Positions 1 to 64,000 of a stretch of 64,000 nucleotides of DNA are shown here, piece after piece. The stretch spans positions 1 through 64,000 of the forward strand of contig CAINMV010000030.1 of assembly GCA_903850915.1 (NCBI GenBank), written 5' to 3'. How positions within the stretch are numbered: position 1 is the first letter of the stretch; each line of letters opens with the position of its first letter. The translations under genes and the position numbers were made by a program. The stretch is from an uncultured Bacteroidota bacterium (GTDB taxonomy: Bacteria; Bacteroidota; Bacteroidia; UKL13-3). Under the pieces are notes generated by a model that did not search any database, was not told where the DNA came from, and worked only from the letters and a program-made list of their open reading frames with translations.

Positions 1-10
1 ATTCATTTTC

Positions 11-850
11 TTAAACATATCTTCTTATTTGAAACAGCATCTTAAATAAAATGTACTTAAAGGCATTGCCATAACCCAATTGCCTTACCTTTTTGTAGTT
101 GTTAAAATCGAATAAAATTACATTATGATATTTCAAAATGGTACTCAAAAAACTTTTCAAATTTGCTTTTTGCCCTCCAATTGTATTGTTTTGGTGCTGT
201 CGGTAATAAATTGTGGATTCATTAAGGTATTGTATTTTTCCAAATTTAGAAACGTTTACTGCAATCGTCCAATCATGCCAATGGAGCTCAACTCCGGACT
301 TCAATGTAATCTGTTTTGCTTCATCATTAAAAAGCATAGTACATCCAGTAACGGCATTAGCTATCCCCAAATAATTAAAACTAATATATTTCTCAGGATT
401 AACATTTCTATATTTATAGAACGAAGATGCAACAATATTAAGAGAAGCATCAACGACAGTGAGGTCAGTGTGAATAATTATAGGCATTAACTTTGAATGT
501 TTTGCAGCGGAGTTCATTTCGGTTAAGCTACGTTGAATTTTTGTTGGAAGCCAAACATCATCTTGATCAGAAAACATATAATACTTAGATTCTACATTTT
601 CAAGAAGCGTCATAAAATTGCGTGTTGCGCCTAAGCCTTTGCTTTGAAACTCTAAAAGATAAATTTTACTTGGATATCGATCTTGAAATTCTTTAATAAT
701 GAAAATAGTTTTATCAAATGAGCCATCATCATTAATAAACAAACACCAATCTGAATTTGTTTGTTGAAGAATTGAATCTATCTGCTCCTTTATAAACTTT
801 TCGCCATTATAGGTTGCCATTAATATAGCTATCAAACTTGTATTCTTCAT
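11..850 (-). CDS. Family 2 glycosyltransferase (copy 1)
   Basis: This 279-residue protein has the N-terminal GT-A nucleotide-sugar fold of family 2 glycosyltransferases. It opens with AILMATYNGEKFIKEQIDSI, has the INDDGS segment near residues 39-44 and a YMFSDQDDVW segment near residues 91-100 that supplies the metal-binding acidic motif. There is no signal peptide or obvious membrane anchor, so it should act at the cytoplasmic face on a lipid-linked or LPS sugar chain; donor and acceptor cannot be read from the sequence. The length suits a short rhamnosyltransferase-like member. It is a close paralogue of the gene at 1158-1997, same strand and same length, which suggests a tandem duplication inside a polysaccharide locus extending past the left edge. 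Confidence 0.85.
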   Translation of the reverse strand: MKNTSLIAILMATYNGEKFIKEQIDSILQQTNSDWCLFINDDGSFDKTIFIIKEFQDRYPSKIYLLEFQSKGLGATRNFMTLLENVESKYYMFSDQDDVWLPTKIQRSLTEMNSAAKHSKLMPIIIHTDLTVVDASLNIVASSFYKYRNVNPEKYISFNYLGIANAVTGCTMLFNDEAKQITLKSGVELHWHDWTIAVNVSKFGKIQYLNESTIYYRQHQNNTIGGQKANLKSFLSTILKYHNVILFDFNNYKKVRQLGYGNAFKYILFKMLFQIRRYV

Positions 851-1157
851 AACTAATTTTAAGGATTAAATATCATAAATTCCACCCTATAATATCCATC
901 AAAACTAAACAAACTTAAACAAATATATCTTTAAAATAACTCTTAGATTAAAACAGAAAAACAAATTAAATCCTTTAACGTTTTAATGGTCTATTTATTT
1001 GTAAATTTAAGAAAATAAAAAGGGTAAACAATCCAGCTACTAAAAGCTAATTTCCATATTCTATCCGACAATAAACTCCAGTAATGGAAATTTTCAAAAG
1101 GAAACCATTTACCTAAAAAGTTTATTTAATGTGAAGAGCACGAATTCAGAAATGTCA
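851..1157. other. AT-rich gap between the two glycosyltransferase genes
   Basis: This roughly 300-base stretch is very AT-rich and shows no credible reading frame or RNA gene. It holds one imperfectly placed inverted repeat, AATTTCCAT at 1049-1057 and ATGGAAATT at 1084-1092, with 26 bases between the arms. It has no T-run after either arm, so I do not call it a terminator. A promoter for the glycosyltransferase at 11-850 probably lies here, but no clear TAnnTTTG box was seen close to its start. Confidence 0.4.
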
Positions 1158-1997
1158 TTAATTATGCCTTTTAAATTGAAACAAAATCTTGTAGAAAATA
1201 TATTTAATAGGCCCACCATAATTTACACTTCGCAAATGATTAAAATGTTTTACATCGTGTCTTAGTGTGCTCTTAAATGAAATAATTTTACTAATGTACA
1301 ATCCTAAACTCAATTTATTTGCCCCAACCACATTTGACTCATGTTGACGATAAAGTAATGTTGTCTCATTTAAAAAAACAATTTTTCCGGCTTTAGAAAC
1401 ATTAATTGCAATCCACCAATCGTGATGAACAGATAAATCTCCTAATTTGGAACTTATATGTTTTGCTATACTGTTAAATAGCATTGCACAACCATTAATA
1501 TTATTCATAACTCCTAGATAATTAAAGGTGCTCAATTTGGGATTAACTTTTGCATAATCATGAAAAGATGCTGCGATTTGCTCAAGATTATTGTCAACAA
1601 CAACCATATCGCTATGCACTATAATTGGTAGTTTTTCATCTTCCAATTCGTTTTTCTTCATTTCAGCATAGAGCTTTTCAATTTTTGTAGGCAACCAAAT
1701 GTCATCTTGATCCGAGAACATATAATACCTTGATTCAACATTTTGCAACAAACTATTAAAATTACCTGAAGCACTTAAGCGCTTGGGCTGTATTTCCAGA
1801 ATATAGATTTTATTGGGATGATTTATTTGGTATGATCTTATTATAGTATTCGTTTCATCATTTGATCCATCATCATTAATAAACAAACACCAATCTTGAT
1901 TTGATTGTTTTAGAATAGAATCAATCTGCTCGCCAATGTATTTTTCACCATTATAGGTGGCCATTAAAATAGCTATGGATGTTTTATTTTGAAACAT
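1158..1997 (-). CDS. Family 2 glycosyltransferase (copy 2)
   Basis: A second 279-residue family 2 glycosyltransferase with the same architecture as the gene at 11-850: AILMATYNGEKYIGEQIDSI at the N-terminus, INDDGS near residue 39 and YMFSDQDDIW near residue 91. The two proteins align end to end without large gaps; the N-terminal half and the FINDDGS and FSDQDD blocks are nearly identical, while the C-terminal acceptor half (after about residue 120) is more divergent. That pattern fits duplication followed by a change of acceptor. A cytoplasmic enzyme adding a sugar to a surface glycan is the likely role. The start ATG at 1997 is the first in frame and directly precedes the conserved beta strand. 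Confidence 0.85.
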   Translation of the reverse strand: MFQNKTSIAILMATYNGEKYIGEQIDSILKQSNQDWCLFINDDGSNDETNTIIRSYQINHPNKIYILEIQPKRLSASGNFNSLLQNVESRYYMFSDQDDIWLPTKIEKLYAEMKKNELEDEKLPIIVHSDMVVVDNNLEQIAASFHDYAKVNPKLSTFNYLGVMNNINGCAMLFNSIAKHISSKLGDLSVHHDWWIAINVSKAGKIVFLNETTLLYRQHESNVVGANKLSLGLYISKIISFKSTLRHDVKHFNHLRSVNYGGPIKYIFYKILFQFKRHN

Positions 1998-2171
1998 TAA
2001 TATTCATCAATTTTTGGCTTTGTGCTTTTTTCACTCTAAAATAAATAATTTATAGCCAACTTTATTTACCTTTAAAACAATCTTCAAATAATATAAATTA
2101 AATTTAGCTTAAATAATTCTCCACAAAGTTAACATTATTGTTTTTATTAAATAATCAAATTATTTTACCCC

Positions 2172-2531
2172 CTAATTTGTAGCTTTCTCTTCCTTGTTAT
2201 TTATAATAAAATCAGAAACATAGTACCAAACTATGCATGCCATGCCTGCAAAGAAAAGATATTGTGCGTTTCCCCGAAAGTTTGCATAATCATAAAATTC
2301 GCCAAGCATCCAAAGGCTATTGGCGGCTATCCAAAAACAAACAGCACTATTGTGATACTTCTCTTTTCGAGTATGCCTCGTCATGAATGTAATTGCCAAT
2401 GCTAAGGCCACAGTTGGGGTAATCATAATCACGCCGAAGGTTTTCCATTCCATACACCAACTTATGTCTTTGCATAGCCAAAAAACAATATGAAGATTTT
2501 CGAATTTATGTATTCTCTCGATTAGGGCCAT
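2172..2531 (-). CDS. Small multi-spanning membrane protein
   Basis: I do not recognise this 119-residue protein. It has three hydrophobic stretches that look like membrane segments, roughly residues 32-50, 63-80 and 88-110, separated by a basic loop (TRHTRKEKY), and ends with a charged tail (NNKEEKATN). It is rich in Trp, Tyr and Cys. No catalytic motif is visible. It stands alone, with about 170 bases of AT-rich sequence on each side, and is not obviously in an operon with mfd or the glycosyltransferases. Coding is supported by the compact membrane topology and a plausible ATG start; function is unknown. Confidence 0.6.
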   Translation of the reverse strand: MALIERIHKFENLHIVFWLCKDISWCMEWKTFGVIMITPTVALALAITFMTRHTRKEKYHNSAVCFWIAANSLWMLGEFYDYANFRGNAQYLFFAGMACIVWYYVSDFIINNKEEKATN

Positions 2532-2695
2532 AGTTCGGTTTTATTTATCTAGCAAATATCGAGCTAATTTAAAGTAAAGGGAAATAAATGACGGAAAAAA
2601 TTTAACCTAATAAATCTATTTATAAAGTGGAAGATAGCTCCTTGCACTCCAAAATTAATTCAAATTGCATCGCGTTTTGAAAATCAATTTGGAAT

Positions 2696-5600
2696 TTATA
2701 TCTCGTTTAGCACTTTCATGGCCTCCACCGTATTGCGCACATTCCTTACCACTAATATTAAATTCTTTGTTGTCTGTTTCATTTGGCAGCGTATGCTATT
2801 GTATTGCACGAAGGTCATAAATCTGGAAAATTTCTCTGACGCAAAATAATCGCTTTTGGGATTCGAAGTAAAATAACACTGCATTGTACCTTGCCGAACT
2901 GCAATTTTTTCTAGTCCAAGATATTTCCCCATCCATTTCAAACGTAATGAATCGGAAAGAGAATAGACTTGAGGAGGCAATGCTCCAAAACGGTCCTTCA
3001 TCCTCGATAAAAACTTCTTAAGCTCTTCTTCATCTTTCAAGTTACTTAACTCGCTGTAAAGGGATAGTCGTTCGGCATTATTGCGAATATAGTAATCCGG
3101 TATTAGCATTTCCTCTTCGGCCTCGATGGTACAATTTGAAGATGTCTCCTTAATTTTCGCTACTTCTTCTACAAATAAACCACTAAACTCATCTAATTTT
3201 AACTCTTGAATTGCTTCATCCAAAATCTTGTGATACATCTCAAATCCAATCTCAGCAATGAATCCACTTTGCTCACCGCCAAGCAAATTTCCGGCCCCGC
3301 GAATATCCAAATCTCGCATCGCCACATTAAATCCACTTCCTAGTTCTGAGAATTCTTCAATCGCGCTTAAACGCTTTTTGGCATCGTCGGTCATCGCACT
3401 AATTAGTGGTACTAACAAATAACAAAACGCCTTTTTATTACTCCGTCCAACACGCCCTCGCATTTGATGTATATCACTTAACCCGAACATATGCGCGTTG
3501 TTAATTATAATTGTATTCGCGTTGCTAATATCGAGCCCTGCTTCAATAATTGTAGTTGCCACCAACACATCAAATTCGCCTTCAACAAATTTTATCATCA
3601 CATTCTCCAATTGCTCCCCCTCCATTTGTCCATGAGCCACATTAACCCTAGCTTTTGGGCAAAGACGACGAATTAAATTAGCTATATCTTCAATGTCTTT
3701 AACGCGATGATGCACTAAGAAAACTTGTCCACCACGTCCAATCTCATAGTTTATTGCACCCTTAATTAATTCAGGAGTGAAATTGTGCAACTCCGTTGTT
3801 ACTGGTTGCCTATTGGGTGGCGGTGTATTGATTACACTTAAATCACGCGCTCCCATCAATGAAAAATGTAATGTACGCGGAATAGGAGTGGCTGTAAGAG
3901 TTAACGTATCGACATTTACTTTTCGCTCTTTTAATTTTTCTTTCGCTGTAACACCAAACTTTTGTTCTTCGTCAATAATCATCAAACCCAAATCTTTAAA
4001 TTTCACATCTTTGCTTACAATCCTATGGGTTCCGATTAATATATCCACTTTCCCTTCCTTCACCTTTTCAAGCGTTTCTTTCTGTTCTCCTTTTGTTTTA
4101 AAACGATTGACATAATCCACGGTTACTGGAAAATCTTTGAATCGTTCTTTCATTGTTTTGTAATGCTGATGCGCCAAAATAGTAGTAGGAACTAAAATAG
4201 CTACTTGTTTGCTATCACAAACAGCCTTAAAGGCAGCTCGCATTGCTACTTCTGTTTTACCAAATCCTACATCACCACATACCAATCTATCCATCGGGTG
4301 TGGCATCTCCATATCACGTTTCACCTCTTCTGTAGATTTGGTTTGATCTGGGGTATCTTCATACATAAAGGAAGCCTCTAATTCGGTCTGCATGTAGTTG
4401 TCGGGGCTAAACTGAAACCCTGGCTCTGCCTTTCGTTTAGCATAAAGTAAAATCAACTCTCTTGCAATGTCCTTCACCTTCTTCTTGGTGTTTTGCTTCA
4501 TCTTCTCCCAAACATCGCTACCAATTTTATGAACACGAGGCTCGGTGCCATCTTTACCTACATATTTCGCGATTTTATATAACGAATTAATTCCAACAAA
4601 AAGCAAATCACCATCACGATAAACCAGCTTTACCACCTCTTGCATAATGCCATTGGGGTCTTTCATCTTTGCTAATCCTGCAAACTTTCCAATGCCATGA
4701 TCGATATGGGTTACATAATCACCGGGTTGCAAATCGCGTAACTCTTTCAAGGTTAATGCTTTCGACTTTGAGAATATTTGTCGTGTTTTATAATTATAAA
4801 ATCGATCAAAGATTTGATGTTCTGTATAACAGGCAAGCTTTAAATCATTATCGGTAAATCCTTCACTGATGCCGTGATAAATGGGCTCAAATTGAATTGA
4901 CTTATCGATATCATTGAAAATATTGTAGAGCCTTTCAACTTGTTTTGACGTGTCACTAAAAACAAGGTTTTCAATGTTTTTAAGTTGATTAAGTTTTAGG
5001 TTTTCTATAAGGAGATTAAAATTCTTATGAAAGGTTGGCTGCGGTGAAATACTAAATTCAAAAATAGTATGATTGCGAAATAATGCGCGTGCTCCTAACT
5101 CCACCACATGAAATCGGCTTAATGACTCATCCAGTTCATTACCCGAAATAAATCCCGAAATAAATAAATTATCATGACTGAACTTTTCATTTAAGGTATC
5201 TTTCAAAGCACCTAAACCCTCTTTAATGTCTTTTCCATCCTTGAGCCAAACAATAGCATCAGAAGGCAGATAATCGATTAGCGTGCTAAATTGTTCGTCG
5301 GTCTCCTTATTTAATTTAGGAACAATATTCAGCCACATTACTTCCTTTAGAGAAAGCTGCGTATTCGGATCAAACTCGCGCAAGCTTTCTATGGTGTTAC
5401 CATTAAAGTCGAGCCGATAAGGGAAATCATGCGCATAACTAAAAACATCGATGATTCCACCTCTAACAGCATATTGTCCGGCTTCATACACAAAGTCTGT
5501 TCTTTCAAAATCCCAAAAGCTGAGCTGTTCCACCAATCCATCCATCTCCATATCCTCGTTCACTTTGAGTTGTATGGTTTTGTCTGTCAAGCTTTTTTTC

Positions 5601-6007
5601 GAAATTACCTTCTCGGCGAGCGCCTCGGTATATGTTACAATTAAGTTCGGCGTTCCCTCTTTTAAGCTAATGTCGCCAAGCACCTCGGTGCGAGCATGAA
5701 CTTTATTGTTCTCGTAATTCTCGGGATGCACCTCCCGCTTAAAGCTGCCATCTAAAAAGAGCACCTTTTTACCATCACTTAAACTCTCGAGGTCGGTATG
5801 GAAATAATTGGCCTCCTCACGAGTGGCGAAAATAAAACAATGATTTCGTGGTTTTCTGTGATATAATGTTGCTGCTAAAAGAGCTTTAGAAGAACAAAAA
5901 AGGCCCTTGAGATGCAGACGTTGTGGGGTTAATTCGTCGAAGCATCTTAATATAGCTATAGTCTTCTCTTGCGCAGCATAACGCTGCAACAACTCTGCAA
6001 TCTTCAC
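2696..6007 (-). CDS. mfd: Transcription-repair coupling factor Mfd
   Basis: Mfd removes RNA polymerase stalled at DNA lesions and recruits UvrABC. The order of parts is complete: a UvrB-like N-terminal module, an RNA-polymerase-interacting (CarD-like) domain at about residues 440-500 containing PGDYVTHIDHGIGKFAGL, a helicase core with Walker A GDVGFGKTE and DEEQ box IIDEEQKFGV, motif VI MRGRVGRSNKKAF, and the C-terminal TRCF domain. I start at the GTG at 6007 (1103 residues): the protein then begins VKIAELLQRY, like family members, and a TATCTTTG promoter box lies just upstream at 6013-6020. An ATG at 6043 would lie upstream of that promoter. If that box is used the transcript is almost leaderless. 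uvrA lies in the same window at 56.6-59.5 kb. Confidence 0.96.
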   Translation of the reverse strand: MKIAELLQRYAAQEKTIAILRCFDELTPQRLHLKGLFCSSKALLAATLYHRKPRNHCFIFATREEANYFHTDLESLSDGKKVLFLDGSFKREVHPENYENNKVHARTEVLGDISLKEGTPNLIVTYTEALAEKVISKKSLTDKTIQLKVNEDMEMDGLVEQLSFWDFERTDFVYEAGQYAVRGGIIDVFSYAHDFPYRLDFNGNTIESLREFDPNTQLSLKEVMWLNIVPKLNKETDEQFSTLIDYLPSDAIVWLKDGKDIKEGLGALKDTLNEKFSHDNLFISGFISGNELDESLSRFHVVELGARALFRNHTIFEFSISPQPTFHKNFNLLIENLKLNQLKNIENLVFSDTSKQVERLYNIFNDIDKSIQFEPIYHGISEGFTDNDLKLACYTEHQIFDRFYNYKTRQIFSKSKALTLKELRDLQPGDYVTHIDHGIGKFAGLAKMKDPNGIMQEVVKLVYRDGDLLFVGINSLYKIAKYVGKDGTEPRVHKIGSDVWEKMKQNTKKKVKDIARELILLYAKRKAEPGFQFSPDNYMQTELEASFMYEDTPDQTKSTEEVKRDMEMPHPMDRLVCGDVGFGKTEVAMRAAFKAVCDSKQVAILVPTTILAHQHYKTMKERFKDFPVTVDYVNRFKTKGEQKETLEKVKEGKVDILIGTHRIVSKDVKFKDLGLMIIDEEQKFGVTAKEKLKERKVNVDTLTLTATPIPRTLHFSLMGARDLSVINTPPPNRQPVTTELHNFTPELIKGAINYEIGRGGQVFLVHHRVKDIEDIANLIRRLCPKARVNVAHGQMEGEQLENVMIKFVEGEFDVLVATTIIEAGLDISNANTIIINNAHMFGLSDIHQMRGRVGRSNKKAFCYLLVPLISAMTDDAKKRLSAIEEFSELGSGFNVAMRDLDIRGAGNLLGGEQSGFIAEIGFEMYHKILDEAIQELKLDEFSGLFVEEVAKIKETSSNCTIEAEEEMLIPDYYIRNNAERLSLYSELSNLKDEEELKKFLSRMKDRFGALPPQVYSLSDSLRLKWMGKYLGLEKIAVRQGTMQCYFTSNPKSDYFASEKFSRFMTFVQYNSIRCQMKQTTKNLILVVRNVRNTVEAMKVLNEI

Positions 6008-6012
6008 GTTTG

Positions 6013-6020
6013 CAAAGATA
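6013..6020 (-). promoter_or_regulatory. Bacteroidota -7 box TATCTTTG upstream of mfd
   Basis: On the minus strand this reads TATCTTTG, a full match to the Bacteroidota -7 consensus TAnnTTTG. It ends six bases before the GTG start chosen for mfd, so the transcript would start at or next to the start codon. No TTTG -33 element was found at the usual spacing. Confidence 0.5.
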
Positions 6021-6158
6021 CGATATTGGCACAAAACAATCATAGTCCTAATGGCATCGCCTTTATCAGTATCGGCAATAACCTAACAAAATATATTTTT
6101 TGTGTATATTTACTCTATTATTTCTATGTTGTAATCTTTGTTAATTAAAATGTATCAC

Positions 6159-7301
6159 ATGAAGAGCATAAAAGCTAAAGGAGTTGTATTCGGATTCCGT
6201 TTTGCATTGTTTATTTGCATTTCGTTTACTTATTTAAACGCAAATACACAAACCAGTTATGCTATCAAAAATCCTATTCATTCTTCGCAAATTCAACTTT
6301 TTAATTTAGAAAGCGATAGATTAATTCAAGTTATGAATCAACATGCGTTTGTTTATGATACAAAAACGCAATCCAACAAGGAAATAAAATTTAATTTTGA
6401 CTCAATAATCCTTGTTTGCTATAAAAGTATCTTTCGAGCTAACGCTGATTCAGCGATAAAAATTAGATCGAGATTAAGGCTTCAAAATGCCGATGAAATT
6501 ACAATTTACGGTTTTAAAAATATTGACGATAAATGCTATTTCTTTTTTAGCCTGCGTACCGTTACAATAGATACATTTGATAATACTCATTTAACAATAA
6601 TACCGACTATTTTTATACTAAAAACAGACCTAGACTTTACGTTACTTAAAGTGCATTGTACTTCAACTAAATACGTAAAAAACCTAATCTATATAAGCCC
6701 TTCCATACCTAATGGTGGCATTTGTATGACGAATGATTCGAGTCTATTATTGCCATTATACCATCCTGGGATTACAACCATTCGAGACCATAAATACCTT
6801 AATGAAAACATAACGGATGATTGTATTGGTCAATTCTCGTTAAACAAAAATCACATTTCACTAATTCAAACGAAAAAAATTGACAATATATATAATTTAT
6901 CGATGACCTTTAATGGGCCTGCAGCCATCGACAATGTTATTGGTGATTTTTCTCGTCCGTTTGCCTACCTCTCCCATGTTCCAATTGTTTACGATATTAA
7001 GAATAAAACTAGAATTAATTTTTATGAACCACAAGAAGATACGCTTTTGTTAATACAAAACGTTGAGAACAAAAATTACGACATATTGCAGTGCTTTGCA
7101 GATGAAAGTTTGTTGTCCGTAATTTTTTGCGATAATGAAAAAGTAGTTCTCGGCAACTATTCATTAAAAAACTATCGCAAGGAATATTTTAAGTTGGATA
7201 TACCAAAAAAACACATTCCGTTATCGCTGAAAGGCAATATTTACAAATATGCACTCGTAACAGAAGAAAACATTCAAATTCAATTTCTTCGAATATTTTA
7301 G
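6159..7301 (+). CDS. Secreted protein of unknown function
   Basis: I do not recognise this protein of about 380 residues. Starting at the ATG at 6159 it begins MKSIKAKGVVFGFRFAL, a typical signal peptide with a hydrophobic core and probable cleavage after the NANTQT region, so it should be periplasmic or outer-membrane exposed. In-frame TTG at 6138 and ATG at 6150 are less natural starts. The body alternates short beta-like and polar stretches, with no known catalytic motif; a beta-propeller-like or sensor-domain fold is possible but not demonstrable. It is divergent from mfd and followed by a promoter for the E2 gene, so it is probably transcribed alone. Confidence 0.6.
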   Translation: MKSIKAKGVVFGFRFALFICISFTYLNANTQTSYAIKNPIHSSQIQLFNLESDRLIQVMNQHAFVYDTKTQSNKEIKFNFDSIILVCYKSIFRANADSAIKIRSRLRLQNADEITIYGFKNIDDKCYFFFSLRTVTIDTFDNTHLTIIPTIFILKTDLDFTLLKVHCTSTKYVKNLIYISPSIPNGGICMTNDSSLLLPLYHPGITTIRDHKYLNENITDDCIGQFSLNKNHISLIQTKKIDNIYNLSMTFNGPAAIDNVIGDFSRPFAYLSHVPIVYDIKNKTRINFYEPQEDTLLLIQNVENKNYDILQCFADESLLSVIFCDNEKVVLGNYSLKNYRKEYFKLDIPKKHIPLSLKGNIYKYALVTEENIQIQFLRIF

Positions 7302-7334
7302 ATTTTAACAACTTTCGATAAGCAATGATGTTAT

Positions 7335-7366
7335 TTTGGCATAGGTTTAACAAAAGTGTACCTTTG
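7335..7366 (+). promoter_or_regulatory. Promoter of the E2 gene (TTTG -33, TACCTTTG -7)
   Basis: TTTG at 7335-7338 and TACCTTTG at 7359-7366 are separated by 20 bases, matching the Bacteroidota housekeeping promoter consensus in both elements and spacing. The start codon follows 27 bases after the -7 box. Confidence 0.75.
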
Positions 7367-7392
7367 CATCATAGCTGTGAAATAGCCATATT

Positions 7393-8529
7393 ATGTTAGA
7401 AATAAAAGTACCCGCCGTTGGCGAATCAATAAGTGAAGTTACAGTAGGAAAATACTACAAGAGAGAGGGTGATGCTGTAAAGATGGATGAGGTAATCGCT
7501 GAATTCGAATCAGACAAAGCTACGTTTGAACTCAATGCTCCATCAGATGGTGTTATCAAGAGATTTTATGCCAATGAAGGAGATGCCATCGCTGTTGGTG
7601 CTACCATCTGCGACTTCGATGTGAATGCACGAAGTGAATCAAATATCACAGCATCTGAGATAGAGCCTGTATCGACTGCCACCGTTTCAAAACCCGAAAT
7701 TAAAATAAACGCAACGGATAAATCGAATGTAATTCCTAAAACGGTTACAACATCAAAACCAACGCCTACTGCAAAAAGCGAAACAACTTTTGACCGTCAA
7801 GTAAGCCTTAACGACAATCAATTGAAATATCGAGGTGTACGTATGGAACGAATGAGTAGCTTACGCAAAACGATAAGCAAACGCTTGGTTGCTGTAAAAA
7901 ATGAAACAGCCATGCTTACTACCTTCAATGAAGTGGACATGAAGCCTATTATGGATTTGCGTTCTAAATACAAGGATATGTTTAAAGAAAAACATGGCGT
8001 CGGCCTTGGATTTATGTCTTTCTTTACTCGTGCCTGCTGCGAAGCGTTACTCTCGTTTCCAAATGTAAATGCACAACTTGAAAACGATAATATTATTTAC
8101 CATGACTATTGCGATATCAGCGTAGCGGTGAGTACAGAAAAAGGGTTGGTTGTTCCGGTTCTGCGCAATGCTCAGCAAATGTCGTTGTCGGAAATTGAAA
8201 AGGAAATTATACAAATTGCAGGCAAGGCCCGCGATGGAAAGCTCACCATCGAAGAAATGACTGGAGGCACATTCACCATTACCAATGGAGGGGTGTTTGG
8301 AAGTATGCTTTCAACACCCATCATCAACGCACCACAATCGGCTATTTTAGGAATGCACAATATTGTTGAAAGGGCTGTGGTTAAAGATGGTCAAATTGTT
8401 ATCCGCCCTATTATGTACGTGGCTCTTAGCTACGATCATCGACTAATTGATGGTAAAGAAAGTGTTGGCTTTCTGGTGAAAGTGAAACAAATTCTTGAAA
8501 ATCCAGAACGCTTGCTGCTTGAAATATAA
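7393..8529 (+). CDS. 2-oxoacid dehydrogenase E2 (probably 2-oxoglutarate dehydrogenase, odhB/sucB type) lacking the subunit-binding domain
   Basis: This 378-residue dihydrolipoamide acyltransferase has an N-terminal lipoyl domain (residues 1-77) with the lipoylated lysine at K42 in [10 protein letters not shown], a Ser/Thr/Pro/Lys-rich linker (about 78-145), and the catalytic domain with [19 protein letters not shown] and the active-site HRLIDG at H349/D353. The catalytic domain most resembles succinyltransferases of the TCA cycle. The peripheral subunit-binding domain that normally sits in the linker, with its GTGxxGRIxxxD signature, is missing, which accounts for the shorter length compared with about 400-415 residues for relatives. 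No E1 or E3 gene is adjacent. The reading frame is intact. Confidence 0.9.
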
Positions 8530-8537
8530 GTTGAAAT

Positions 8538-8939
8538 ATGGCTGAAAATCCTGCTCCCTATTTATTTCCATTACAATCTATTGGCGCCCCCGAAATTGGA
8601 TATCTTTCGGTAGCTGAACCATTTTCTAATATTCCTTTCGAAATAAAACGGGTTTTCTGGAGCTACTACACACCGCAGATGATTACCCGTGGGCGTCACG
8701 CACACCACCAATTACAGCAGGTTTTGGTAGCAGTAACTGGCAAGATTGTTGTTACCTGTGAAACACAAGATGGTACCACCGATGTTTTTGTGTTGGAAGA
8801 TCCCAATATGGGCCTTTATATTCCACCCATGTATTGGCATGTAATGCAATTCAGCCACAATGCAGTGATGCTCAGCTTGGCCTCGATACAATATAACGAA
8901 AAGGATTACATAAGAGATTATGATGAATTCAGAAAATAA
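8538..8939 (+). CDS. FdtA/QdtA-type cupin sugar 3,4-ketoisomerase
   Basis: The 133-residue protein is a single-domain cupin of the WxcM C-terminal/FdtA family, which converts dTDP-4-oxo-6-deoxyglucose into the 3-oxo isomer during synthesis of 3-amino-3,6-dideoxyhexoses for O-antigen or S-layer glycans. The family signature RGRHAHHQLQQ (about residues 51-61) carries the histidines of the active site, and the LYIPPMYWHVMQFS segment forms the second cupin motif. It starts nine bases after the E2 gene and overlaps the next gene by 20 bases, so the last two at least are co-transcribed. FdtA versus QdtA specificity cannot be decided here. Confidence 0.85.
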   Translation: MAENPAPYLFPLQSIGAPEIGYLSVAEPFSNIPFEIKRVFWSYYTPQMITRGRHAHHQLQQVLVAVTGKIVVTCETQDGTTDVFVLEDPNMGLYIPPMYWHVMQFSHNAVMLSLASIQYNEKDYIRDYDEFRK

Positions 8940-9498
8940 AAAAATACATCCATCTTCTTTTGTGAATGCCGCATCCATTGGTGAAGGCACACGAATATGG
9001 GCTTTTGTTAATATCCTTAGCGAAGCTGTAATTGGCAACAATTGCAATATTTGCGACCATTGTTTTATTGAAAACAAGGTAAAGATAGGTAACAACGTAA
9101 CGATAAAAAGTGGGGTGTATATTTGGGATGGGGTGGTAATTGAAGACGATGCCTTTATTGGCCCTAATGTGGTTTTCACCAATGACATACGTCCTCGTAG
9201 CAAGAACTTTAAAACACCGGTTCCTATAATAATTTCAAAAGGGGCATCATTAGGCGCAAATACTACTATTCTTGCTGGAATTAAAATTGGACAATATGCG
9301 ATGGCGGGTATCGCTTCCGTGATTACGCGGGATGTACCAGACTATGCCCTGGTGTACGGCAATCCGGCTCGCTTTCAAGGTTGGGTTGATGAAACAGGTG
9401 AAAAACTAGTAGAAGAAAAAGCTAGTTTATGGCGCAACCAAAACCACGACTACTTTATTGAAGAAAATGGAACTTTAAAACCATTAAAAAAAAAATAG
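8920..9498 (+). CDS. Left-handed beta-helix sugar N-acyltransferase (FdtC/WxcM-N type)
   Basis: This 192-residue protein has hexapeptide repeats from about residue 10 to 150 (for example IGEGTRIWAF, IGNNCNICDH, IGNNVTIKSG, IGQYAMAGIA), forming a left-handed parallel beta-helix of the kind that binds acetyl-CoA, with the characteristic NDIRPRSK loop at about residues 88-95. Relatives acetylate the amino group of dTDP-3-amino-3,6-dideoxy sugars. Its overlap with the ketoisomerase gene links the two steps, as in proteins where both domains are fused. The PLP aminotransferase that acts between them is not in this window. The ATG at 8920 is followed directly by another ATG; either may be used. Confidence 0.85.
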   Translation: MMNSENKKIHPSSFVNAASIGEGTRIWAFVNILSEAVIGNNCNICDHCFIENKVKIGNNVTIKSGVYIWDGVVIEDDAFIGPNVVFTNDIRPRSKNFKTPVPIIISKGASLGANTTILAGIKIGQYAMAGIASVITRDVPDYALVYGNPARFQGWVDETGEKLVEEKASLWRNQNHDYFIEENGTLKPLKKK

Positions 9499-9577
9499 AA
9501 TTTAGAATAATACTGATTACTATTTACTACGTATGAAGTTTTGATGTGTATATAATAGCGGCCAACCTTTAACACAA

Positions 9578-9585
9578 TACTTTTG
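9578..9585 (+). promoter_or_regulatory. Bacteroidota -7 box TACTTTTG upstream of the TPR lipoprotein operon
   Basis: TACTTTTG matches TAnnTTTG. Transcription would begin near 9591, which rules out any start codon before that point and supports a TTG start at 9610 or 9640 for the following gene. No convincing -33 TTTG is present. Confidence 0.55.
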
Positions 9586-9639
9586 CATTACTGTTGCAAA
9601 GGCGTATTTTTGAGACGTAAATCATCTATTACATTCGAC

Positions 9640-11364
9640 TTGAAAAAACGCACATTATATTTTTTACTTTTCGCCATTTTTTTGTATTCCTGCAAATCGA
9701 ATAGGGTAGTAAAAGGTGCGGCACCGAGTCATTTCAAAAATGATATAGATCAGAAGAATTTTGATGCCGCATTTTACGAAGGTAGTAAACAGATGGTGCT
9801 TGGGAATCATAATGAGGCTATCGTGCTATTTAAAAAGTGTTTGGACCTCGACCCTAAAAGTGACGCAGCCACATATTTGTTGGCTAAAGAATTCAATCTT
9901 AAAAGAAGTTTCGCCATTTCCGCTTCATATGCTCGGATTGCATTGAAATTAAATTCTGAGAATGTTTGGTATCACCTGCTTCTTGCTGATGACCTAAAAC
10001 ATACTGATCAAACTATCGAAGCGGCGTCTATCTTCGAACATATTGCTACTAAATTTAAAGGGTACGAAACCTACTTTTTTGATGCTTCAGAAAGCTATGT
10101 TATAATTCGAAAATACAACGACGCCCTCCGTTGCCTTAATAAGATTGAGAAATTAATGGGTGTAAACGAAGATATATCCTTTAAGAAGGTAGACCTTTTT
10201 TTAAAACTTTCTAAAAAAGAACTTGCTATTGCTGAATTTCAAAAGCTAATTACAACATTCCCTAATCGAATACGATACAACGTTGCATTGGCGGAGGTTT
10301 ACTTCGGTTTCAACGAAGCCATAAAAGGAGATGCTATTTTAAAGGAAATACTCACCAAAGACCCTGAAATGCCTGAGGCTCATCTTTTGCTCGCCAATCG
10401 CTACCGATTTAATGGTAAAGATTCCTTGTTTTTCTCAGAACTGAAAATTGTATTTCGAAATCCGGATGCGAACATCAAACAGAAACTAGAGGTAATTTCA
10501 TCTTTTCTTCCTACCCTTGGACAAAATCTAAGCGAGCTAAACGAGGTGTTAGAACTTGGTGCGATTCTTTCTAAAACACATCCTGATGATGATGCGTGTA
10601 AGATGGTTTATGCCGATATTCTATTTCATGGTGAAAAGTATGAAGATGCGAAAATTTGCTATTTGAAAGTTATCATCCGCAACAAGTCGAACTTCAGCTT
10701 GTGGCAAAATCTTCTCGAGTGTGAGGACCAACTTAAGCAATATTCAGAGGCTATATCGTATGCCGACCAAGCACTAGAGGCTTTTCCTAACCAAGCCATA
10801 TTTTATTACTATAAAGCTTATTTCTGTTTTCGAATCAAAGATTATCACGCCGCCGCCGAAACAGCTAAAAATGGCTATGATATTGGCAGTGATAGAGCAC
10901 AGCTATTACTTCAGTTGCTTTCCATCGCTGGTGATTCCTACAACGTATTAAAAAATTATTCGGCAAGTGATGAAGCTTACGAGAAAATATTGGAACTCGA
11001 CCCCAATAACCTTCAAACATTAAACAATTATTCTTATTATCTTTCGTTACGCAAACAATATCTAGATAAGGCAGCCAAGATGTCGAAGAAAACTTTAGAA
11101 ATTGACCCAGACAACGCTTCCTACGCAGATACCTATGGATGGATTTTGTTTCAGCAAGCCAATTATGTTGATGCAAAAACATATATAGAGAAGGCACTTA
11201 CCATGCAGCCCGAAAACGGGGTTCTAAGTGAACATCTTGGTGATGTTTGCTATAGGTTAAACGATAAAGAAAAGGCGCTTTTTTATTGGAAACTAGCTAA
11301 AAAAAACGGAAATAAATCGGAATTGTTACAGCAAAAGATAAATACTGGGACACTAAACGAATAA
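9640..11364 (+). CDS. TPR-repeat lipoprotein
   Basis: This protein of about 574 residues is a tetratricopeptide-repeat lipoprotein. From the TTG at 9640 it begins with KKRTLYFLLFAIFLYSC, a compact lipoprotein signal with the acylated Cys near residue 17-18; the TTG at 9610 is an alternative with an 10-residue basic extension. TPR helices cover most of the chain; the clearest are GNHNEAIVLFKKCLDLDPKS near the N-terminus and YEKILELDPNNLQTLNNYSY toward the C-terminus. It should be a scaffold anchored in the outer membrane. It heads a tight run with a DUF4292 lipoprotein and an EnvC-like protein, an arrangement I recognise as conserved in Bacteroidota. The precise partner is unknown. Confidence 0.8.
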   Translation: MKKRTLYFLLFAIFLYSCKSNRVVKGAAPSHFKNDIDQKNFDAAFYEGSKQMVLGNHNEAIVLFKKCLDLDPKSDAATYLLAKEFNLKRSFAISASYARIALKLNSENVWYHLLLADDLKHTDQTIEAASIFEHIATKFKGYETYFFDASESYVIIRKYNDALRCLNKIEKLMGVNEDISFKKVDLFLKLSKKELAIAEFQKLITTFPNRIRYNVALAEVYFGFNEAIKGDAILKEILTKDPEMPEAHLLLANRYRFNGKDSLFFSELKIVFRNPDANIKQKLEVISSFLPTLGQNLSELNEVLELGAILSKTHPDDDACKMVYADILFHGEKYEDAKICYLKVIIRNKSNFSLWQNLLECEDQLKQYSEAISYADQALEAFPNQAIFYYYKAYFCFRIKDYHAAAETAKNGYDIGSDRAQLLLQLLSIAGDSYNVLKNYSASDEAYEKILELDPNNLQTLNNYSYYLSLRKQYLDKAAKMSKKTLEIDPDNASYADTYGWILFQQANYVDAKTYIEKALTMQPENGVLSEHLGDVCYRLNDKEKALFYWKLAKKNGNKSELLQQKINTGTLNE

Positions 11365-11372
11365 TTGAAATT

Positions 11373-12155
11373 ATGAATTTTAAAAGCCTGATAGTACTTT
11401 CATTGCCTTTCTTTCTTTTGGTTTCTTCTTGTAGTCAAAAAAAAGAGATTCAACGGTCAACAAACAATGATCGTGATATCACTACGCCATCAAAATTCTC
11501 ACTCCTAGATAGCCTTCAGCTACACCGTTTTACTTATCATACCTTAGCTGCTAAAATTAAAACAGCTTTTATAAATAGCGACGGCAGCGATATTAACTTA
11601 ACGATTACGTTGCGCTCTGTGAGTGACTCTGCAATATGGATGAGTGCCAGCCCTGCGCTTGGAATAGAAGCCGCACGCATCCTATTCACCAATGATAGCA
11701 TTAAAATCATGGACCGAATCAACCACGAATATGCGATTGTCTCCTATTCTTTCTTGAAGCGTTTTTCACAAACAGAAATTAATTTCCCAATGTTGCAAAA
11801 CATTCTCACTGGAAATGCAGCCTTTATTAATAATGGACTTAAAACCGACAGCATTTCCAGTTACTATGTTGCGCATTGTGCACAAAACGAATTGCTACAG
11901 GAACTGAAAGTTTCTAAATTATTTAGAGTTTTTGCTAATGTAATTTACGATATGAATACCCATGATAGAATTAATGTCTCATATGGTGATTTTCAATTTG
12001 TAGAAACAGAATACCTTCCTTTCGACACGAAAGTTGAAGCCACTTCAAATGGCAAATCCGCTAAGCTAGTTTTAAACTATAACAATGTAATTGTCAATGC
12101 TCCAGTTGAAATTCGCTTTAACATTCCAAACAGTTACTCTAAAATGAAATACTAA
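11373..12155 (+). CDS. DUF4292 (LolB-like) lipoprotein
   Basis: The 260-residue protein begins with a lipoprotein signal (LVSSC, acylated Cys near residue 20) and then has the features of the DUF4292 family: an N-terminal TYHTLAAKIKTAF strand, the SVSDSAIWMSASPALGIEAAR segment near residues 85-110, and a long antiparallel beta region ending near NSYSKMKY. The family is thought to adopt an LolA/LolB-like half-barrel that may carry lipids or lipoproteins, but no function has been shown to my knowledge. It lies eight bases after the TPR lipoprotein and its TAA stop shares one base with the ATG of the next gene, so the three are one operon. Confidence 0.8.
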   Translation: MNFKSLIVLSLPFFLLVSSCSQKKEIQRSTNNDRDITTPSKFSLLDSLQLHRFTYHTLAAKIKTAFINSDGSDINLTITLRSVSDSAIWMSASPALGIEAARILFTNDSIKIMDRINHEYAIVSYSFLKRFSQTEINFPMLQNILTGNAAFINNGLKTDSISSYYVAHCAQNELLQELKVSKLFRVFANVIYDMNTHDRINVSYGDFQFVETEYLPFDTKVEATSNGKSAKLVLNYNNVIVNAPVEIRFNIPNSYSKMKY

Positions 12156-13411
12156 TGGCTAAACCAATTACACTATTTCTTCTCTTTGCTGTCATGTTCG
12201 TGAATGCACAAACACGCAAGCAGTTGGAGGAAAGAAGGAAACAAAAGCAGCAAGAAATTGAGCTAACGAAGAGCTATTTAAAAGAGAATAGCACCAAACA
12301 AAAGAAATCGCTATACGAGCTGCAAACACTAGCGCGTCAGATTCAGGTGCGGCAAGAAATTATAAGCACAGCAGCTGGCGAAATTAATATGCTGAGCACA
12401 GAGATTAGTTACCTGGAAGGAAACATAAAAAGTTTAGAGTTTAACCTGGAAGCACTTAAAAAGCAATATGCAATGATGATATACCAAGCCTATAAAAACA
12501 GAACCATGACCGATAAAATGGCTTTTGTTCTATCGGGTAAAACATTCAATGAAAACTATCAGCACTTAAATTATCTGCAACAAATTGGCAAGTACAGTAA
12601 GCAAAAAGCAACAGAGATAAACGAAACCCAGCTTAAACTAAATCAACGCATCGATTTACTAAGTGGAAATAAAAAAAATAAAGAATACCTTGTTAATGCC
12701 AGTACATCCGAGAAACAGGAATTAGAAACTGATAAGCAAACGGAAGCAAAAATGCTATCACAGTTGAAAGGAAAGGAATCACAGATGCGTAAAGATTTAG
12801 CGGTTAAAGAAACGCAAATTAGACAACTTGATAAAGCCATTGCCTCCGCCATTACCAAGGAAATTGAAGATGCCAAACGAAGAGCAGCTGAAGAAGCAAG
12901 TAAGAAATCGGAAGGAACAGCCAAAGGCAAGGATACAAAAGCAGATGTTAAAAAAGAATCGTCATTCGCACGTACCAATACAGAAGCGGGTATCGCCTTA
13001 AGCATTGATTTTGAAAAGAATCGAAAACGACTTCCTTGGCCTGTTGATAAAGGTTACATCATTCGCCCATTTGGAGTTCATCCGCATCCTACAATACCTA
13101 ATGTGCAAACAGAAAACAACGGTGTTGATATTGCCACAACCGAAGGTGCTGTAGCAAAAGCAATTTTTAAAGGTCAGGTTAGAGCTGTATTTCCCGTACC
13201 CGGCATGGGCACAGCGGTTTTAGTGAGTCATGGCGACTATTACTCAGTTTATTGCAAATTAAAAACGGTGAACGTATCTGTCGGAAGCCAACTAATTGTT
13301 GGATCAGCTATTGGCATCATCATGAAAAGTGAGGATGATGAAAAAACAGAATTACATCTGGAAATTTGGAAGAACACCGAGAAGCAAAATCCTGAGAATT
13401 GGTTGCGCTAG
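12155..13411 (+). CDS. EnvC-like murein hydrolase activator with degenerate LytM (M23) domain
   Basis: The 418-residue protein has a signal peptide ending near the FVNAQ at residue 19, a long coiled coil (about 20-250, heptad-rich with many Lys/Glu/Gln) and a C-terminal LytM/M23 domain (about 300-418). In active M23 enzymes the zinc ligands are the first His of HxxxD and the HxH pair. Here the HxxxD position reads NNGVDI (Asn321 replaces His; Asp325 kept) and the HxH position reads ELHLE (Glu399 replaces the first His), while SHGDYY keeps a His at 359. The domain therefore cannot bind zinc normally and, like E. coli EnvC, probably activates an amidase at the division site. It is the last gene of the 9.6-13.4 kb operon. 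Confidence 0.85.
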   Translation: MAKPITLFLLFAVMFVNAQTRKQLEERRKQKQQEIELTKSYLKENSTKQKKSLYELQTLARQIQVRQEIISTAAGEINMLSTEISYLEGNIKSLEFNLEALKKQYAMMIYQAYKNRTMTDKMAFVLSGKTFNENYQHLNYLQQIGKYSKQKATEINETQLKLNQRIDLLSGNKKNKEYLVNASTSEKQELETDKQTEAKMLSQLKGKESQMRKDLAVKETQIRQLDKAIASAITKEIEDAKRRAAEEASKKSEGTAKGKDTKADVKKESSFARTNTEAGIALSIDFEKNRKRLPWPVDKGYIIRPFGVHPHPTIPNVQTENNGVDIATTEGAVAKAIFKGQVRAVFPVPGMGTAVLVSHGDYYSVYCKLKTVNVSVGSQLIVGSAIGIIMKSEDDEKTELHLEIWKNTEKQNPENWLR

Positions 13412-13437
13412 TAACAACACAGCAAAACCAACTGCAT

Positions 13438-13911
13438 TTATCTGCTAATTTCTAATATTTCAAGGCTTAATTTACCTGCAGGCACCTCTACCTCAAATTT
13501 ATCGCCTACTTTTTTTCCCATCAAAGCAGATCCTATTGGGGATTTCATTGAAATTTTGCCTTCTTTAAAATCAGCTTCGCTTTCAGAAACTATTTTGAAC
13601 GTTTGTTCTTTCTTCATTTTGTGATTCATAAAGCGAACACGACTCAATACCGTAACAGAGCTGAAATCTAAATCTCGTTCATCCACAACACGTGCATTGG
13701 CAATAATATTTTGCATCTTAATGATGCGAGTCTCATTGTGCGCCATAGCCTCTTTGGCTGCCTCATATTCAGCATTCTCGGAAAGATCGCCCTTATCTCG
13801 AGCCTCTGCTAATGATTGCTTTATTATCTCACGCTCTACCGACTTTAATTGCTTTAATTCTTGTTTAATTTTATCAAGGCCTTCCTGAGTAAAATATTGA
13901 AGTTCCGACAT
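13438..13911 (-). CDS. greA: Transcription elongation factor GreA
   Basis: GreA enters the secondary channel of RNA polymerase and stimulates cleavage of backtracked transcripts. The 157-residue length is normal. The N-terminal antiparallel coiled coil (about 1-75) carries the tip acidic pair in DKGDLSENAEY (Asp42 and Glu45), and the C-terminal FKBP-like domain has the typical SPIGSALMGKKVGD segment near residues 123-136. It is convergent with the EnvC-like gene 26 bases away and is preceded, on the same strand, by an intrinsic terminator that separates it from the PorV-like operon, so it has its own promoter. Confidence 0.96.
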   Translation of the reverse strand: MSELQYFTQEGLDKIKQELKQLKSVEREIIKQSLAEARDKGDLSENAEYEAAKEAMAHNETRIIKMQNIIANARVVDERDLDFSSVTVLSRVRFMNHKMKKEQTFKIVSESEADFKEGKISMKSPIGSALMGKKVGDKFEVEVPAGKLSLEILEISR

Positions 13912-13940
13912 TTTGGTATTTATGTTTAGTGATTTAATAC

Positions 13941-13977
13941 AAAAAGAAACGTCCCGACCTTAACGGTTGGAACGTTT
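13941..13977 (-). terminator. Intrinsic terminator of the TonB-cargo-PorV operon
   Basis: Read on the minus strand, arms at 13965-13977 and 13947-13959 form a 13-position stem with one mismatch and one G-U pair around a five-base loop, followed by a T-run complementary to 13941-13945. It lies about 50 bases beyond the stop of the PorV-like gene. Confidence 0.75.
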
Positions 13978-14025
13978 AATGAGTATACAAAAGTACTCTA
14001 TTTTTTTTAAAGATGATCGGATTAT

Positions 14026-15114
14026 TTATTCGTCATCTCCTAGGTCAACACGAATTCCAAGGCAATGTGTGGCGCCGAAGAACTGACTGTCTCGGAATGA
14101 ATAATCAAAAGAGATCATGTTATCGTTGTTTTGCTTATTCAACGGTATGTTAATGCTTGCACCAAACGCCAATCCACTGAAAGCGTTGATATGAAGTTCT
14201 TTGTCATTTATTTTATCTTCATATTGATACCCACCTCGCACTGCAAAAATCTTCTTGTAAGTGTATTCTACGCCCAATCCAAATTGGTTGTTTGCATACG
14301 CATTGGAGGTAAAATTACCTGCTATGGTTAATTTATTATGAAAAACACTGCTGTCCTTATCAAGTTTCACATCATACGATGCTCCAATATGCAGCTGAGT
14401 TGGCAATTGAAAAGGGGCTGAACGAATTTGAGCCGTGCGTTGCACACCATCGGCGTCCGTGAAATGATACGATAATCCATCACCTGCAAAAACTCCATTT
14501 ACACCCACATTGCGAAGGGAGATGCCAAGATGTAAATCTTTGCCTTTCACCTCACTAGCAGCAGATTTCTTTGATTTACCCGAATATTGAACACCGGCAT
14601 CCATACATGCTGACTTTGCTTTAACATCACTCGCACCAGTTTCTGAGATACCACGGAATACGACACCACACGAAATGAAATCGGAGAATTTATGAGCATA
14701 TGAAACTGCGATATTCGTAAAACGAGGTGAATATGTACCAATACCTCCATCTGGATTGTTTACATCCGTACGTTCTATATTTCCAAAGTTCATGGAGAAC
14801 AGAGAAATCCCAATGTAAGACTGGCTACCTATTTTTTGCGCCAAGCCCATGGAATTAAGTTTAATATCGGCAATATACTTCATGTATGAGAAGCCCACAT
14901 TGGTGCTTTTAATTTGAGTTAGACCTGCTGAATTTAGATTTAGCGATTCTATACCTTTAATATTTGACGAATTAATGCCATTCCAACCACTGCTGTTGGC
15001 CCATGGATTAATCATTAATTCTGTAGCACCTGCTGTTCCTGTTCGCGCTGGATTACCTGCCCAAGACAATGATGAAATACTTAAAGCTGTTATAAATATT
15101 AATATACGTTTCAT
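14026..15114 (-). CDS. PorV/PorQ-family outer membrane barrel (T9SS shuttle-like)
   Basis: From the ATG at 15114 the protein is 362 residues with a clear signal peptide (MKRILIFITALSISSLSWAG). The mature N-terminus carries the signature of the PorV/PorQ family, GTAGATELMINPWANSSGWN, followed by repeated amphipathic beta strands and ending in an aromatic/charged outer-membrane-like tail. PorV of Porphyromonas gingivalis is a FadL-like barrel that collects T9SS cargo by its C-terminal domain after translocation. The gene directly follows a cargo gene with a T9SS sorting domain and a TonB receptor gene, so it may serve that cargo. An upstream ATG at 15156 is possible but lacks a natural signal peptide position. 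Confidence 0.85.
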   Translation of the reverse strand: MKRILIFITALSISSLSWAGNPARTGTAGATELMINPWANSSGWNGINSSNIKGIESLNLNSAGLTQIKSTNVGFSYMKYIADIKLNSMGLAQKIGSQSYIGISLFSMNFGNIERTDVNNPDGGIGTYSPRFTNIAVSYAHKFSDFISCGVVFRGISETGASDVKAKSACMDAGVQYSGKSKKSAASEVKGKDLHLGISLRNVGVNGVFAGDGLSYHFTDADGVQRTAQIRSAPFQLPTQLHIGASYDVKLDKDSSVFHNKLTIAGNFTSNAYANNQFGLGVEYTYKKIFAVRGGYQYEDKINDKELHINAFSGLAFGASINIPLNKQNNDNMISFDYSFRDSQFFGATHCLGIRVDLGDDE

Positions 15115-15165
15115 TTGATACTCCTTATTTAGTGATGTTATTTTTACTATTTTCAATTTAATGTC

Positions 15166-18100
15166 TTAGAATGAATCCAAATCAACAGGTCGCATAACGC
15201 CCATCCATTTTAAAACCTTCACGCCCAACTCACCACAGTCAACATGAATAATATACATTCCACTTGCAATAGGCACGTTACTTCCATTATTTAAATCCCA
15301 TCGTGCTTCAACCAAATTATCATCCTTTTTAATGGTCTTCACTAAATTTCCATTCAAGGTATAAATACGAATAGTACATTTTTGTGGTAAGTTGGTGAAT
15401 TTAACATAAGTTGCAATTTGATCACTCTCATAATCATGTGATGGAGAGTATCCATAATATGGATTTGGCACAATATTAATTTTCTCTACTCCCTTTTGTC
15501 CGGCCGCTTTAGAAAATTGTGTTGCAATATCTTTGGTGTCAAATTCATAATGTGGTAATCCGTTGTTAGATGTAACAGATGTTTTGTAACGTGCGTATGG
15601 TTTAGTTACACGGTAACGAATTCTAACCTCGTTTGGTATGATACCGTCTTTAACTGATTTCAATGTCATTCTCGGGGTTAAATACGGCATCATAACATAC
15701 ATACAAGAACGGAACACTTTAACCTGATCGGCTGTGGATGGAGTACCATTTGTTCCATAAAGCAAGGTGGTTATGTTATCGCAATTGTCGTAACCTTTAC
15801 CATTTCCACTAATTTTAAATGCTTGTGTACCTGTACCAACGGAGTCATCAGTAAAGATATAGATATAGTGTTTTCCTCCGATCAATGGATATTCATCCGT
15901 GTTAGAAAATAAATTTGAAGTTGGATTCCATAACATATCGGTGCCATTTTCTCCACTTAAGTGAGAATCCTCACCAAAGGCAATATTGAGACGTTGTCCG
16001 GTTTCTATGTTAATAGCATAACCAGGAAACCAACCTTTTCCAGTTCCACTTCCATCAGGCAAACCATCTTTACCAACTGAAGCAGATCTACGTAGGCTAA
16101 GTTTAGGCGCTCCACCAATGGCATCGGTTGCAATTTCGGCTTCCTCCAATACCGCTGAACGCGTCCATTTTGATTTATCAGGCGTGAAAACGATATCGAT
16201 ACTCGATAGATTTTCCATACGATTATTACTTGTTGCTGTTGTGCTGTTTAATGCCGGCCCAAAAGTATTCCCTTTTGTTGCCGAATAATTAGAGTATGCG
16301 CACAAACGATAAGGAGCAAATGTTCTATCTAAGGCCTTCTCATATACCTCCTGTGGGTCAACCATGTCGCTCAAACCATTGTCATAAAAATCATGAAGAT
16401 ACGGATCAAATTTAGTTGGATCAGACTTAATCGTGTTTTCTCCGTTTTTACCCGACCGAATCCAATTGTAGATATAGGCTACGGACCCTGCTTGATCAAA
16501 ATCTGAAAAGCCAGATAGCCATTGTTGGTTTATATCACTCCAGTCGTATTCAGCTTCGATAAAACCATTTTTCAATACTTCGTCGAAATTAAACTTCCAG
16601 CTTCCTGGGTTACTTGCTTGTTTGATACTCACACTTAATCCCCATTTGGCTATTATTTGCTCGGCGCCAATAGAAATGTCTCCATCACTATTTACGGTGT
16701 CTCCATTCGACTTGCGAACAATTCTCCAGCGTGCTGCAGGCCACACCGAATCCCCTTTTACTTTGGACATTTGACTAAATCCATTGGCAAGGATATAAAT
16801 TTCAAATTTATCATTGGGTACTTTAAGTGGGTCGATCACTTTTATATGAATTGGTGATGCACCACCTTTATACACTGGGAATTCAGCATTTCCATTAGCT
16901 AAAATCTCACTTACTGTTTCAGGCGTAAATTCTAATGAATTTCCACCATTTCCTCTTCCTTCCAAACGCTTCATAATTGGTCCTGATCCATATTTCGCAA
17001 TCGAATCGTTGTTTACACCATTATTAGTGCTCCATACCTTGTGAGGAGAGGCTGTAAAAACCTTTGTATTTAAACGACCCGCCAAATATTGCTCAGGGTC
17101 GTTTTGGTCATTCGATGCATTCGCATAAGAAATAATCATAAAGGTATATGTCTTGTAGTTTACCAACGCCGTATTTTTTGTGGCAAAGGCATCCGATTTA
17201 ATTTGGAATGAGTGACGTATACCGGTATTCTCACCAAAAACCTTCAGAACTTTTAAAAAGTCAGAAACCGTTGGGTCGAATACTTTATTTACCAATACAT
17301 CTACATTATCTTTTATGTCACATTGGTAAATTAATCGAGCACGGTCTGCATTGGCTAATTCTCCTGAGGTTACTGAAGCATCTTTCAATTGATAAATTTG
17401 GTATCCTTGAAATTTGTAGTTAATGGTGTTGCCGGCAGATCCGATTACATTGGCAGAATATTTCTCAATTTTTTGTGTAGCGAATTTTGAATTTTGATCT
17501 GACGATAAATTAATAATCAATTCCTTATCAAGCTCTTGCACTGTAAAATCAGGTGAGGATGGGCCATCCGTGATTTTAAAGTTATTATTAAATAGTTTTT
17601 GTGCTTTATCATCCGCTTGTCTTAACAACTCGATTGAACCTGTTGCACCTCCAGTGGAGGCTTTTGCCCAAACAACACCAACTGTTACTTCGTTTCTAGC
17701 ACCTGGCATTAATTTAAATGGTCCTGCACTTTGCAAAAAGCGTCTGTCGCCTGCTTGATTTCCTGCAAGTTTCTCGGTCCAATTGTAGCGGCCAGCCGGG
17801 TCAGTAGTACCTGGAAACATATAACTACATGTGTCGGTTCCTGTTCTACCATTGCCACCGTATGTCATTTGGACATTGTTTTTCCAAATACCTTTTAGAT
17901 AGTTGTAAAAATGCTGAGCAGTTTGAGGATTTCCATACAATGACCAATCGTTGTCATAGTAAACAAATTTACCCATTCCTAAAGGATTGCCATTTTCATC
18001 GCGAGGTCCTTTAAAGAAATCGACGCCTACCGTTGGTGGATTTAATCCATATCCGAGGATGCCATCATCGTCATCGTCTCCATTATAGCAAATGCCCAAG

Positions 18101-19050
18101 CTTCTTGGAACATCACATCCTACATAGTCATCAGCATAGTTACCCAAATCTGGATCCACCCACTCTCCGAAATAACATTTGTCGAGGTAGTCGCTACCAC
18201 GATTGATAATCTCTGTGGTATAGAAGGTCATATTGTTAATTTCGTCATTTGTTTTAAATGCAAATGCAGTGGTATGCAACTCTAATCCGATAGGTAATGC
18301 ATCTGTTTCGGTGTGCACATTTCCTTTGTCATTATAAACCCACCATAATGCTTCATCCGGAGCCGATTCAATGGTGTCTTTGGTATTTGGATCATCGCCT
18401 GGAAGTAAAGGGTAGTCCACACCCGGCTCATAATCCAATGATCCTCCAACGTTAACATAAGGTGCCATGAAATGTGAAGTAGTTCCTGCACCAAAATTTG
18501 GATGATTTCCTGGCCATGTTTCCATGTCGGCGGTAATTTTACTAGGGTCAAATTTAGAATTAATGAAATCTTCCAATTCTACACGAGTAATCTTCCAAAT
18601 TTTATCGTAAAGCGTACATTGATTGGCTGTTACGGAGGCAAAAGTATCTATAGGTCCTGAGAAGAAATCCACTCCACTTTGACGATACGTGTTGGCAGCA
18701 ATTTTTAAGTTATTACTACCATCGATACCACCAATCCAAAGCGATCCTGAAAAAATGGAATTCAAACGACGCTGATTCGGGTCGGTTACCTTTGGAATCT
18801 CATATTTGGCACTATTTAAGTCCCACCACATGTCGCCACCATTTAATATCATGGTGCGCACGTTATTAATATCCATATAAACCTTTGCGGTAGGTTGCGC
18901 ACAACCACCAGAGGTTTTATTATAGCCTGTTGCGCTATTTCCGTTATTACTCGGAGCAGGTTTTATACCAATAATCTCTCTGGCTTGCAGCAAGGTAGAA
19001 ACGCATAGAACGGCGCTTAATACTGCAATTTTTATGTATTTGATTTTCAT
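15166..19050 (-). CDS. Giant secreted protein with T9SS C-terminal sorting domain
   Basis: This 1294-residue protein starts with a signal peptide (KIAVLSAVLCVSTLLQA) and ends in a type IX secretion sorting domain: from about residue 1190, NIVPNPYYGYSP, a beta-rich segment with RIYTLNGNLVKTI, then IASGMYIIHVDCGELG and a conserved tail GVMRPVDLDSF. Near residue 68 it has NNVRTMILNGGDMWWDL and further on SGSLWIGGIDGSNNLKIAA, segments I associate with a recurring but functionally undescribed Bacteroidota family. I see no hydrolase, lectin or adhesin motif. The middle is Asp/Asn/Gly-rich, as in calcium-stabilised secreted beta proteins. It lies between a TonB receptor gene (45 bases upstream) and a PorV-like gene, forming one operon. 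Confidence 0.85.
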   Translation of the reverse strand: MKIKYIKIAVLSAVLCVSTLLQAREIIGIKPAPSNNGNSATGYNKTSGGCAQPTAKVYMDINNVRTMILNGGDMWWDLNSAKYEIPKVTDPNQRRLNSIFSGSLWIGGIDGSNNLKIAANTYRQSGVDFFSGPIDTFASVTANQCTLYDKIWKITRVELEDFINSKFDPSKITADMETWPGNHPNFGAGTTSHFMAPYVNVGGSLDYEPGVDYPLLPGDDPNTKDTIESAPDEALWWVYNDKGNVHTETDALPIGLELHTTAFAFKTNDEINNMTFYTTEIINRGSDYLDKCYFGEWVDPDLGNYADDYVGCDVPRSLGICYNGDDDDDGILGYGLNPPTVGVDFFKGPRDENGNPLGMGKFVYYDNDWSLYGNPQTAQHFYNYLKGIWKNNVQMTYGGNGRTGTDTCSYMFPGTTDPAGRYNWTEKLAGNQAGDRRFLQSAGPFKLMPGARNEVTVGVVWAKASTGGATGSIELLRQADDKAQKLFNNNFKITDGPSSPDFTVQELDKELIINLSSDQNSKFATQKIEKYSANVIGSAGNTINYKFQGYQIYQLKDASVTSGELANADRARLIYQCDIKDNVDVLVNKVFDPTVSDFLKVLKVFGENTGIRHSFQIKSDAFATKNTALVNYKTYTFMIISYANASNDQNDPEQYLAGRLNTKVFTASPHKVWSTNNGVNNDSIAKYGSGPIMKRLEGRGNGGNSLEFTPETVSEILANGNAEFPVYKGGASPIHIKVIDPLKVPNDKFEIYILANGFSQMSKVKGDSVWPAARWRIVRKSNGDTVNSDGDISIGAEQIIAKWGLSVSIKQASNPGSWKFNFDEVLKNGFIEAEYDWSDINQQWLSGFSDFDQAGSVAYIYNWIRSGKNGENTIKSDPTKFDPYLHDFYDNGLSDMVDPQEVYEKALDRTFAPYRLCAYSNYSATKGNTFGPALNSTTATSNNRMENLSSIDIVFTPDKSKWTRSAVLEEAEIATDAIGGAPKLSLRRSASVGKDGLPDGSGTGKGWFPGYAINIETGQRLNIAFGEDSHLSGENGTDMLWNPTSNLFSNTDEYPLIGGKHYIYIFTDDSVGTGTQAFKISGNGKGYDNCDNITTLLYGTNGTPSTADQVKVFRSCMYVMMPYLTPRMTLKSVKDGIIPNEVRIRYRVTKPYARYKTSVTSNNGLPHYEFDTKDIATQFSKAAGQKGVEKINIVPNPYYGYSPSHDYESDQIATYVKFTNLPQKCTIRIYTLNGNLVKTIKKDDNLVEARWDLNNGSNVPIASGMYIIHVDCGELGVKVLKWMGVMRPVDLDSF

Positions 19051-19094
19051 GATGACGCTTTGATAATTGATTGATCTACTGTTTTTACTTAAGA

Positions 19095-22000
19095 TTATAG
19101 GTCTTTTCTGCTGTTAAAAATAATACGAACACCTAGACGAGCTTGGCGAGGTAAAGCATAAAGACCAGGATTGTTTGTTCTGATTTGATATTGATCCACG
19201 AAGGCTTGCTTGCTAATTTGACTTTGCGTGCTACGTATTCCATCGGCTGATGTTAAATAACCATCATCGGTGGCCAATCCAGTGTTAGAGTATACACCCA
19301 AAACATTAAGTGTGTTTAATATATTATTGCAAACAATATAAATGTTCAATGGAGTCTTTTTAGCTTCCCCTTTGTGATTGTATTTTAAGGTTATGGTTTT
19401 GTCAATTGTAACATCGCAATACACTTGACCAGGCAGACGTTGTCCGTTTATAGACCCTTGTATTGGGTTACGAGATACTGAACCTCCAATTACCTGCGAT
19501 ACGTTTTTGTTGGCTGTTGCTGTATATGGTGCACCAGAGAATCCTTGCAGTTGCACGTTCATGCCAAAGTCTTCCAATACATTTCTGTCTTTCCCTTTAA
19601 ATTTCATTACCGGGCCATCATAAGGATGGTCAGCATCAGTTTTAAATCTGTAGTCAACTCCTATTTTAAAGGTATGACGGAAATCCACATCCAATGGCTG
19701 TAAAGTTTTCAAGCTTGGCTTGTTTACTGCTATTAATCCAGCGCTAGTTGAAGCAGAAGAACCTGTACCATCAGCAAAAAGTAGGCTATAATTGGCAACA
19801 ATATCCATGTGCTTGAAGGAATAAAGGAAATATTCAATACGGAAGGCTTTTGAAGTTGAGAAATCCTCGTTTCCAAAGGCAGTATAACTGGTAGGGAAAG
19901 CTTGATAAAAGCGTTTTAATTGAATTAGGTCACGGGTTTCGGCATAAGATGCGATAAAGCTAATTGCAGATGCTTCGGTTAGTTTTTGTTTGTACCCTAC
20001 CTCGTAGCTTGTCTTTTTTGAAGGTTTTAAGTTAGGATTAGCCAAAGTGCCATCGAGAGCTCTACGTTCAAAAAATTGGTAGTCGTCGTTGGTAGCAAAA
20101 AAGCCTTCGGCCGGTCTTTGACTTAACACGTCATAATTAGCAAAGAACTCAGCATCATCACTAATTGGGAAAGAGAACCAAACGCGAGGCATAAAAATAG
20201 GAGTAGGAGAATAATCCTGAAATGCCGCTGCATCAAGTTTGTACTTACTTAAATCGAGCGCTGGATTAATTAACCAAGGCTGTATCCGCCCTCCTGCTTG
20301 AGATAATACTGATGGATCTGTTAATATGTTACCTGCTTTGTTATACCAAGTATTTCCGTTACGAAATCCCAAAAGGTTTGGTGAAGCACTTTTATAGTTG
20401 TCTACATACACTGCATAATCACCTGAAACAGTAGACGGGATTTCCTCTTGCTTGGCCCACTCTGCCGCGGTGTGCGCTGGGAACAACAAATACGGGTCCT
20501 TTAATACTTTTATGTTAGCATCAAACTGCTCTGCACGAAGCCCTAAACGGAACTTAATTTCTTTATAGCTAAATTGATCCTGGATCCAGGCTGCTGCATT
20601 AATTGGGGCAAAAGCACCTATTGGACGATTATTATTATCATTCCAATCTTTAATTGATGGGCGACCTTTAATAGTATTACCAAGGTAATCATAGCCATAA
20701 ACATCAATCAACTGATTTCCATTATTATATAAGTCATCTGGAGAAAACCACGACAATTTCATGTCTTCCGGTTTCATTGCATTAACATCAATCCATGAAT
20801 TTTGAGTAACTGGGTTACCGTAAATATCCTTTGCGCCAGAGTTAATTTGAGCTTGACGAAGGTTTTTCGCAAATTCTGTTTCATCATTAGAATTAAAAAG
20901 ACGCTTGTAATATACCGTGTCTTGAAATACACCATTCGCATCGTAAGCAAGAATTGGATGCGCACGATCTAGCTCAAGTACTGCTTGGTTAGCCAAGGCT
21001 GTAGCACGACTCCAAAGACTTGCAGCACCTACACTGTATCCGCGTTGTGCACGTTGTTCAAACGACAAACCAAACTGTAAGTCATGCTTTTTTGAACGAT
21101 CTTTTATATCTGGAGTAATAGAAGCTTCACCAATTGCATATAATGTTAACTGGTCGGAGCGACTCTTGCTATAACCTGTAGGGTAAGCTCCCACATTGCT
21201 CCACATACTATAAACAGAACCTGGTGCATCGCCATTCATAAGTCCTCCCAACGCTTGAACGGCATTGGCATTTCTTACTAAACGTCCATACTCGTTGAAT
21301 ACTTGTTGGGTATAATTTGAAGAAATAGGATTCAGGTCGCTAGGCACGAAACGCAATGCTGTATCCATATAGCCATTTTGCTCGATATAATTTCTTAATT
21401 CTACCGTTTTGCCATTTTGATCAACAAACGTAGTACGCGGTCCATTTAATCCATTGTCAACATAACGGAAGTTTGGTGCTTTATATGAATTAAATTGTCC
21501 TACGTAGCCATATTCCCATGTGTTAAAATCATGGCGTGGATCATAATTTGTTCCTGAAACCACGGTGTAATCTAAGCGCACGGTATATAAAGCGTCGGTT
21601 ACAATAGATTTGTCCTTCTCCTTATCATCCTTTTTATCGCCACCCGATTTCAATTTATGTGTTAAGCTTGCACTAATACGATTAGTTGAGCTAGTGCTTT
21701 CTGAGGCGTTTCTATAATTAAAAAGAGAGCTCGTGAAACTATAATTGGATCCACGGCTATAGCCACCATTTAAACCCACTTGAATATTAATATTTTTTGT
21801 AGGTTGAAACGTTAAGGTACTAATATAAGATAAGCTAGTACTGGCCGCGTTTAATTTATAACTGATTTTTTCGAGGTCCTTTTTGTTAATATAACTAGCA
21901 CTTGGCACTAATCCGTCGCCTGTTGGACTTGGTGAGTTAGGCTTCAATTCCAACTCAGCCAATTTTGCGTCACTGAGCTTATATAATTGAATGGCAGAAG

Positions 22001-22883
22001 GGTTGCCATCGCGAGCATGCATGGCCGAGAAACCCAAGGTGTAACCTAAAATTACGCGTTCTTTACCTGGATCTTGCTTGTTGATAACCTTCAGTGGCCC
22101 TGAAAAGTAACCTTGTAGTTGCTGATAGTTGTAACGATCGAACATCATCGAATTCGAGTAATCGAATAGATTTACATAGGCAAGGGTTGGGGACTTAAAC
22201 GATAAGTTGATGGCACCACCTGTAAAGTCACCATATTGTGCAGGAACACCACCTGTAATAACTGACACATCATTTAAAGCATCTGGGATCAATGGGATAG
22301 AACCAATTACCTTAACGCCGTTGATAAAATATCCTGTTTGATTGGCACGAGAACCTAAGAAAGATGGCGTTCCTCCATTTTTAGTATAAACACCAGCAGT
22401 AGTACCTACCAATTTATTTAAACTTGTAGCTCCTTGTTTTTGAGCCGAGGTGCTACTGATATGGGTTCCTATCTCACCTTGCTTTAAGGGTGGATTTTTT
22501 ATATGCTGAATAATAACTTCTCTTGTTGTACCTCCAAGAAGTTTTTTCGGAAGTAAGGTCGACTTCATGTCTGTAACCTGGTCGTCGTTTACCTTTATTC
22601 CATCTTGGGTTAATTCTACATAATCATCATCACCAATAAAGGTTAAAGAATATACACCAGAAGGAAGCGACTTAATATCGTAGAACCCTTTGTCGTCGGT
22701 ATACACGTCGCCTTTATAAACGCCATTAAGCTTTGCCACAACCTGCACGCTAAATAAGGGAATATTCGTTTTTGCATCCTTCACAAAACCCCGAATGGAG
22801 CCGTCGGCAAAGGAGGAAAAAGCGGAAAATAGAAAGGCAATGATGATGAGTGCCTTTTTGTTAGAGAAGTAAACCTTATTCAT
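19095..22883 (-). CDS. TonB-dependent receptor with carboxypeptidase-regulatory-like N-terminal domain
   Basis: From the ATG at 22883 the protein has 1262 residues: a signal peptide (about 1-28, ending SAFSSFADG), a carboxypeptidase-regulatory-like beta-sandwich (about 30-115, GSIRGFVKDAKTNIPLFSVQ), a TonB plug (about 125-225, including SVITGGVPAQYGDFTGGAIN), and a 22-strand-type barrel ending in GVRIIFNSRKDL. It is larger than most siderophore receptors because of long extracellular loops, so a large ligand or protein partner is possible. No SusD-like lipoprotein is next to it, so it is not a standard polysaccharide utilisation locus. It is the first gene of the operon with the T9SS cargo and PorV-like barrel. 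Confidence 0.9.
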   Translation of the reverse strand: MNKVYFSNKKALIIIAFLFSAFSSFADGSIRGFVKDAKTNIPLFSVQVVAKLNGVYKGDVYTDDKGFYDIKSLPSGVYSLTFIGDDDYVELTQDGIKVNDDQVTDMKSTLLPKKLLGGTTREVIIQHIKNPPLKQGEIGTHISSTSAQKQGATSLNKLVGTTAGVYTKNGGTPSFLGSRANQTGYFINGVKVIGSIPLIPDALNDVSVITGGVPAQYGDFTGGAINLSFKSPTLAYVNLFDYSNSMMFDRYNYQQLQGYFSGPLKVINKQDPGKERVILGYTLGFSAMHARDGNPSAIQLYKLSDAKLAELELKPNSPSPTGDGLVPSASYINKKDLEKISYKLNAASTSLSYISTLTFQPTKNINIQVGLNGGYSRGSNYSFTSSLFNYRNASESTSSTNRISASLTHKLKSGGDKKDDKEKDKSIVTDALYTVRLDYTVVSGTNYDPRHDFNTWEYGYVGQFNSYKAPNFRYVDNGLNGPRTTFVDQNGKTVELRNYIEQNGYMDTALRFVPSDLNPISSNYTQQVFNEYGRLVRNANAVQALGGLMNGDAPGSVYSMWSNVGAYPTGYSKSRSDQLTLYAIGEASITPDIKDRSKKHDLQFGLSFEQRAQRGYSVGAASLWSRATALANQAVLELDRAHPILAYDANGVFQDTVYYKRLFNSNDETEFAKNLRQAQINSGAKDIYGNPVTQNSWIDVNAMKPEDMKLSWFSPDDLYNNGNQLIDVYGYDYLGNTIKGRPSIKDWNDNNNRPIGAFAPINAAAWIQDQFSYKEIKFRLGLRAEQFDANIKVLKDPYLLFPAHTAAEWAKQEEIPSTVSGDYAVYVDNYKSASPNLLGFRNGNTWYNKAGNILTDPSVLSQAGGRIQPWLINPALDLSKYKLDAAAFQDYSPTPIFMPRVWFSFPISDDAEFFANYDVLSQRPAEGFFATNDDYQFFERRALDGTLANPNLKPSKKTSYEVGYKQKLTEASAISFIASYAETRDLIQLKRFYQAFPTSYTAFGNEDFSTSKAFRIEYFLYSFKHMDIVANYSLLFADGTGSSASTSAGLIAVNKPSLKTLQPLDVDFRHTFKIGVDYRFKTDADHPYDGPVMKFKGKDRNVLEDFGMNVQLQGFSGAPYTATANKNVSQVIGGSVSRNPIQGSINGQRLPGQVYCDVTIDKTITLKYNHKGEAKKTPLNIYIVCNNILNTLNVLGVYSNTGLATDDGYLTSADGIRSTQSQISKQAFVDQYQIRTNNPGLYALPRQARLGVRIIFNSRKDL

Positions 22884-23031
22884 ATAAAATCTTTTAAGTT
22901 TAATACAGTCCTTTTGACTTGGCAATTTTATTAAATTAAATCAAGTAAAAAAAGTTAATTTCATAATTATTTATCAGTGCAATTAACATTATTTTTCTTA
23001 TATACACCCCACCTACTCAGAAATAATGAGA

Positions 23032-23994
23032 CTAATTGTTTTCATGGTTTAAAAATGCAATGATTTTCTGACTTAGAACTTTACTTATGCGTTCGTAACT
23101 CTGAACACTCCATCCGGCAACATGAGGTGTTAAAACAACATTGTCCATGGCTTGTAACTCGTTGAACCACCCTATAGAATTCATATGGGCGTTCAAAGGT
23201 GGCTCTTGCTCCAAAACATCTAAGGCGGCCCCGATTACCTTACCCTGTTGCAGTGCAGCCACCAAATCGGTCGTAACCACAATCTTCCCGCGAGCGCAAT
23301 TCACGAAAGTTATTGACTTTTTAAACTCATCAAAGAACTGCTTATTCACCCACCCCATTGTTTCCATTGTAAGTGGAATATGTAGGGTGAGAATATCTGA
23401 TTGCTCATAAATCGTTTCCAAATCGCATGACGTTGCATATGCATCGAAAAAAAAAGAACCATCCTTTGCTTGCTGCGGAATTTTATACTTGTCGTAGGCT
23501 AGGACTTTCATTCCAAAACCACTTAGTTTCTTCGCAACAGCGCTTCCTGTATGGCCATAGCCAATGATGCCAATCGTTGACCCTTTAATTTCAACCCCTC
23601 TATTAGCTTCTCTGTTCCAAACATAATTACGAATTTGATGGTTGCCGGCGGTAATTTTATGTTTTAAAGTTAAAATCAAACCAAGAGTATGTTCAGCAAC
23701 CGAATCGCATAAAGCTTCAGGGGCATGTATTAGCTCAATTCCGTTTTGTTTGGCATATTCGGCATCGATGGTGTCGGTGCCGCTTCCTGCGCGTGCTATA
23801 AAACGCAGTGACGTTGCGGAATCGATAAAATCCTTGTCAATGTAAAATTTGCTACGAACCACTATACCTTTAAATGACGCAATAGAGTTTAAAACCTCCT
23901 CTTTGGTGATTTGAGGTTGATAAAGAAACGGGATTTCTTGTAAACTAAGCGCCTCCATCAAAGCAGGATGTATTTCTTCAACAATAAGAATCAT
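23032..23994 (-). CDS. D-isomer-specific 2-hydroxyacid dehydrogenase (SerA-like)
   Basis: The 320-residue protein is a NAD-dependent D-2-hydroxyacid dehydrogenase. The Rossmann motif GYGHTG is at 145-150, and the catalytic triad is present as Arg235 (NCARG), Glu264 (EQEPP) and His291 (TPHVAGWS). It lacks the C-terminal ACT domain of long phosphoglycerate dehydrogenases. The short form can be a 3-phosphoglycerate dehydrogenase (serine synthesis) or a glyoxylate/hydroxypyruvate-type reductase; the substrate is not decided by sequence and no serB or serC gene is adjacent. It stands between the TonB operon and corA on the same strand, with about 60 bases to corA. Confidence 0.85.
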   Translation of the reverse strand: MILIVEEIHPALMEALSLQEIPFLYQPQITKEEVLNSIASFKGIVVRSKFYIDKDFIDSATSLRFIARAGSGTDTIDAEYAKQNGIELIHAPEALCDSVAEHTLGLILTLKHKITAGNHQIRNYVWNREANRGVEIKGSTIGIIGYGHTGSAVAKKLSGFGMKVLAYDKYKIPQQAKDGSFFFDAYATSCDLETIYEQSDILTLHIPLTMETMGWVNKQFFDEFKKSITFVNCARGKIVVTTDLVAALQQGKVIGAALDVLEQEPPLNAHMNSIGWFNELQAMDNVVLTPHVAGWSVQSYERISKVLSQKIIAFLNHENN

Positions 23995-24056
23995 AATAGA
24001 TTGTTGGAATTAATTGGAATTCTAAGTTTAGCAAGGATGCCGTTCCTGTATCGCTA

Positions 24057-24989
24057 TTAGAATAAATCTTTTTTTCGAAAATACAATACCCCCACCACCG
24101 ACAAGAAAAGGGAGATGCCAAGCACAATAACGAAGGCATAAGGCCCTTTTTCATAGGGCAACTCGATATTCATACCATAAAAGCTGGCCACTAATGTAGG
24201 AATCATGAGTACAATGGTAATTGTGGTTAATGTTTTAATTACGACGTTTTGATTGTTACTAATAATACTTGCAAAGGTGTCCATGGTTCCGCTCAGAATG
24301 TTCGTATGTATGGTGGTTTGCTCAATTGCTTGACGGTTTTCAATAATAACATCATCGATTAAATCATCCTCCTCATCGTTCATCTTGCTAAACTTGCTAC
24401 GCTTCAACTTCTCCATCATAAGCTCATTGCTTTTTAAGGATGTACTGAAGTAAACTAACGACTTCTCCATTTCAAGGAGCTTCAGCAACTCCTCGTTTTT
24501 AACCGAAATATTAATCTTCTTTTCTATTTCACGTTGGGTTCGATTGATATCTTTTAAATTTCGAAGGTACTGGGTGCTGATGCGGAGAAACATTTGAAGT
24601 ACGAACCTCCTATTATTACTCATATCGAAATTTTTAATTCGATTATGAATAACATCATTGGTAACATCATTTTCAATGTTACTGATTGATATAAAATAAT
24701 CGTTTGATATAAGAATACCTAGAGGGACCGTGATATATGGGATATGAGAATCGTCGTTATTTAAAACCGGAATTTTAACAATGATGATGAGATACCTTCC
24801 TTCCACCTCTATTCGCGCCGACTCATCGGTATCTAGGATGTCGGTAAGAATGTCGGAAGGGATTTTAAATTGATGCGTTAATACATCTATTTCCTGGGCA
24901 GTAGGCGCAGTAACGTTTATCCAGCATTTTCTTTCTAATGCCGGGAGTTTTGTTACCAGGTTATTCTGTGTGCCAAAGTATTCGATCAT
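24057..24989 (-). CDS. CorA-family magnesium/divalent cation transporter
   Basis: The 310-residue protein has the CorA layout: a large N-terminal cytoplasmic alpha/beta domain, a long helix (about 150-250, with the charged QREIEKKINISVKNEELL stretch) and two C-terminal membrane helices. The first membrane helix ends in the universal YGMN selectivity motif near residue 268, and the second is followed by a short basic tail (FRKKDLF). CorA forms a pentameric Mg2+ channel in the inner membrane; some relatives carry Co2+, Ni2+ or export Zn2+. It is on the same strand as the flanking genes but has more than 60 bases of spacing on either side. Confidence 0.9.
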   Translation of the reverse strand: MIEYFGTQNNLVTKLPALERKCWINVTAPTAQEIDVLTHQFKIPSDILTDILDTDESARIEVEGRYLIIIVKIPVLNNDDSHIPYITVPLGILISNDYFISISNIENDVTNDVIHNRIKNFDMSNNRRFVLQMFLRISTQYLRNLKDINRTQREIEKKINISVKNEELLKLLEMEKSLVYFSTSLKSNELMMEKLKRSKFSKMNDEEDDLIDDVIIENRQAIEQTTIHTNILSGTMDTFASIISNNQNVVIKTLTTITIVLMIPTLVASFYGMNIELPYEKGPYAFVIVLGISLFLSVVGVLYFRKKDLF

Positions 24990-25130
24990 ATTGCCCCATA
25001 GACGCCTTTAAAGAAAGGCAGTGCGAAGGTAAGTTTTTTATACTTAAAATGGCAATACCTGAATTAAAAAAACAAGCGCACAGTTTCGACGAGTTGCAAT
25101 AAAATTGAATTTGAAAAGGCATTAACTTCC

Positions 25131-25667
25131 TTAATACAATAACGCCATTAACTCCTCGATTGAATCAGAATGTTTTAAATATGAATTAATATCCTCTGGG
25201 ATAAATCTCTTTTGATGCATGTTGTTTATCATCTGCAGCAAGGCATCGAAATAACCGGCAACATTATAAATGGCGACAGGCTTATTGTGTAATTCGAGTT
25301 GGTGCCATGTGATAATTTCAAAAAACTCATCGAGTGTTCCAAAACCTCCCGGCATCGCAATAAAAGCATCACTCAACTTATACATCATTGTTTTACGAGT
25401 ATGCATATCATCCACCTCATAACATTCGGTTAGTCCATCGTGCTTTATTTCATGCGTAGACAGGAACTTGGGGATTACGCCAATTACCTTTCCTCCGTTT
25501 TCGAGCACGGTATTCGCGATAATACCCATTAGCCCAATACGACCACCTCCATATACAAAGGTAATATTATTTTTCGCGAGATATTCACCCATCTCGATGG
25601 CAGCATTTCGGTATACAATATCATTACCGACACTAGAACCGCAGAAAATACAAATCGACTTTATCAT
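25131..25667 (-). CDS. LOG-family nucleotide 5'-monophosphate phosphoribohydrolase
   Basis: The 178-residue Rossmann-like protein carries the LOG/YgdH-family motif PGGFGTLDEF (about 97-106), with the preceding CGSSVGND near the N-terminus and VYGGGRIGLMG at about 38-48. Family members cleave the base from nucleoside 5'-monophosphates, including cytokinin ribotides, or PpnN-type nucleotides. Many bacterial genes were formerly annotated as lysine decarboxylase on the basis of this motif, which is not supported. It starts six bases after the aspS stop and is very likely co-transcribed with it. Confidence 0.9.
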   Translation of the reverse strand: MIKSICIFCGSSVGNDIVYRNAAIEMGEYLAKNNITFVYGGGRIGLMGIIANTVLENGGKVIGVIPKFLSTHEIKHDGLTECYEVDDMHTRKTMMYKLSDAFIAMPGGFGTLDEFFEIITWHQLELHNKPVAIYNVAGYFDALLQMINNMHQKRFIPEDINSYLKHSDSIEELMALLY

Positions 25668-25673
25668 TTTACT

Positions 25674-27425
25674 TTAGATTTTAATTCCTAACTCTTTCAA
25701 TTGCTTTTCGTCGATAACACTTGGTGCATCAATCATCACATCGCGACCGCTATTATTTTTTGGGAACGCAATATAATCGCGGATGCTTTCGCTACCACCG
25801 AACAAACTACAAAGACGGTCGAAGCCGAAAGCCAAGCCTCCATGAGGTGGTGCTCCAAATTCGAAAGCACTCATTAGAAATCCAAATTGATTCTGCGCCT
25901 CTTCCTTGCTAAATCCTAACAAGTCGAACATACGCGATTGCAACTCTTTATTATAGATTCTGATGCTTCCTCCTCCTACTTCAACGCCATTAATAACCAT
26001 ATCATAGGCGTTAGCCCTAACTGCACCTGGATTGCTTTCCAGCAAAGCTATATCTTCAGGTTTTGGTGAAGTGAACGGATGGTGCATAGCATAATATCTT
26101 CCATCTTCTTCATTAAACTCCAACAAAGGGAAATCGATTACCCAAAGTGGTGAAAATATATTTTTATCGCGAAGACCAAGGCGCTCGCCCATCAGCAAAC
26201 GCAAGTCGCCCATCGCCTTTTGCACTTTTGTTTTTTTACCCGAAAGCACCAATATCAAATCGCCTTCTTTTGAGTGGCAGCAATCCGCCCATTGTTGCAA
26301 ATCTTCAGAAGCATAGAACTTATCGACCGAGGATTTATAGGTTCCATTTTCGCAACGCATATAGATGAGACCGCCCATGCCACGTTTCGAATCCTTGACC
26401 CATTCTGTTAGTTCATCCAATTGCTTTCTCGTATACGAAGCGGCGCCCGAAACATTAATAGCAATGACACTTTCGGCAGTATCGAAAACAACAAAATTCT
26501 TGCCGTCAACGACGTTTATATTTTCATCTTTTAAATAACAAAACTGCATCCCAAAGCGCGTGTCAGGCTTATCTGAGCCATAATTATCCATAGCCTCCTT
26601 ATACGTGATTCTTGGAAGTTTTTCGATGACAACATTTTTCACCTCTTGAAACAAATGCTTCACTAGCCCTTCGAACATATTTAAAATATCCTCTTGTTCG
26701 ATGAAGCTCATCTCGCAATCGATTTGTGTGAATTCTGGTTGCCTGTCGGCACGCAAATCTTCATCGCGAAAGCACTTTACAATTTGATAATAGCGATCGA
26801 AACCCGCCACCATAAGCAGTTGCTTAAAAGTTTGAGGTGACTGTGGAAGTGCATAAAACTGTCCTTGATTCATCCGCGATGGAACCACAAAGTCGCGCGC
26901 TCCTTCAGGCGTAGATTTAATTAAAACAGGCGTTTCCACCTCAATAAAATCATGAGTATCCAAGAAACTACGGGTAGCTTTGGCCACTTGATGCCTTAGC
27001 TGTAATTTAGTCCGCACTTCGCTACGACGTAAGTCAAGATAGCGGTATTTCATGCGCAACTCATCCCCACCATCAGTTTCGTCTTCGATAGTAAACGGTG
27101 GCGTAAGAGCTCGGTTTAATATCTCGATGGCTTGCGGATATATTTCGATTTCGCCGGTTGGTAGTTTGTCGGTTTTGGAATATCGTTCCGAAACTTTACC
27201 TGAAACCTTTATTACGAATTCACGTCCGAGTTCGCGAGCCAACATGACTATCTCCGATGCTGTATTTTCCGATTCAATAGTTATTTGAGTGATACCATAA
27301 CGATCGCGTAAATCAATCCAAATCAAGGCTCCTTTATTTCTCACCCCTTGAACCCACCCGCAAAGGATAACAGTTTGGTTGATGTGTTCAATTCTTAATT
27401 CTCCACAGGTATGTGTTCTTAGCAT
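25674..27425 (-). CDS. aspS: Aspartate--tRNA ligase
   Basis: AspS charges tRNA-Asp. The 583-residue bacterial-type enzyme has an N-terminal OB-fold anticodon-binding domain (about 1-105), the class II motif 2 region [18 protein letters not shown] (about 215-232), a GAD insertion domain (about 290-410) and motif 3 [10 protein letters not shown] near residue 536. Length and domain order are normal. Because the window also encodes AsnS, the enzyme is probably discriminating rather than making Asp-tRNA-Asn. No T-box or other leader RNA was seen upstream. The gene is divergent from fumarase and leads into the LOG gene. Confidence 0.96.
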
Positions 27426-27601
27426 ATCTATATATTAATGTGATAAGGGGCGAAATTAGGGAAATATTTTTTACTCGTATTGCCTCCTTCTTTTGCTTTT
27501 CGTTGGCGCAAATGTTTTGGCAATCAGATTGTCTGATTTTTATCATGAATTTTCTCAAAGTACCATTTAAAAACTAGAATAATATTTTGTTGTTTTGTAA
27601 C

Positions 27602-29125
27602 ATGAATATTCAAGGCCTAAAACAAAGTATATATCAACTCATTGTTGAGACAAGCACGAATTTGCCAAGTGATGTGCGTCGAAGTATTCAGTTGGCCAAC
27701 AGCCACGAAGACAAGTCAAGTAAAAGTGGTACTGCGATGAATACCATCACCCGCAATATTGATATGGCTTGTGAAAATGTAGGGCCTATATGCCAAGATA
27801 CAGGAATGCCAACCTTCGAAATTCATACGCCTGTTGGCACAGATCAAATTGTTATTGAAGAAGCCATTTATGAGCAGATTGCACTAGCCACTAAAAATGG
27901 CAAGCTCCGCACCAACAGTGTTGACTGTATTGACGGAGCCAATACGGGCAATAACTTAGGGCCAGGAACACCCGTAGTCCATTTTAAACAATGGCGTAAT
28001 CCTTTTATTGAAGTTAAATTAATTTTAAAAGGTGGGGGCTGTGAAAACAAAAACATTCAATATTCTTTGCCGTGCGAACTTGATCACCTAGGTAAAGCCG
28101 GACGTGATATTAATGGCATTCGCAAGTGTATTATGCACGCCGTTTGGCAAGCCCAAGGACAAGGATGTAGCGCCGGATTTATTGGTGTTGGAATCGGTGG
28201 CGATCGCACCAGTGGCTACAGCCTTGCCAAAGCACAATTATTTCGTGAAACCGACGATGTGAATTCCGATCCGGTTTTACGTGATTTGGAAGATTATGTA
28301 ATGGCGAATGCCGATAAATTAAAAATAGGTACGATGGGTTTTGGTGGAAACGTAACACTATTGGGCTGTAAAATTGGCAAAAACAACCGCCTACCCGCTT
28401 CCTTCTTTGTGAGCGTAGCCTATAACTGCTGGGCCTATCGCAGGCTTGGTGTTGAGCTAGATGCCACCACCGGCGAAATTTTAAAATGGCAATATCGTGA
28501 CGATAGAGAACCCAAAAAAATGTATAGCCCATCGGATTCAAAATCTGAAGAAATTATAAGTTTAAATATCACCGAAGAAGGCGTAAGTGAGGCCGACATT
28601 CGCAAAATTAAAGCTGGAGACATTGTTGAAATATCAGGAATAATGTTCACCGGGCGCGATGCCATGCACCATCACATTATGGAGCACGATGCCCCTTTTG
28701 ATTTGAACGGTGCGGTAATTTACCATTGCGGTCCAGTAATAAATAAAGATGAAAGCGGAAAATGGAAAATTACAGCAGCTGGACCTACCACTTCGTCGCG
28801 TGAGGAACCTTACCAGGCCGATGTGATGAAGAAAACTGGTGCGCGCATTGTGATGGGCAAAGGTGGTATGGGTCCGAAGACTTTAAAAGGACTTCAGGAT
28901 CACGGAGGGATTTATTTGAATGCCATCGGTGGTGCTGCGCAGTATTATGCCGAATGTATAAAAGAAGTGCTCGATGTGGGATGCTTAGAATTTGGCACAC
29001 CCGAAGCCATGTGGAAATTGCGCGTAGAGAAGTTTCAAGCTATATGCACCATGGACAGCCATGGCAACTCTTTGCATAAGGAGGTATTAGATAGTAGCGG
29101 AAAGCTTTTAGAGCAGTTTGCGTAA
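27602..29125 (+). CDS. Class I (iron-sulfur) fumarate hydratase
   Basis: The 507-residue protein is a class I fumarase, an oxygen-sensitive [4Fe-4S] enzyme that interconverts fumarate and malate in the TCA cycle. The N-terminal alpha domain contains GPICQDTGMPTFE near residues 60-72 with the first cluster cysteine, the middle contains GVGIGGDRTSGYSLAK and FGGNVTLLGCKIGKN, and the C-terminal beta domain has the VYHCGPVI and GKGGMGPKT segments. The ATG at 27602 is preferred; the TTG codons just before it sit in a T-rich leader. It is slightly shorter than the E. coli FumA/FumB type (about 548), with both domains present in one chain. Confidence 0.92.
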   Translation: MNIQGLKQSIYQLIVETSTNLPSDVRRSIQLANSHEDKSSKSGTAMNTITRNIDMACENVGPICQDTGMPTFEIHTPVGTDQIVIEEAIYEQIALATKNGKLRTNSVDCIDGANTGNNLGPGTPVVHFKQWRNPFIEVKLILKGGGCENKNIQYSLPCELDHLGKAGRDINGIRKCIMHAVWQAQGQGCSAGFIGVGIGGDRTSGYSLAKAQLFRETDDVNSDPVLRDLEDYVMANADKLKIGTMGFGGNVTLLGCKIGKNNRLPASFFVSVAYNCWAYRRLGVELDATTGEILKWQYRDDREPKKMYSPSDSKSEEIISLNITEEGVSEADIRKIKAGDIVEISGIMFTGRDAMHHHIMEHDAPFDLNGAVIYHCGPVINKDESGKWKITAAGPTTSSREEPYQADVMKKTGARIVMGKGGMGPKTLKGLQDHGGIYLNAIGGAAQYYAECIKEVLDVGCLEFGTPEAMWKLRVEKFQAICTMDSHGNSLHKEVLDSSGKLLEQFA

Positions 29126-29149
29126 TTGCAGCCTAAAAAAGACAAAGAA

Positions 29150-29713
29150 CTACTCGAAGCATTTTTTAATTTCTTCTTCTACCTGCTCAGGAACAAGATA
29201 GCGGATGCTTTTCCCTTGTTTTACAAGATGCCGAATATACGTGGCCGAAATGTGAATGTAAGGAGCATCAAATAGCAGTAGATTTTTATAATGTTCCCAC
29301 TTCTCATCAACAGCACCACGCGAATACACTATTATTTTAAAATTAGTTAATATATCTTCATAGTTCTTCCAGGCCGTAAAATGTTCTAAGTTATCACTAC
29401 CCATAATCACCCAAAACGTGTGCTCTTTATATTTTAATGCGAGGTGATTCAGCGTATCTATCGTGTAGGATGGGCGTGGCAAACGAAACTCTTCATCACA
29501 AACTTCAAAACTAGGATTCCCTTCTATGGCCCTTTCCAGAATCAGCAACCGGCTATTCTCATGGAGTAACTCCGAGTTTTGCTTGAACGGGTTTTGAGGG
29601 CTAAGCACGAACCAAATTTTATCTAGGCCAGCTTGTTCTAACAGCTGTTGTGCAACAATAAGATGCCCGTTATGAATAGGATTAAAGGATCCGAAATAGA
29701 GACCTATTTTCAT
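29150..29713 (-). CDS. nadD: Nicotinate-nucleotide adenylyltransferase NadD
   Basis: NadD makes nicotinic acid adenine dinucleotide from NaMN and ATP in NAD synthesis. The 187-residue protein has the nucleotidyltransferase motif GSFNPIHNGHL at residues 8-18 and the C-terminal ISATYIRHLVKQG motif (the ISSTxxR class). Length is normal. Its ATG overlaps the stop of gmk by four bases (ATGA), so the two are translationally coupled. It is convergent with fumarase, whose stop lies 24 bases away, and no clear terminator separates them. Confidence 0.95.
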   Translation of the reverse strand: MKIGLYFGSFNPIHNGHLIVAQQLLEQAGLDKIWFVLSPQNPFKQNSELLHENSRLLILERAIEGNPSFEVCDEEFRLPRPSYTIDTLNHLALKYKEHTFWVIMGSDNLEHFTAWKNYEDILTNFKIIVYSRGAVDEKWEHYKNLLLFDAPYIHISATYIRHLVKQGKSIRYLVPEQVEEEIKKCFE

Positions 29714-30273
29714 TTTTTAATAAAATTTGCAACAATTTTTTCTGCTTCTTGTAAAGCGTGTTCAAGATTATCGTTGACAAGTACTTGATCAAAAAACTTC
29801 TCGTATTGCATTTCGTAAACGGCCTTACCAAGACGCATTTTTAACTTCTCCTCGTTTTCGCTACTTCGCTGAAGCAGTCGAGTTTGCAATGCTTCCAACG
29901 AAGGTGGCTTGACAAATACACACAACGCATTATCGCCAAAATATTTTTTAATATTAAGTCCACCCTTCACGTCCACATCAAAAATCACCACTTTGTTTTC
30001 ATCGTGCAAGCGTTGCACCTCACTTTTTAACGTGCCATAAAATATATCAGTATAAACCTCTTCATATTCCAAGAACTCTTTGTTATGGAGCTTTTCCTTA
30101 AATTCATTGATAGAAATAAAATAGTAGTCGACACCATTCACCTCATGCAGGCGAGGTGGCCGAGTGCATGCGCTGATGCTAAAGGCTAAATTAAATTCAG
30201 AAATACCCAGTAGATGCCTTACAATGGTTGTTTTGCCGGCACCACTAGGGGCTGAGAATATTATTACTTTCAT
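29710..30273 (-). CDS. gmk: Guanylate kinase
   Basis: Gmk phosphorylates GMP to GDP. From the ATG at 30273 the 187-residue protein begins MKVIIFSAPSGAGKTTIVRH, with the P-loop at about residues 8-16; the GMP-binding segment SACTRPPRLHEVNGVDYYFI follows at about 34-53, and the lid helix region has RLLQRSSENEEKLKMRL. The upstream ATG at 30321 would add an unnecessary hydrophobic extension. It overlaps nadD by four bases. The gmk-nadD pairing is one I have seen in other Bacteroidota. Confidence 0.95.
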   Translation of the reverse strand: MKVIIFSAPSGAGKTTIVRHLLGISEFNLAFSISACTRPPRLHEVNGVDYYFISINEFKEKLHNKEFLEYEEVYTDIFYGTLKSEVQRLHDENKVVIFDVDVKGGLNIKKYFGDNALCVFVKPPSLEALQTRLLQRSSENEEKLKMRLGKAVYEMQYEKFFDQVLVNDNLEHALQEAEKIVANFIKK

Positions 30274-30395
30274 AATGGTGATTACATTGCAAAGAAACGG
30301 GAAAATAGGCAACAATTGCACATGACGACAAACTGCAGTTTATTTGACTTTCATCATGAACGCAAAAATTAGCTTTTTGACCTCATTTACATCCT

Positions 30396-30403
30396 TAACT
30401 TTG
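30396..30403 (+). promoter_or_regulatory. Bacteroidota -7 box TAACTTTG upstream of pdxH
   Basis: TAACTTTG matches TAnnTTTG and lies 29 bases before the pdxH ATG. A TTTG at 30376-30379 sits 16 bases upstream, slightly closer than the usual 19-21. Confidence 0.6.
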
Positions 30404-30431
30404 CAAGGAAAGAAATTCAATAATAATTGCA

Positions 30432-31073
30432 ATGGCTATGGATATTTCAAAAATGCGTAAAGACTATAAAATGGAGACCTTAAGAGAAGGTGATGTAAAA
30501 GCTGATCCTTTGGATCAGTTTAGATTGTGGTTTGAGGAGGCTCTGAAAGCTGAAGTGCCAGAACCCAATGCCATGACCTTAGCCACTTGCTCAGCCAACG
30601 CCAAGCCATCGGCACGCATTGTTTTATTGAAAGGCGTTATTGAATCTGGATTTATTTTTTTCACTAACTACGACAGTCGCAAGGGCATTGAAATTGCTTC
30701 AAATCCTTTAGCATCCTTGGTTTTTTTATGGCATGAGCTTGAGCGCCAAGTGCGTGTAGATGGAGCTATCGAAAAAATCAGTCGGGAAGAGAGCGCCTCC
30801 TATTTTTATTCCCGACCTTTTCAGAGTCAAGTAAGCGCCTTGGTTTCACCACAGAGCAAGGTAATACAAGGCAAAGACGCATTAGAACAACTTCATGCTG
30901 AAAAAACGGCACTTTATAGTAACAATACGGTTCCCTTCCCTGAAAATTGGGGTGGTTACCTCGTAAAACCAGAGGTAATAGAATTTTGGCAAGGCCGATC
31001 AAGTCGATTTCACGACCGGATATGCTATAAAAGAGAGTTTGGAAATTGGAAAATAGAGCGATTGGCGCCTTAG
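30432..31073 (+). CDS. pdxH: Pyridoxamine 5'-phosphate oxidase
   Basis: PdxH is the FMN-dependent enzyme that oxidises pyridoxine or pyridoxamine phosphate to pyridoxal phosphate. The 213-residue length is typical. The FMN-binding split-barrel has PSARIVLLKGV (about 58-68), FFTNYDSRKGIEI (about 75-87), and the conserved RPFQSQVSALVSPQSKVI segment; the C-terminus has EFWQGRSSRFHDRICYKR, the usual substrate-binding end. The ATG two codons downstream (30438) is an equally possible start. It overlaps the stop of the convergent PfkB-family gene by four bases. Confidence 0.96.
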   Translation: MAMDISKMRKDYKMETLREGDVKADPLDQFRLWFEEALKAEVPEPNAMTLATCSANAKPSARIVLLKGVIESGFIFFTNYDSRKGIEIASNPLASLVFLWHELERQVRVDGAIEKISREESASYFYSRPFQSQVSALVSPQSKVIQGKDALEQLHAEKTALYSNNTVPFPENWGGYLVKPEVIEFWQGRSSRFHDRICYKREFGNWKIERLAP

Positions 31074-31978
31074 AATTTCACCAGGCGAGCGAACTGCGCT
31101 ACACGATCAGCAATCATCTCAGAATTTAGGTTAAGAAGATTCTCAGTTCCAAATTTCTCAACGCAGAAAGAGGCCATAGCAGAGCCGTAAATAATGGCAC
31201 GTTTCATGTTTTCAAAACTCACATCGTTGGTACTTGCCAAATAGCCAATAAAGCCGCCAGCAAAAGTATCGCCGGCACCAGTTGGGTCGAATACATCTTC
31301 CAAAGGCAAGCCAGGAGCATAAAACATATCAGTATCATTAATAAGCAAGGCACCATGTTCGCCCTTTTTAATAATAAGTGTTTTCGGACCCATCGACAAC
31401 ACCTTCCGAGCAGCCTTTAGCAAATTATGTTCTCCACTAAGTTGGCGCGCCTCTTCGTCGTTGATAGTAAGCACATCTATTTTCTGCAGCACGCGTTTTA
31501 AATCATCGAGAGCCACGTCCATCCAGAAGTTCATGGTATCGAGCACAACCAGCTTAGGGCGATTTTGTATGCGTTGTGTAACCATTTCCTGCACCATTGG
31601 TGTTAAGTTACCCAACATAAGGTATTCGCAATTTTGATAGCTATCAGGAATAATTGGATCGAAGTTGGCCAACACGTTAAGTTCGGTGATAAGCGTATCG
31701 CGACCGTTCATGTCGGTATGGTATTTCCCACTCCAAAAGAATGATTTCTCACCCTTTTTAATTTGTAGGCCCTCAGTATTCACTCCTTTTTCATTTAAAA
31801 GAGCAATATATTCTTGGGGGAAATCTTCACCAACAACGGCTACTAGATTTAGGTTTTTAGTAAAATAAGATGCTGAAAGCGAGATATACGTTGCTGCACC
31901 ACCAATAATCTTATCTGTTTTGCCGAATGGAGTTTCGATAGCGTCGAAGGCTACCGTACCGATACTTAATAGACTCAT
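31070..31978 (-). CDS. PfkB-family sugar/nucleoside kinase
   Basis: The roughly 302-residue protein has a ribokinase/PfkB fold: GGAATYISLSASYF near residue 26, the IIKKGEHGALLIN strand and the second PfkB signature DPTGAGDTFAGGFIGYL with the catalytic Asp at the GAGD motif (about residue 240). It phosphorylates a sugar or nucleoside with ATP; the substrate is not clear. The start at 31978 is chosen because a promoter box at 31992-31999 lies upstream of it and downstream of the alternative ATG at 32023, which would therefore not be transcribed from it. It is divergent from tRNA-Asn. Confidence 0.88.
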   Translation of the reverse strand: MSLLSIGTVAFDAIETPFGKTDKIIGGAATYISLSASYFTKNLNLVAVVGEDFPQEYIALLNEKGVNTEGLQIKKGEKSFFWSGKYHTDMNGRDTLITELNVLANFDPIIPDSYQNCEYLMLGNLTPMVQEMVTQRIQNRPKLVVLDTMNFWMDVALDDLKRVLQKIDVLTINDEEARQLSGEHNLLKAARKVLSMGPKTLIIKKGEHGALLINDTDMFYAPGLPLEDVFDPTGAGDTFAGGFIGYLASTNDVSFENMKRAIIYGSAMASFCVEKFGTENLLNLNSEMIADRVAQFARLVKF

Positions 31979-31991
31979 AAAAATATTTTTG

Positions 31992-31999
31992 CAAAGATA
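31992..31999 (-). promoter_or_regulatory. Bacteroidota -7 box TATCTTTG upstream of the PfkB-family gene
   Basis: On the minus strand this reads TATCTTTG, a full TAnnTTTG match, 13 bases before the ATG at 31978. It decides the start codon of that gene. Confidence 0.65.
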
Positions 32000-32022
32000 T
32001 TTTTTATTTTCAGAGTATTTCA

Positions 32023-32030
32023 TACTTTTG
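32023..32030 (+). promoter_or_regulatory. Bacteroidota -7 box TACTTTTG upstream of tRNA-Asn
   Basis: TACTTTTG matches TAnnTTTG and lies 36 bases before the tRNA 5' end, which leaves a short leader for RNase P to remove. The box is divergent from that of the PfkB-family gene, with about 23 bases between them. Confidence 0.6.
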
Positions 32031-32065
32031 CACTCCTTTAAAAATCTAAAGGGATACCAGCATAC

Positions 32066-32139
32066 TCCTTGATAGCTCAGCTGGTTAGAGCGAGTGACTG
32101 TTAATCACTAGGTCCCTGGTTCGAGCCCAGGTCAGGGAG
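32066..32139 (+). tRNA. tRNA-Asn (anticodon GTT)
   Basis: The 74-base cloverleaf folds cleanly. The acceptor stem pairs TCCTTGA (32066-32072) with TCAGGGA (32132-32138) with one G-U pair; the anticodon stem AGTGA/TCACT encloses loop CTGTTAA with anticodon GTT at 32100-32102; the T arm carries GGTTCGAGCCC; the discriminator is G at 32139. CCA is not encoded. An intrinsic terminator follows within ten bases. Confidence 0.97.
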
Positions 32140-32146
32140 CAAAACG

Positions 32147-32176
32147 AAAATCCACTCATGTCCGAGTGGATTTTTT
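32147..32176 (+). terminator. Intrinsic terminator of tRNA-Asn
   Basis: Arms AAAATCCACTC (32147-32157) and GAGTGGATTTT (32164-32174) form a perfect 11-base-pair stem with a six-base loop, followed by a T-run through 32176. Confidence 0.9.
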
Positions 32177-32266
32177 CATTTTCAACCTCTTTAGTACCTT
32201 GTAAATAGTAGATATTTAAGCAAATACAGATGGTTATATTTTCAATTAAGGGTAAATCTTAATTCC

Positions 32267-32298
32267 AAAAAAAAGCTTGCACTTTTTAGGTGCAAGCT
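32267..32298 (-). terminator. Intrinsic terminator facing the minus strand
   Basis: AGCTTGCAC (32274-32282) and GTGCAAGCT (32290-32298) form a nine-base-pair stem with a seven-base loop. The A-run at 32267-32274 gives a T-run after the stem on the minus strand, so it would terminate the lipoprotein gene at 32460-32960 about 160 bases beyond its stop. Confidence 0.75.
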
Positions 32299-32459
32299 CT
32301 GAATTATCTGAATAGATTAAAAGTTACTCGCACAATCTTGTTATTGCCATCGGTGATTTATGATGCTCACAGAAGTATACGAGCTTTTTATTGAGAATGC
32401 TTAGAGTATATGAAAAGGTGTTTGTTTTCGGCAGGGATTGGAGGTTGAACGATTCGAAA

Positions 32460-32960
32460 TTACTTTTCTATTTGAATTGATTCATCTTTAGAAATAGTCT
32501 TACCTCTGTGAACAAATGAAAATTTGTCTATTCTTACATTCGGGTCATTTTCGTGGCAACCTTTAATTTTCTCCTGCGACTTTTTAATTTCAAAGTTTAA
32601 AAGCGAGTCTTTTCCTGTATACCAATCAAGTATGATAGTGCAATTATTAAAATAGCTGTCATAGCGTCCAAACCGATTTTGGGTTTTACTGAATTGCCTA
32701 TCAGTAATAATTTCATTTGCGGAACGAGCCTTATTTGCCCAGAGAATGTCTCTCAATAAGAAAGTGTCAACTGGGCTCGTATTAGCATTGTCAATTCTGT
32801 ATACTAAAATATTGTCTATTTCCGAAGTACTAAAACCATTGAATTGAATAGGTATTTGCACAATTTCACCGAGTCTCAGGCTCTCATCGCAAGATTTTTC
32901 ACATCCATTAATTGCTATAATAAAAAGAAGTGCCATAATTATTTTCGAAGTATTTATCAT
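32460..32960 (-). CDS. Lipoprotein of unknown function
   Basis: I do not recognise this 166-residue protein. It has a lipoprotein signal, KIIMALLFIIAINGC, with the acylated Cys at residue 20 and another Cys at 24 (CEKSC). The mature part has alternating hydrophobic strands and two later Cys residues (around 107 and 136), possibly disulfide-linked. It lies in the low-density segment after tRNA-Asn and is flanked by a minus-strand terminator and a long AT-rich gap, so it is probably transcribed alone. Coding confidence rests on the signal sequence and the intact frame. Confidence 0.65.
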   Translation of the reverse strand: MINTSKIIMALLFIIAINGCEKSCDESLRLGEIVQIPIQFNGFSTSEIDNILVYRIDNANTSPVDTFLLRDILWANKARSANEIITDRQFSKTQNRFGRYDSYFNNCTIILDWYTGKDSLLNFEIKKSQEKIKGCHENDPNVRIDKFSFVHRGKTISKDESIQIEK

Positions 32961-33526
32961 ATTGATTTTATTTTATACAGGTTCTTAAATTGAGATTTTA
33001 TCTATTTCGCTATATTTTAAAATCGGCAATACCATTTCCATTAAACGAATACCATCCAATTATTCCATTAGTTGGTGCGTATGTTCTCACTTTTGCTTTT
33101 GAATCTAAAAAGGGTTTCAATATGAACATAAATAGTATTATTTTTTTATATTTTTTAATAAACGAGAACAATTATAATATAAAATCCCTTTTTTGCAAAA
33201 CAAATTAGAGAAACCTAAAATTAAACCTAAAATTAAATCTCACTAGTCCAGCAAAATAAACACCCCTACAAATTATTATCTATTTGTTTTATAGAGTATT
33301 ATATACTCAATCATCGCATGAAAGTTGCATCTTTCGTCTGTAAGGGGAGCAACAGAAGAGAAAGCCTCACAATGATGTGGGGCTTTTTTTGTGTTTACAT
33401 GCTTTGGCTAATTTTATATTCCGTCAAAACAAACCAAATTGATGAATTTTGGCGAATTATAAATTTTAATCACGAAATAGAACATCTGAATTGGTCGGTT
33501 TTGCTTGGAAAAGCATCACCTAATTC
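32961..33526. other. AT-rich gap with a possible small RNA
   Basis: About 565 bases without a credible protein gene. The first half is low-complexity AT-rich sequence. A short palindrome GAGTATTATATACTC is at 33294-33308, just after TTTG at 33284-33287. Then comes a GTTGC/GCAAC pair (33325-33329 and 33349-33353) and a strong plus-strand terminator at 33361-33388. There is no upstream plus-strand gene for that terminator to serve, so a small untranslated transcript from about 33310 to 33388, or the decayed 3' end of a tRNA gene, are both possible. Confidence 0.4.
33361..33388 (+). terminator. Orphan intrinsic terminator
   Basis: AAAGCCTCAC (33361-33370) pairs with GTGGGGCTTT (33376-33385) over ten positions with one G-U pair and a five-base loop, followed by more T residues. 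No plus-strand gene lies upstream apart from the distant tRNA-Asn. A diverged copy is at 34944-34975. Confidence 0.7.
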
Positions 33527-34144
33527 CTATTTCAAGTCAAATCTTGCGCCAACTTGAAGAAAATAAATGAATCCACCTGCTGATGCATTGAAATTGGTTT
33601 GCCCCAATGTTTCTGTCTCTTTGCCACTTACATTGAAACTCCAACCAAAACTTGCATCCGCATAAAAGATCTTTTTAAAAGGAAAAACCCTTATTCCCAT
33701 TCTAGGAACAACGTAACTTTTTACTATGGTTTCTTTGGCTCCACTTATTTTATCCTCTAACATAAACCACTCTGGACCACCCATTATTCCTGTATAAATG
33801 CCTTTTCTATCTTTTCGCAAATAATAGTTTGCGAAAACTTCTACAGCATTGTTGCGACTTACTTTGATATCGTTTGCATTCTGAAAGAATGTGATTTTGA
33901 TATAGTCTGGTGGCGCTACACTAAAACCAATTGCTCCAACTTGCCAATTACCAAATTCAAGCCCAATGCTTCCACCGCCACCATTTGAAAGGAATAAAAA
34001 AGGATAAGCGTCAAAGCTTAATTGCAAAGGAAATTGATTCTTGCCCTTGCCTAAGATTTGACTTTGAAAGAAACTAGGTTTATCTTGTGCGAAAAGACAT
34101 GTTGTTATTAAAACAACTGTTACGATTAAAAGGGACTTTTTCAT
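33527..34144 (-). CDS. Small outer-membrane beta-barrel protein
   Basis: The 205-residue protein has a signal peptide (KSLLIVTVVLITTCLFAQ) and a mature part of alternating aromatic/polar strands with Gly-rich turns (SNGGGGSIGLEFGNWQVGAIGF), ending in GFIYFLQVGARFDLK. That is the pattern of an eight-strand outer-membrane barrel of the porin-like superfamily, though the last residue is Lys rather than Phe. Function is not readable. It is 68 bases downstream of a Crp/Fnr-family regulator gene on the same strand, so the two may form a transcription unit, with the regulator possibly controlling the barrel. Confidence 0.65.
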   Translation of the reverse strand: MKKSLLIVTVVLITTCLFAQDKPSFFQSQILGKGKNQFPLQLSFDAYPFLFLSNGGGGSIGLEFGNWQVGAIGFSVAPPDYIKITFFQNANDIKVSRNNAVEVFANYYLRKDRKGIYTGIMGGPEWFMLEDKISGAKETIVKSYVVPRMGIRVFPFKKIFYADASFGWSFNVSGKETETLGQTNFNASAGGFIYFLQVGARFDLK

Positions 34145-34212
34145 TGTGCTAATTTTTAATTATTAATGGCACAAAGTTCAATCGAAGAACATCTATTTTT
34201 TGTTGACTATTG

Positions 34213-34785
34213 TTAAGATTTTCGCCTTGCTCTAATTCGGCTCAAACTTTCAGGACTTATACCTAAAAGATTAGCCAAATAACGCTGTGGTACTTCCTGA
34301 AATAAATCAGGTCTTTGCTTAATCAACTTTTCAACCCTTGCTTCGGGCTTTTCGGATGATAACGACATAGCTATATCTATTGTTCTCTGTGCCACGTGCT
34401 CCGCCATTATTCGTCCAAAAGATTCAATATTTCTGTTTTCTGCATAGAGTCTGTACAAGTCACTTTTTGAAATCACAAATAACTCAGCGTCCTTAAGAAC
34501 TTGAAAATAATAATTTGAAGGTATGTTTTGTGTGAGACTTTTAAAATCGGTTATAAAATTATTATGCAATGTAATGTCACAGGTAATTTCTTTGCCATCT
34601 TTTAAATGATAGTGCCTAACAACGCCTGAATTTACAAAGGCAATAAAATCACACATATTGCCTTCTTTTAATAAGAAGTCATTACGCTTTATTAATATAG
34701 GCTTGAAATTGAACTGAATCGCTTCTATGTCCAACGCTTTAAATTGAATGAATTTAGAACAATATTTTAATAGATTGTCATACAT
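34213..34785 (-). CDS. Crp/Fnr-family transcriptional regulator
   Basis: The 190-residue protein has an N-terminal cyclic-nucleotide-binding-like beta-roll (about 10-125; GNMCDFIAFVNSGVVRHYHL) and a short C-terminal helix-turn-helix with VPQRYLANLLGISPESLSRI at about 165-184. The cAMP-binding Arg/Ser motif of true Crp (RxAxV in the phosphate cassette) is not evident, and it has no Fnr-type cysteine cluster, so the effector is unknown. Bacteroidota have many such short regulators. It is upstream of the beta-barrel gene. Confidence 0.85.
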   Translation of the reverse strand: MYDNLLKYCSKFIQFKALDIEAIQFNFKPILIKRNDFLLKEGNMCDFIAFVNSGVVRHYHLKDGKEITCDITLHNNFITDFKSLTQNIPSNYYFQVLKDAELFVISKSDLYRLYAENRNIESFGRIMAEHVAQRTIDIAMSLSSEKPEARVEKLIKQRPDLFQEVPQRYLANLLGISPESLSRIRARRKS

Positions 34786-34943
34786 ATATTCAAAATTACA
34801 AAATTATTTAAGGAAGATTAACCCAAATAAAGTATTTTGATGTAATGCACTAAAAGCTACGTTAAAAGAGAATTCAGCCTAATTTAAATCTTCAACTCAC
34901 CCCAAAATCGCTTCGAAAACAGATTGTATTTAAGCTCAGAAAA

Positions 34944-34975
34944 AAGCCTTATATTATTGTGTGGCTTGTTTTTTT
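34944..34975 (+). terminator. Diverged orphan terminator-like hairpin
   Basis: Arms at 34944-34953 and 34958-34967 pair over nine of ten positions with two G-U pairs, followed by a T-run. It resembles the hairpin at 33361-33388 in stem, flank and following TTTACAT sequence, suggesting two copies of one element. No plus-strand gene lies immediately upstream. Confidence 0.5.
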
Positions 34976-34982
34976 ACATTTG
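34975..34982 (+). promoter_or_regulatory. Bacteroidota -7 box TACATTTG upstream of the DUF3291 gene
   Basis: TACATTTG matches TAnnTTTG and lies about 41 bases before the ATG at 35023, directly after the T-run of the preceding hairpin. Confidence 0.5.
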
Positions 34983-35022
34983 CTTGATATGATTAGAAAC
35001 ATTATTTTTACAGGAAAAAAAC

Positions 35023-35448
35023 ATGCCTTTTGTTTCTGTTACCCGACTTCGCGTCAAATCAATCCTTTATTTAATTCCATTTATGAGAGCCAATGAGGCA
35101 TCGGTAAGAGAATTATTAAAATCAAAAGGCTTAATACATGGCAAGGAATTAATTGATAAGAAACTAACCTTTTGGACTGTTACCTTATGGAAGGACGAAA
35201 CCTCGATGAGAGAATTTAGAGGTTCAACGTCACATCGTAATGCCATGCAAAAGCTTCCCAAATGGTGTAATGAGGCATCCTATCACCATTGGACTCAAGA
35301 GGATATGGAATTCCCGAATTGGCCAACTGTTTCTGCAAAACTTTTTAACGAAGGTAAATTAAGCAAGGTAAGAAACCCTTCTGAATCTCAAATCACAAAT
35401 CAATTCCCTTCCATTAAATGGAAAAAAACGGAGAGAAAAATAAAGTGA
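35023..35448 (+). CDS. DUF3291-family protein (dimeric alpha/beta barrel)
   Basis: The 141-residue protein opens MPFVSVTRLRVKSILYLIPF and has LTFWTVTLWKDETSMREFRG near residues 48-67 and KWCNEASYHHW near 85-95, features of the DUF3291 group of ferredoxin-like ABM-fold proteins related to spheroidene monooxygenase-like and antibiotic biosynthesis monooxygenase domains. The conserved aromatic, His and acidic positions suggest a small-molecule or heme-like pocket, but no reaction is known. It lies alone, with a promoter box upstream and about 190 bases before the next gene. The C-terminal tail is unusually lysine-rich. Confidence 0.75.
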   Translation: MPFVSVTRLRVKSILYLIPFMRANEASVRELLKSKGLIHGKELIDKKLTFWTVTLWKDETSMREFRGSTSHRNAMQKLPKWCNEASYHHWTQEDMEFPNWPTVSAKLFNEGKLSKVRNPSESQITNQFPSIKWKKTERKIK

Positions 35449-35642
35449 ATTAATCGTTGAAATTCATTAAATGAAACATGGTGAACATGCTATTTGACTT
35501 GTACTTCCTTTAAAATAAATTGCCTCACCTAATTTATTTTTTTAATACCGAACCTTTTCGTTAATTTGATCTAGTACAAAACTTAATAAAAGTCAAGCAA
35601 ATCATCATCATAAAACAACCACAACAAATAAAAAAAAATAAA

Positions 35643-36425
35643 ATGAACAACACGGCATTGATAACAGGCGCTTCTAATGGTATTGGATTAGAATTAGCAA
35701 TACTTCATGCCTCCAAAGGAGGAAATTTAGTTTTAGTAGCGCGCAATAAGTACAAGCTTGATGAGCTAAAAGCAACACTTCAAAATGAATACAAGGTAGA
35801 TGTATATACCATTGGAAAAGATCTTTCAGTTGTAGATTCTGCCCAAGAGGTATATGATGAAATAAAAAGCAATAATATCCAAATTGACTACCTCATAAAC
35901 AATGCTGGATTTGGCGACTTTGGCATGTTCTCGGAAACAGATTGGAATAAGGAAGCGCAGATGATACATTTGAACATTACCACGTTAACGCAATTTACAA
36001 AGCTTTACGTGCACGATATGCTTCTGCGTGGAAGTGGTAAAATCATGAATGTCGCCTCTACAGCCGCTTTCCAACCTGGACCAACCATGGCGGTATATTG
36101 CGCCACCAAAGCCTACGTATTAAGCTTTACAGAAGCAATAAGCAATGAAATAGTTGGCAGTGGAATTACCGCCACGGCACTTTGCCCAGGAGCCACCGAA
36201 AGCGGCTTTCAAACTGCAGCAGCCATGGAGAAAAGTGAGCTATTCAATGGGAAAAAAATACCAACTTCGAAATCGGTTGCCGCATACGGCTATGCCGCAA
36301 TGCTAAATGGGAAAACAATAGCAATACATGGAATATTGAATAATATTATGTCACGTGCAGTAGGTTTTTTACCTCGAGCTCTTGTCTTAAAAACGTCTCG
36401 TGAAATTTTAGGGAAGGTAAAATAG
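35643..36425 (+). CDS. Short-chain dehydrogenase/reductase
   Basis: The 260-residue protein is a classical SDR: NAD(P)-binding TGASNGIG at residues 8-15, NNAGFGDFG near residue 89, catalytic Ser in NVASTAAFQPG and the YCATK motif (Tyr and Lys) near 155. An Arg after the second strand (VARNK) favours NADPH. The C-terminal part is longer than the minimum and hydrophobic (about 230-250). It most resembles DltE-type or YqjQ-like oxidoreductases acting on lipid or keto substrates; the substrate is unknown. It is preceded by an A-rich leader and is not tightly linked to neighbours. Confidence 0.85.
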   Translation: MNNTALITGASNGIGLELAILHASKGGNLVLVARNKYKLDELKATLQNEYKVDVYTIGKDLSVVDSAQEVYDEIKSNNIQIDYLINNAGFGDFGMFSETDWNKEAQMIHLNITTLTQFTKLYVHDMLLRGSGKIMNVASTAAFQPGPTMAVYCATKAYVLSFTEAISNEIVGSGITATALCPGATESGFQTAAAMEKSELFNGKKIPTSKSVAAYGYAAMLNGKTIAIHGILNNIMSRAVGFLPRALVLKTSREILGKVK

Positions 36426-36535
36426 TTGTGCGCTTAATAAAACGTTCAAGAAACAAAATAGGAAGTAAAATATTGATCACTTAAAGTGCGTATGCTTATT
36501 TCGCTCCGTTGTAAAATTTTCCTTTCTTGGCTTTA

Positions 36536-36709
36536 TTAGAAAATAGTAAAATTTACCTTTCTGAAATATAAAACTATTGGCAGTATGCCAAAGAATATAT
36601 GCAGTGTAGAAAGTTTGAATGCCTTATCCGTTAAATAGCTTATGTAAACAAAAACAGCATTAACAACTAACGTAATAATGATGGTGCGAATTAAATTTTG
36701 TTTATTCAT
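36536..36709 (-). CDS. Small membrane protein
   Basis: From the ATG at 36709 this is a 57-residue protein with two hydrophobic stretches, IRTIIITLVVNAVFVYISYL (about 8-27) and LHIFFGILPIVLYF (about 37-50), separated by a short charged loop. It is too small to assign. It lies 60 bases downstream of cysS direction-wise on the same strand only in the sense of neighbouring the cysS stop, and may be co-regulated with it. Confidence is modest because short hydrophobic frames arise by chance in AT-rich DNA. Confidence 0.4.
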   Translation of the reverse strand: MNKQNLIRTIIITLVVNAVFVYISYLTDKAFKLSTLHIFFGILPIVLYFRKVNFTIF

Positions 36710-36769
36710 GGAATCTAACTTTGTTTTAATAAAAAAGAAGAATACAGTATAACGCAAATATATGTAATA

Positions 36770-38236
36770 TTAACCAACCACCGTGAAGGTTGTTCCTTCT
36801 TTACTGTCTTTAATTACGATACCTGCAGCCAATAGTTTATCGCGCAGGGCATCACTTGAAGCGAAGTCCTTTCTAGCCTTGGCGTCTGCCCGTTGCTCCA
36901 ATATTATTTTCACTACATCAGAAAGGGTTTCGTTGTTAGATCCTAACTCTTCTTTCAATCCAAAAATATCGAAAACAAAGTCATAAAAAAGTTTTTTTAA
37001 TGCTGTTTTATCAGCTACAGATATCTTCTCTCTTCCATCGTTCACATTATTAATAAATGTAACACCTTCAAACAAATGGGCGATAGCAATGGGCGTGTTA
37101 AAATCTTCGCACATAGCAAATTCACATTTATTTCGCAGTTCTTGAATATAGGCAGATGCATCTCCGTCTGTTTTCAGCGTATCTATTAATTTCATGGCGC
37201 TCATAAGCCTAGCATAACCTTTCTCGGCTGCTTGCAAGGCCTCGTTGCTAAAATCGAGAGTGCTTCGATAGTGACTTTGTAACATAAAGAAACGAACACT
37301 CATTGGGCTATATCCTTTTTCAAGCAAGGGGTGCGTGCCTTTAAACAACTCATCGGGTAAAAAGCCATTGCCTGCACTTTTACTCATTCGAACTCCGTTA
37401 ACAGTAAGCATGTTGGTATGCATCCAATATCTTGCTGGCCCGGTGCCACTGCAGGCACAATTTTGGGCTATCTCATTGGTATGATGCGTTGCAATTAAAT
37501 CCATTCCACCACCATGAATGTCGAACTGTTGTCCCAAATATTTTTGACTCATCGCACTACATTCAATATGCCAACCAGGAAATCCCATACCCCACGGACT
37601 TTGCCATTGCATAAGATGTTCGGGCTTGGCTTTAATCCAGAGCGCGAAATCCAGCCGTCCATGCTTCTCATCTTGGCCTCCCAGCTCTCGTGTGCCATCC
37701 AATAAATCGGCTAAATTACGATTGCTGAGAACACCATAGTTGTTATCTTGGCTATATTTCGCAACATCAAAATAAATATTCCCCTCCACCTCATAGGCCC
37801 AGCCATTTGCTAATATCTGTTTTGTCAACTCAATTTGTTCGATGATATGACCTGTAGCTGTAGGCTCGATGCTGGGTGGCAAACAATTAAATTCGCGCAT
37901 CACATCATGAAAATACTGGGTATATTTCTGAACAATTTCCATTGGCTCGAGTTGCTCTAACTTGGCCCGCTTAGCAAATTTATCATCGCCCTCATCACGA
38001 TCTCCTTCAAGGTGTCCTGCATCGGTGATATTGCGAACGTATCTTACCTTATACCCGCAATAGGTAAGAAATCGAAAGATAATATCGAAAGAGCTAAAGG
38101 TTCGGCAATTGCCAAGATGCAGGTAATTATATACCGTTGGACCACAAACGTACATACCAACTTTATCTTCGTGCAAAGGTTTAAAATCTTCGATGGTGCG
38201 AGATAGCGTATTGTAAATTCTTAATGGCTTTGGCAT
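36770..38236 (-). CDS. cysS: Cysteine--tRNA ligase
   Basis: CysS charges tRNA-Cys. From the ATG at 38236 the protein has 488 residues, beginning MPKPLRIYNTLSRTIEDF. The zinc site and class I HIGH region are YVCGPTVYNYLHLGNCR (about 28-44), further zinc ligands lie in ECSAMS and HHTNEIAQ (about 215-245), and the KMSKS equivalent is VRMSKSAGN near 274-282. The C-terminal DALR-like anticodon region is present. An upstream ATG at 38332 would add a hydrophobic extension without homology to the family. A TATTTTCG box on the minus strand at 38245-38252 lies nine bases upstream of the chosen start. Confidence 0.96.
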   Translation of the reverse strand: MPKPLRIYNTLSRTIEDFKPLHEDKVGMYVCGPTVYNYLHLGNCRTFSSFDIIFRFLTYCGYKVRYVRNITDAGHLEGDRDEGDDKFAKRAKLEQLEPMEIVQKYTQYFHDVMREFNCLPPSIEPTATGHIIEQIELTKQILANGWAYEVEGNIYFDVAKYSQDNNYGVLSNRNLADLLDGTRELGGQDEKHGRLDFALWIKAKPEHLMQWQSPWGMGFPGWHIECSAMSQKYLGQQFDIHGGGMDLIATHHTNEIAQNCACSGTGPARYWMHTNMLTVNGVRMSKSAGNGFLPDELFKGTHPLLEKGYSPMSVRFFMLQSHYRSTLDFSNEALQAAEKGYARLMSAMKLIDTLKTDGDASAYIQELRNKCEFAMCEDFNTPIAIAHLFEGVTFINNVNDGREKISVADKTALKKLFYDFVFDIFGLKEELGSNNETLSDVVKIILEQRADAKARKDFASSDALRDKLLAAGIVIKDSKEGTTFTVVG

Positions 38237-38360
38237 AGGAGGTGCGAAAATACAAAAAAACGAGAGTACCTGAAGAAGATGCTGACTATTCAAAGAGACA
38301 CATGTAATGAACGGAATAAAAAATGTGTTCAAAGCTATAAAATTAGACCTACTTTTGAGT

Positions 38361-38368
38361 TATCTTCG
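38361..38368 (+). promoter_or_regulatory. TATCTTCG box upstream of the LysM/pseudo-transglycosylase gene
   Basis: TATCTTCG differs from the Bacteroidota -7 consensus TAnnTTTG at one position. The same variant precedes lptE (39735-39742) and, on the minus strand, asnS (56450-56457). It lies 69 bases before the ATG at 38437. Confidence 0.4.
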
Positions 38369-38436
38369 CCAATGCAACACTATAACTAGCGGTGCACTTT
38401 AAAAAATAAAATCGCTTTTTTTCGTTTTACTAATCC

Positions 38437-39651
38437 ATGAAGAGAGTTTTCGTCATATTAATATTTTGCATTTGCATAGGAAAAGCCTATGGCACGCAAG
38501 TGGATACATTTTTAATAAAAACAAGGCTTGCTGGTTTAAAATCAAGCATTTCCATGGATTTTAATGAAGATATGTTGCGCTTTTTGATTCCGCTTCTTGA
38601 GAATAATGACAATAAATCATCCGATTTAATTTATCAGGCGAGTAAATATTTGCCTTACATTGAGAAGGTGGTAAAAGAAAAAAAAATGCCTCATGTTTTA
38701 TGCTATCTGCCATATGTGATTACCCGATATGTTAACGAAAGCAATGCCAACGATGGTCGAGTAGGAATATGGAATATGCCCTATACTGTGGCACGTAAAT
38801 ACGATTTAATTATGAATAGCTACATCGACGAGAGATATGATGTTGCGACCTCGACTGAGTCGGCTATGGATTATTTGGTGGATTTAAAGCATGAATTTAA
38901 TGACTGGCAATTGGCAGTTCTTGCATTTTGCACTTCTCCTACCAACGTACTTCAGCATATTTATAAAGCCGAAAATGGTAAAACCTATGCTGGCATAGAA
39001 TGTGATCTATCCCCAAGTGAAAAACGCTTTATCAATGAATTAACAGCAGCCTCTTACCTTTTTAGTTTCTATAAAGAAAAGGACATTAACATCAAAGTAA
39101 AATACTATTACAAGCCTTACTTGGCCGACACCATCGATATTTTCCGCAAGATGAGCTTTCAACACATCGCAGCAAAAACTGGCATCGACCAAACCGATTT
39201 GCACCTCTTAAACCCCATTTATAAACTTGAGACGGTGCCTTACAATGAGGCCCCTCATAGCTTATTAATTCCAATTGGGTATAAAACTAAATTTGATTCC
39301 TTGCTACAGAATTATCCAAACCTTGAGGCAATGCGACCTTTAACTGACGCACCCACAATTTTGCATGATTCTGACATAGTAAGGCGCCCGCCAGTAGCAG
39401 CAGGGGCAGCAGGGGCAGCAAAAAAGGCAGCCGTATATTATACTGTAAAAAGTGGTGATAACCTTTATGGCATTGCCGATCTTTTCGATTGCACGGCGAA
39501 CGACTTAAAGCGATGGAATAAAATAACACGTAATTATTTAATCGCCGGACAAAACATGGTTTTTTATGTCCCATTGGTTCAGAAGGCAAAATATCTAAAA
39601 ATGAATACCTTAAATGCCAAACAAAAAAAGGTCCTTATATATCAAGACTAG
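38437..39651 (+). CDS. MltD-like protein with inactive transglycosylase domain and C-terminal LysM
   Basis: The 404-residue protein has a signal peptide (about 1-19), an SLT/MltD-like lytic-transglycosylase domain (about 60-200) and a LysM domain (334-380, YYTVKSGDNLYGIADLFDC). The MltD landmarks are visible: LPYV at 91-94, GIWNMPYTVARKYDL (the GLWQFMPATGRRYGL block), and DERYDVATSTESAMDYL. However the catalytic Glu, which follows LPYV in active enzymes, is Ile95, and the AYNAG block reads AFCTS at 163-167. The domain thus keeps the fold but lacks the acid/base residue and substrate motif. An Ala/Gly-rich linker of GCAGGGGCA repeats precedes LysM. It likely binds peptidoglycan without cutting it. 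Confidence 0.8.
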   Translation: MKRVFVILIFCICIGKAYGTQVDTFLIKTRLAGLKSSISMDFNEDMLRFLIPLLENNDNKSSDLIYQASKYLPYIEKVVKEKKMPHVLCYLPYVITRYVNESNANDGRVGIWNMPYTVARKYDLIMNSYIDERYDVATSTESAMDYLVDLKHEFNDWQLAVLAFCTSPTNVLQHIYKAENGKTYAGIECDLSPSEKRFINELTAASYLFSFYKEKDINIKVKYYYKPYLADTIDIFRKMSFQHIAAKTGIDQTDLHLLNPIYKLETVPYNEAPHSLLIPIGYKTKFDSLLQNYPNLEAMRPLTDAPTILHDSDIVRRPPVAAGAAGAAKKAAVYYTVKSGDNLYGIADLFDCTANDLKRWNKITRNYLIAGQNMVFYVPLVQKAKYLKMNTLNAKQKKVLIYQD

Positions 39652-39734
39652 GCAAAGTGTAACTTATGCTTGCAGCATAAAATTATTTATTTGCAAAAAA
39701 TTGTAAAACATCTGCCATAAAAAGCAGGATTCAT

Positions 39735-39742
39735 TATCTTCG
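39735..39742 (+). promoter_or_regulatory. TATCTTCG box upstream of lptE
   Basis: TATCTTCG, a one-base variant of TAnnTTTG, lies 14 bases before the lptE ATG. No good -33 element is at the normal spacing. Confidence 0.4.
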
Positions 39743-39755
39743 CTATTCTATAATT

Positions 39756-40262
39756 ATGGCTGGTAGGTTCTTAATTTTAATTGTTGTACTATATGCTTTT
39801 GTTAGCTGTAAGTATGTACGCTATTCCTTTAAAGAAGGAAATATTCCGGCCGAAATCAAAAGCATCTCTATAGCCTACATTCAAAATAAAGCCAGTATTG
39901 TTGTTCCGCAGTTAAGTCAACAGCTTACAGACAAGCTTCGTCAAAAATATCTTTCTGAAACACGCTTAGATATTGTTCCAAACGACGGTGATTTTGATAT
40001 TAAAGGTGTTATTACAAGTTATGCGGTAGAGCCTGTGGCTTTGCAAGCAGGGCAAAAAGCATCACAAAACCAATTGAAAATTTCCGTTCAAATTCAATTT
40101 GAAAATAAAAAAATACCAAAAAACAATTTCAATGAAACCTTTACTCAATTTGCTGAATTTGCAAGTGAAAAAAGCTTAACAAGTGTGGAGCAACAACTTA
40201 TTGGAATAATAAGTGAAAAAATCACACAGGCCATTTTCAATAAAACCCTTAGCGATTGGTAA
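39756..40262 (+). CDS. lptE: LptE-family LPS assembly lipoprotein
   Basis: The 168-residue protein has a lipoprotein signal (LILIVVLYAFVSC, acylated Cys at residue 18) and the Bacteroidota-type LptE pattern: YSFKEGNIPAEIKSISIAYI, the TDKLRQKYLSETRLDIV helix-strand, the DFDIKGVITSYAVEPV segment and a C-terminal helix with QQLIGIISEKITQAIFN. LptE plugs the LptD barrel in the outer membrane and helps insert LPS. lptD is not in this window. It is followed after 35 bases by a TPR protein gene, probably co-transcribed. Confidence 0.85.
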   Translation: MAGRFLILIVVLYAFVSCKYVRYSFKEGNIPAEIKSISIAYIQNKASIVVPQLSQQLTDKLRQKYLSETRLDIVPNDGDFDIKGVITSYAVEPVALQAGQKASQNQLKISVQIQFENKKIPKNNFNETFTQFAEFASEKSLTSVEQQLIGIISEKITQAIFNKTLSDW

Positions 40263-40297
40263 ATAAGCACCACGGCCTTTAGCCTTTTTAAATAACC

Positions 40298-42091
40298 ATG
40301 AGATTCTTCGTATTGATACTTATTCTTTTTGTGAGTTTGGGTTTATTTGCTCAAGATGAAATACTTGCAAAACAATATTACCAGAATGGCGAATTTGATA
40401 AAGCGGTTTTTCTCTATGATAAAGTTTATTTAAAAAAACACGATGATGAGATTTATGAAAATTATCTCCAGTCCTTATTGGCATTAAAAAAATATGATGA
40501 TGCCCTACGAATTGCTAAAAAGCAAATGAAACAATTTGATGGCAATTATAATTATGCCATAGACCAAGGATGGATATTGATTCAAGCAGCACGAACAGAA
40601 AAAGCCGAAGAATATTTTTTAAAACTTATTAACGAAAAGAAAAAAGAGGCGATTTACTATCAACTAATTGCTGCAGGATTTTTTCACCGTGAGCTTTATG
40701 ATTATGCTCGAAAAACATACATCACAGCAAGAACCAAGTTAGAAAATGAAAATCTATTTCAACGTGAAATGGCCAGTTTATATGCTGCATCAAATGATAA
40801 AGAAGGTATTATAAATGAGTTCCTCAACTTATTGGATTACAACGAAGGCATGCTTGATTATGTTCAGAACATGCTGCAAGGTTATTTAACACAACCCAAA
40901 GATTTTGAAGCTTTAAAAAACGCCATCAACAAAAAATCGAATAACAACCCAGATAAGATAATCTATGTTGAGTTATTCGAATGGCTACTGGTACAGCAAA
41001 AAAACTGGGATGCCGCATTTATTCAAGCCAAAGCAATTGACAAAAGAACAGATTCGCAAGGCGATGAATGTATGCGTTTGGCCAAGCTTTGCATAGAAAA
41101 TAATGCATTTAACGCCGCCTACACCATTTACCAATATGTAAGCGATTTAGGGAAATACAAGGTAAATTATTTATTCGCTCGTGAAGGATTACTCTCCACC
41201 TCCTCAAAAAAAACATTTTACACTGGGAATTATACCAATGCTAATTTGTTGCTTCTGAAGCAAGAGTACCTTAGCTTTTTGACAGAGTTTGAATATAATG
41301 AGAGCACCTCAAAAATCATGAAAGATCTTGCTGAGCTAGAAGCCTTCTATCTCGACGATAAAAATGGAGCCTCTGATTTATTAAGTAAGATATTGCTCTT
41401 GGGGAACGTACGCAACACCTTTAAAGCGGAATGTAAATTAATGCTCGGTGATATTAAACTTTTAGATGGAGATGAGTGGGAAGCCGCCTTGCTTTATGGT
41501 CAGGTAGATAAAGACTTTAAAGAAGATCCATTGGGGCAAGAAGCCAAATTCAGAAATGCAAAACTAAGCTTCTATCAAGGCGACTTCATTTGGTCGCAGG
41601 CCCAACTCGATATTTTAAAAACAGCCACAAGCCAACTTATTTCGAACAATGCAATTGACTTAAGTTTATTAATACAAGACAATACCGTTGACAGTAATTA
41701 TGACCCTTTAGAAATGTATGCTGCCGCCGATCTGCTGATTTATCAAAATAAGTACGACGATGCGATTTTAAAGCTAGATAGCATTTCGATTTTATTTCCG
41801 ATGCATAGCCTGCGTGATGATATCTATTTTGAAAAAGGCAAACTCATGGCTAAGCAACACCTATACCAGAAAGCGCTTGAATATTATTTAAAAGTTTTTG
41901 ACATGGCAGCAGATGATATTCTGGCCGATAACGCACTTTGGGAAATCGCACAGATTTATGATAAAACTTTGCCAGACCCAGAAAAAGCAAAACGTTATTA
42001 TGAAGAGCTCATTCTCAAGTATCCCGGTAGCATGTATACCGTTGATGCGCGAAAGCGTTATCGCCAATTAAGAGGTGATATTGCGGATTGA
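40298..42091 (+). CDS. Periplasmic TPR-repeat protein
   Basis: This 597-residue protein has a signal peptide (RFFVLILILFVSLGLFAQ) and helical repeats across its length, with TPR-like units such as YYQNGEFDKAVFLYDKVYLK (about 26-45) at the start and KLMAKQHLYQKALEYYLKVF and AKRYYEELILKYPGSMYTVD at the end. The C-terminal half resembles YbgF/CpoB-type tetratricopeptide domains. No catalytic motif is visible. Its position immediately after lptE suggests an envelope-assembly role, for instance as a scaffold; the link to LPS transport is an inference from context. There is no lipobox, so it should be soluble in the periplasm. Confidence 0.8.
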   Translation: MRFFVLILILFVSLGLFAQDEILAKQYYQNGEFDKAVFLYDKVYLKKHDDEIYENYLQSLLALKKYDDALRIAKKQMKQFDGNYNYAIDQGWILIQAARTEKAEEYFLKLINEKKKEAIYYQLIAAGFFHRELYDYARKTYITARTKLENENLFQREMASLYAASNDKEGIINEFLNLLDYNEGMLDYVQNMLQGYLTQPKDFEALKNAINKKSNNNPDKIIYVELFEWLLVQQKNWDAAFIQAKAIDKRTDSQGDECMRLAKLCIENNAFNAAYTIYQYVSDLGKYKVNYLFAREGLLSTSSKKTFYTGNYTNANLLLLKQEYLSFLTEFEYNESTSKIMKDLAELEAFYLDDKNGASDLLSKILLLGNVRNTFKAECKLMLGDIKLLDGDEWEAALLYGQVDKDFKEDPLGQEAKFRNAKLSFYQGDFIWSQAQLDILKTATSQLISNNAIDLSLLIQDNTVDSNYDPLEMYAAADLLIYQNKYDDAILKLDSISILFPMHSLRDDIYFEKGKLMAKQHLYQKALEYYLKVFDMAADDILADNALWEIAQIYDKTLPDPEKAKRYYEELILKYPGSMYTVDARKRYRQLRGDIAD

Positions 42092-42236
42092 TTTTATTTT
42101 TACACTGCCCCATAAGTCATTCTATTCTAGTGGGTTGCACTCTTCATCTTTCTTTCGTGCTTTAAAAAAAAATCAGATTCTTATGGTTTTATAAAAACAA
42201 AAAGTATTTTTACAGAAAATTAAGTCAACCCTCAAC

Positions 42237-42797
42237 ATGAAAAAAGTTCTTTACGCATCAATTTTATTTCTGGTAGTTTTCGCCGGATGTAAAAAGAAAA
42301 CCACACCTGATCCTACACCAACGCCGACACCAGACCCGGCACCAACCATGAATTACATTAAGTTTACGCTTAATGGCCCCGGCATCACCAACAAAACATT
42401 TATCTACAGCAAAGCCAAAAACTTTGTTCAAACCTACGAATACAGTGAAACTACATCAAGTGTCATTTATGCATCTTTGGATATGGCCGATAAATCGACA
42501 GGCGATACTTTAGTTCAAATTAGACTTGACGATAAGAATACTGGCAATAAGCCATTCTCAACAAGTGCTGTTTTTGTAAAGTTAGTAAATATCAAGACTG
42601 GATTTCAAAGCTCTTCCACTATTGGTTCTTTTCAAGTTTCAGCCTTCACGCCAACACAGTTAAGTACCAATGGTACTAGTGGCACACAAAAAGGGAAATT
42701 TAGCATCGCCGCAACATTTTCAGGAACATTAGAAGAAGATAATACCGGAGAAACTTGGACCATGACCAATGGAGAAGTTAAGTTTGACGGATTATAA
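42237..42797 (+). CDS. Lipoprotein with Pro-Thr-Asp linker
   Basis: This 186-residue protein has a lipoprotein signal (VLYASILFLVVFAGC, acylated Cys at about residue 18), a short basic stretch (KKKTT), and a Pro-rich linker made of PTPTPTPDPAP units before a beta-rich domain (about 40-186) with many Thr/Ser and Gly. The linker would span the periplasm or project the domain from the cell surface. I do not recognise the domain. It is followed by a strong terminator and has no co-directional close neighbour, so it is a single-gene unit. Confidence 0.65.
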   Translation: MKKVLYASILFLVVFAGCKKKTTPDPTPTPTPDPAPTMNYIKFTLNGPGITNKTFIYSKAKNFVQTYEYSETTSSVIYASLDMADKSTGDTLVQIRLDDKNTGNKPFSTSAVFVKLVNIKTGFQSSSTIGSFQVSAFTPTQLSTNGTSGTQKGKFSIAATFSGTLEEDNTGETWTMTNGEVKFDGL

Positions 42798-42813
42798 TCC
42801 AGCTCCTACTTAT

Positions 42814-42851
42814 AAAAAGCTGTTTTATCATAAAGGATAAAACAGCTTTTT
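42814..42851 (+). terminator. Strong intrinsic terminator after the Pro-rich lipoprotein
   Basis: AAAAAGCTGTTTTATC (42814-42829) and its perfect complement at 42836-42851 form a 16-base-pair stem with a six-base loop. The A-run before and T-run after would allow it to work in both directions, but only the plus-strand lipoprotein gene ends here. Confidence 0.9.
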
Positions 42852-42903
42852 AATTTAACACAAATAGTTCCATATATTGCGATGGTACAAGTTAAATTGT
42901 AAC

Positions 42904-42911
42904 TACCTTTG
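42904..42911 (+). promoter_or_regulatory. Bacteroidota -7 box TACCTTTG upstream of bshA
   Basis: TACCTTTG is a full match to TAnnTTTG. It sits 26 bases before the ATG at 42937 and rules out the earlier in-frame TTG at 42877 as the start. Confidence 0.6.
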
Positions 42912-42936
42912 CATAATTAATATCGAAGCTAAAAAA

Positions 42937-44070
42937 ATGAATATCGGAATTGTGTGTTATCCTACCTTTGGTGGTAGTGGTGTGGTGGCAACCGAATTAG
43001 GAAAAGCTCTTGCTCGGCAGAATCATAAAGTTCATTTTATATCCTACCAGCAGCCGGCTCGCTTAGACTTTTTTAGCGAAAACCTCTTTTATCATGAGGT
43101 GATGATTTCAAAATATCCACTCTTCGACTTTCCACCATACGAAACCGCATTAACAAGCAAACTTGTGGATGTAGTGCAATTTGAAAAGCTAGATTTGCTG
43201 CATGTCCATTATGCCATTCCACATGCATCGGCAGCGGTGCTAGCAAAGCAAATATTACGACAAAAGGGGATTAACATTCCCGTTATCACTACGCTGCATG
43301 GCACCGATATAACTTTGGTAGGCAAGGATAAAACCTTCGAGCCCGTAGTTACGTATTCAATTAATGAAAGTGATATTGTTACCACCGTATCTCAATCATT
43401 AAAAGAAGAGACTTATGAGCATTTTGCAATAACCAAAGATATTGCCGTAGTTCCCAACTTCATTGATTTTGAACGTTTTGCAAAGAAGAAGAAAGATCAT
43501 TTCCGCAAGGCCATATCTCCATTTGACGAGCCTATCATAGCTCACACTTCAAACTTTAGAAAGGTGAAACGTGTTGAAGATGTGATGCACATTTTTGGAA
43601 AGATTTTAGAAACAAGGCCAGCAAAATTGCTAATGATTGGCGATGGACCTGAGCGTGCGAACGCAGAACAACTGAGTAGGGAGCTTAATACGTGCGATCA
43701 TGTTCGTTTTTTAGGAAAGCAAGAAGCCATTGAAGAGATACTTAGTGTTTGCGACCTATTTTTATTAACCTCGGAGAACGAGAGTTTTGGATTAGCCGCA
43801 TTAGAGGCTATGGCGTGCGAGGTTCCGGTTATTTCGACCAATGCAGGTGGCATTCCCGAGGTTAACATTCAAGGTGTTACCGGCTTTTTACGCAATGTTG
43901 GCGATGTCGAAGGCATGGCAGAAGATGCGTTGAAATTACTCAATGACCCTGCGATGCTTAAACAATTTAAACATAATGCTTTAAAACAAGCGAGAAACTT
44001 CGATATCATAAATATCTTACCGCAGTATATCGACCTTTATAATCAGGCCTTGGAATCTATCCAAATATAA
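42937..44070 (+). CDS. bshA: N-acetyl-alpha-D-glucosaminyl L-malate synthase BshA
   Basis: BshA joins GlcNAc from UDP-GlcNAc to L-malate, the first step of bacillithiol synthesis. The 377-residue GT4-type protein begins MNIGIVCYPTFGGSGVVATE, the hallmark BshA N-terminus, and continues with HVHYAIPHASAA (about 94-105), TTLHGTDITLVGKD, VVPNFIDFERF, and the C-terminal nucleotide-binding ENESFGLAALEAMACEVPVI block. These features distinguish it from other GT4 enzymes. bshB and bshC are not in this window. It is probably a single transcript, with a promoter box 26 bases upstream of the start. Confidence 0.93.
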   Translation: MNIGIVCYPTFGGSGVVATELGKALARQNHKVHFISYQQPARLDFFSENLFYHEVMISKYPLFDFPPYETALTSKLVDVVQFEKLDLLHVHYAIPHASAAVLAKQILRQKGINIPVITTLHGTDITLVGKDKTFEPVVTYSINESDIVTTVSQSLKEETYEHFAITKDIAVVPNFIDFERFAKKKKDHFRKAISPFDEPIIAHTSNFRKVKRVEDVMHIFGKILETRPAKLLMIGDGPERANAEQLSRELNTCDHVRFLGKQEAIEEILSVCDLFLLTSENESFGLAALEAMACEVPVISTNAGGIPEVNIQGVTGFLRNVGDVEGMAEDALKLLNDPAMLKQFKHNALKQARNFDIINILPQYIDLYNQALESIQI

Positions 44071-44177
44071 AAAAAAATTGAACACCCAAAAACAATAGCC
44101 ATAAAACATGACTACTGTTTTCGTTTATTCAAATTTGATCCAAGACAAAGCCCTGGAAGGATTATATTACTTTACTA

Positions 44178-44633
44178 CTATTCGCCCTTCTTTAGGACAT
44201 AAACAGCATTACTTTCTGCGGTTAGCTTCTTGGAAATTGTAATTTCCTTTGCAGAAATTTTATCAATATTGATTGCTTCAGCAGCAGGGCTTTCATTCGG
44301 AATTAAGAATAACATTTTGTTATCACTGCTAATCTTCCAAACACCACGGTCACTTTTGCCACGACGTAAAATATCGAAGCTATCTTTATCGAAATTATAG
44401 ACTTCTTTTTGAGCATCATCGGTAAATGCTTTTATTTGGCCTTCCAACCTTTCTTTGTATTGTGAAGCCAAACTATCCGGAATACCGTTTAATTGACTTT
44501 TTCTTAATTCTTCGAGGTTGGTAATAGTACATTCTGCTACTACCCATTTACCTGTAATTTTACGTCCGCCTGTTTTGCAAGCAAACATAAAAATGGTGAG
44601 GGCCATGGTTCCGGTTAAAAATAATTTTCTCAT
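44178..44633 (-). CDS. Lipocalin-like lipoprotein
   Basis: From the ATG at 44633 this is a 151-residue protein with a lipoprotein signal (RKLFLTGTMALTIFMFAC, acylated Cys at about residue 19). The mature part begins with a GKWVVAE strand, the usual first strand of short lipocalin-like domains, followed by a helical stretch and beta strands containing the GVWKISSDNKMLFLIP hairpin. Small lipocalin-like lipoproteins bind lipids or serve in the outer membrane, but the ligand is unknown. It lies 55 bases beyond the M23 gene on the same strand and may be co-transcribed with it. Confidence 0.65.
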   Translation of the reverse strand: MRKLFLTGTMALTIFMFACKTGGRKITGKWVVAECTITNLEELRKSQLNGIPDSLASQYKERLEGQIKAFTDDAQKEVYNFDKDSFDILRRGKSDRGVWKISSDNKMLFLIPNESPAAEAINIDKISAKEITISKKLTAESNAVYVLKKGE

Positions 44634-44688
44634 GTTATGATAATAATAAAAGGTTGCAAAGGTAATATTCAAATTTATATTCCCATAT

Positions 44689-46335
44689 TTAGTTTTTAAT
44701 AAGCTTTGTTTTATACGTTTTCGTATTCCCGCAATAATCCTCAGCTACAAGTTCAAAATCAATATCACCGCTAATACCTAAATCTTCAAACTCGTGAAGT
44801 TCGCAGGTAATTAAATTATATTTTAAGTCGTAGCGAAAAAGAATAAAATGGCCATTAGCTGTTGCTTTAAACTTCTTAATTCCTGTTTGAGCATCATAAA
44901 TTGAAAATATTAATGTGGCATTGTTAGTTATGTTTTTAGTGCTAATTATATTAATTGGAGAGATTAGAGGCGGAAGGGTATCAATATCTATCATATATAC
45001 CCCACATGCTTTAGTTTTCCCAACTAGAAAGCCAGATTCATAACGCCCACCGATACTTCCGGCTGCTAAAGACTTTATATACAATTTGCTAGCCCCGGCT
45101 TTAGGAATAAATAGTGGCTGCAGTTTCAACTCCACCTCCTTCTGAATTGGGATCAGATTATTACCTAAAAAATATTTAAACGAATATCGCCTATAGGTCG
45201 TGTCTGCATAAAAGGAAAGCATCAACGTATCGTAAAAGGCTTTGGGTGGAATTGTTAACACACCCTTTTTGGTTTGGAGTTCGTTTGAAGCAAGCGGCAA
45301 CACATTGTATTTTGATTTTAACTTATTGTTGATATAGCCTCCTTTAAGAAAAAACTCAATTGAGGTGGTATTTCCATGGTGATCGGTTGTCCTAATCTCA
45401 ATGGGAAGTATTTGCCCTGGGGCTATTGTTAAAATTCCATCATTAATAAGATTATAATAAACCTCCGCCATGTTTCCATCGGCTTTAAAACACTTCTCTA
45501 TATAATACCCCTTACTCTTTAGTACGGCGTAGTCTACGTGGGCATTAATACAGCGCCAATTATCGAACGAGAAGCTATCCATTCTCTTCTCGAATACCAA
45601 TTGGTATTTTGCATAAAGTTGAGTTTGATAAATGCCAGCATTGAATTCGATATCGCTATAAAAATCGCGTGCGCTAACACCAAGTCCAATTCTGCCCGGT
45701 TCGATTGTAAGCGTTTTGCCGGATGCCAACGCCACAGTTTGCAAAAATTCGGGTTGCAGGTTATTTAATGAATACAAAGAAACAGAGTAAATTCTAGGTT
45801 TCATTATATCTTTAACCTCAATGCCTAGGTTCTCTGGGTTAATAATAAGCTCTGTTTTGGTATTTCTAATCTCAAAATGGAGATGTGGACCAGTGCTACC
45901 CCCTGTATTTCCGCTTAGAGCTATGATATCGCCCTTTTTAACAGGCAGCATATTTTCGGTAAGCATAGTATCCAATTCAAACTCTTCGTGAGCATATTGG
46001 CATGCCGACTCAAACTTTTGTATTTCACCACAATAGCGTTGCAAATGCCCATAGACACTGGTGAGTCCGTTCGGATGATTGATGTATAACGCATTCCCAT
46101 AACCCTTTTTACTCGTTAAAATTCGCGAAACATAGCCATCCTCCACTGCATAAATTTTCCAACCCTCTTCGCCGTTGGTTCGAATATCAATACCACTATG
46201 AAAATGATTGTCGCGAAGCTCACCAAAATTTGCGGCCAACTTTATTTCAGCATCAATAGGAGAACGAAAGTTATTTTGCGCATTAACGCAATGAACAACA
46301 AACATGGTCAAAAATAAAAAATACAGGTTCCTCAT
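44689..46335 (-). CDS. M23 (LytM) zinc metallopeptidase with C-terminal extension
   Basis: From the ATG at 46335 the protein has 548 residues with a signal peptide (RNLYFLFLTMFVVHCVNAQ). The M23 domain occupies about 20-175 with intact metal ligands: HFHSGIDIR (HxxxD) near residue 46 and the HLHFEIR motif near 158, plus GYGNALYINH and SVYGHLQRY. It should cleave peptidoglycan cross-bridges in the periplasm, in contrast to the EnvC-like protein at 12155, which has lost these residues. Residues after about 190 form a long beta-rich extension with no recognised domain. The start at 46335 places the signal peptide properly; an ATG at 46365 is less likely. Confidence 0.88.
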   Translation of the reverse strand: MRNLYFLFLTMFVVHCVNAQNNFRSPIDAEIKLAANFGELRDNHFHSGIDIRTNGEEGWKIYAVEDGYVSRILTSKKGYGNALYINHPNGLTSVYGHLQRYCGEIQKFESACQYAHEEFELDTMLTENMLPVKKGDIIALSGNTGGSTGPHLHFEIRNTKTELIINPENLGIEVKDIMKPRIYSVSLYSLNNLQPEFLQTVALASGKTLTIEPGRIGLGVSARDFYSDIEFNAGIYQTQLYAKYQLVFEKRMDSFSFDNWRCINAHVDYAVLKSKGYYIEKCFKADGNMAEVYYNLINDGILTIAPGQILPIEIRTTDHHGNTTSIEFFLKGGYINNKLKSKYNVLPLASNELQTKKGVLTIPPKAFYDTLMLSFYADTTYRRYSFKYFLGNNLIPIQKEVELKLQPLFIPKAGASKLYIKSLAAGSIGGRYESGFLVGKTKACGVYMIDIDTLPPLISPINIISTKNITNNATLIFSIYDAQTGIKKFKATANGHFILFRYDLKYNLITCELHEFEDLGISGDIDFELVAEDYCGNTKTYKTKLIKN

Positions 46336-46492
46336 TTCTATTCTACAAATAACGTTAGATTTCAATTTTATTGTACACGAGTTATTCAGTATTTCGAGTG
46401 ACCAACTCCTTAAATGTCCTTTTTGAAAGAGCCTACTATTTAAATTCGCAGCGCTGCTAACAAAAAGTAGAGGTAAGCATTTCTAATAATCC

Positions 46493-46500
46493 TATCTTTG
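46493..46500 (+). promoter_or_regulatory. Bacteroidota -7 box TATCTTTG upstream of the 46.5-49.8 kb gene pair
   Basis: TATCTTTG is a full TAnnTTTG match, 30 bases before the ATG at 46531. Confidence 0.6.
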
Positions 46501-46530
46501 TAAAAGAGGAACATAATTTCCTTGAAAATC

Positions 46531-47556
46531 ATGCGTTTTTTATCACCCCTTCTAATTCTTACCTTTGGTATTTTAGCAGGAATAAATTCATGTAAAAAGC
46601 AACAAGCTAATCGGGCTTTCTATTATTGGCGTACCACTTTTAAGCTGTCCGAAACGGAAAAAGAGGCCTTCACCAATTTAAAGATTAAAACAATTTACCT
46701 GCGCTATTTTGATGTTATAAAAGGCAACGGCGGAACGCCGATTCCAGATGCTGTGATACTATTTAAGGATTCCATTCCGAAAGGAGTATCAATCATTCCC
46801 GTGGTGTACATCAAAAACGAAGTTTTAAAAAATATGGATGCATCGCAAATCGATTCATTTGTAAAAAACGTATACCATCTTATCCAACAAATATCAGCAT
46901 CGCAGAAAATTAAAATGCATGAAATTCAAATGGATTGTGATTGGACCTTAGCATCAAAAACAATATATTTCAAACTCTTGCGCGAATTAAAAGCGCTATC
47001 AAAAATCGAAACGTTATCCGCAACAATACGATTACATCAAGTTAAATACAAGGATAAGACCGGAGTGCCACCCGTAGATAGAGGCATGCTTATGTTTTAT
47101 AATATGGGAAGCATTAACTTGAGCCCCAAAGAAAATTCAATTTTGGACGCGTCCGTTGCAAGGCAATATACCCAAGCAATTTCAAGCTATCCATTGACAC
47201 TTGATGGCGCATTGCCAATTTTCCATTGGGCTATACATGGCAATGAATACGGGGTTATAAAAGGTATCGTGGAAAACATCTCGAAGGAAGACCTTCTAGA
47301 TTCATCTAAATTTAAACTAGATAAAGACGCGCACTATATTGTGCGAAATTCATTTCTGTTGCATGGCAATTATCTCAACAAAAACGACCAATTGAAATTT
47401 GAAAGTGTGGACTTTCCATTGTGCGAAGATGCCGCTGCTATTTTGCATAAGGAACTTCAAAAGCCTTTTGGCACCCTTGCCCTCTTTGCCTCCGACAGTA
47501 GTTATATAAAAAAATATTCTGAACATGAACTTGAAGAAATCTATTCTAAATTTTAA
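46531..47556 (+). CDS. Exported lipoprotein, DUF3142-like
   Basis: From the ATG at 46531 the protein has about 341 residues; an in-frame TTG at 46522 is an alternative. The signal (FLSPLLILTFGILAGINSC) carries a lipobox, and the mature part contains HEIQMDCDWTLASKTIYFKL (about 133-152), TLSATIRLHQVKY and PPVDRGMLMFYNMGSI, segments that resemble the DUF3142 family of TIM-barrel-like, glycosidase-related proteins. The Asp pair in MDCDW sits where acidic active-site residues would be expected, but enzymatic activity is not established. It overlaps the next gene by 32 bases. Confidence 0.65.
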   Translation: MRFLSPLLILTFGILAGINSCKKQQANRAFYYWRTTFKLSETEKEAFTNLKIKTIYLRYFDVIKGNGGTPIPDAVILFKDSIPKGVSIIPVVYIKNEVLKNMDASQIDSFVKNVYHLIQQISASQKIKMHEIQMDCDWTLASKTIYFKLLRELKALSKIETLSATIRLHQVKYKDKTGVPPVDRGMLMFYNMGSINLSPKENSILDASVARQYTQAISSYPLTLDGALPIFHWAIHGNEYGVIKGIVENISKEDLLDSSKFKLDKDAHYIVRNSFLLHGNYLNKNDQLKFESVDFPLCEDAAAILHKELQKPFGTLALFASDSSYIKKYSEHELEEIYSKF

Positions 47557-49834
47557 GATTTTGCTTTTGCCCATGGCTTGGCTATTCATCTATTGCGGGT
47601 GGGGTGGTTATTCGGCACCACCTTCCTTTTTTGCTCCAGAAATTGCCAATTATGGTCACGGACATCCCTTGTTTTATGACCCCAACGCAGATTTTTATAC
47701 CGGATACACCTCAGAAATAACCTATAGCAACTATTACACCAGAAACACAAGCGACTTCTCCAACATTAATGATAGCGAATGGTTTGTATTCTTTAACAAG
47801 AAAGCACCAAAAGAAGCCATTCATTATTTTTTAAACACTGCTACCGTTGGACAAACAGACACGTGCTTGCAAATCATAAATGGTCGGATTTTGGAAATTC
47901 AGGATACCTCTATTAAAAAACAGCTGCAATCATTCTCGGATAAAAAGAAAACACGTTCTTTCTTATCCTATTTAAAATATGCATTATTACTGCAACAAAC
48001 GCCAATCAACTATTGGGATTATGACTATCAGATGAGTGAAGATACTTTCGTTCTGAATCATGGAAATCAGATTCTGCAGGAAATGAAAACAGCATTGAAT
48101 ATAGAGCAAAGTGATTTCATAAAAAGCCGTTATTGCTTTCAGATAGAACGATTACTATATCGCCTTAATCGCTATGATGACGGCATTTTATTTTGGAAAG
48201 AACATGAAAAGCAAGCCATTTCCAACTCCTCGTACTATAGATTTCTTGGTTATGCTGCTGCCAATTATTATAAAAAACAAGCCTATCCAGAAGCGAGTTA
48301 TCTGTATTCAATCCTATATGATCGATTCCCAATAATGCAAGCCGAAGCCATCTGGAGTTACGCCATGCATGAAGAAACAGATTTGCAGCAGTGCTTAAAT
48401 TTAGCAAAGACGGTACACGAAAAATGTGTCATATTAGAACTATACGGTTATAATTACGATTTAAAAAAATCCATTGAACGCATTTACGCTTTAAACCCAA
48501 ATTCAGAGTTGCTTCCAATTTTACTTTCTAGGTTAGTTAACACAGAAGAAGAAAAGTTTTTGGCGGTGGACTATAATTACAACTACGATAGAAGTATTAA
48601 TGGTTTAGATGCTACAAAATTAGATCAGGATGCCTTTAACTTGGTCGAAAAAATAGCATCAGAGAATCAAGTATTTCAGCCGGCAATCTGGCATTTATCT
48701 GCCGCGTATTTTAATATTGTTAAGGGTAATTTTGCCATTACAAAAAAACATCTTGAGATGGCGAGCAAAGATACTTCGGATAGGCTTTTTCGCGACCAAT
48801 GGCATATAATCAATCTGCTGTATGAAATTAACAATGCTGGCGCTTTAACTGCCAATAATTTCGAGCTTCCCTCCTTCACTCCTGAATTTACCAATAAATT
48901 AATTAATGAGCTAAACTGGCTTCAAAACCCCATGAATCCAACGTTACGCACCAGCGATTTGTTTAATTGGTGTCGTATTTATATTTCACAAGTTTATCGC
49001 AATCACAATCAGCAGATAGCCGCAGAGTGCTTCAATGCCTTAAGCAACAAACTATTTTACAACATCAATCATATTGATGAAATGTTAGATTTTTTGAAAA
49101 AACCAAATAAAACACCCTTCGAATTGATGTTAACGCGGCTATACCGTTTTAGTATTGATGATTTAAATACCTTGAAAATTCACGAGCTTGTATATGCTGG
49201 ACGCTTTGATGAAGCTGCTGCTTTGCAAAAAAGTGAACCTAGAACATTGGACACTTCTGCAATGCGCGCTGATCCATTTCTTATTCATATTCGCGATTGT
49301 CATGATTGTGATTTTGAGGCGATACAGCCCTTTAAATATAATGCGGCGCAACTTATAGATACCTTAGCAACCATGAGGCTAGTTGCTGAAAAAAATCCGA
49401 TCCAATCAGCCTCTTTATATTTTGCCATGGCGAACTGCTTATACAATTTCACCTTCTATGGAAACAGCCGATCGTTTTATATGATTACAATGAATGAAAT
49501 CTCCTACAACTATTATAATAATGATAACGAGAATCAAATCACAAATCTGCCAATTTTCGATTGCAGCCTATCTGAGTCCTATTATCGAAAGGCCATGGAA
49601 GCCTCATCAGACCGTGAATTTAAAACTCGTTGTTTATTTATGATAGCGAAATGTAGGCAAAACGAAGAATATAACCTATCAAATAGTGGTCAAGATAACA
49701 TGTGGCTCAAAGATGAAAATTTCGTTGCACGCGATACCCTATTTTATGCCCTAAAAACAACCATGTCGGACACCCGTTATTATCAAGAAATTATTCAAGA
49801 GTGCGGCTATTTTAAAACTTATTTAAATAATTAA
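47525..49834 (+). CDS. Large exported protein of unknown function
   Basis: I do not recognise this 769-residue protein. The N-terminus (MNLKKSILNFKILLLPMAWLFIYCG) is a signal, with Cys24 as a possible lipobox residue; an ATG at 47573 is an alternative start. It begins with a conserved-looking aromatic/Gly motif, GWGGYSAPPSFFAPEIANYG, and then is mostly helical, with paired-helix stretches resembling degenerate TPR/HEAT repeats (about 100-650). It overlaps the upstream DUF3142-like gene by 32 bases, so the two proteins are probably produced in fixed ratio and may act together. Function is unknown. Confidence 0.65.
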   Translation: MNLKKSILNFKILLLPMAWLFIYCGWGGYSAPPSFFAPEIANYGHGHPLFYDPNADFYTGYTSEITYSNYYTRNTSDFSNINDSEWFVFFNKKAPKEAIHYFLNTATVGQTDTCLQIINGRILEIQDTSIKKQLQSFSDKKKTRSFLSYLKYALLLQQTPINYWDYDYQMSEDTFVLNHGNQILQEMKTALNIEQSDFIKSRYCFQIERLLYRLNRYDDGILFWKEHEKQAISNSSYYRFLGYAAANYYKKQAYPEASYLYSILYDRFPIMQAEAIWSYAMHEETDLQQCLNLAKTVHEKCVILELYGYNYDLKKSIERIYALNPNSELLPILLSRLVNTEEEKFLAVDYNYNYDRSINGLDATKLDQDAFNLVEKIASENQVFQPAIWHLSAAYFNIVKGNFAITKKHLEMASKDTSDRLFRDQWHIINLLYEINNAGALTANNFELPSFTPEFTNKLINELNWLQNPMNPTLRTSDLFNWCRIYISQVYRNHNQQIAAECFNALSNKLFYNINHIDEMLDFLKKPNKTPFELMLTRLYRFSIDDLNTLKIHELVYAGRFDEAAALQKSEPRTLDTSAMRADPFLIHIRDCHDCDFEAIQPFKYNAAQLIDTLATMRLVAEKNPIQSASLYFAMANCLYNFTFYGNSRSFYMITMNEISYNYYNNDNENQITNLPIFDCSLSESYYRKAMEASSDREFKTRCLFMIAKCRQNEEYNLSNSGQDNMWLKDENFVARDTLFYALKTTMSDTRYYQEIIQECGYFKTYLNN

Positions 49835-49897
49835 ATTAGTAAAATCCATTTATAGCTATGAACTAGCAAGAAAAATCACGAAGTATAAAACCTATAC

Positions 49898-51097
49898 TTA
49901 CAAATCGTGGCCCATTCGGGTGCGTTTTGTTTCCATATACAAGGCATTATGCTGATTCGACTTAATCTTTAATGGAATATTCTCTACTATTTCTAACCCA
50001 TAACCTGTAAGTCCGGCTCGTTTGGTTGGGTTATTGCTAATCAATTTCATTTTACGGATATTTAAGTCACGCAGTATTTGTGCACCCACGCCATAATCTC
50101 TTTCATCGGCCTTAAAGCCTAGTTCTATGTTGGCCTCTACCGTATCCATTCCTTGTTCCTGAAGTTTATAGGAGCGCAACTTATTTAATAGTCCTATTCC
50201 ACGTCCTTCATGGTTTAAATACAGCACTACACCTCTTCCTTCTTTCTCAATGAGGCGCATTGCCCCATGCAATTGCTCACCACAATCGCAGCGACAGCTT
50301 CCAAAAATATCACCTGTAATACAAGAGGAATGAACACGGACCATAACAGCTTCATCTTCCGTCCATTCGCCCTTTACCAGAGCCAAATGCTCCTGATTAT
50401 TATGAGTTTGTTTGTATGCATATAAATTAAAATCACCAAAGGCCGTGGGCATTTTAACATCAATTACTCGCTCAATTAAACTTTCGTGTTGCAATCTATA
50501 TTGAATGAGATCCTCAATACTAACAATTTTTAAGTCATGTTTCTCGGCAATCTTAAAAAGATCAGGCAAGCGTGCCATTGTACCATCGTCCTTCATTATT
50601 TCAACAATGGCACCAGCAGGTTCAAAGCCAGCTAACTTTGCAAAATCGATAGCCGCCTCGGTATGTCCGGCACGGCGAAGAACCCCCTCGATATGCGCTT
50701 TAAGTGGGAAAATATGGCCTGGACGTGCGAGATCTTTAGGCTTGGTATTCGGGTTTATTAATGCTTTAATAGTTTCACTCCGATCATAAGCAGAAATACC
50801 TGTGCTAATATCATTTCTTATAAGATCGACAGATACTGTAAATGCAGTTTTCAAACTTTCCGTATTGTTCGCAACCATCAACTCCAAACCTAAATCTTCG
50901 CAGCGGTCTTCCGTTAGCGGAGTGCAAATTAAACCGCCGCCCACTTTCGCCATAAAGGCAATCATTTCTGGTGTTACATTACGCGCAGCAGTTAAGAAGT
51001 CACCTTCATTTTCACGGTCTTCATCGTCAACAACAATAATTAGTTTTCCATTACGGATATCTTCTACGGCCTCTTCTATTGTATTAAGTTTCACCAC
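49898..51097 (-). CDS. ribBA: RibBA: DHBP synthase/GTP cyclohydrolase II
   Basis: This 399-residue bifunctional enzyme catalyses the first steps of both branches of riboflavin synthesis. The N-terminal RibB half (about 1-205) has the DDEDRENEGDF motif at about 24-34 and HIFPLKA near 146. The C-terminal RibA half (about 210-399) has the zinc cysteines in SSCITGDIFGSCRCDCGEQL near 257-276 and the NHEGRGIGLL segment. Both active sites look intact. No FMN riboswitch was seen in the 100 bases between it and the divergent GNAT gene, and other rib genes are not here. Confidence 0.95.
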   Translation of the reverse strand: MVKLNTIEEAVEDIRNGKLIIVVDDEDRENEGDFLTAARNVTPEMIAFMAKVGGGLICTPLTEDRCEDLGLELMVANNTESLKTAFTVSVDLIRNDISTGISAYDRSETIKALINPNTKPKDLARPGHIFPLKAHIEGVLRRAGHTEAAIDFAKLAGFEPAGAIVEIMKDDGTMARLPDLFKIAEKHDLKIVSIEDLIQYRLQHESLIERVIDVKMPTAFGDFNLYAYKQTHNNQEHLALVKGEWTEDEAVMVRVHSSCITGDIFGSCRCDCGEQLHGAMRLIEKEGRGVVLYLNHEGRGIGLLNKLRSYKLQEQGMDTVEANIELGFKADERDYGVGAQILRDLNIRKMKLISNNPTKRAGLTGYGLEIVENIPLKIKSNQHNALYMETKRTRMGHDL

Positions 51098-51196
51098 GAT
51101 TATATTTTTAGTTTAAGGATAAAGTTTCGATATTGGTGCGAATTTACGATTCTGTTTTTTATTGGTATTATATCTTTCATTAATTTAAATTGCACG

Positions 51197-51724
51197 ATGT
51201 TTCACATTATTAAAGCCACGATAATCGATATTGATAAAATTTGCAGTATTGGCGCTCAAACCTTTACTGATGCTTACGCTTCTAATAACACCAAAGAAGA
51301 TTTAGAAACTTATATTAACAAATCGTTCGCTCCAGCCACCATCCTATCGGAATTAGAAACGGTCGGCACGTCATACTACTTGTGTTTCGATGATGAACTA
51401 CTCATAGGTTATTTAAAACTTAACTTCAATGCAGAATGCGAAGCCTTTCAAGCAAGCAATGTAATGGAGCTTCAGCGCATTTATGTAATAAAAGAATTCT
51501 ACAAGCGAAAAGCTGGAGCACATATGATGCAATTTGCCATTAACAAAGGCATTAGCCTAAATTACAATTACATATGGTTAGGTGTTTGGAAAGAAAATCA
51601 CAGAGCCTTACCCTTTTATTTTCGTTGGGGCTTCGAGACAATTGGAGAGCGATTGTTTCAAGTTGGAAATAAAGTTTATGACGACTATTATTTGAGATTG
51701 AATTTGTCGCAAATCAGAAGTTAA
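51197..51724 (+). CDS. GNAT-family N-acetyltransferase
   Basis: The 175-residue protein has the GNAT fold, with the acetyl-CoA-binding motif A region LQRIYVIKEFYKRKAGAHMM at about 95-114 and the final NKVYDDYYLRLNL strand. The classical R/Q-x-x-G-x-G/A loop is reduced to YKRKAGA, within the family range. It resembles the PaiA/SpeG-like subset that acetylates polyamines or small amines. It is divergent from ribBA and 112 bases upstream of the aldehyde dehydrogenase. The acceptor substrate cannot be read from the sequence. Confidence 0.8.
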   Translation: MFHIIKATIIDIDKICSIGAQTFTDAYASNNTKEDLETYINKSFAPATILSELETVGTSYYLCFDDELLIGYLKLNFNAECEAFQASNVMELQRIYVIKEFYKRKAGAHMMQFAINKGISLNYNYIWLGVWKENHRALPFYFRWGFETIGERLFQVGNKVYDDYYLRLNLSQIRS

Positions 51725-51753
51725 AAGCAATAAAAAAATGGGACTGAAATTTA

Positions 51754-51781
51754 AGTGCTACCTTTTGATTAAATAGTGCTA
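51754..51781 (+). promoter_or_regulatory. Direct repeat AGTGCTA x2, candidate regulator binding site upstream of the aldehyde dehydrogenase
   Basis: AGTGCTA occurs at 51754-51760 and 51775-51781, starting exactly 21 bases apart, two helical turns. Bases before and after the repeats also agree (pyrimidine-rich after each). AraC-family proteins commonly bind such direct repeats, and an AraC-type gene lies at 53823-54749. The sites are 57 to 84 bases before the ATG of the dehydrogenase. Confidence 0.4.
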
Positions 51782-51836
51782 TTTCTTACCATTTTTCTCG
51801 GCTAACATTGTGATAATTCAATAATTCAATTCTATT

Positions 51837-53336
51837 ATGTCACAACCACGACCAACTTTCAAACCGCATTATGACAACTTCATTGGCGGAAAATTCACAC
51901 CTCCTGTTAGCGGAACGTATTTCGAAAACACCAGCCCCATAGATGGGAAAGTATTCACCAAAGCGGCACGTTCCGGTAAAGAAGATATCGAACTTGCTTT
52001 AGATGCAGCGCATGCTGCCTTTGCCACATGGAGTAAAACTTCCGCAGCATACCGTGCTGGAATTTTAAACAAAATTGCCGATATTATGGAAGCTAATTTA
52101 CAGCAGCTTGCCATCATTGAAACTATCGATAATGGCAAACCAATTCGCGAGAGTGTTAATGTAGACTTACCTTTATGTATTGACCATTTCAGGTATTTTG
52201 CTGGCGTAATACGCGCAGAAGAAGGCAGCATCTCTGAACATGATGAGAATACCATAAGCATTTGCTTGCATGAGCCTATAGGTGTTGTTGGACAAATTAT
52301 TCCATGGAATTTCCCATTGCTAATGGCAACATGGAAAATTGCACCTGCGTTGGCTTCTGGTTGCTGTGCTGTAGTAAAGCCGGCTGAACAAACTCCAACA
52401 TCAATTATGTGTCTAATGGAACTAATTAAAGATGTTGTTCCTGCAGGTGTATTGAATATTGTTACCGGATTTGGTCCTGAAGCGGGTAAACCACTTGCCC
52501 AATCGCCACGCATTGCTAAAGTTTCATTTACGGGTGAAACCACGACCGGGAGATTAATAATGCAATATGCATCTGAAAATTTAATTCCAGTTACCATGGA
52601 ATTAGGAGGTAAATCACCAAATATTTTCTTCCCATCTATTGCAGATGCCGACGATGATTTTTTTGACAAAGCAATTGAAGGAGCTGTATTATTTGCCGTA
52701 AACCAAGGTGAAGTTTGTACTTGCCCTTCCCGTATTTTAGTTCACGAAAGTATATACGATAAATTTATGACTCGAGTATTGGAAAGAACCAAAGCCATTA
52801 ATATGGGCAATCCACTCGATGTTACTACAATGATGGGTGCGCAAGCGTCCAACGATCAATATGAAAAAATTCAATCTTATTTAAAATTAGGAATTGAAGA
52901 AGGTGCTGAACTATTATGTGGTGGCGACGTGGCTAAACTAGATGGTGAACTTGCAGGAGGTTACTATATCCAGCCTACTTTGTTTAAAGGTCACAACAAA
53001 ATGCGTATTTTTCAGGAAGAAATTTTTGGACCTGTAGTATGTGTTACGACCTTTAAAACAACAGAAGAAGCGATAGCCATTGCTAACGATACACTTTATG
53101 GCTTGGGAGCAGGAGTTTGGACGCGCGACGCTCATGAGCTATATCAAGTGCCAAGAGCCATTCAGGCTGGTCGGGTTTGGGTAAATTGTTATCATGCATA
53201 TCCAGCACATGCCCCGTTTGGTGGCTACAAAAAATCCGGATTTGGTAGAGAAAACCACAAAATGATGTTAGGACATTATCGACAAACTAAAAATATGCTT
53301 GTTTCTTACGATAAAAAGAAACTTGGGTTTTTCTAA
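51837..53336 (+). CDS. NAD(P)-dependent aldehyde dehydrogenase (AldB/ExaC type)
   Basis: The 499-residue protein is a class 1/2-type aldehyde dehydrogenase. The oxyanion Asn158 (PWNFP), general base Glu255 (MELGGKSP), nucleophile Cys294 in the [11 protein letters not shown] motif (a second Cys at 296, typical of the AldB/ExaC/AcoD acetaldehyde-oxidising branch), and the EEIFGPVV segment are all present. It oxidises short aliphatic aldehydes to acids in the cytoplasm. A DUF779 gene follows after a long hairpin and an AraC gene lies convergent, a gene set I associate with aldehyde or alcohol metabolism. Confidence 0.92.
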
Positions 53337-53386
53337 GTAAAAAGCTATAATATTATTTGAACAGTTTGCCAAAACAATTAATTTGC

Positions 53387-53425
53387 AGGCATAGGTAGAA
53401 GTGAAACTTCTACCTATGCCTTTTT
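53387..53425 (+). terminator. 16-bp perfect hairpin between aldehyde dehydrogenase and DUF779 genes
   Basis: AGGCATAGGTAGAAGT (53387-53402) and its perfect complement (53406-53421) enclose a three-base loop and are followed by a T-run to 53425. It has the form of a strong intrinsic terminator, yet it lies between two genes on the same strand and ends only 12 bases before the DUF779 ATG, so it may be an attenuator or a partial terminator, or DUF779 has its own promoter inside 53337-53386. Confidence 0.85.
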
Positions 53426-53437
53426 AAATATAATCCA

Positions 53438-53815
53438 ATGATGATAACACCGCGCGTTACAATAAGTAAGGAGGCTTCCGATGTAATTAAGGTACTTCGA
53501 ACAAAGTTTGGTCCTCTAATGTTTCATCAAAGTGGAGGATGTTGTGATGGCTCTCAACCGATGTGTTTTCAGAAGGGAGATTTTATTGTTGGTGGTAGTG
53601 ATGTTTGCTTAGGTGAAATAGACGACTGTGAATTTTGGATGAGTAAAGATCAGTTTGAGTACTGGAAATTTACGCAGCTGAACATTCATGTTGCTGCAGG
53701 ACGAGGTTCTAGTTTTTCGTTAGAAATACCGATGGGATTAAGGTTTCTAACGCAATCTCGTATGTTTTCGAAAGAAGAATTATGTAGTTTAACTCCTGTT
53801 TATTTCACTGAATAA
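53438..53815 (+). CDS. DUF779 family protein
   Basis: The 125-residue protein has the DUF779 signature: FHQSGGCCDGSQPMCFQKGD at residues 29-48 with vicinal cysteines C35 and C36 and C43, then VGGSDVCLGEIDDCEFWM, and the C-terminal GRGSSFSLEIPMGLRF. The Cys-rich and Asp-rich segments could bind a metal or a redox cofactor, which is inference only. The gene regularly neighbours aldehyde dehydrogenase genes in other bacteria, as here. A start at the first ATG or the next codon (ATGATG) is possible. Confidence 0.85.
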   Translation: MMITPRVTISKEASDVIKVLRTKFGPLMFHQSGGCCDGSQPMCFQKGDFIVGGSDVCLGEIDDCEFWMSKDQFEYWKFTQLNIHVAAGRGSSFSLEIPMGLRFLTQSRMFSKEELCSLTPVYFTE

Positions 53816-53822
53816 TTTTGTG

Positions 53823-54749
53823 TTAACCATTTTGATTTAACTGCTGATATTGCTTTGGAGTGATTCCTTCGTGACTCTTAAATGCGCGAATAAAATAGTT
53901 GCAATCATCAAAGCCCACATCAAACGAAACATTTTTAATGTACAATTTATTGTCTTTTAAAAGCTTCTTTGCGAGTTTAATTCGCTCAATTATAATAAAC
54001 TCCATTGGGCTTACGCCGAGCTCTCGTTTAAACAGCCGATAGAGCGAAGCCAGACTAATATTCGATTTTGATGCTATTGTAGAAAGTGTTAATTTTTCAG
54101 TGATATGTTGTCTGATGAAACCAATGATTTGAGATAAATAGACATTCGTTTCTAAAATATAATCCTCAGAAACAGTTTTAATGTTTTGACACTGCGTGAT
54201 TCGAATGATTAATTCTTGAATGGCTAAATCAGCAAAAGCATCTTTAACAATATTGTCACTCTGGCAAATATTAATCAATTTATTTATAGTAACTGCAAGT
54301 TCGGCATTGTTGTAAAAAAAGAAATTTCGTTCGTCTAACCGCCATTCGTTTTCGCCCTCTTGTGTAGGATACTTTTCATTTAAAAAGTCAATTGTTTGAA
54401 TAATTTTTCTATTGTCGATAGCAAGAGCCAAGCATTGCGTAGGGTTGTTAATTGAAGCTTCTGGAAAATCGATCACCATCTCCACATTTGCAGGTACAAT
54501 TACCGATTCGCCTGGCAAATAATCAAACCCAGGATTATCAAAAAGGCGCATCACTTTTTTGCCTTTAAGCATACTTGTAACGACCAAGTCATTAAACTTC
54601 AATGAAACAAGTTCCGATTTTTTATAGGTTTCAAAAAGATTAAGCTCGCATGCCTCCAATCCATAAATAGTTCTATTTTCCACCAACGTCTTTAGTGTTT
54701 TTTCGTTGGTAAGGGATGGAGATGTCGGAACAATTTTATTATTAACCAT
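53823..54749 (-). CDS. AraC-family transcriptional regulator
   Basis: The 308-residue protein has an N-terminal sensing domain (about 1-195) with beta-sheet-like cupin character, and a C-terminal double helix-turn-helix (about 205-305): LTLSTIASKSNISLASLYRL (first HTH) and IKNVSFDVGFDDCNYFIRAF with GITPKQYQQL (second HTH). It lies convergent to DUF779 with seven bases between the stops. The likely regulon is the aldehyde dehydrogenase operon, where a 21-base-spaced direct repeat is present. The inducer is unknown but an aldehyde or alcohol is a reasonable guess from context. Confidence 0.85.
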   Translation of the reverse strand: MVNNKIVPTSPSLTNEKTLKTLVENRTIYGLEACELNLFETYKKSELVSLKFNDLVVTSMLKGKKVMRLFDNPGFDYLPGESVIVPANVEMVIDFPEASINNPTQCLALAIDNRKIIQTIDFLNEKYPTQEGENEWRLDERNFFFYNNAELAVTINKLINICQSDNIVKDAFADLAIQELIIRITQCQNIKTVSEDYILETNVYLSQIIGFIRQHITEKLTLSTIASKSNISLASLYRLFKRELGVSPMEFIIIERIKLAKKLLKDNKLYIKNVSFDVGFDDCNYFIRAFKSHEGITPKQYQQLNQNG

Positions 54750-54889
54750 TTTCCCATTCCGATGTAATATGCAATTACAAGGTTGTTATACAAAGAAAAG
54801 GAAATATATTAATTTAAAGATGCATTATTAAAAAAAACATCTCGTTAACTTTAGATTAAGTTAATTTAAGAATTAACAATAAAAGGTAA

Positions 54890-56422
54890 TTACGGCATTA
54901 GGTTGCCATACATTCTCGGAAAAGGTATGGCTTCACGCACATGAGGAAGTTTACAAATCCAGGTTACAATGCGTTCCAAACCCAAGCCAAAACCAGCGTG
55001 TGGCACGGAACCAAAACGGCGCAAATCTAGATACCATTCGAAAACTTCCATTGGCAATCCATGCTCATGAATTTTCTCTATAAGTAACTCCAAATCTGTT
55101 TCTCGCTCTCCACCTCCTACAATTTCTCCATAGCCTTCAGGTGCTAAAACATCTACACCACGCGCAAATCTAGCATCGTTAGGGTCACGTTTAAGATAAA
55201 ACGCTTTTACGGCATGTGGCCAATTATAAACCATAATTGGCAAATCGAATAGGCGGGTAATTACCGTTTCATCGCTACCACCAAAATCATTACCATATTC
55301 AAAGTTCTTCGCTGATGCAATCCAAGTAGGGATATTTCTTTGTTGCTCTTCGCAATCCTTCAATTCCTGCTTTAAGCCATCAATTTTTGCCTGATTAAAA
55401 TTAATTTCTCCTTGTTTCTTTAGAATCCCATTTTTAATTTTATCTGAACGCTCTTGAATTTCGTTGTTGATTTCAAGAATTCGAGCATCGATCATTTTTA
55501 AATCATCCTCCAATGACGTGATGCTATTTTTGCCATTCACATCCTTTTCGCCCTTGATAATAGCTACAGCCTCATCGTACAGCAAACGCGGAAATCCAAC
55601 ATTTACGGTGTTTTCGAGCACAGTCACATCACGTTCAAGTATATTTAATTCCGTCCTATTCTTTGCTAATACATCCCTACAAACATGCTTCATCATAGCT
55701 TCGATGCAATCCATGTTCATAAAGATATCATAGAAAGCCATCTCTGGTTCCATCATCCAGAATTCACTGAGGTGCCTTCTAGTTTTGCTTTTTTCGGCAC
55801 GAAAAGTAGGGCCAAAGGTGTAAATTTTCCCCATCGCCATGGCCATCGCTTCACCATATAATTGGCCACTTTGAGATAGGTATGCTTTCGTATCTTTATC
55901 AAAATAATCTACTTCGAACAAATTGCTTGTGCCTTCCGACGCATTACCCGTAAAAATTGGGGCATCCATTTGCATGAAACCTTCGTTTTGGAAATAGGTG
56001 TGAATGCTATAAATGATGGTATTTCGGATACGCATTATTGCCCATTGTCTCTGGCTCCTAAGCCAAAGATGACGGTTGGACATAAGAAATTCGATACCGT
56101 GTTCTTTTTTAGTGATGGGGTAGTCGATTGCAATTGAAACAATCTGTAAATCGGTAACTTGCAACTCAACACCACCCAATTGACGATCGTCGGCTTTCAC
56201 CAATCCTGTAAGAATGCAACTCGTTTCTTGTGTAAGTTTCTTGGCATTTTCAAACACCTCAACGCTTACACTGGCTTCGTCGACCACACATTGGCAACGT
56301 CCGGTTCCATCGCGAAGGATAATAAAAAACAATCCTTTGCTACTGCGCTTGTTGTCTGTCCAACCTTGCAGCGTAATGGTTTGCCCGATTTGTTGTTGTA
56401 ATTTTTCTATCGTGGTAATCAT
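54890..56422 (-). CDS. asnS: Asparagine--tRNA ligase with coiled-coil insertion
   Basis: AsnS charges tRNA-Asn. The 510-residue class II enzyme has an N-terminal OB-fold (about 1-100), motif 2 FGPTFRAEKSKTRRHLSEFW (about 203-222), and motif 3 GFGLGLERIVTW near 477-488. Between YDEAVAIIKG (about 282-291) and NFEYGNDFGGSDE (about 373-385) there is an additional 80-residue segment (292-372, rich in Glu, Lys, Ile with heptad-like spacing) that typical bacterial AsnRS proteins do not have. The insert keeps the frame and is flanked by conserved active-site sequence. A TATCTTCG box is at 56450-56457 upstream. Confidence 0.95.
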   Translation of the reverse strand: MITTIEKLQQQIGQTITLQGWTDNKRSSKGLFFIILRDGTGRCQCVVDEASVSVEVFENAKKLTQETSCILTGLVKADDRQLGGVELQVTDLQIVSIAIDYPITKKEHGIEFLMSNRHLWLRSQRQWAIMRIRNTIIYSIHTYFQNEGFMQMDAPIFTGNASEGTSNLFEVDYFDKDTKAYLSQSGQLYGEAMAMAMGKIYTFGPTFRAEKSKTRRHLSEFWMMEPEMAFYDIFMNMDCIEAMMKHVCRDVLAKNRTELNILERDVTVLENTVNVGFPRLLYDEAVAIIKGEKDVNGKNSITSLEDDLKMIDARILEINNEIQERSDKIKNGILKKQGEINFNQAKIDGLKQELKDCEEQQRNIPTWIASAKNFEYGNDFGGSDETVITRLFDLPIMVYNWPHAVKAFYLKRDPNDARFARGVDVLAPEGYGEIVGGGERETDLELLIEKIHEHGLPMEVFEWYLDLRRFGSVPHAGFGLGLERIVTWICKLPHVREAIPFPRMYGNLMP

Positions 56423-56585
56423 CTCTGTGAATCTTCGTATTAAGAACCGCGAAGATAATCAAACGTCGTTAATTAATAAATCCTTGCATTGTGCAGTATA
56501 TGTGGTCTGTTATTCAGATAATATTGATAACTTTAAAGATATATAACTAAAAAATGAGGTAGAATATAGAAAAAACCAGAAGAGA

Positions 56586-59474
56586 CTATTTATTATCCTG
56601 TTCTAATTTGGCTTTAAGATATGGTGCGGTATGGCTATCTTTACAAAAGCAGAGATCCTCAGGCGTGCCTTCGAAAACGAGATTTCCACCTGCATCTCCA
56701 CCTTCTTTACCGAGATCGATAACCCAATCTGAACACTTTATGATATCTAAATTATGTTCGATAACGATGATACTATGACCTTGCTTCAGCAGTGCTGAAA
56801 ATGAAGCCAAAAGCTTGTTTATATCATGAAAATGCAATCCTGTGGTGGGTTCATCAAAAATAAACAGCACATGTTCTGTAGTTTGCGACCCTTTACCTAA
56901 GAAAGAGGCTAATTTAATCCGTTGTGCTTCGCCACCACTTAGCGTATTACTGCTTTGTCCGAGTTGCACATAACCCAAGCCGACATCTTGCAAGGGTTTT
57001 ATCCTATTTAAAATCGTTTTTTCAGAAGCAAAGAATTCAATTGCTTCATCGATAGTAAGTGATAATACATCAAAAATGCTTTTATCGTTGTAAGTAACAT
57101 CTAAAACTTCTGGTTTGAAGCGCTTTCCTTTGCAATCGTCACAAAGCAAATGCACATCTGCCATAAACTGCATTTCTACTGTTGTTTCACCTTCACCTTT
57201 GCAATTATCACAGCGACCACCATCCACATTAAAACTAAAATGTGCTGGTGAGTAACCTCGTGCTTTCGATGCAGGCAAATCAGCGTATAGCGCACGAATG
57301 GCATCGTAGGCCTTCACATATGTAACTGGATTACTACGCGAAGATTTGCCGATAGGATTTTGATCCACTAGCTCCACCTGCGTTACTGTTTTTAAATCGC
57401 CTTCCAACGAAGAATACTTACCTATGGTGTCGGGAGCCATTCCTTCGAGGTGCTTTTTAAGAGCAGGATATAGAATAGTTTTTACTAAGCTAGTTTTGCC
57501 GCTGCCACTCACACCTGTAACCACCGTAAGCAAGTGAAGCGGAAATTTCACATCTATATTTTTTAAGTTGTTCTCCTTGGCACCCGTGACTTTAATAAAG
57601 TTATTCCATTTACGTCGATCGTTAGGAATATCTATTTTATCTTTGCCATTAAGGTATCGCGTAGTAAGACTATTATTATTTTTAAATAATTCTTTCAGCG
57701 TTCCCTGTGCTACAAGATGTCCGCCACCAACGCCTGCTAACGGCCCAATATCAATAATTTGATCTGCGGCACGCATGATATCCTCTTCGTGTTCAACAAC
57801 AATTACTGTATTTCCAAGGTCACGCAGTTTCACCAACACACTCAAAAGTCGACGTGTATCCCTAGGATGCAAACCAATGCTTGGTTCATCTAAAATATAT
57901 AATGAACCGACCAAACTGCTTCCGAGTGAGGTAGCGAGATTAATTCGCTGACTTTCGCCACCGCTGAGTGTATTACTTAAACGATTCAGAGTAAGATAGC
58001 CTAAACCTACGTCGTGCAAGAAACTAAGTCGATTTGTGATTTCGATAAGTATTCGAGAAGCGATTTGTGCATCCGTATCTGTTAGCTTCAGATTCCTAAA
58101 ATAATCCCAGGCTTTATCTACACTCATCAATACCACATCGGTGATGCTTTTTTGTGAAGAGGTTACCTTAGATAATCCATCGCTTAGACGCACATATTGA
58201 GCATCTTTGCGCAAGCGCGATCCTCTGCAATCTGGACAAGCCTTGCGGCCGCGGTACCGACTTAATAAAACGCGGTATTGAATTTTATATAGCTGGCTTT
58301 CCACCTCAGCAAAAAAATCGTTGATGCCACCAAAAAACTTACATCCCTTCCAAAGCATGTCTTTCTCGGATTCCGATAACTCGCAATACGAACGATGGAT
58401 TGGGAAATCCGCTTTCATGGCATTCTTCACCACCTGATCCTTCCAAGTGCTCATAACATTGCCACGCCAAGGGGCAACGGCATCATCAAAAACACTCTTA
58501 TTAGAGTCTGGAATTACAAGATTCTCATCGATACCCAATACGGTACCAAAACCTTCGCATGTTTTACATGCCCCATAGGGATTATTAAAACTAAAAAACT
58601 GTACATTCGGAATTTCGAATTGCATTCCGTCGGCTTCGAATTTATTATTAAAACTTTTCTCTATGCTATTATTTTCCGATTCGAATACCCTTACAAAACA
58701 AGAACCTTCTCCTTCGGCGAAGGAAGTTTGCACGGAGTCGCTAATTCTATTTGTATTGTCTTCATCCTCTTTTTTTACCGAAACGCGATCGATTAGCAAG
58801 AATACATTTTCGTAATATAGTGAAGATGATTTTGATTTTTTAGACGAAGTTTCAAAACCCTTCAATGCATTTTCTTCAATTAAGTCGTCGATGCGTTTTA
58901 TGTCGTTATTAATAAGCACTCGAGTAAATCCACGCTGTTGTATACTTTCAATTTCTTTAGCAAAAGTTCGGTCTTCTAATCTCTTTATTTTAATATAAAT
59001 CAGCGCTTTCGTATTCTCTGGAAACGCAAGAATATAATCTACCACGTTTGTCACCGTTTCTGCTTTCACCTCTAATCCGGTGATAGGTGAGTATGTTTTT
59101 CCAACACGAGCAAAAAGCAATTTTAGGTAGTCGTAAATTTCGGTGCTTGTGCCTACTGTACTGCGGGTATTGCGGGTATTTACCTTTTGTTCTATTGCTG
59201 TGGCCGGGGCAATGCCTTTGATATAATCCACATCAGGCTTGTTGAGTTTGCCCATAAATTGTCGAGCATAAGCACTTAAGCTCTCCACATATCTACGTTG
59301 ACCTTCGGCATAGATGGTATCGAATACCAAACTGCTTTTTCCACTACCACTAACGCCTGTAACCACTACGAGTTTATTGCGTGGTATTGCGACATCAATA
59401 TTTTTAAGATTGTGCATACGTGCCCCTTTCACAAGCAGGAATTCACGCGGGGATAAAGAATCGAAGTCACTCAT
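56586..59474 (-). CDS. uvrA: Excinuclease ABC subunit A (UvrA)
   Basis: UvrA dimers detect DNA damage and load UvrB in nucleotide excision repair. From the ATG at 59474 the protein has 962 residues with two ABC ATPase modules: Walker A GVSGSGKS at 40-47 and again near 645-655 (GVSGSGKT), signature segments LSGGESQRINLA and LSGGEAQRIKLA, and Cys pairs of the zinc fingers (GACKTCEGFG, KACPDCRGSR, and CDNCKGEG with LLCDDCKGKR). The ATG at 59573 would add a 33-residue non-homologous N-terminal extension. mfd lies elsewhere in the window. Confidence 0.96.
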   Translation of the reverse strand: MSDFDSLSPREFLLVKGARMHNLKNIDVAIPRNKLVVVTGVSGSGKSSLVFDTIYAEGQRRYVESLSAYARQFMGKLNKPDVDYIKGIAPATAIEQKVNTRNTRSTVGTSTEIYDYLKLLFARVGKTYSPITGLEVKAETVTNVVDYILAFPENTKALIYIKIKRLEDRTFAKEIESIQQRGFTRVLINNDIKRIDDLIEENALKGFETSSKKSKSSSLYYENVFLLIDRVSVKKEDEDNTNRISDSVQTSFAEGEGSCFVRVFESENNSIEKSFNNKFEADGMQFEIPNVQFFSFNNPYGACKTCEGFGTVLGIDENLVIPDSNKSVFDDAVAPWRGNVMSTWKDQVVKNAMKADFPIHRSYCELSESEKDMLWKGCKFFGGINDFFAEVESQLYKIQYRVLLSRYRGRKACPDCRGSRLRKDAQYVRLSDGLSKVTSSQKSITDVVLMSVDKAWDYFRNLKLTDTDAQIASRILIEITNRLSFLHDVGLGYLTLNRLSNTLSGGESQRINLATSLGSSLVGSLYILDEPSIGLHPRDTRRLLSVLVKLRDLGNTVIVVEHEEDIMRAADQIIDIGPLAGVGGGHLVAQGTLKELFKNNNSLTTRYLNGKDKIDIPNDRRKWNNFIKVTGAKENNLKNIDVKFPLHLLTVVTGVSGSGKTSLVKTILYPALKKHLEGMAPDTIGKYSSLEGDLKTVTQVELVDQNPIGKSSRSNPVTYVKAYDAIRALYADLPASKARGYSPAHFSFNVDGGRCDNCKGEGETTVEMQFMADVHLLCDDCKGKRFKPEVLDVTYNDKSIFDVLSLTIDEAIEFFASEKTILNRIKPLQDVGLGYVQLGQSSNTLSGGEAQRIKLASFLGKGSQTTEHVLFIFDEPTTGLHFHDINKLLASFSALLKQGHSIIVIEHNLDIIKCSDWVIDLGKEGGDAGGNLVFEGTPEDLCFCKDSHTAPYLKAKLEQDNK

Positions 59475-59573
59475 TTTTTCAGGAGTGCGAAGGTCGGTTT
59501 TTTTGATGAGAATAACTTGATGTATTGCGCAATTATCGGATATAGAAATTCGAAAAGGAAATTGCACCAACAA

Positions 59574-61121
59574 TTAACTCTTGAACTCCCCAAATACCTT
59601 GCGCATAGCGTCGGATATTTCACCTAAAGTAGCATATTTTTCTACCGCATCGACAATAAGGGGCATGAGATTTTCTGTACCTCGGGCGGCAGCTTCAATT
59701 TTTAAAAGACATTCTATTACCGCCTTGTTATCTCTTTCCTTTTTGAGCTGTGTTAATTTCTCAGTTTGTGAAATTCGAATGCTATCATCTACGCGCAGAA
59801 GTGGCGTATCGTGCTTTTCATTAGCCGTAAATTTATTGACGCCCACGAGAACCTTCTCACCGCTCTCTACAGCTTTCTGATATTGGTAGGATGAATCCGC
59901 AATTTCTTGCTGCATATACCCTTTTTCGATGGCCGAAACACTTCCACCCATAGCGTCAATTTTTTCAATATAACTCCATGCCTCCTTTTCAACTTGGTTG
60001 GTTAGCTCTTCCACAAAATAACTTCCACCCAATGGGTCCACCGTGTTGGTTGCTCCACTTTCATAAGCAATAAGTTGTTGCGTTCTTAAAGCAATGCCGG
60101 CAGCGGCTTCTGTTGGCAACGACAATGCCTCATCAAAGCCATTGGTATGCAAGGATTGTGTTCCGCCTAAAACAGCGGCCATAGCTTGTAGAGCTACCCT
60201 AATAATATTATTTTGAGGTTGTTGTGCGGTTAATGTACTACCTCCTGTTTGCGTATGAAAACGGAGCATCATTGCTTTCGGATTCGTAGCACCAAGATCC
60301 TTCATAATTTCCGCCCACATCCGGCGAGCTGCACGAAACTTCGCGATTTCTTCAAAAAAGTCGTTATGCGCATTAAAGAAAAAACTTAATCGCTCACCAA
60401 AAACGTTGATATCCAAGCCATTGCTTATGGCAGCTTGTACATACGCTTTGCCATTGCTAAGTGTAAAAGCAATTTCTTGTACAGCGGTGCTTCCAGCCTC
60501 CCGAATATGATAACCGCTAATACTTATCGTATTCCATTTTGGCACCTCCAGACTACAGAAAGCAAAAATATCATTAATGATACGCATGCTTGGCTTGGGC
60601 GGATAGATATAAGTGCCACGCGCTGCGTATTCCTTGAGAATATCATTTTGTATAGTGCCGGAAATTTTTTTCAGATCGGCTCCTTGTTTCTTGGCAATAG
60701 CAATATACATTGCTAGCAGCACCGAAGCAGAAGCATTAATGGTCATGCTGGTGGTGATTTTCTCCAATTCGATGCCATGAAATAGCGTTTCCATATCCCG
60801 CAAAGAGTCGATAGCCACACCCACTTTTCCAACCTCCCCTTCGCTTAGCTCATGGTCGCTATCAAAGCCTATCTGTGTGGGTAAATCGAATGCTACACTC
60901 AAACCAGTGGTTCCTTGCTGCAATAAAAAGTGATAACGTTTGTTGCTTTCTTCTGCGCTACTAAATCCTGCATATTGACGCATCGTCCAAAGGCGCCCTC
61001 GATACATATTCGGCTGAACGCCTCGAGTATAAGGAAACTGACCTGGCAATTCCTTCATATCGGAAGGTTGCGTGTAAACTTCTTTTATTTCGATTCCAGA
61101 ATCGTTTTTAATGCTGCTCAT
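59574..61121 (-). CDS. Acyl-CoA (methylmalonyl-CoA type) mutase large subunit, catalytic domain only
   Basis: This 515-residue protein is the TIM-barrel catalytic domain of the B12-dependent acyl-CoA mutase family. It has [10 protein letters not shown] (Tyr50), [17 protein letters not shown] (Arg168), and [11 protein letters not shown] (His205). Tyr and Arg at these positions match methylmalonyl-CoA mutase rather than isobutyryl- or hydroxyisobutyryl-CoA mutases, which have Phe/Ile and Gln. There is no C-terminal B12-binding domain (DxHxxG), so a separate small subunit must provide it, and none is in this window. A promoter box (TACTTTTG on the minus strand, 61129-61136) lies eight bases upstream of the start. 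Confidence 0.9.
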
Positions 61122-61128
61122 ACGAAGG

Positions 61129-61136
61129 CAAAAGTA
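61129..61136 (-). promoter_or_regulatory. Bacteroidota -7 box TACTTTTG upstream of the mutase gene
   Basis: On the minus strand this reads TACTTTTG, a full TAnnTTTG match, ending eight bases before the ATG at 61121, so the leader would be only a few bases. It is divergent from the tetR promoter. Confidence 0.5.
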
Positions 61137-61278
61137 GTTTTTTTTTAGAGGTTCTATCAGATACCAAACTTAAGGAATGAAAGTTCATTAAATTCACGAT
61201 ATTTTAACAAAAAAGAAATATCCGCTCATTTATAAACAAATAATTTAAATTATATCCCTGTTTATCAGGGTTTTACAA

Positions 61279-61334
61279 GGAAAACATTTTACACAACGGA
61301 AACATTTTATTTTATTATTGTTTCCGTTGTTTCC
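61279..61334. promoter_or_regulatory. Palindromic operator of the efflux operon
   Basis: A perfect 12-base inverted repeat, ACAACGGAAACA (61293-61304) and TGTTTCCGTTGT (61319-61330), has a 14-base spacer. Additional half-sites flank it: GGAAAACA at 61279-61286 and TGTTTCC at 61328-61334. The site overlaps the probable -33 region (ATTG at 61317-61320) and lies just before the -7 box of the TetR gene, the position expected for autorepression. Confidence 0.7.
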
Positions 61335-61341
61335 ATTTTAC

Positions 61342-61349
61342 TATATTTG
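61342..61349 (+). promoter_or_regulatory. Bacteroidota -7 box TATATTTG of the efflux operon
   Basis: TATATTTG matches TAnnTTTG. It is 15 bases before the TetR ATG, and an ATTG -33-like element at 61317-61320 lies 21 bases upstream inside the operator palindrome. Confidence 0.65.
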
Positions 61350-61363
61350 TACCCCAAATCACA

Positions 61364-61990
61364 ATGGACGAAGTAAAAAATAAAATATTAACCGGTGCGA
61401 TTCAGCTTTATATGCGTTACGGCATAAAAAGTTTAACGATGGATGATATTGCTCGAGAACTAGGTATCTCAAAAAAGACATTGTATTTATATGTAACCGA
61501 TAAAGACGATTTGGTAAGCCAGGCTATGCTTTCCTACCTTAATGATGAGGAATTTCTATGCAGTCAATTATTCACTGACTCATCAAATCCAATTGGGGAG
61601 ATGCTTGAAATGATTAAATGGCAGTTTAAAAATCATGGACAACTCAATCAAAGTGCTTTGTTTGACCTCAAAAAATACCACCCAAATAGCTTTAACCATT
61701 TCATTGCTTTCAAGGAAAGAATAATTAAGCCTCGCTTAATTAATAACCTTCAACGTGGGATTGCCTTGGATGTGTACCATAAGGACACCAATATAGAGTT
61801 TATAGTTCCGATTTATTTGCATTTAATTGATTTTAGTTTTGGAGTGAATGCAACAGGTATAAACAATGTGGGGAAACTAATGTATGCTCTTATAAAATAC
61901 CATCTTTATTCCATTACTTCTTCTAAGGGGAGAAAAATATTAATTAAAGAATTAGAAAAATTTAATACCGAATTGCAACAAATTATATGA
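61364..61990 (+). CDS. TetR/AcrR-family transcriptional regulator
   Basis: The 208-residue protein has an N-terminal TetR helix-turn-helix (about 8-55; SLTMDDIARELGISKKTLYL), then a helical ligand domain. It probably represses its own operon through the palindrome at 61279-61334. Its stop overlaps the ATG of the TolC gene by four bases (ATGA), so the regulator and efflux genes are translationally linked. The drug or metabolite that releases it cannot be read from the sequence. Confidence 0.9.
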   Translation: MDEVKNKILTGAIQLYMRYGIKSLTMDDIARELGISKKTLYLYVTDKDDLVSQAMLSYLNDEEFLCSQLFTDSSNPIGEMLEMIKWQFKNHGQLNQSALFDLKKYHPNSFNHFIAFKERIIKPRLINNLQRGIALDVYHKDTNIEFIVPIYLHLIDFSFGVNATGINNVGKLMYALIKYHLYSITSSKGRKILIKELEKFNTELQQII

Positions 61991-63312
61991 AACGATTACT
62001 AATTGTTGTATCCTTTTGTAGCTTTTACTTCTTGAGTAAAGCGCAAAACGATGCTTCCCAAAATTTAACTTTAGATCAAGCTATTGAGCTCGGATTTAAA
62101 TACAACGCCTCGATTAAAAACTCCGCAATCGACATTCAGCTTGCAGAACAACGCGTGCGTGAAATATTAAGTTCCGGATTACCTCAGATTAATGGTACTG
62201 GAAGCATTAACGATTATATTAAGTCTCCGGTATCGCTTATTCCTGCTCAAATTTTTGGTGGGCCGGCGGGCACTTACACTGAAGTGTCGTTTGTGCCAAA
62301 ATACAATATGTCGGGAGGGATTTCAGCCTCTCAGCTTTTATTTAATGGAAGTTACTTTTATGGCGTTAAAGCCTCCAAAGAATATGCTGAATTTGTAAAA
62401 ATACAGCAAGCGAAAACAAAATTTGATGTAGAACGCGATATCACAAAAGCTTATTTAACAGTGTTAACCGCTCAAGAAACGAAATCCATCTTAGAGGAAA
62501 CAAAAAAGAGAATAGACAAACAGCTGAGCGATATTTCCGAAATTTACAAACAAGGCCTAACAGAGAAACTTGATGTAGATCGATTAAAACTTGCTCAAAG
62601 TCAATTGATACAACAACAAGACCAATTAAATGCAAGTATTTTAGTGTTAAAATCATTGTTGAACCTTCAAATGGGATACGATGTAAATAAGCCTTTTTCA
62701 CCAAGTAGTAAATTAGAGGATCTCAATAAAAAGTTCGACTATGCCGTTTACTCACAAACCAACTTTGATCCGAATAATAAAATCGAAATTCAACTTTTAA
62801 ACAAGGCTTTAGATTTGCAAAAATTGAATATCGAAGCCACCAAGAGCGCCTATTTTCCAACCCTAGCGGCCTTTGGTTCGTATCAAAAAAACGGTCAAAA
62901 CAATAAATTTAATTTCCCTAAGTATTATACCACAGCGTTAGTTGGCGTTCAGTTGAGTGTTCCAATTTTTGATGGGTTCAATAAAGATGCAAAAATCAAA
63001 CAAGCAAAATTGTCACTTACCCAATCTGAAAATACCAAAGCAAGTGTACAAAATGCCCTTACAATGGCATATATCAACGCAAATACTAATGTTAACAATG
63101 CTAAGAACCAACTTGAATTAAACAAGCAAACATTGAATTTAGCACAAACCGTTTACAATATTACCAAAGCAAAATACGACGAAGGTGTTGGTAATAGCTT
63201 TGAGTTAATTACTGCGGATAGTGACCTTAAAAATGCTAAAATTCAAAATGTGGTAGCGCAATTCAACCTGCTGAATTCCATCTTCGATTTAAAAACAGCC
63301 ATCGGAAAGTAA
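61987..63312 (+). CDS. TolC-family outer membrane efflux protein
   Basis: The 441-residue protein has a signal peptide (about 1-20, ending SFYFLSKAQ) and two repeats of the outer-membrane-efflux domain: LTLDQAIELGFKYNASIKNS (about 26-45) and the long alpha-helical stretches with conserved ...LDVDRLKLAQSQLIQQ... and LTQSENTKASVQNALTMAYI, followed by NSFELITADSDLKNAKIQN. It should form the trimeric outer-membrane channel of an RND-type pump. It is between the TetR gene and an adaptor gene, 40 bases from the latter. Confidence 0.93.
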   Translation: MKRLLIVVSFCSFYFLSKAQNDASQNLTLDQAIELGFKYNASIKNSAIDIQLAEQRVREILSSGLPQINGTGSINDYIKSPVSLIPAQIFGGPAGTYTEVSFVPKYNMSGGISASQLLFNGSYFYGVKASKEYAEFVKIQQAKTKFDVERDITKAYLTVLTAQETKSILEETKKRIDKQLSDISEIYKQGLTEKLDVDRLKLAQSQLIQQQDQLNASILVLKSLLNLQMGYDVNKPFSPSSKLEDLNKKFDYAVYSQTNFDPNNKIEIQLLNKALDLQKLNIEATKSAYFPTLAAFGSYQKNGQNNKFNFPKYYTTALVGVQLSVPIFDGFNKDAKIKQAKLSLTQSENTKASVQNALTMAYINANTNVNNAKNQLELNKQTLNLAQTVYNITKAKYDEGVGNSFELITADSDLKNAKIQNVVAQFNLLNSIFDLKTAIGK

Positions 63313-63352
63313 TTAAATAAAAAAAAATCTATAAAAATCAAAATTAAGTATC

Positions 63353-64000
63353 ATGTATAAAAGAGTATTATTCATCGCTATCCTTGCTATTTCAGTTGCA
63401 GCTTGCAAGCAAGACAACAGTGATTTAGGTCAGAAAAAAGCCGCATTAGAAACCTTGATTAAAGAACAATCCACGTTAAACGATAAGGTGGCAAAACTCC
63501 GTAAAGAAATCGATGAATTGGATTCGACAGCAAGAAACCAAAAGAAGATTAAAGCAGTGGATGTTACTGTGGCATCATTGCAAGCATTTCGTCATTTTAT
63601 TGAAGCTTCGGCCTTAGTCGAAAGTGACCAAAATACAATGGTAACGGCAAAACAACCTGGCTTTGTAATAAATAATGTTTTAGTAAAAGCTGGTGATAAT
63701 GTAAGTGCTGGTCAACTTCTTTGCACTGTGGACAATAGCACCATCATGCAAAGCAAAGCATCTTTAGGCGTTCAATTTGAATTAGCTAAAACTGCATTTC
63801 AACGTCAAAAAAATCTATGGGAAAAACAAATAGGTAGTGAAATTCAATATCTTCAATCTAAAACTCAAAAAGAAGCCTTAGAAAAACAATTGGCTTCGTT
63901 AGATGCCCAAATTGCAAATACAAATGTGGTTGCTCCTTTTAGTGGGACGATAGAAGCGGTAAATTTTAAAGTTGGCGACAATACAGCAAATCCAATGGGA
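63353..64000 (+). CDS. RND efflux periplasmic adaptor (MFP), truncated by the window edge
   Basis: From the ATG at 63353 the first 216 residues run open through the last base. It begins with a lipoprotein signal (YKRVLFIAILAISVAAC, acylated Cys at about residue 18), followed by a coiled-coil (about 25-65), the lipoyl/biotinyl-like half motif NNVLVKAGDNVSAGQLLCTV (about 110-130), a helical hairpin, and VVAPFSGTIEAVNFKVGDN (about 193-211), the returning half. This is the MexA/AcrA-type adaptor that bridges an inner-membrane RND pump to TolC. The pump gene is expected just beyond the edge. Confidence 0.92.
   Translation, partial: MYKRVLFIAILAISVAACKQDNSDLGQKKAALETLIKEQSTLNDKVAKLRKEIDELDSTARNQKKIKAVDVTVASLQAFRHFIEASALVESDQNTMVTAKQPGFVINNVLVKAGDNVSAGQLLCTVDNSTIMQSKASLGVQFELAKTAFQRQKNLWEKQIGSEIQYLQSKTQKEALEKQLASLDAQIANTNVVAPFSGTIEAVNFKVGDNTANPMG

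Follow-up and report, generated by a model that had tools for sequence, protein, structure and literature searches.

SprA is the translocon of the T9SS, and in Porphyromonas gingivalis the outer-membrane protein PorV shuttles T9SS cargo by its sorting domain. PorQ-PorZ is the other known PorV-family pair, and PorQ is thought to be the anchor for PorZ, as PorV is for PorU. In both PorQ-PorZ and PorV-PorU of P. gingivalis, a T9SS-exported partner is reported to be bound to the barrel with its sorting domain uncleaved (PMC10202324), and PorU and PorZ have also been reported elsewhere to retain their sorting domains (PMC11285876). A PorV-like barrel that handles its cognate partner has been suggested to protect these domains from cleavage (PMC10202324), and a search for a sequence feature separating cleaved from uncleaved domains found none (PMC11285876). 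It has been stated that PorV serves as the single shuttle for all type A sorting domains (PMC12618676). For type B substrates, it is experimentally established that the barrel gene lies directly downstream and that recognition is cognate (PMC12618676). Here we describe a widespread locus of the Bacteroidota, which is best read as adding to PorV-PorU and PorQ-PorZ a third pair of a PorV-family barrel and its cognate substrate.

The window that was analyzed is a stretch of 64,000 nucleotides from an uncultured Bacteroidota bacterium. On its minus strand, three genes follow one another: the gene for a predicted TonB-dependent receptor (22883-19095, with an ATG start, 1262 aa), that for a giant cargo protein predicted to be secreted (19050-15166, 1294 aa) and the gene for a PorV/PorQ-family outer-membrane barrel (15114-14026, 362 aa counted from the ATG). 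The open reading frames reproduce, to the base, the common strand, the sizes and the gaps of 44 nt (receptor/cargo) and 51 nt (cargo/barrel) given in the initial annotation. The unit ends in an intrinsic terminator on the minus strand (13947..13977), a hairpin with 13-nt arms (13947-13959 and 13965-13977) followed by T5. It folds at −16.9 kcal/mol with a z of −4.0 versus shuffles, and it had first been recorded as a strong terminator. A simple consensus scan made no terminator call at this hairpin, and a promoter scan gave a number of sites not above that in shuffles. Behind the terminator lies greA (13438..13911, minus strand, identified by Pfam), which is probably functionally outside the module, and the other flank is a 2-hydroxyacid dehydrogenase gene. 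No SusD gene adjoins the receptor, whose neighbors are the cargo and the 2-hydroxyacid dehydrogenase, so the view that the unit is not a standard PUL holds. Between 15114 and 15166, the cargo and barrel genes share a frame in which the cargo's own TAA is the only stop between them, which leaves a read-through fusion open; the two genes are in frame in 24 of 72 other loci, which is the chance expectation.

The barrel matches the PorV/PorQ family model NF033709 (120.9 bits; cut-off 90), as do all of its 29 orthologues that were compared. It falls below the equivalog cut-offs of PorV (NF033710, 71.1 versus 250 bits), PorQ (NF033711, 66.7 versus 220) and PorV2 (NF052325, 23.4 versus 325). A tree of 68 family members groups the trio barrels in a single clade (support 100/100) that excludes PorV, PorQ and PorV2; the deeper branches, and with them any choice of a sister clade, are weakly supported. 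The protein is thus a separate lineage and not a housekeeping paralogue, in keeping with its original reading as a paralogue of PorV. The same genome holds four PorV-family genes, i.e. a genuine porV beside porU, a porQ, the gene of the trio barrel and one that adjoins a gene for an NHL-repeat protein, and it also has PorZ. By profile comparison the barrel matches PorV (6h3i, 9e-18), and PorV is also the solved structure nearest to it in the second AlphaFold2 model (6h3i_F, Z 31.6, 292 residues, 3.4 Å). The model is more distant from FadL (Z 24-28) and BamG (Z 23-25), and it is classed as a FadL-like 14-stranded barrel.

As assessed by profiles and modeling, the C terminus of the cargo is an Ig-like T9SS sorting domain that resembles those of PorU and PorZ in type (residues about 1190-1294; 15169..15483, minus strand), for which the second model predicts seven strands with high confidence. 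The cargo C terminus is sub-threshold for TIGR04183, the type A model (20.6 bits; cut-off 23). Among 29 cargo orthologues, the PorZ model NF052228 matches 21, the PorU model matches six and TIGR04183 weakly matches 22 (best E-value 1.2e-4), while the type B domain TIGR04131 matches none. Four orthologues were viewed singly, and the three with a PorZ match align to positions 653-740 of the 757 of the PorZ model, which are the PorZ sorting domain. Profile comparison relates the cargo domain to type A, PorU and PorZ domains with 96-98.5% probability, making them one superfamily, and its profile identity falls from 32% with PorU and 24% with PorZ to 15% with ordinary type A domains. The sorting domain that was first noticed is real, and the PorZ/PorU type is nearer to it than the ordinary type A domain. 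From this resemblance, we infer that it may be retained uncleaved, like those of PorU and PorZ. Its last residues form a conserved tail (residues 1281-1294, KWMGVMRPVDLDSF; 15169..15210, minus strand), defined by alignment of the 29 orthologues, with the consensus KWFGVMRPxDLDSF. The tail extends about 8 residues beyond the end of the PorZ/PorU domain; PorZ, PorU and the short paralogues lack it, and other classes have variant tails.

The locus shares with PorQ-PorZ and PorV-PorU a PorV-family barrel and a partner, here a predicted T9SS substrate, with a sorting domain of the same sub-type. It differs from them by the separate clade of its barrel, an unrelated cargo body and a TonB receptor in the operon, and it occurs in a genome that has a PorU-PorV pair, PorZ and PorQ besides. 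With the type B/PorP-SprF systems of Flavobacterium johnsoniae (PMC12618676), it has in common a barrel gene directly downstream of the cargo and the pairing of one cargo with one barrel. In contrast to these systems, its barrel is of the PorV/PorQ family, its sorting domain is not type B and a large TonB receptor lies upstream.

The body of the cargo follows a signal peptide recognized by eye (residues 1-23). Apart from the sub-threshold sorting domain, Pfam and NCBIfam have no match in the cargo and hence no catalytic domain, which agrees with the initial annotation, and a sequence search of solved structures returned no relative up to an E-value of 1. AlphaFold2 modeled residues 24-1208 with a mean pLDDT of 85.5. 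Within this model, a fold search identifies a super-β-sandwich (galactose-mutarotase-like) domain at residues about 50-494 (17569..18903, minus strand), which corresponds to no Pfam family. It matches the N-terminal domains of GH94, GH65 and GH116 enzymes with Z 14-19 over 234-276 residues, i.e. a shared sandwich of about 250 residues at ∼10% identity. The cargo family had been noted as large, functionally undescribed and, from its GGDMWWDL block, conserved-looking. A scan of named species genomes gave at least 579 cargo relatives, and the description can be refined, since the block is situated at the start of the sandwich fold. Residues 299-313 contain an invariant acidic cluster (D299, D301, D307, D308 and D313) that could bind metal. 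In enzymes of the GH94/GH65/GH116 type, the catalytic residues are carried by an (α/α)6 barrel. This barrel is missing from the cargo model, in which helices are short and scattered, one having 18 residues, and this difference makes a binding or structural role of the cargo more likely than a catalytic one. Residues 640-1180 are folded with good confidence, and fold-search matches hardly cover them. Several variants of the family were seen. Paralogues that have only the N-terminal sandwich in common with the cargo (500-900 aa) are scattered (L076, L077, L078, L079 and L080), two enlarged orthologues of 1695 aa (L063:7570-12657) and 1618 aa (L064:7732-12588) have insertions in the C-terminal half, and one family member matches a BNR/Ycf48-type propeller.

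To determine how far the trio extends, we used the synteny search that had been set beforehand as the test of the module. Among the named genome contigs with the best 80 of the at least 579 relatives, 70 have the order receptor-cargo-barrel, usually with greA next, and the remainder are mostly cut contigs or extra cargo copies. Most of the families sampled in the class have the trio, and cargo relatives occur in 89 of the 97 genomes of relatives. The gaps, measured in 97 loci, have medians of 23 and 24 nt. Within its own family, most genomes have one full-length cargo copy (46-54% identity). Of the loci in other classes of the phylum, 14 were retrieved, and each has all three genes with order and orientation unchanged, although for three loci this emerged only from six-frame reading; since these loci were picked for having a cargo match, they show the age of the association and not its frequency. 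In the G+C-rich loci L059, L214, L215 and L219, the ORF caller had missed genes, and six-frame reading gave complete trios. The cargos of other classes are shorter (about 1000-1200 aa) and 28-40% identical, and greA, which adjoins the barrel in most class-level loci, does not do so there. A phylum-wide draw found a cargo match in 30 of 118 genomes, and the module is widespread yet patchy, with several families lacking it. As gene order is kept far beyond the genus, the trio is more than chance. The module that was initially regarded as possibly local is thus real, but not local in scale, as it extends over the phylum with nearly one copy per genome. At six loci (L093, L109, L112, L117, L142 and L155), an orphan full-length cargo has the conserved tail and no adjoining receptor or barrel, and some of these genomes also hold the trio.

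The cargo and barrel also come and go together. In 39 families of the class, represented by one genome each, 31 genomes have both, seven have neither, one has the barrel only and none has the cargo only (Fisher 5e-7, with relatedness not corrected). The barrel-only genome is 69% complete, and one of the seven genomes with neither (G064) contains a protein that has only the cargo N-terminal domain in common. SprA is missing from three genomes, all of which lack the module, and the cargo occurs only in genomes that bear SprA; the module is absent from several T9SS-bearing families. Across 81 loci, distances correlate at 0.87 for receptor and cargo and at 0.77 for cargo and barrel, and the partial values with greA taken out are 0.77 and 0.59, respectively. 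These are Mantel correlations that represent the shared inheritance expected of co-inherited genes and are no demonstration of binding. The module and the cargo-barrel pairing are well supported, and the conserved order and separate barrel clade support the earlier suggestion of a dedicated surface module in which a PorV paralogue is paired with one cargo.

The receptor (19095..22883, minus strand) has a CarboxypepD_reg N-terminal extension followed by a Ton-box-like segment (by eye), a plug and a putative large barrel, and its orthologues hold the same slot in the trio. The Pfam matches, CarboxypepD_reg (35.1 bits) and Plug (24.0 bits), are both just above their cut-offs. The receptor profile matches the plug of the colicin I receptor (2hdf, 4e-12), and Pfam has no match for the outer-membrane barrel. 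A TonB receptor with a CarboxypepD_reg extension and a large surface partner is also the arrangement of SusC-SusD. Unlike SusC-SusD, the unit has no SusD or surface lipoprotein, the partner has a barrel of its own and is a predicted substrate of the T9SS, and the trio is near single-copy and phylum-wide.

We propose that the products of the three genes assemble into a single surface complex of the outer membrane. Sec would take the cargo across the inner membrane and SprA across the outer one, and at SprA its own PorV-family barrel would receive it and bind the PorU/PorZ-type domain and the tail, with no cleavage. The barrel would thus be both a shuttle and a permanent, non-covalent anchor. 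The cargo sandwich, resembling sugar enzymes but non-catalytic, would face outwards and, with the other cargo domains, capture a large ligand (a glycan is our first guess) or cap the TonB receptor. The receptor would import the ligand, making the cargo a T9SS-delivered counterpart of the SusD lid. The parts of this scheme differ in strength. Binding of the cargo by the barrel is probable, and the presence of the receptor in the same complex is slightly favored. Capture and import of a ligand are a tentative suggestion. The scheme as a whole, a cognate barrel/cargo pair on the surface with a receptor and ligand uptake, has in our estimation an even chance of being right. A fused cargo-barrel model gave a pTM of 0.71, a value from which docking is not readable; some structural alignments pair the N terminus of FadL or BamG with a strand from the cargo C-terminal domain, which hints that in the fused model this domain is near the barrel. 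The role of the receptor is the weakest link, as import is a first guess by analogy with SusCD, and a structural or signaling role is a serious rival. The near single-copy, phylum-wide conservation counts against the proposal, being unusual for a substrate-specific uptake system, and so do the orphan full-length cargo copies without an adjoining barrel and the published failure to find a sequence feature that marks uncleaved domains (PMC11285876).

That conservation, with the same order in distant classes, would agree with a module for envelope biogenesis or structure. In this reading, the trio builds or maintains a surface structure, e.g. a coat like an S-layer or a complex that handles LPS in the way of PorZ, and the receptor has a structural or signaling role in place of import. 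The unit has neither enzymes nor sugar genes and, within the class, keeps greA as a steady housekeeping neighbor. Moreover, FadL-type barrels are structural BAM subunits in the same phylum, such as BamG (PMC12578637). In BamG-BamH of the Bacteroidota BAM, a FadL-fold barrel binds a surface protein by its outer loops (PMC12578637), an arrangement that the trio would resemble if its barrel holds the cargo. However, the trio barrel is closer to PorV than to BamG (Z 31.6 versus 23-25), and BamH is a lipoprotein whereas the cargo is a predicted T9SS substrate. The module is also dispensable, as the T9SS-bearing families without it show, and the receptor retains a recognizable plug and Ton-box-like segment; we regard an envelope module as unlikely.

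A further explanation, which we consider slightly less likely still, is that the cargo is handled like other type A substrates, i.e. collected by PorV, cleaved by PorU and attached to LPS, and that the barrel has another task, e.g. FadL-like transport of lipids or hydrophobic ligands. The place of the sorting domain within the type A superfamily, the FadL-like fold of the barrel and the orphan cargo copies would all agree with this. However, the window cargo is under the TIGR04183 cut-off, whereas the N-domain paralogues that were checked have an ordinary type A domain (40-52 bits, with no PorZ match) and no adjoining barrel, and cargo and barrel are gained and lost jointly. Mere co-transcription of three unrelated outer-membrane genes would be enough for gene order in closely related genomes, but is very improbable given an order that stays the same in distant classes though the flanking genes change, and the joint presence and absence of cargo and barrel.

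We found no description of the trio in open PMC papers. There are precedents for pairs of a T9SS barrel and a cognate substrate; as far as we found, this barrel clade, its cargo and the phylum-wide link to a TonB receptor are undescribed. If the proposed complex exists, PorV-type barrels have diversified into dedicated anchors, T9SS export is linked to TonB-dependent processes, and a function would be assigned to hundreds of proteins that Pfam families leave mostly uncovered. The trio is also a test case for what keeps some sorting domains uncleaved. More speculatively, and with some doubt on our part, it might represent a third, phylum-wide kind of T9SS-assembled complex, in which a cognate PorV-family barrel holds a sandwich protein that is not an enzyme at a TonB receptor, as a SusD-independent, energized machine for uptake or sensing. 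Such a machine would have originated early in the phylum, and some families, perhaps with those of the model species among them, would later have lost it.

Two other PorV-family loci were noted. An unnamed PorV-family clade (331-356 aa) is directly followed by an NHL-repeat protein of ∼410 aa, called as 467 aa in the genome of the window, where the pair lies on contig C11 (L009:5285-7514). This second conserved pair, also seen at L191, L192 and L193, looks like a further cognate pair. At L202:5776-11956, PorV2 is directly followed by a 1698-aa PorU-related protein, which brings to four the PorV-family barrels that adjoin a partner with a sorting domain.
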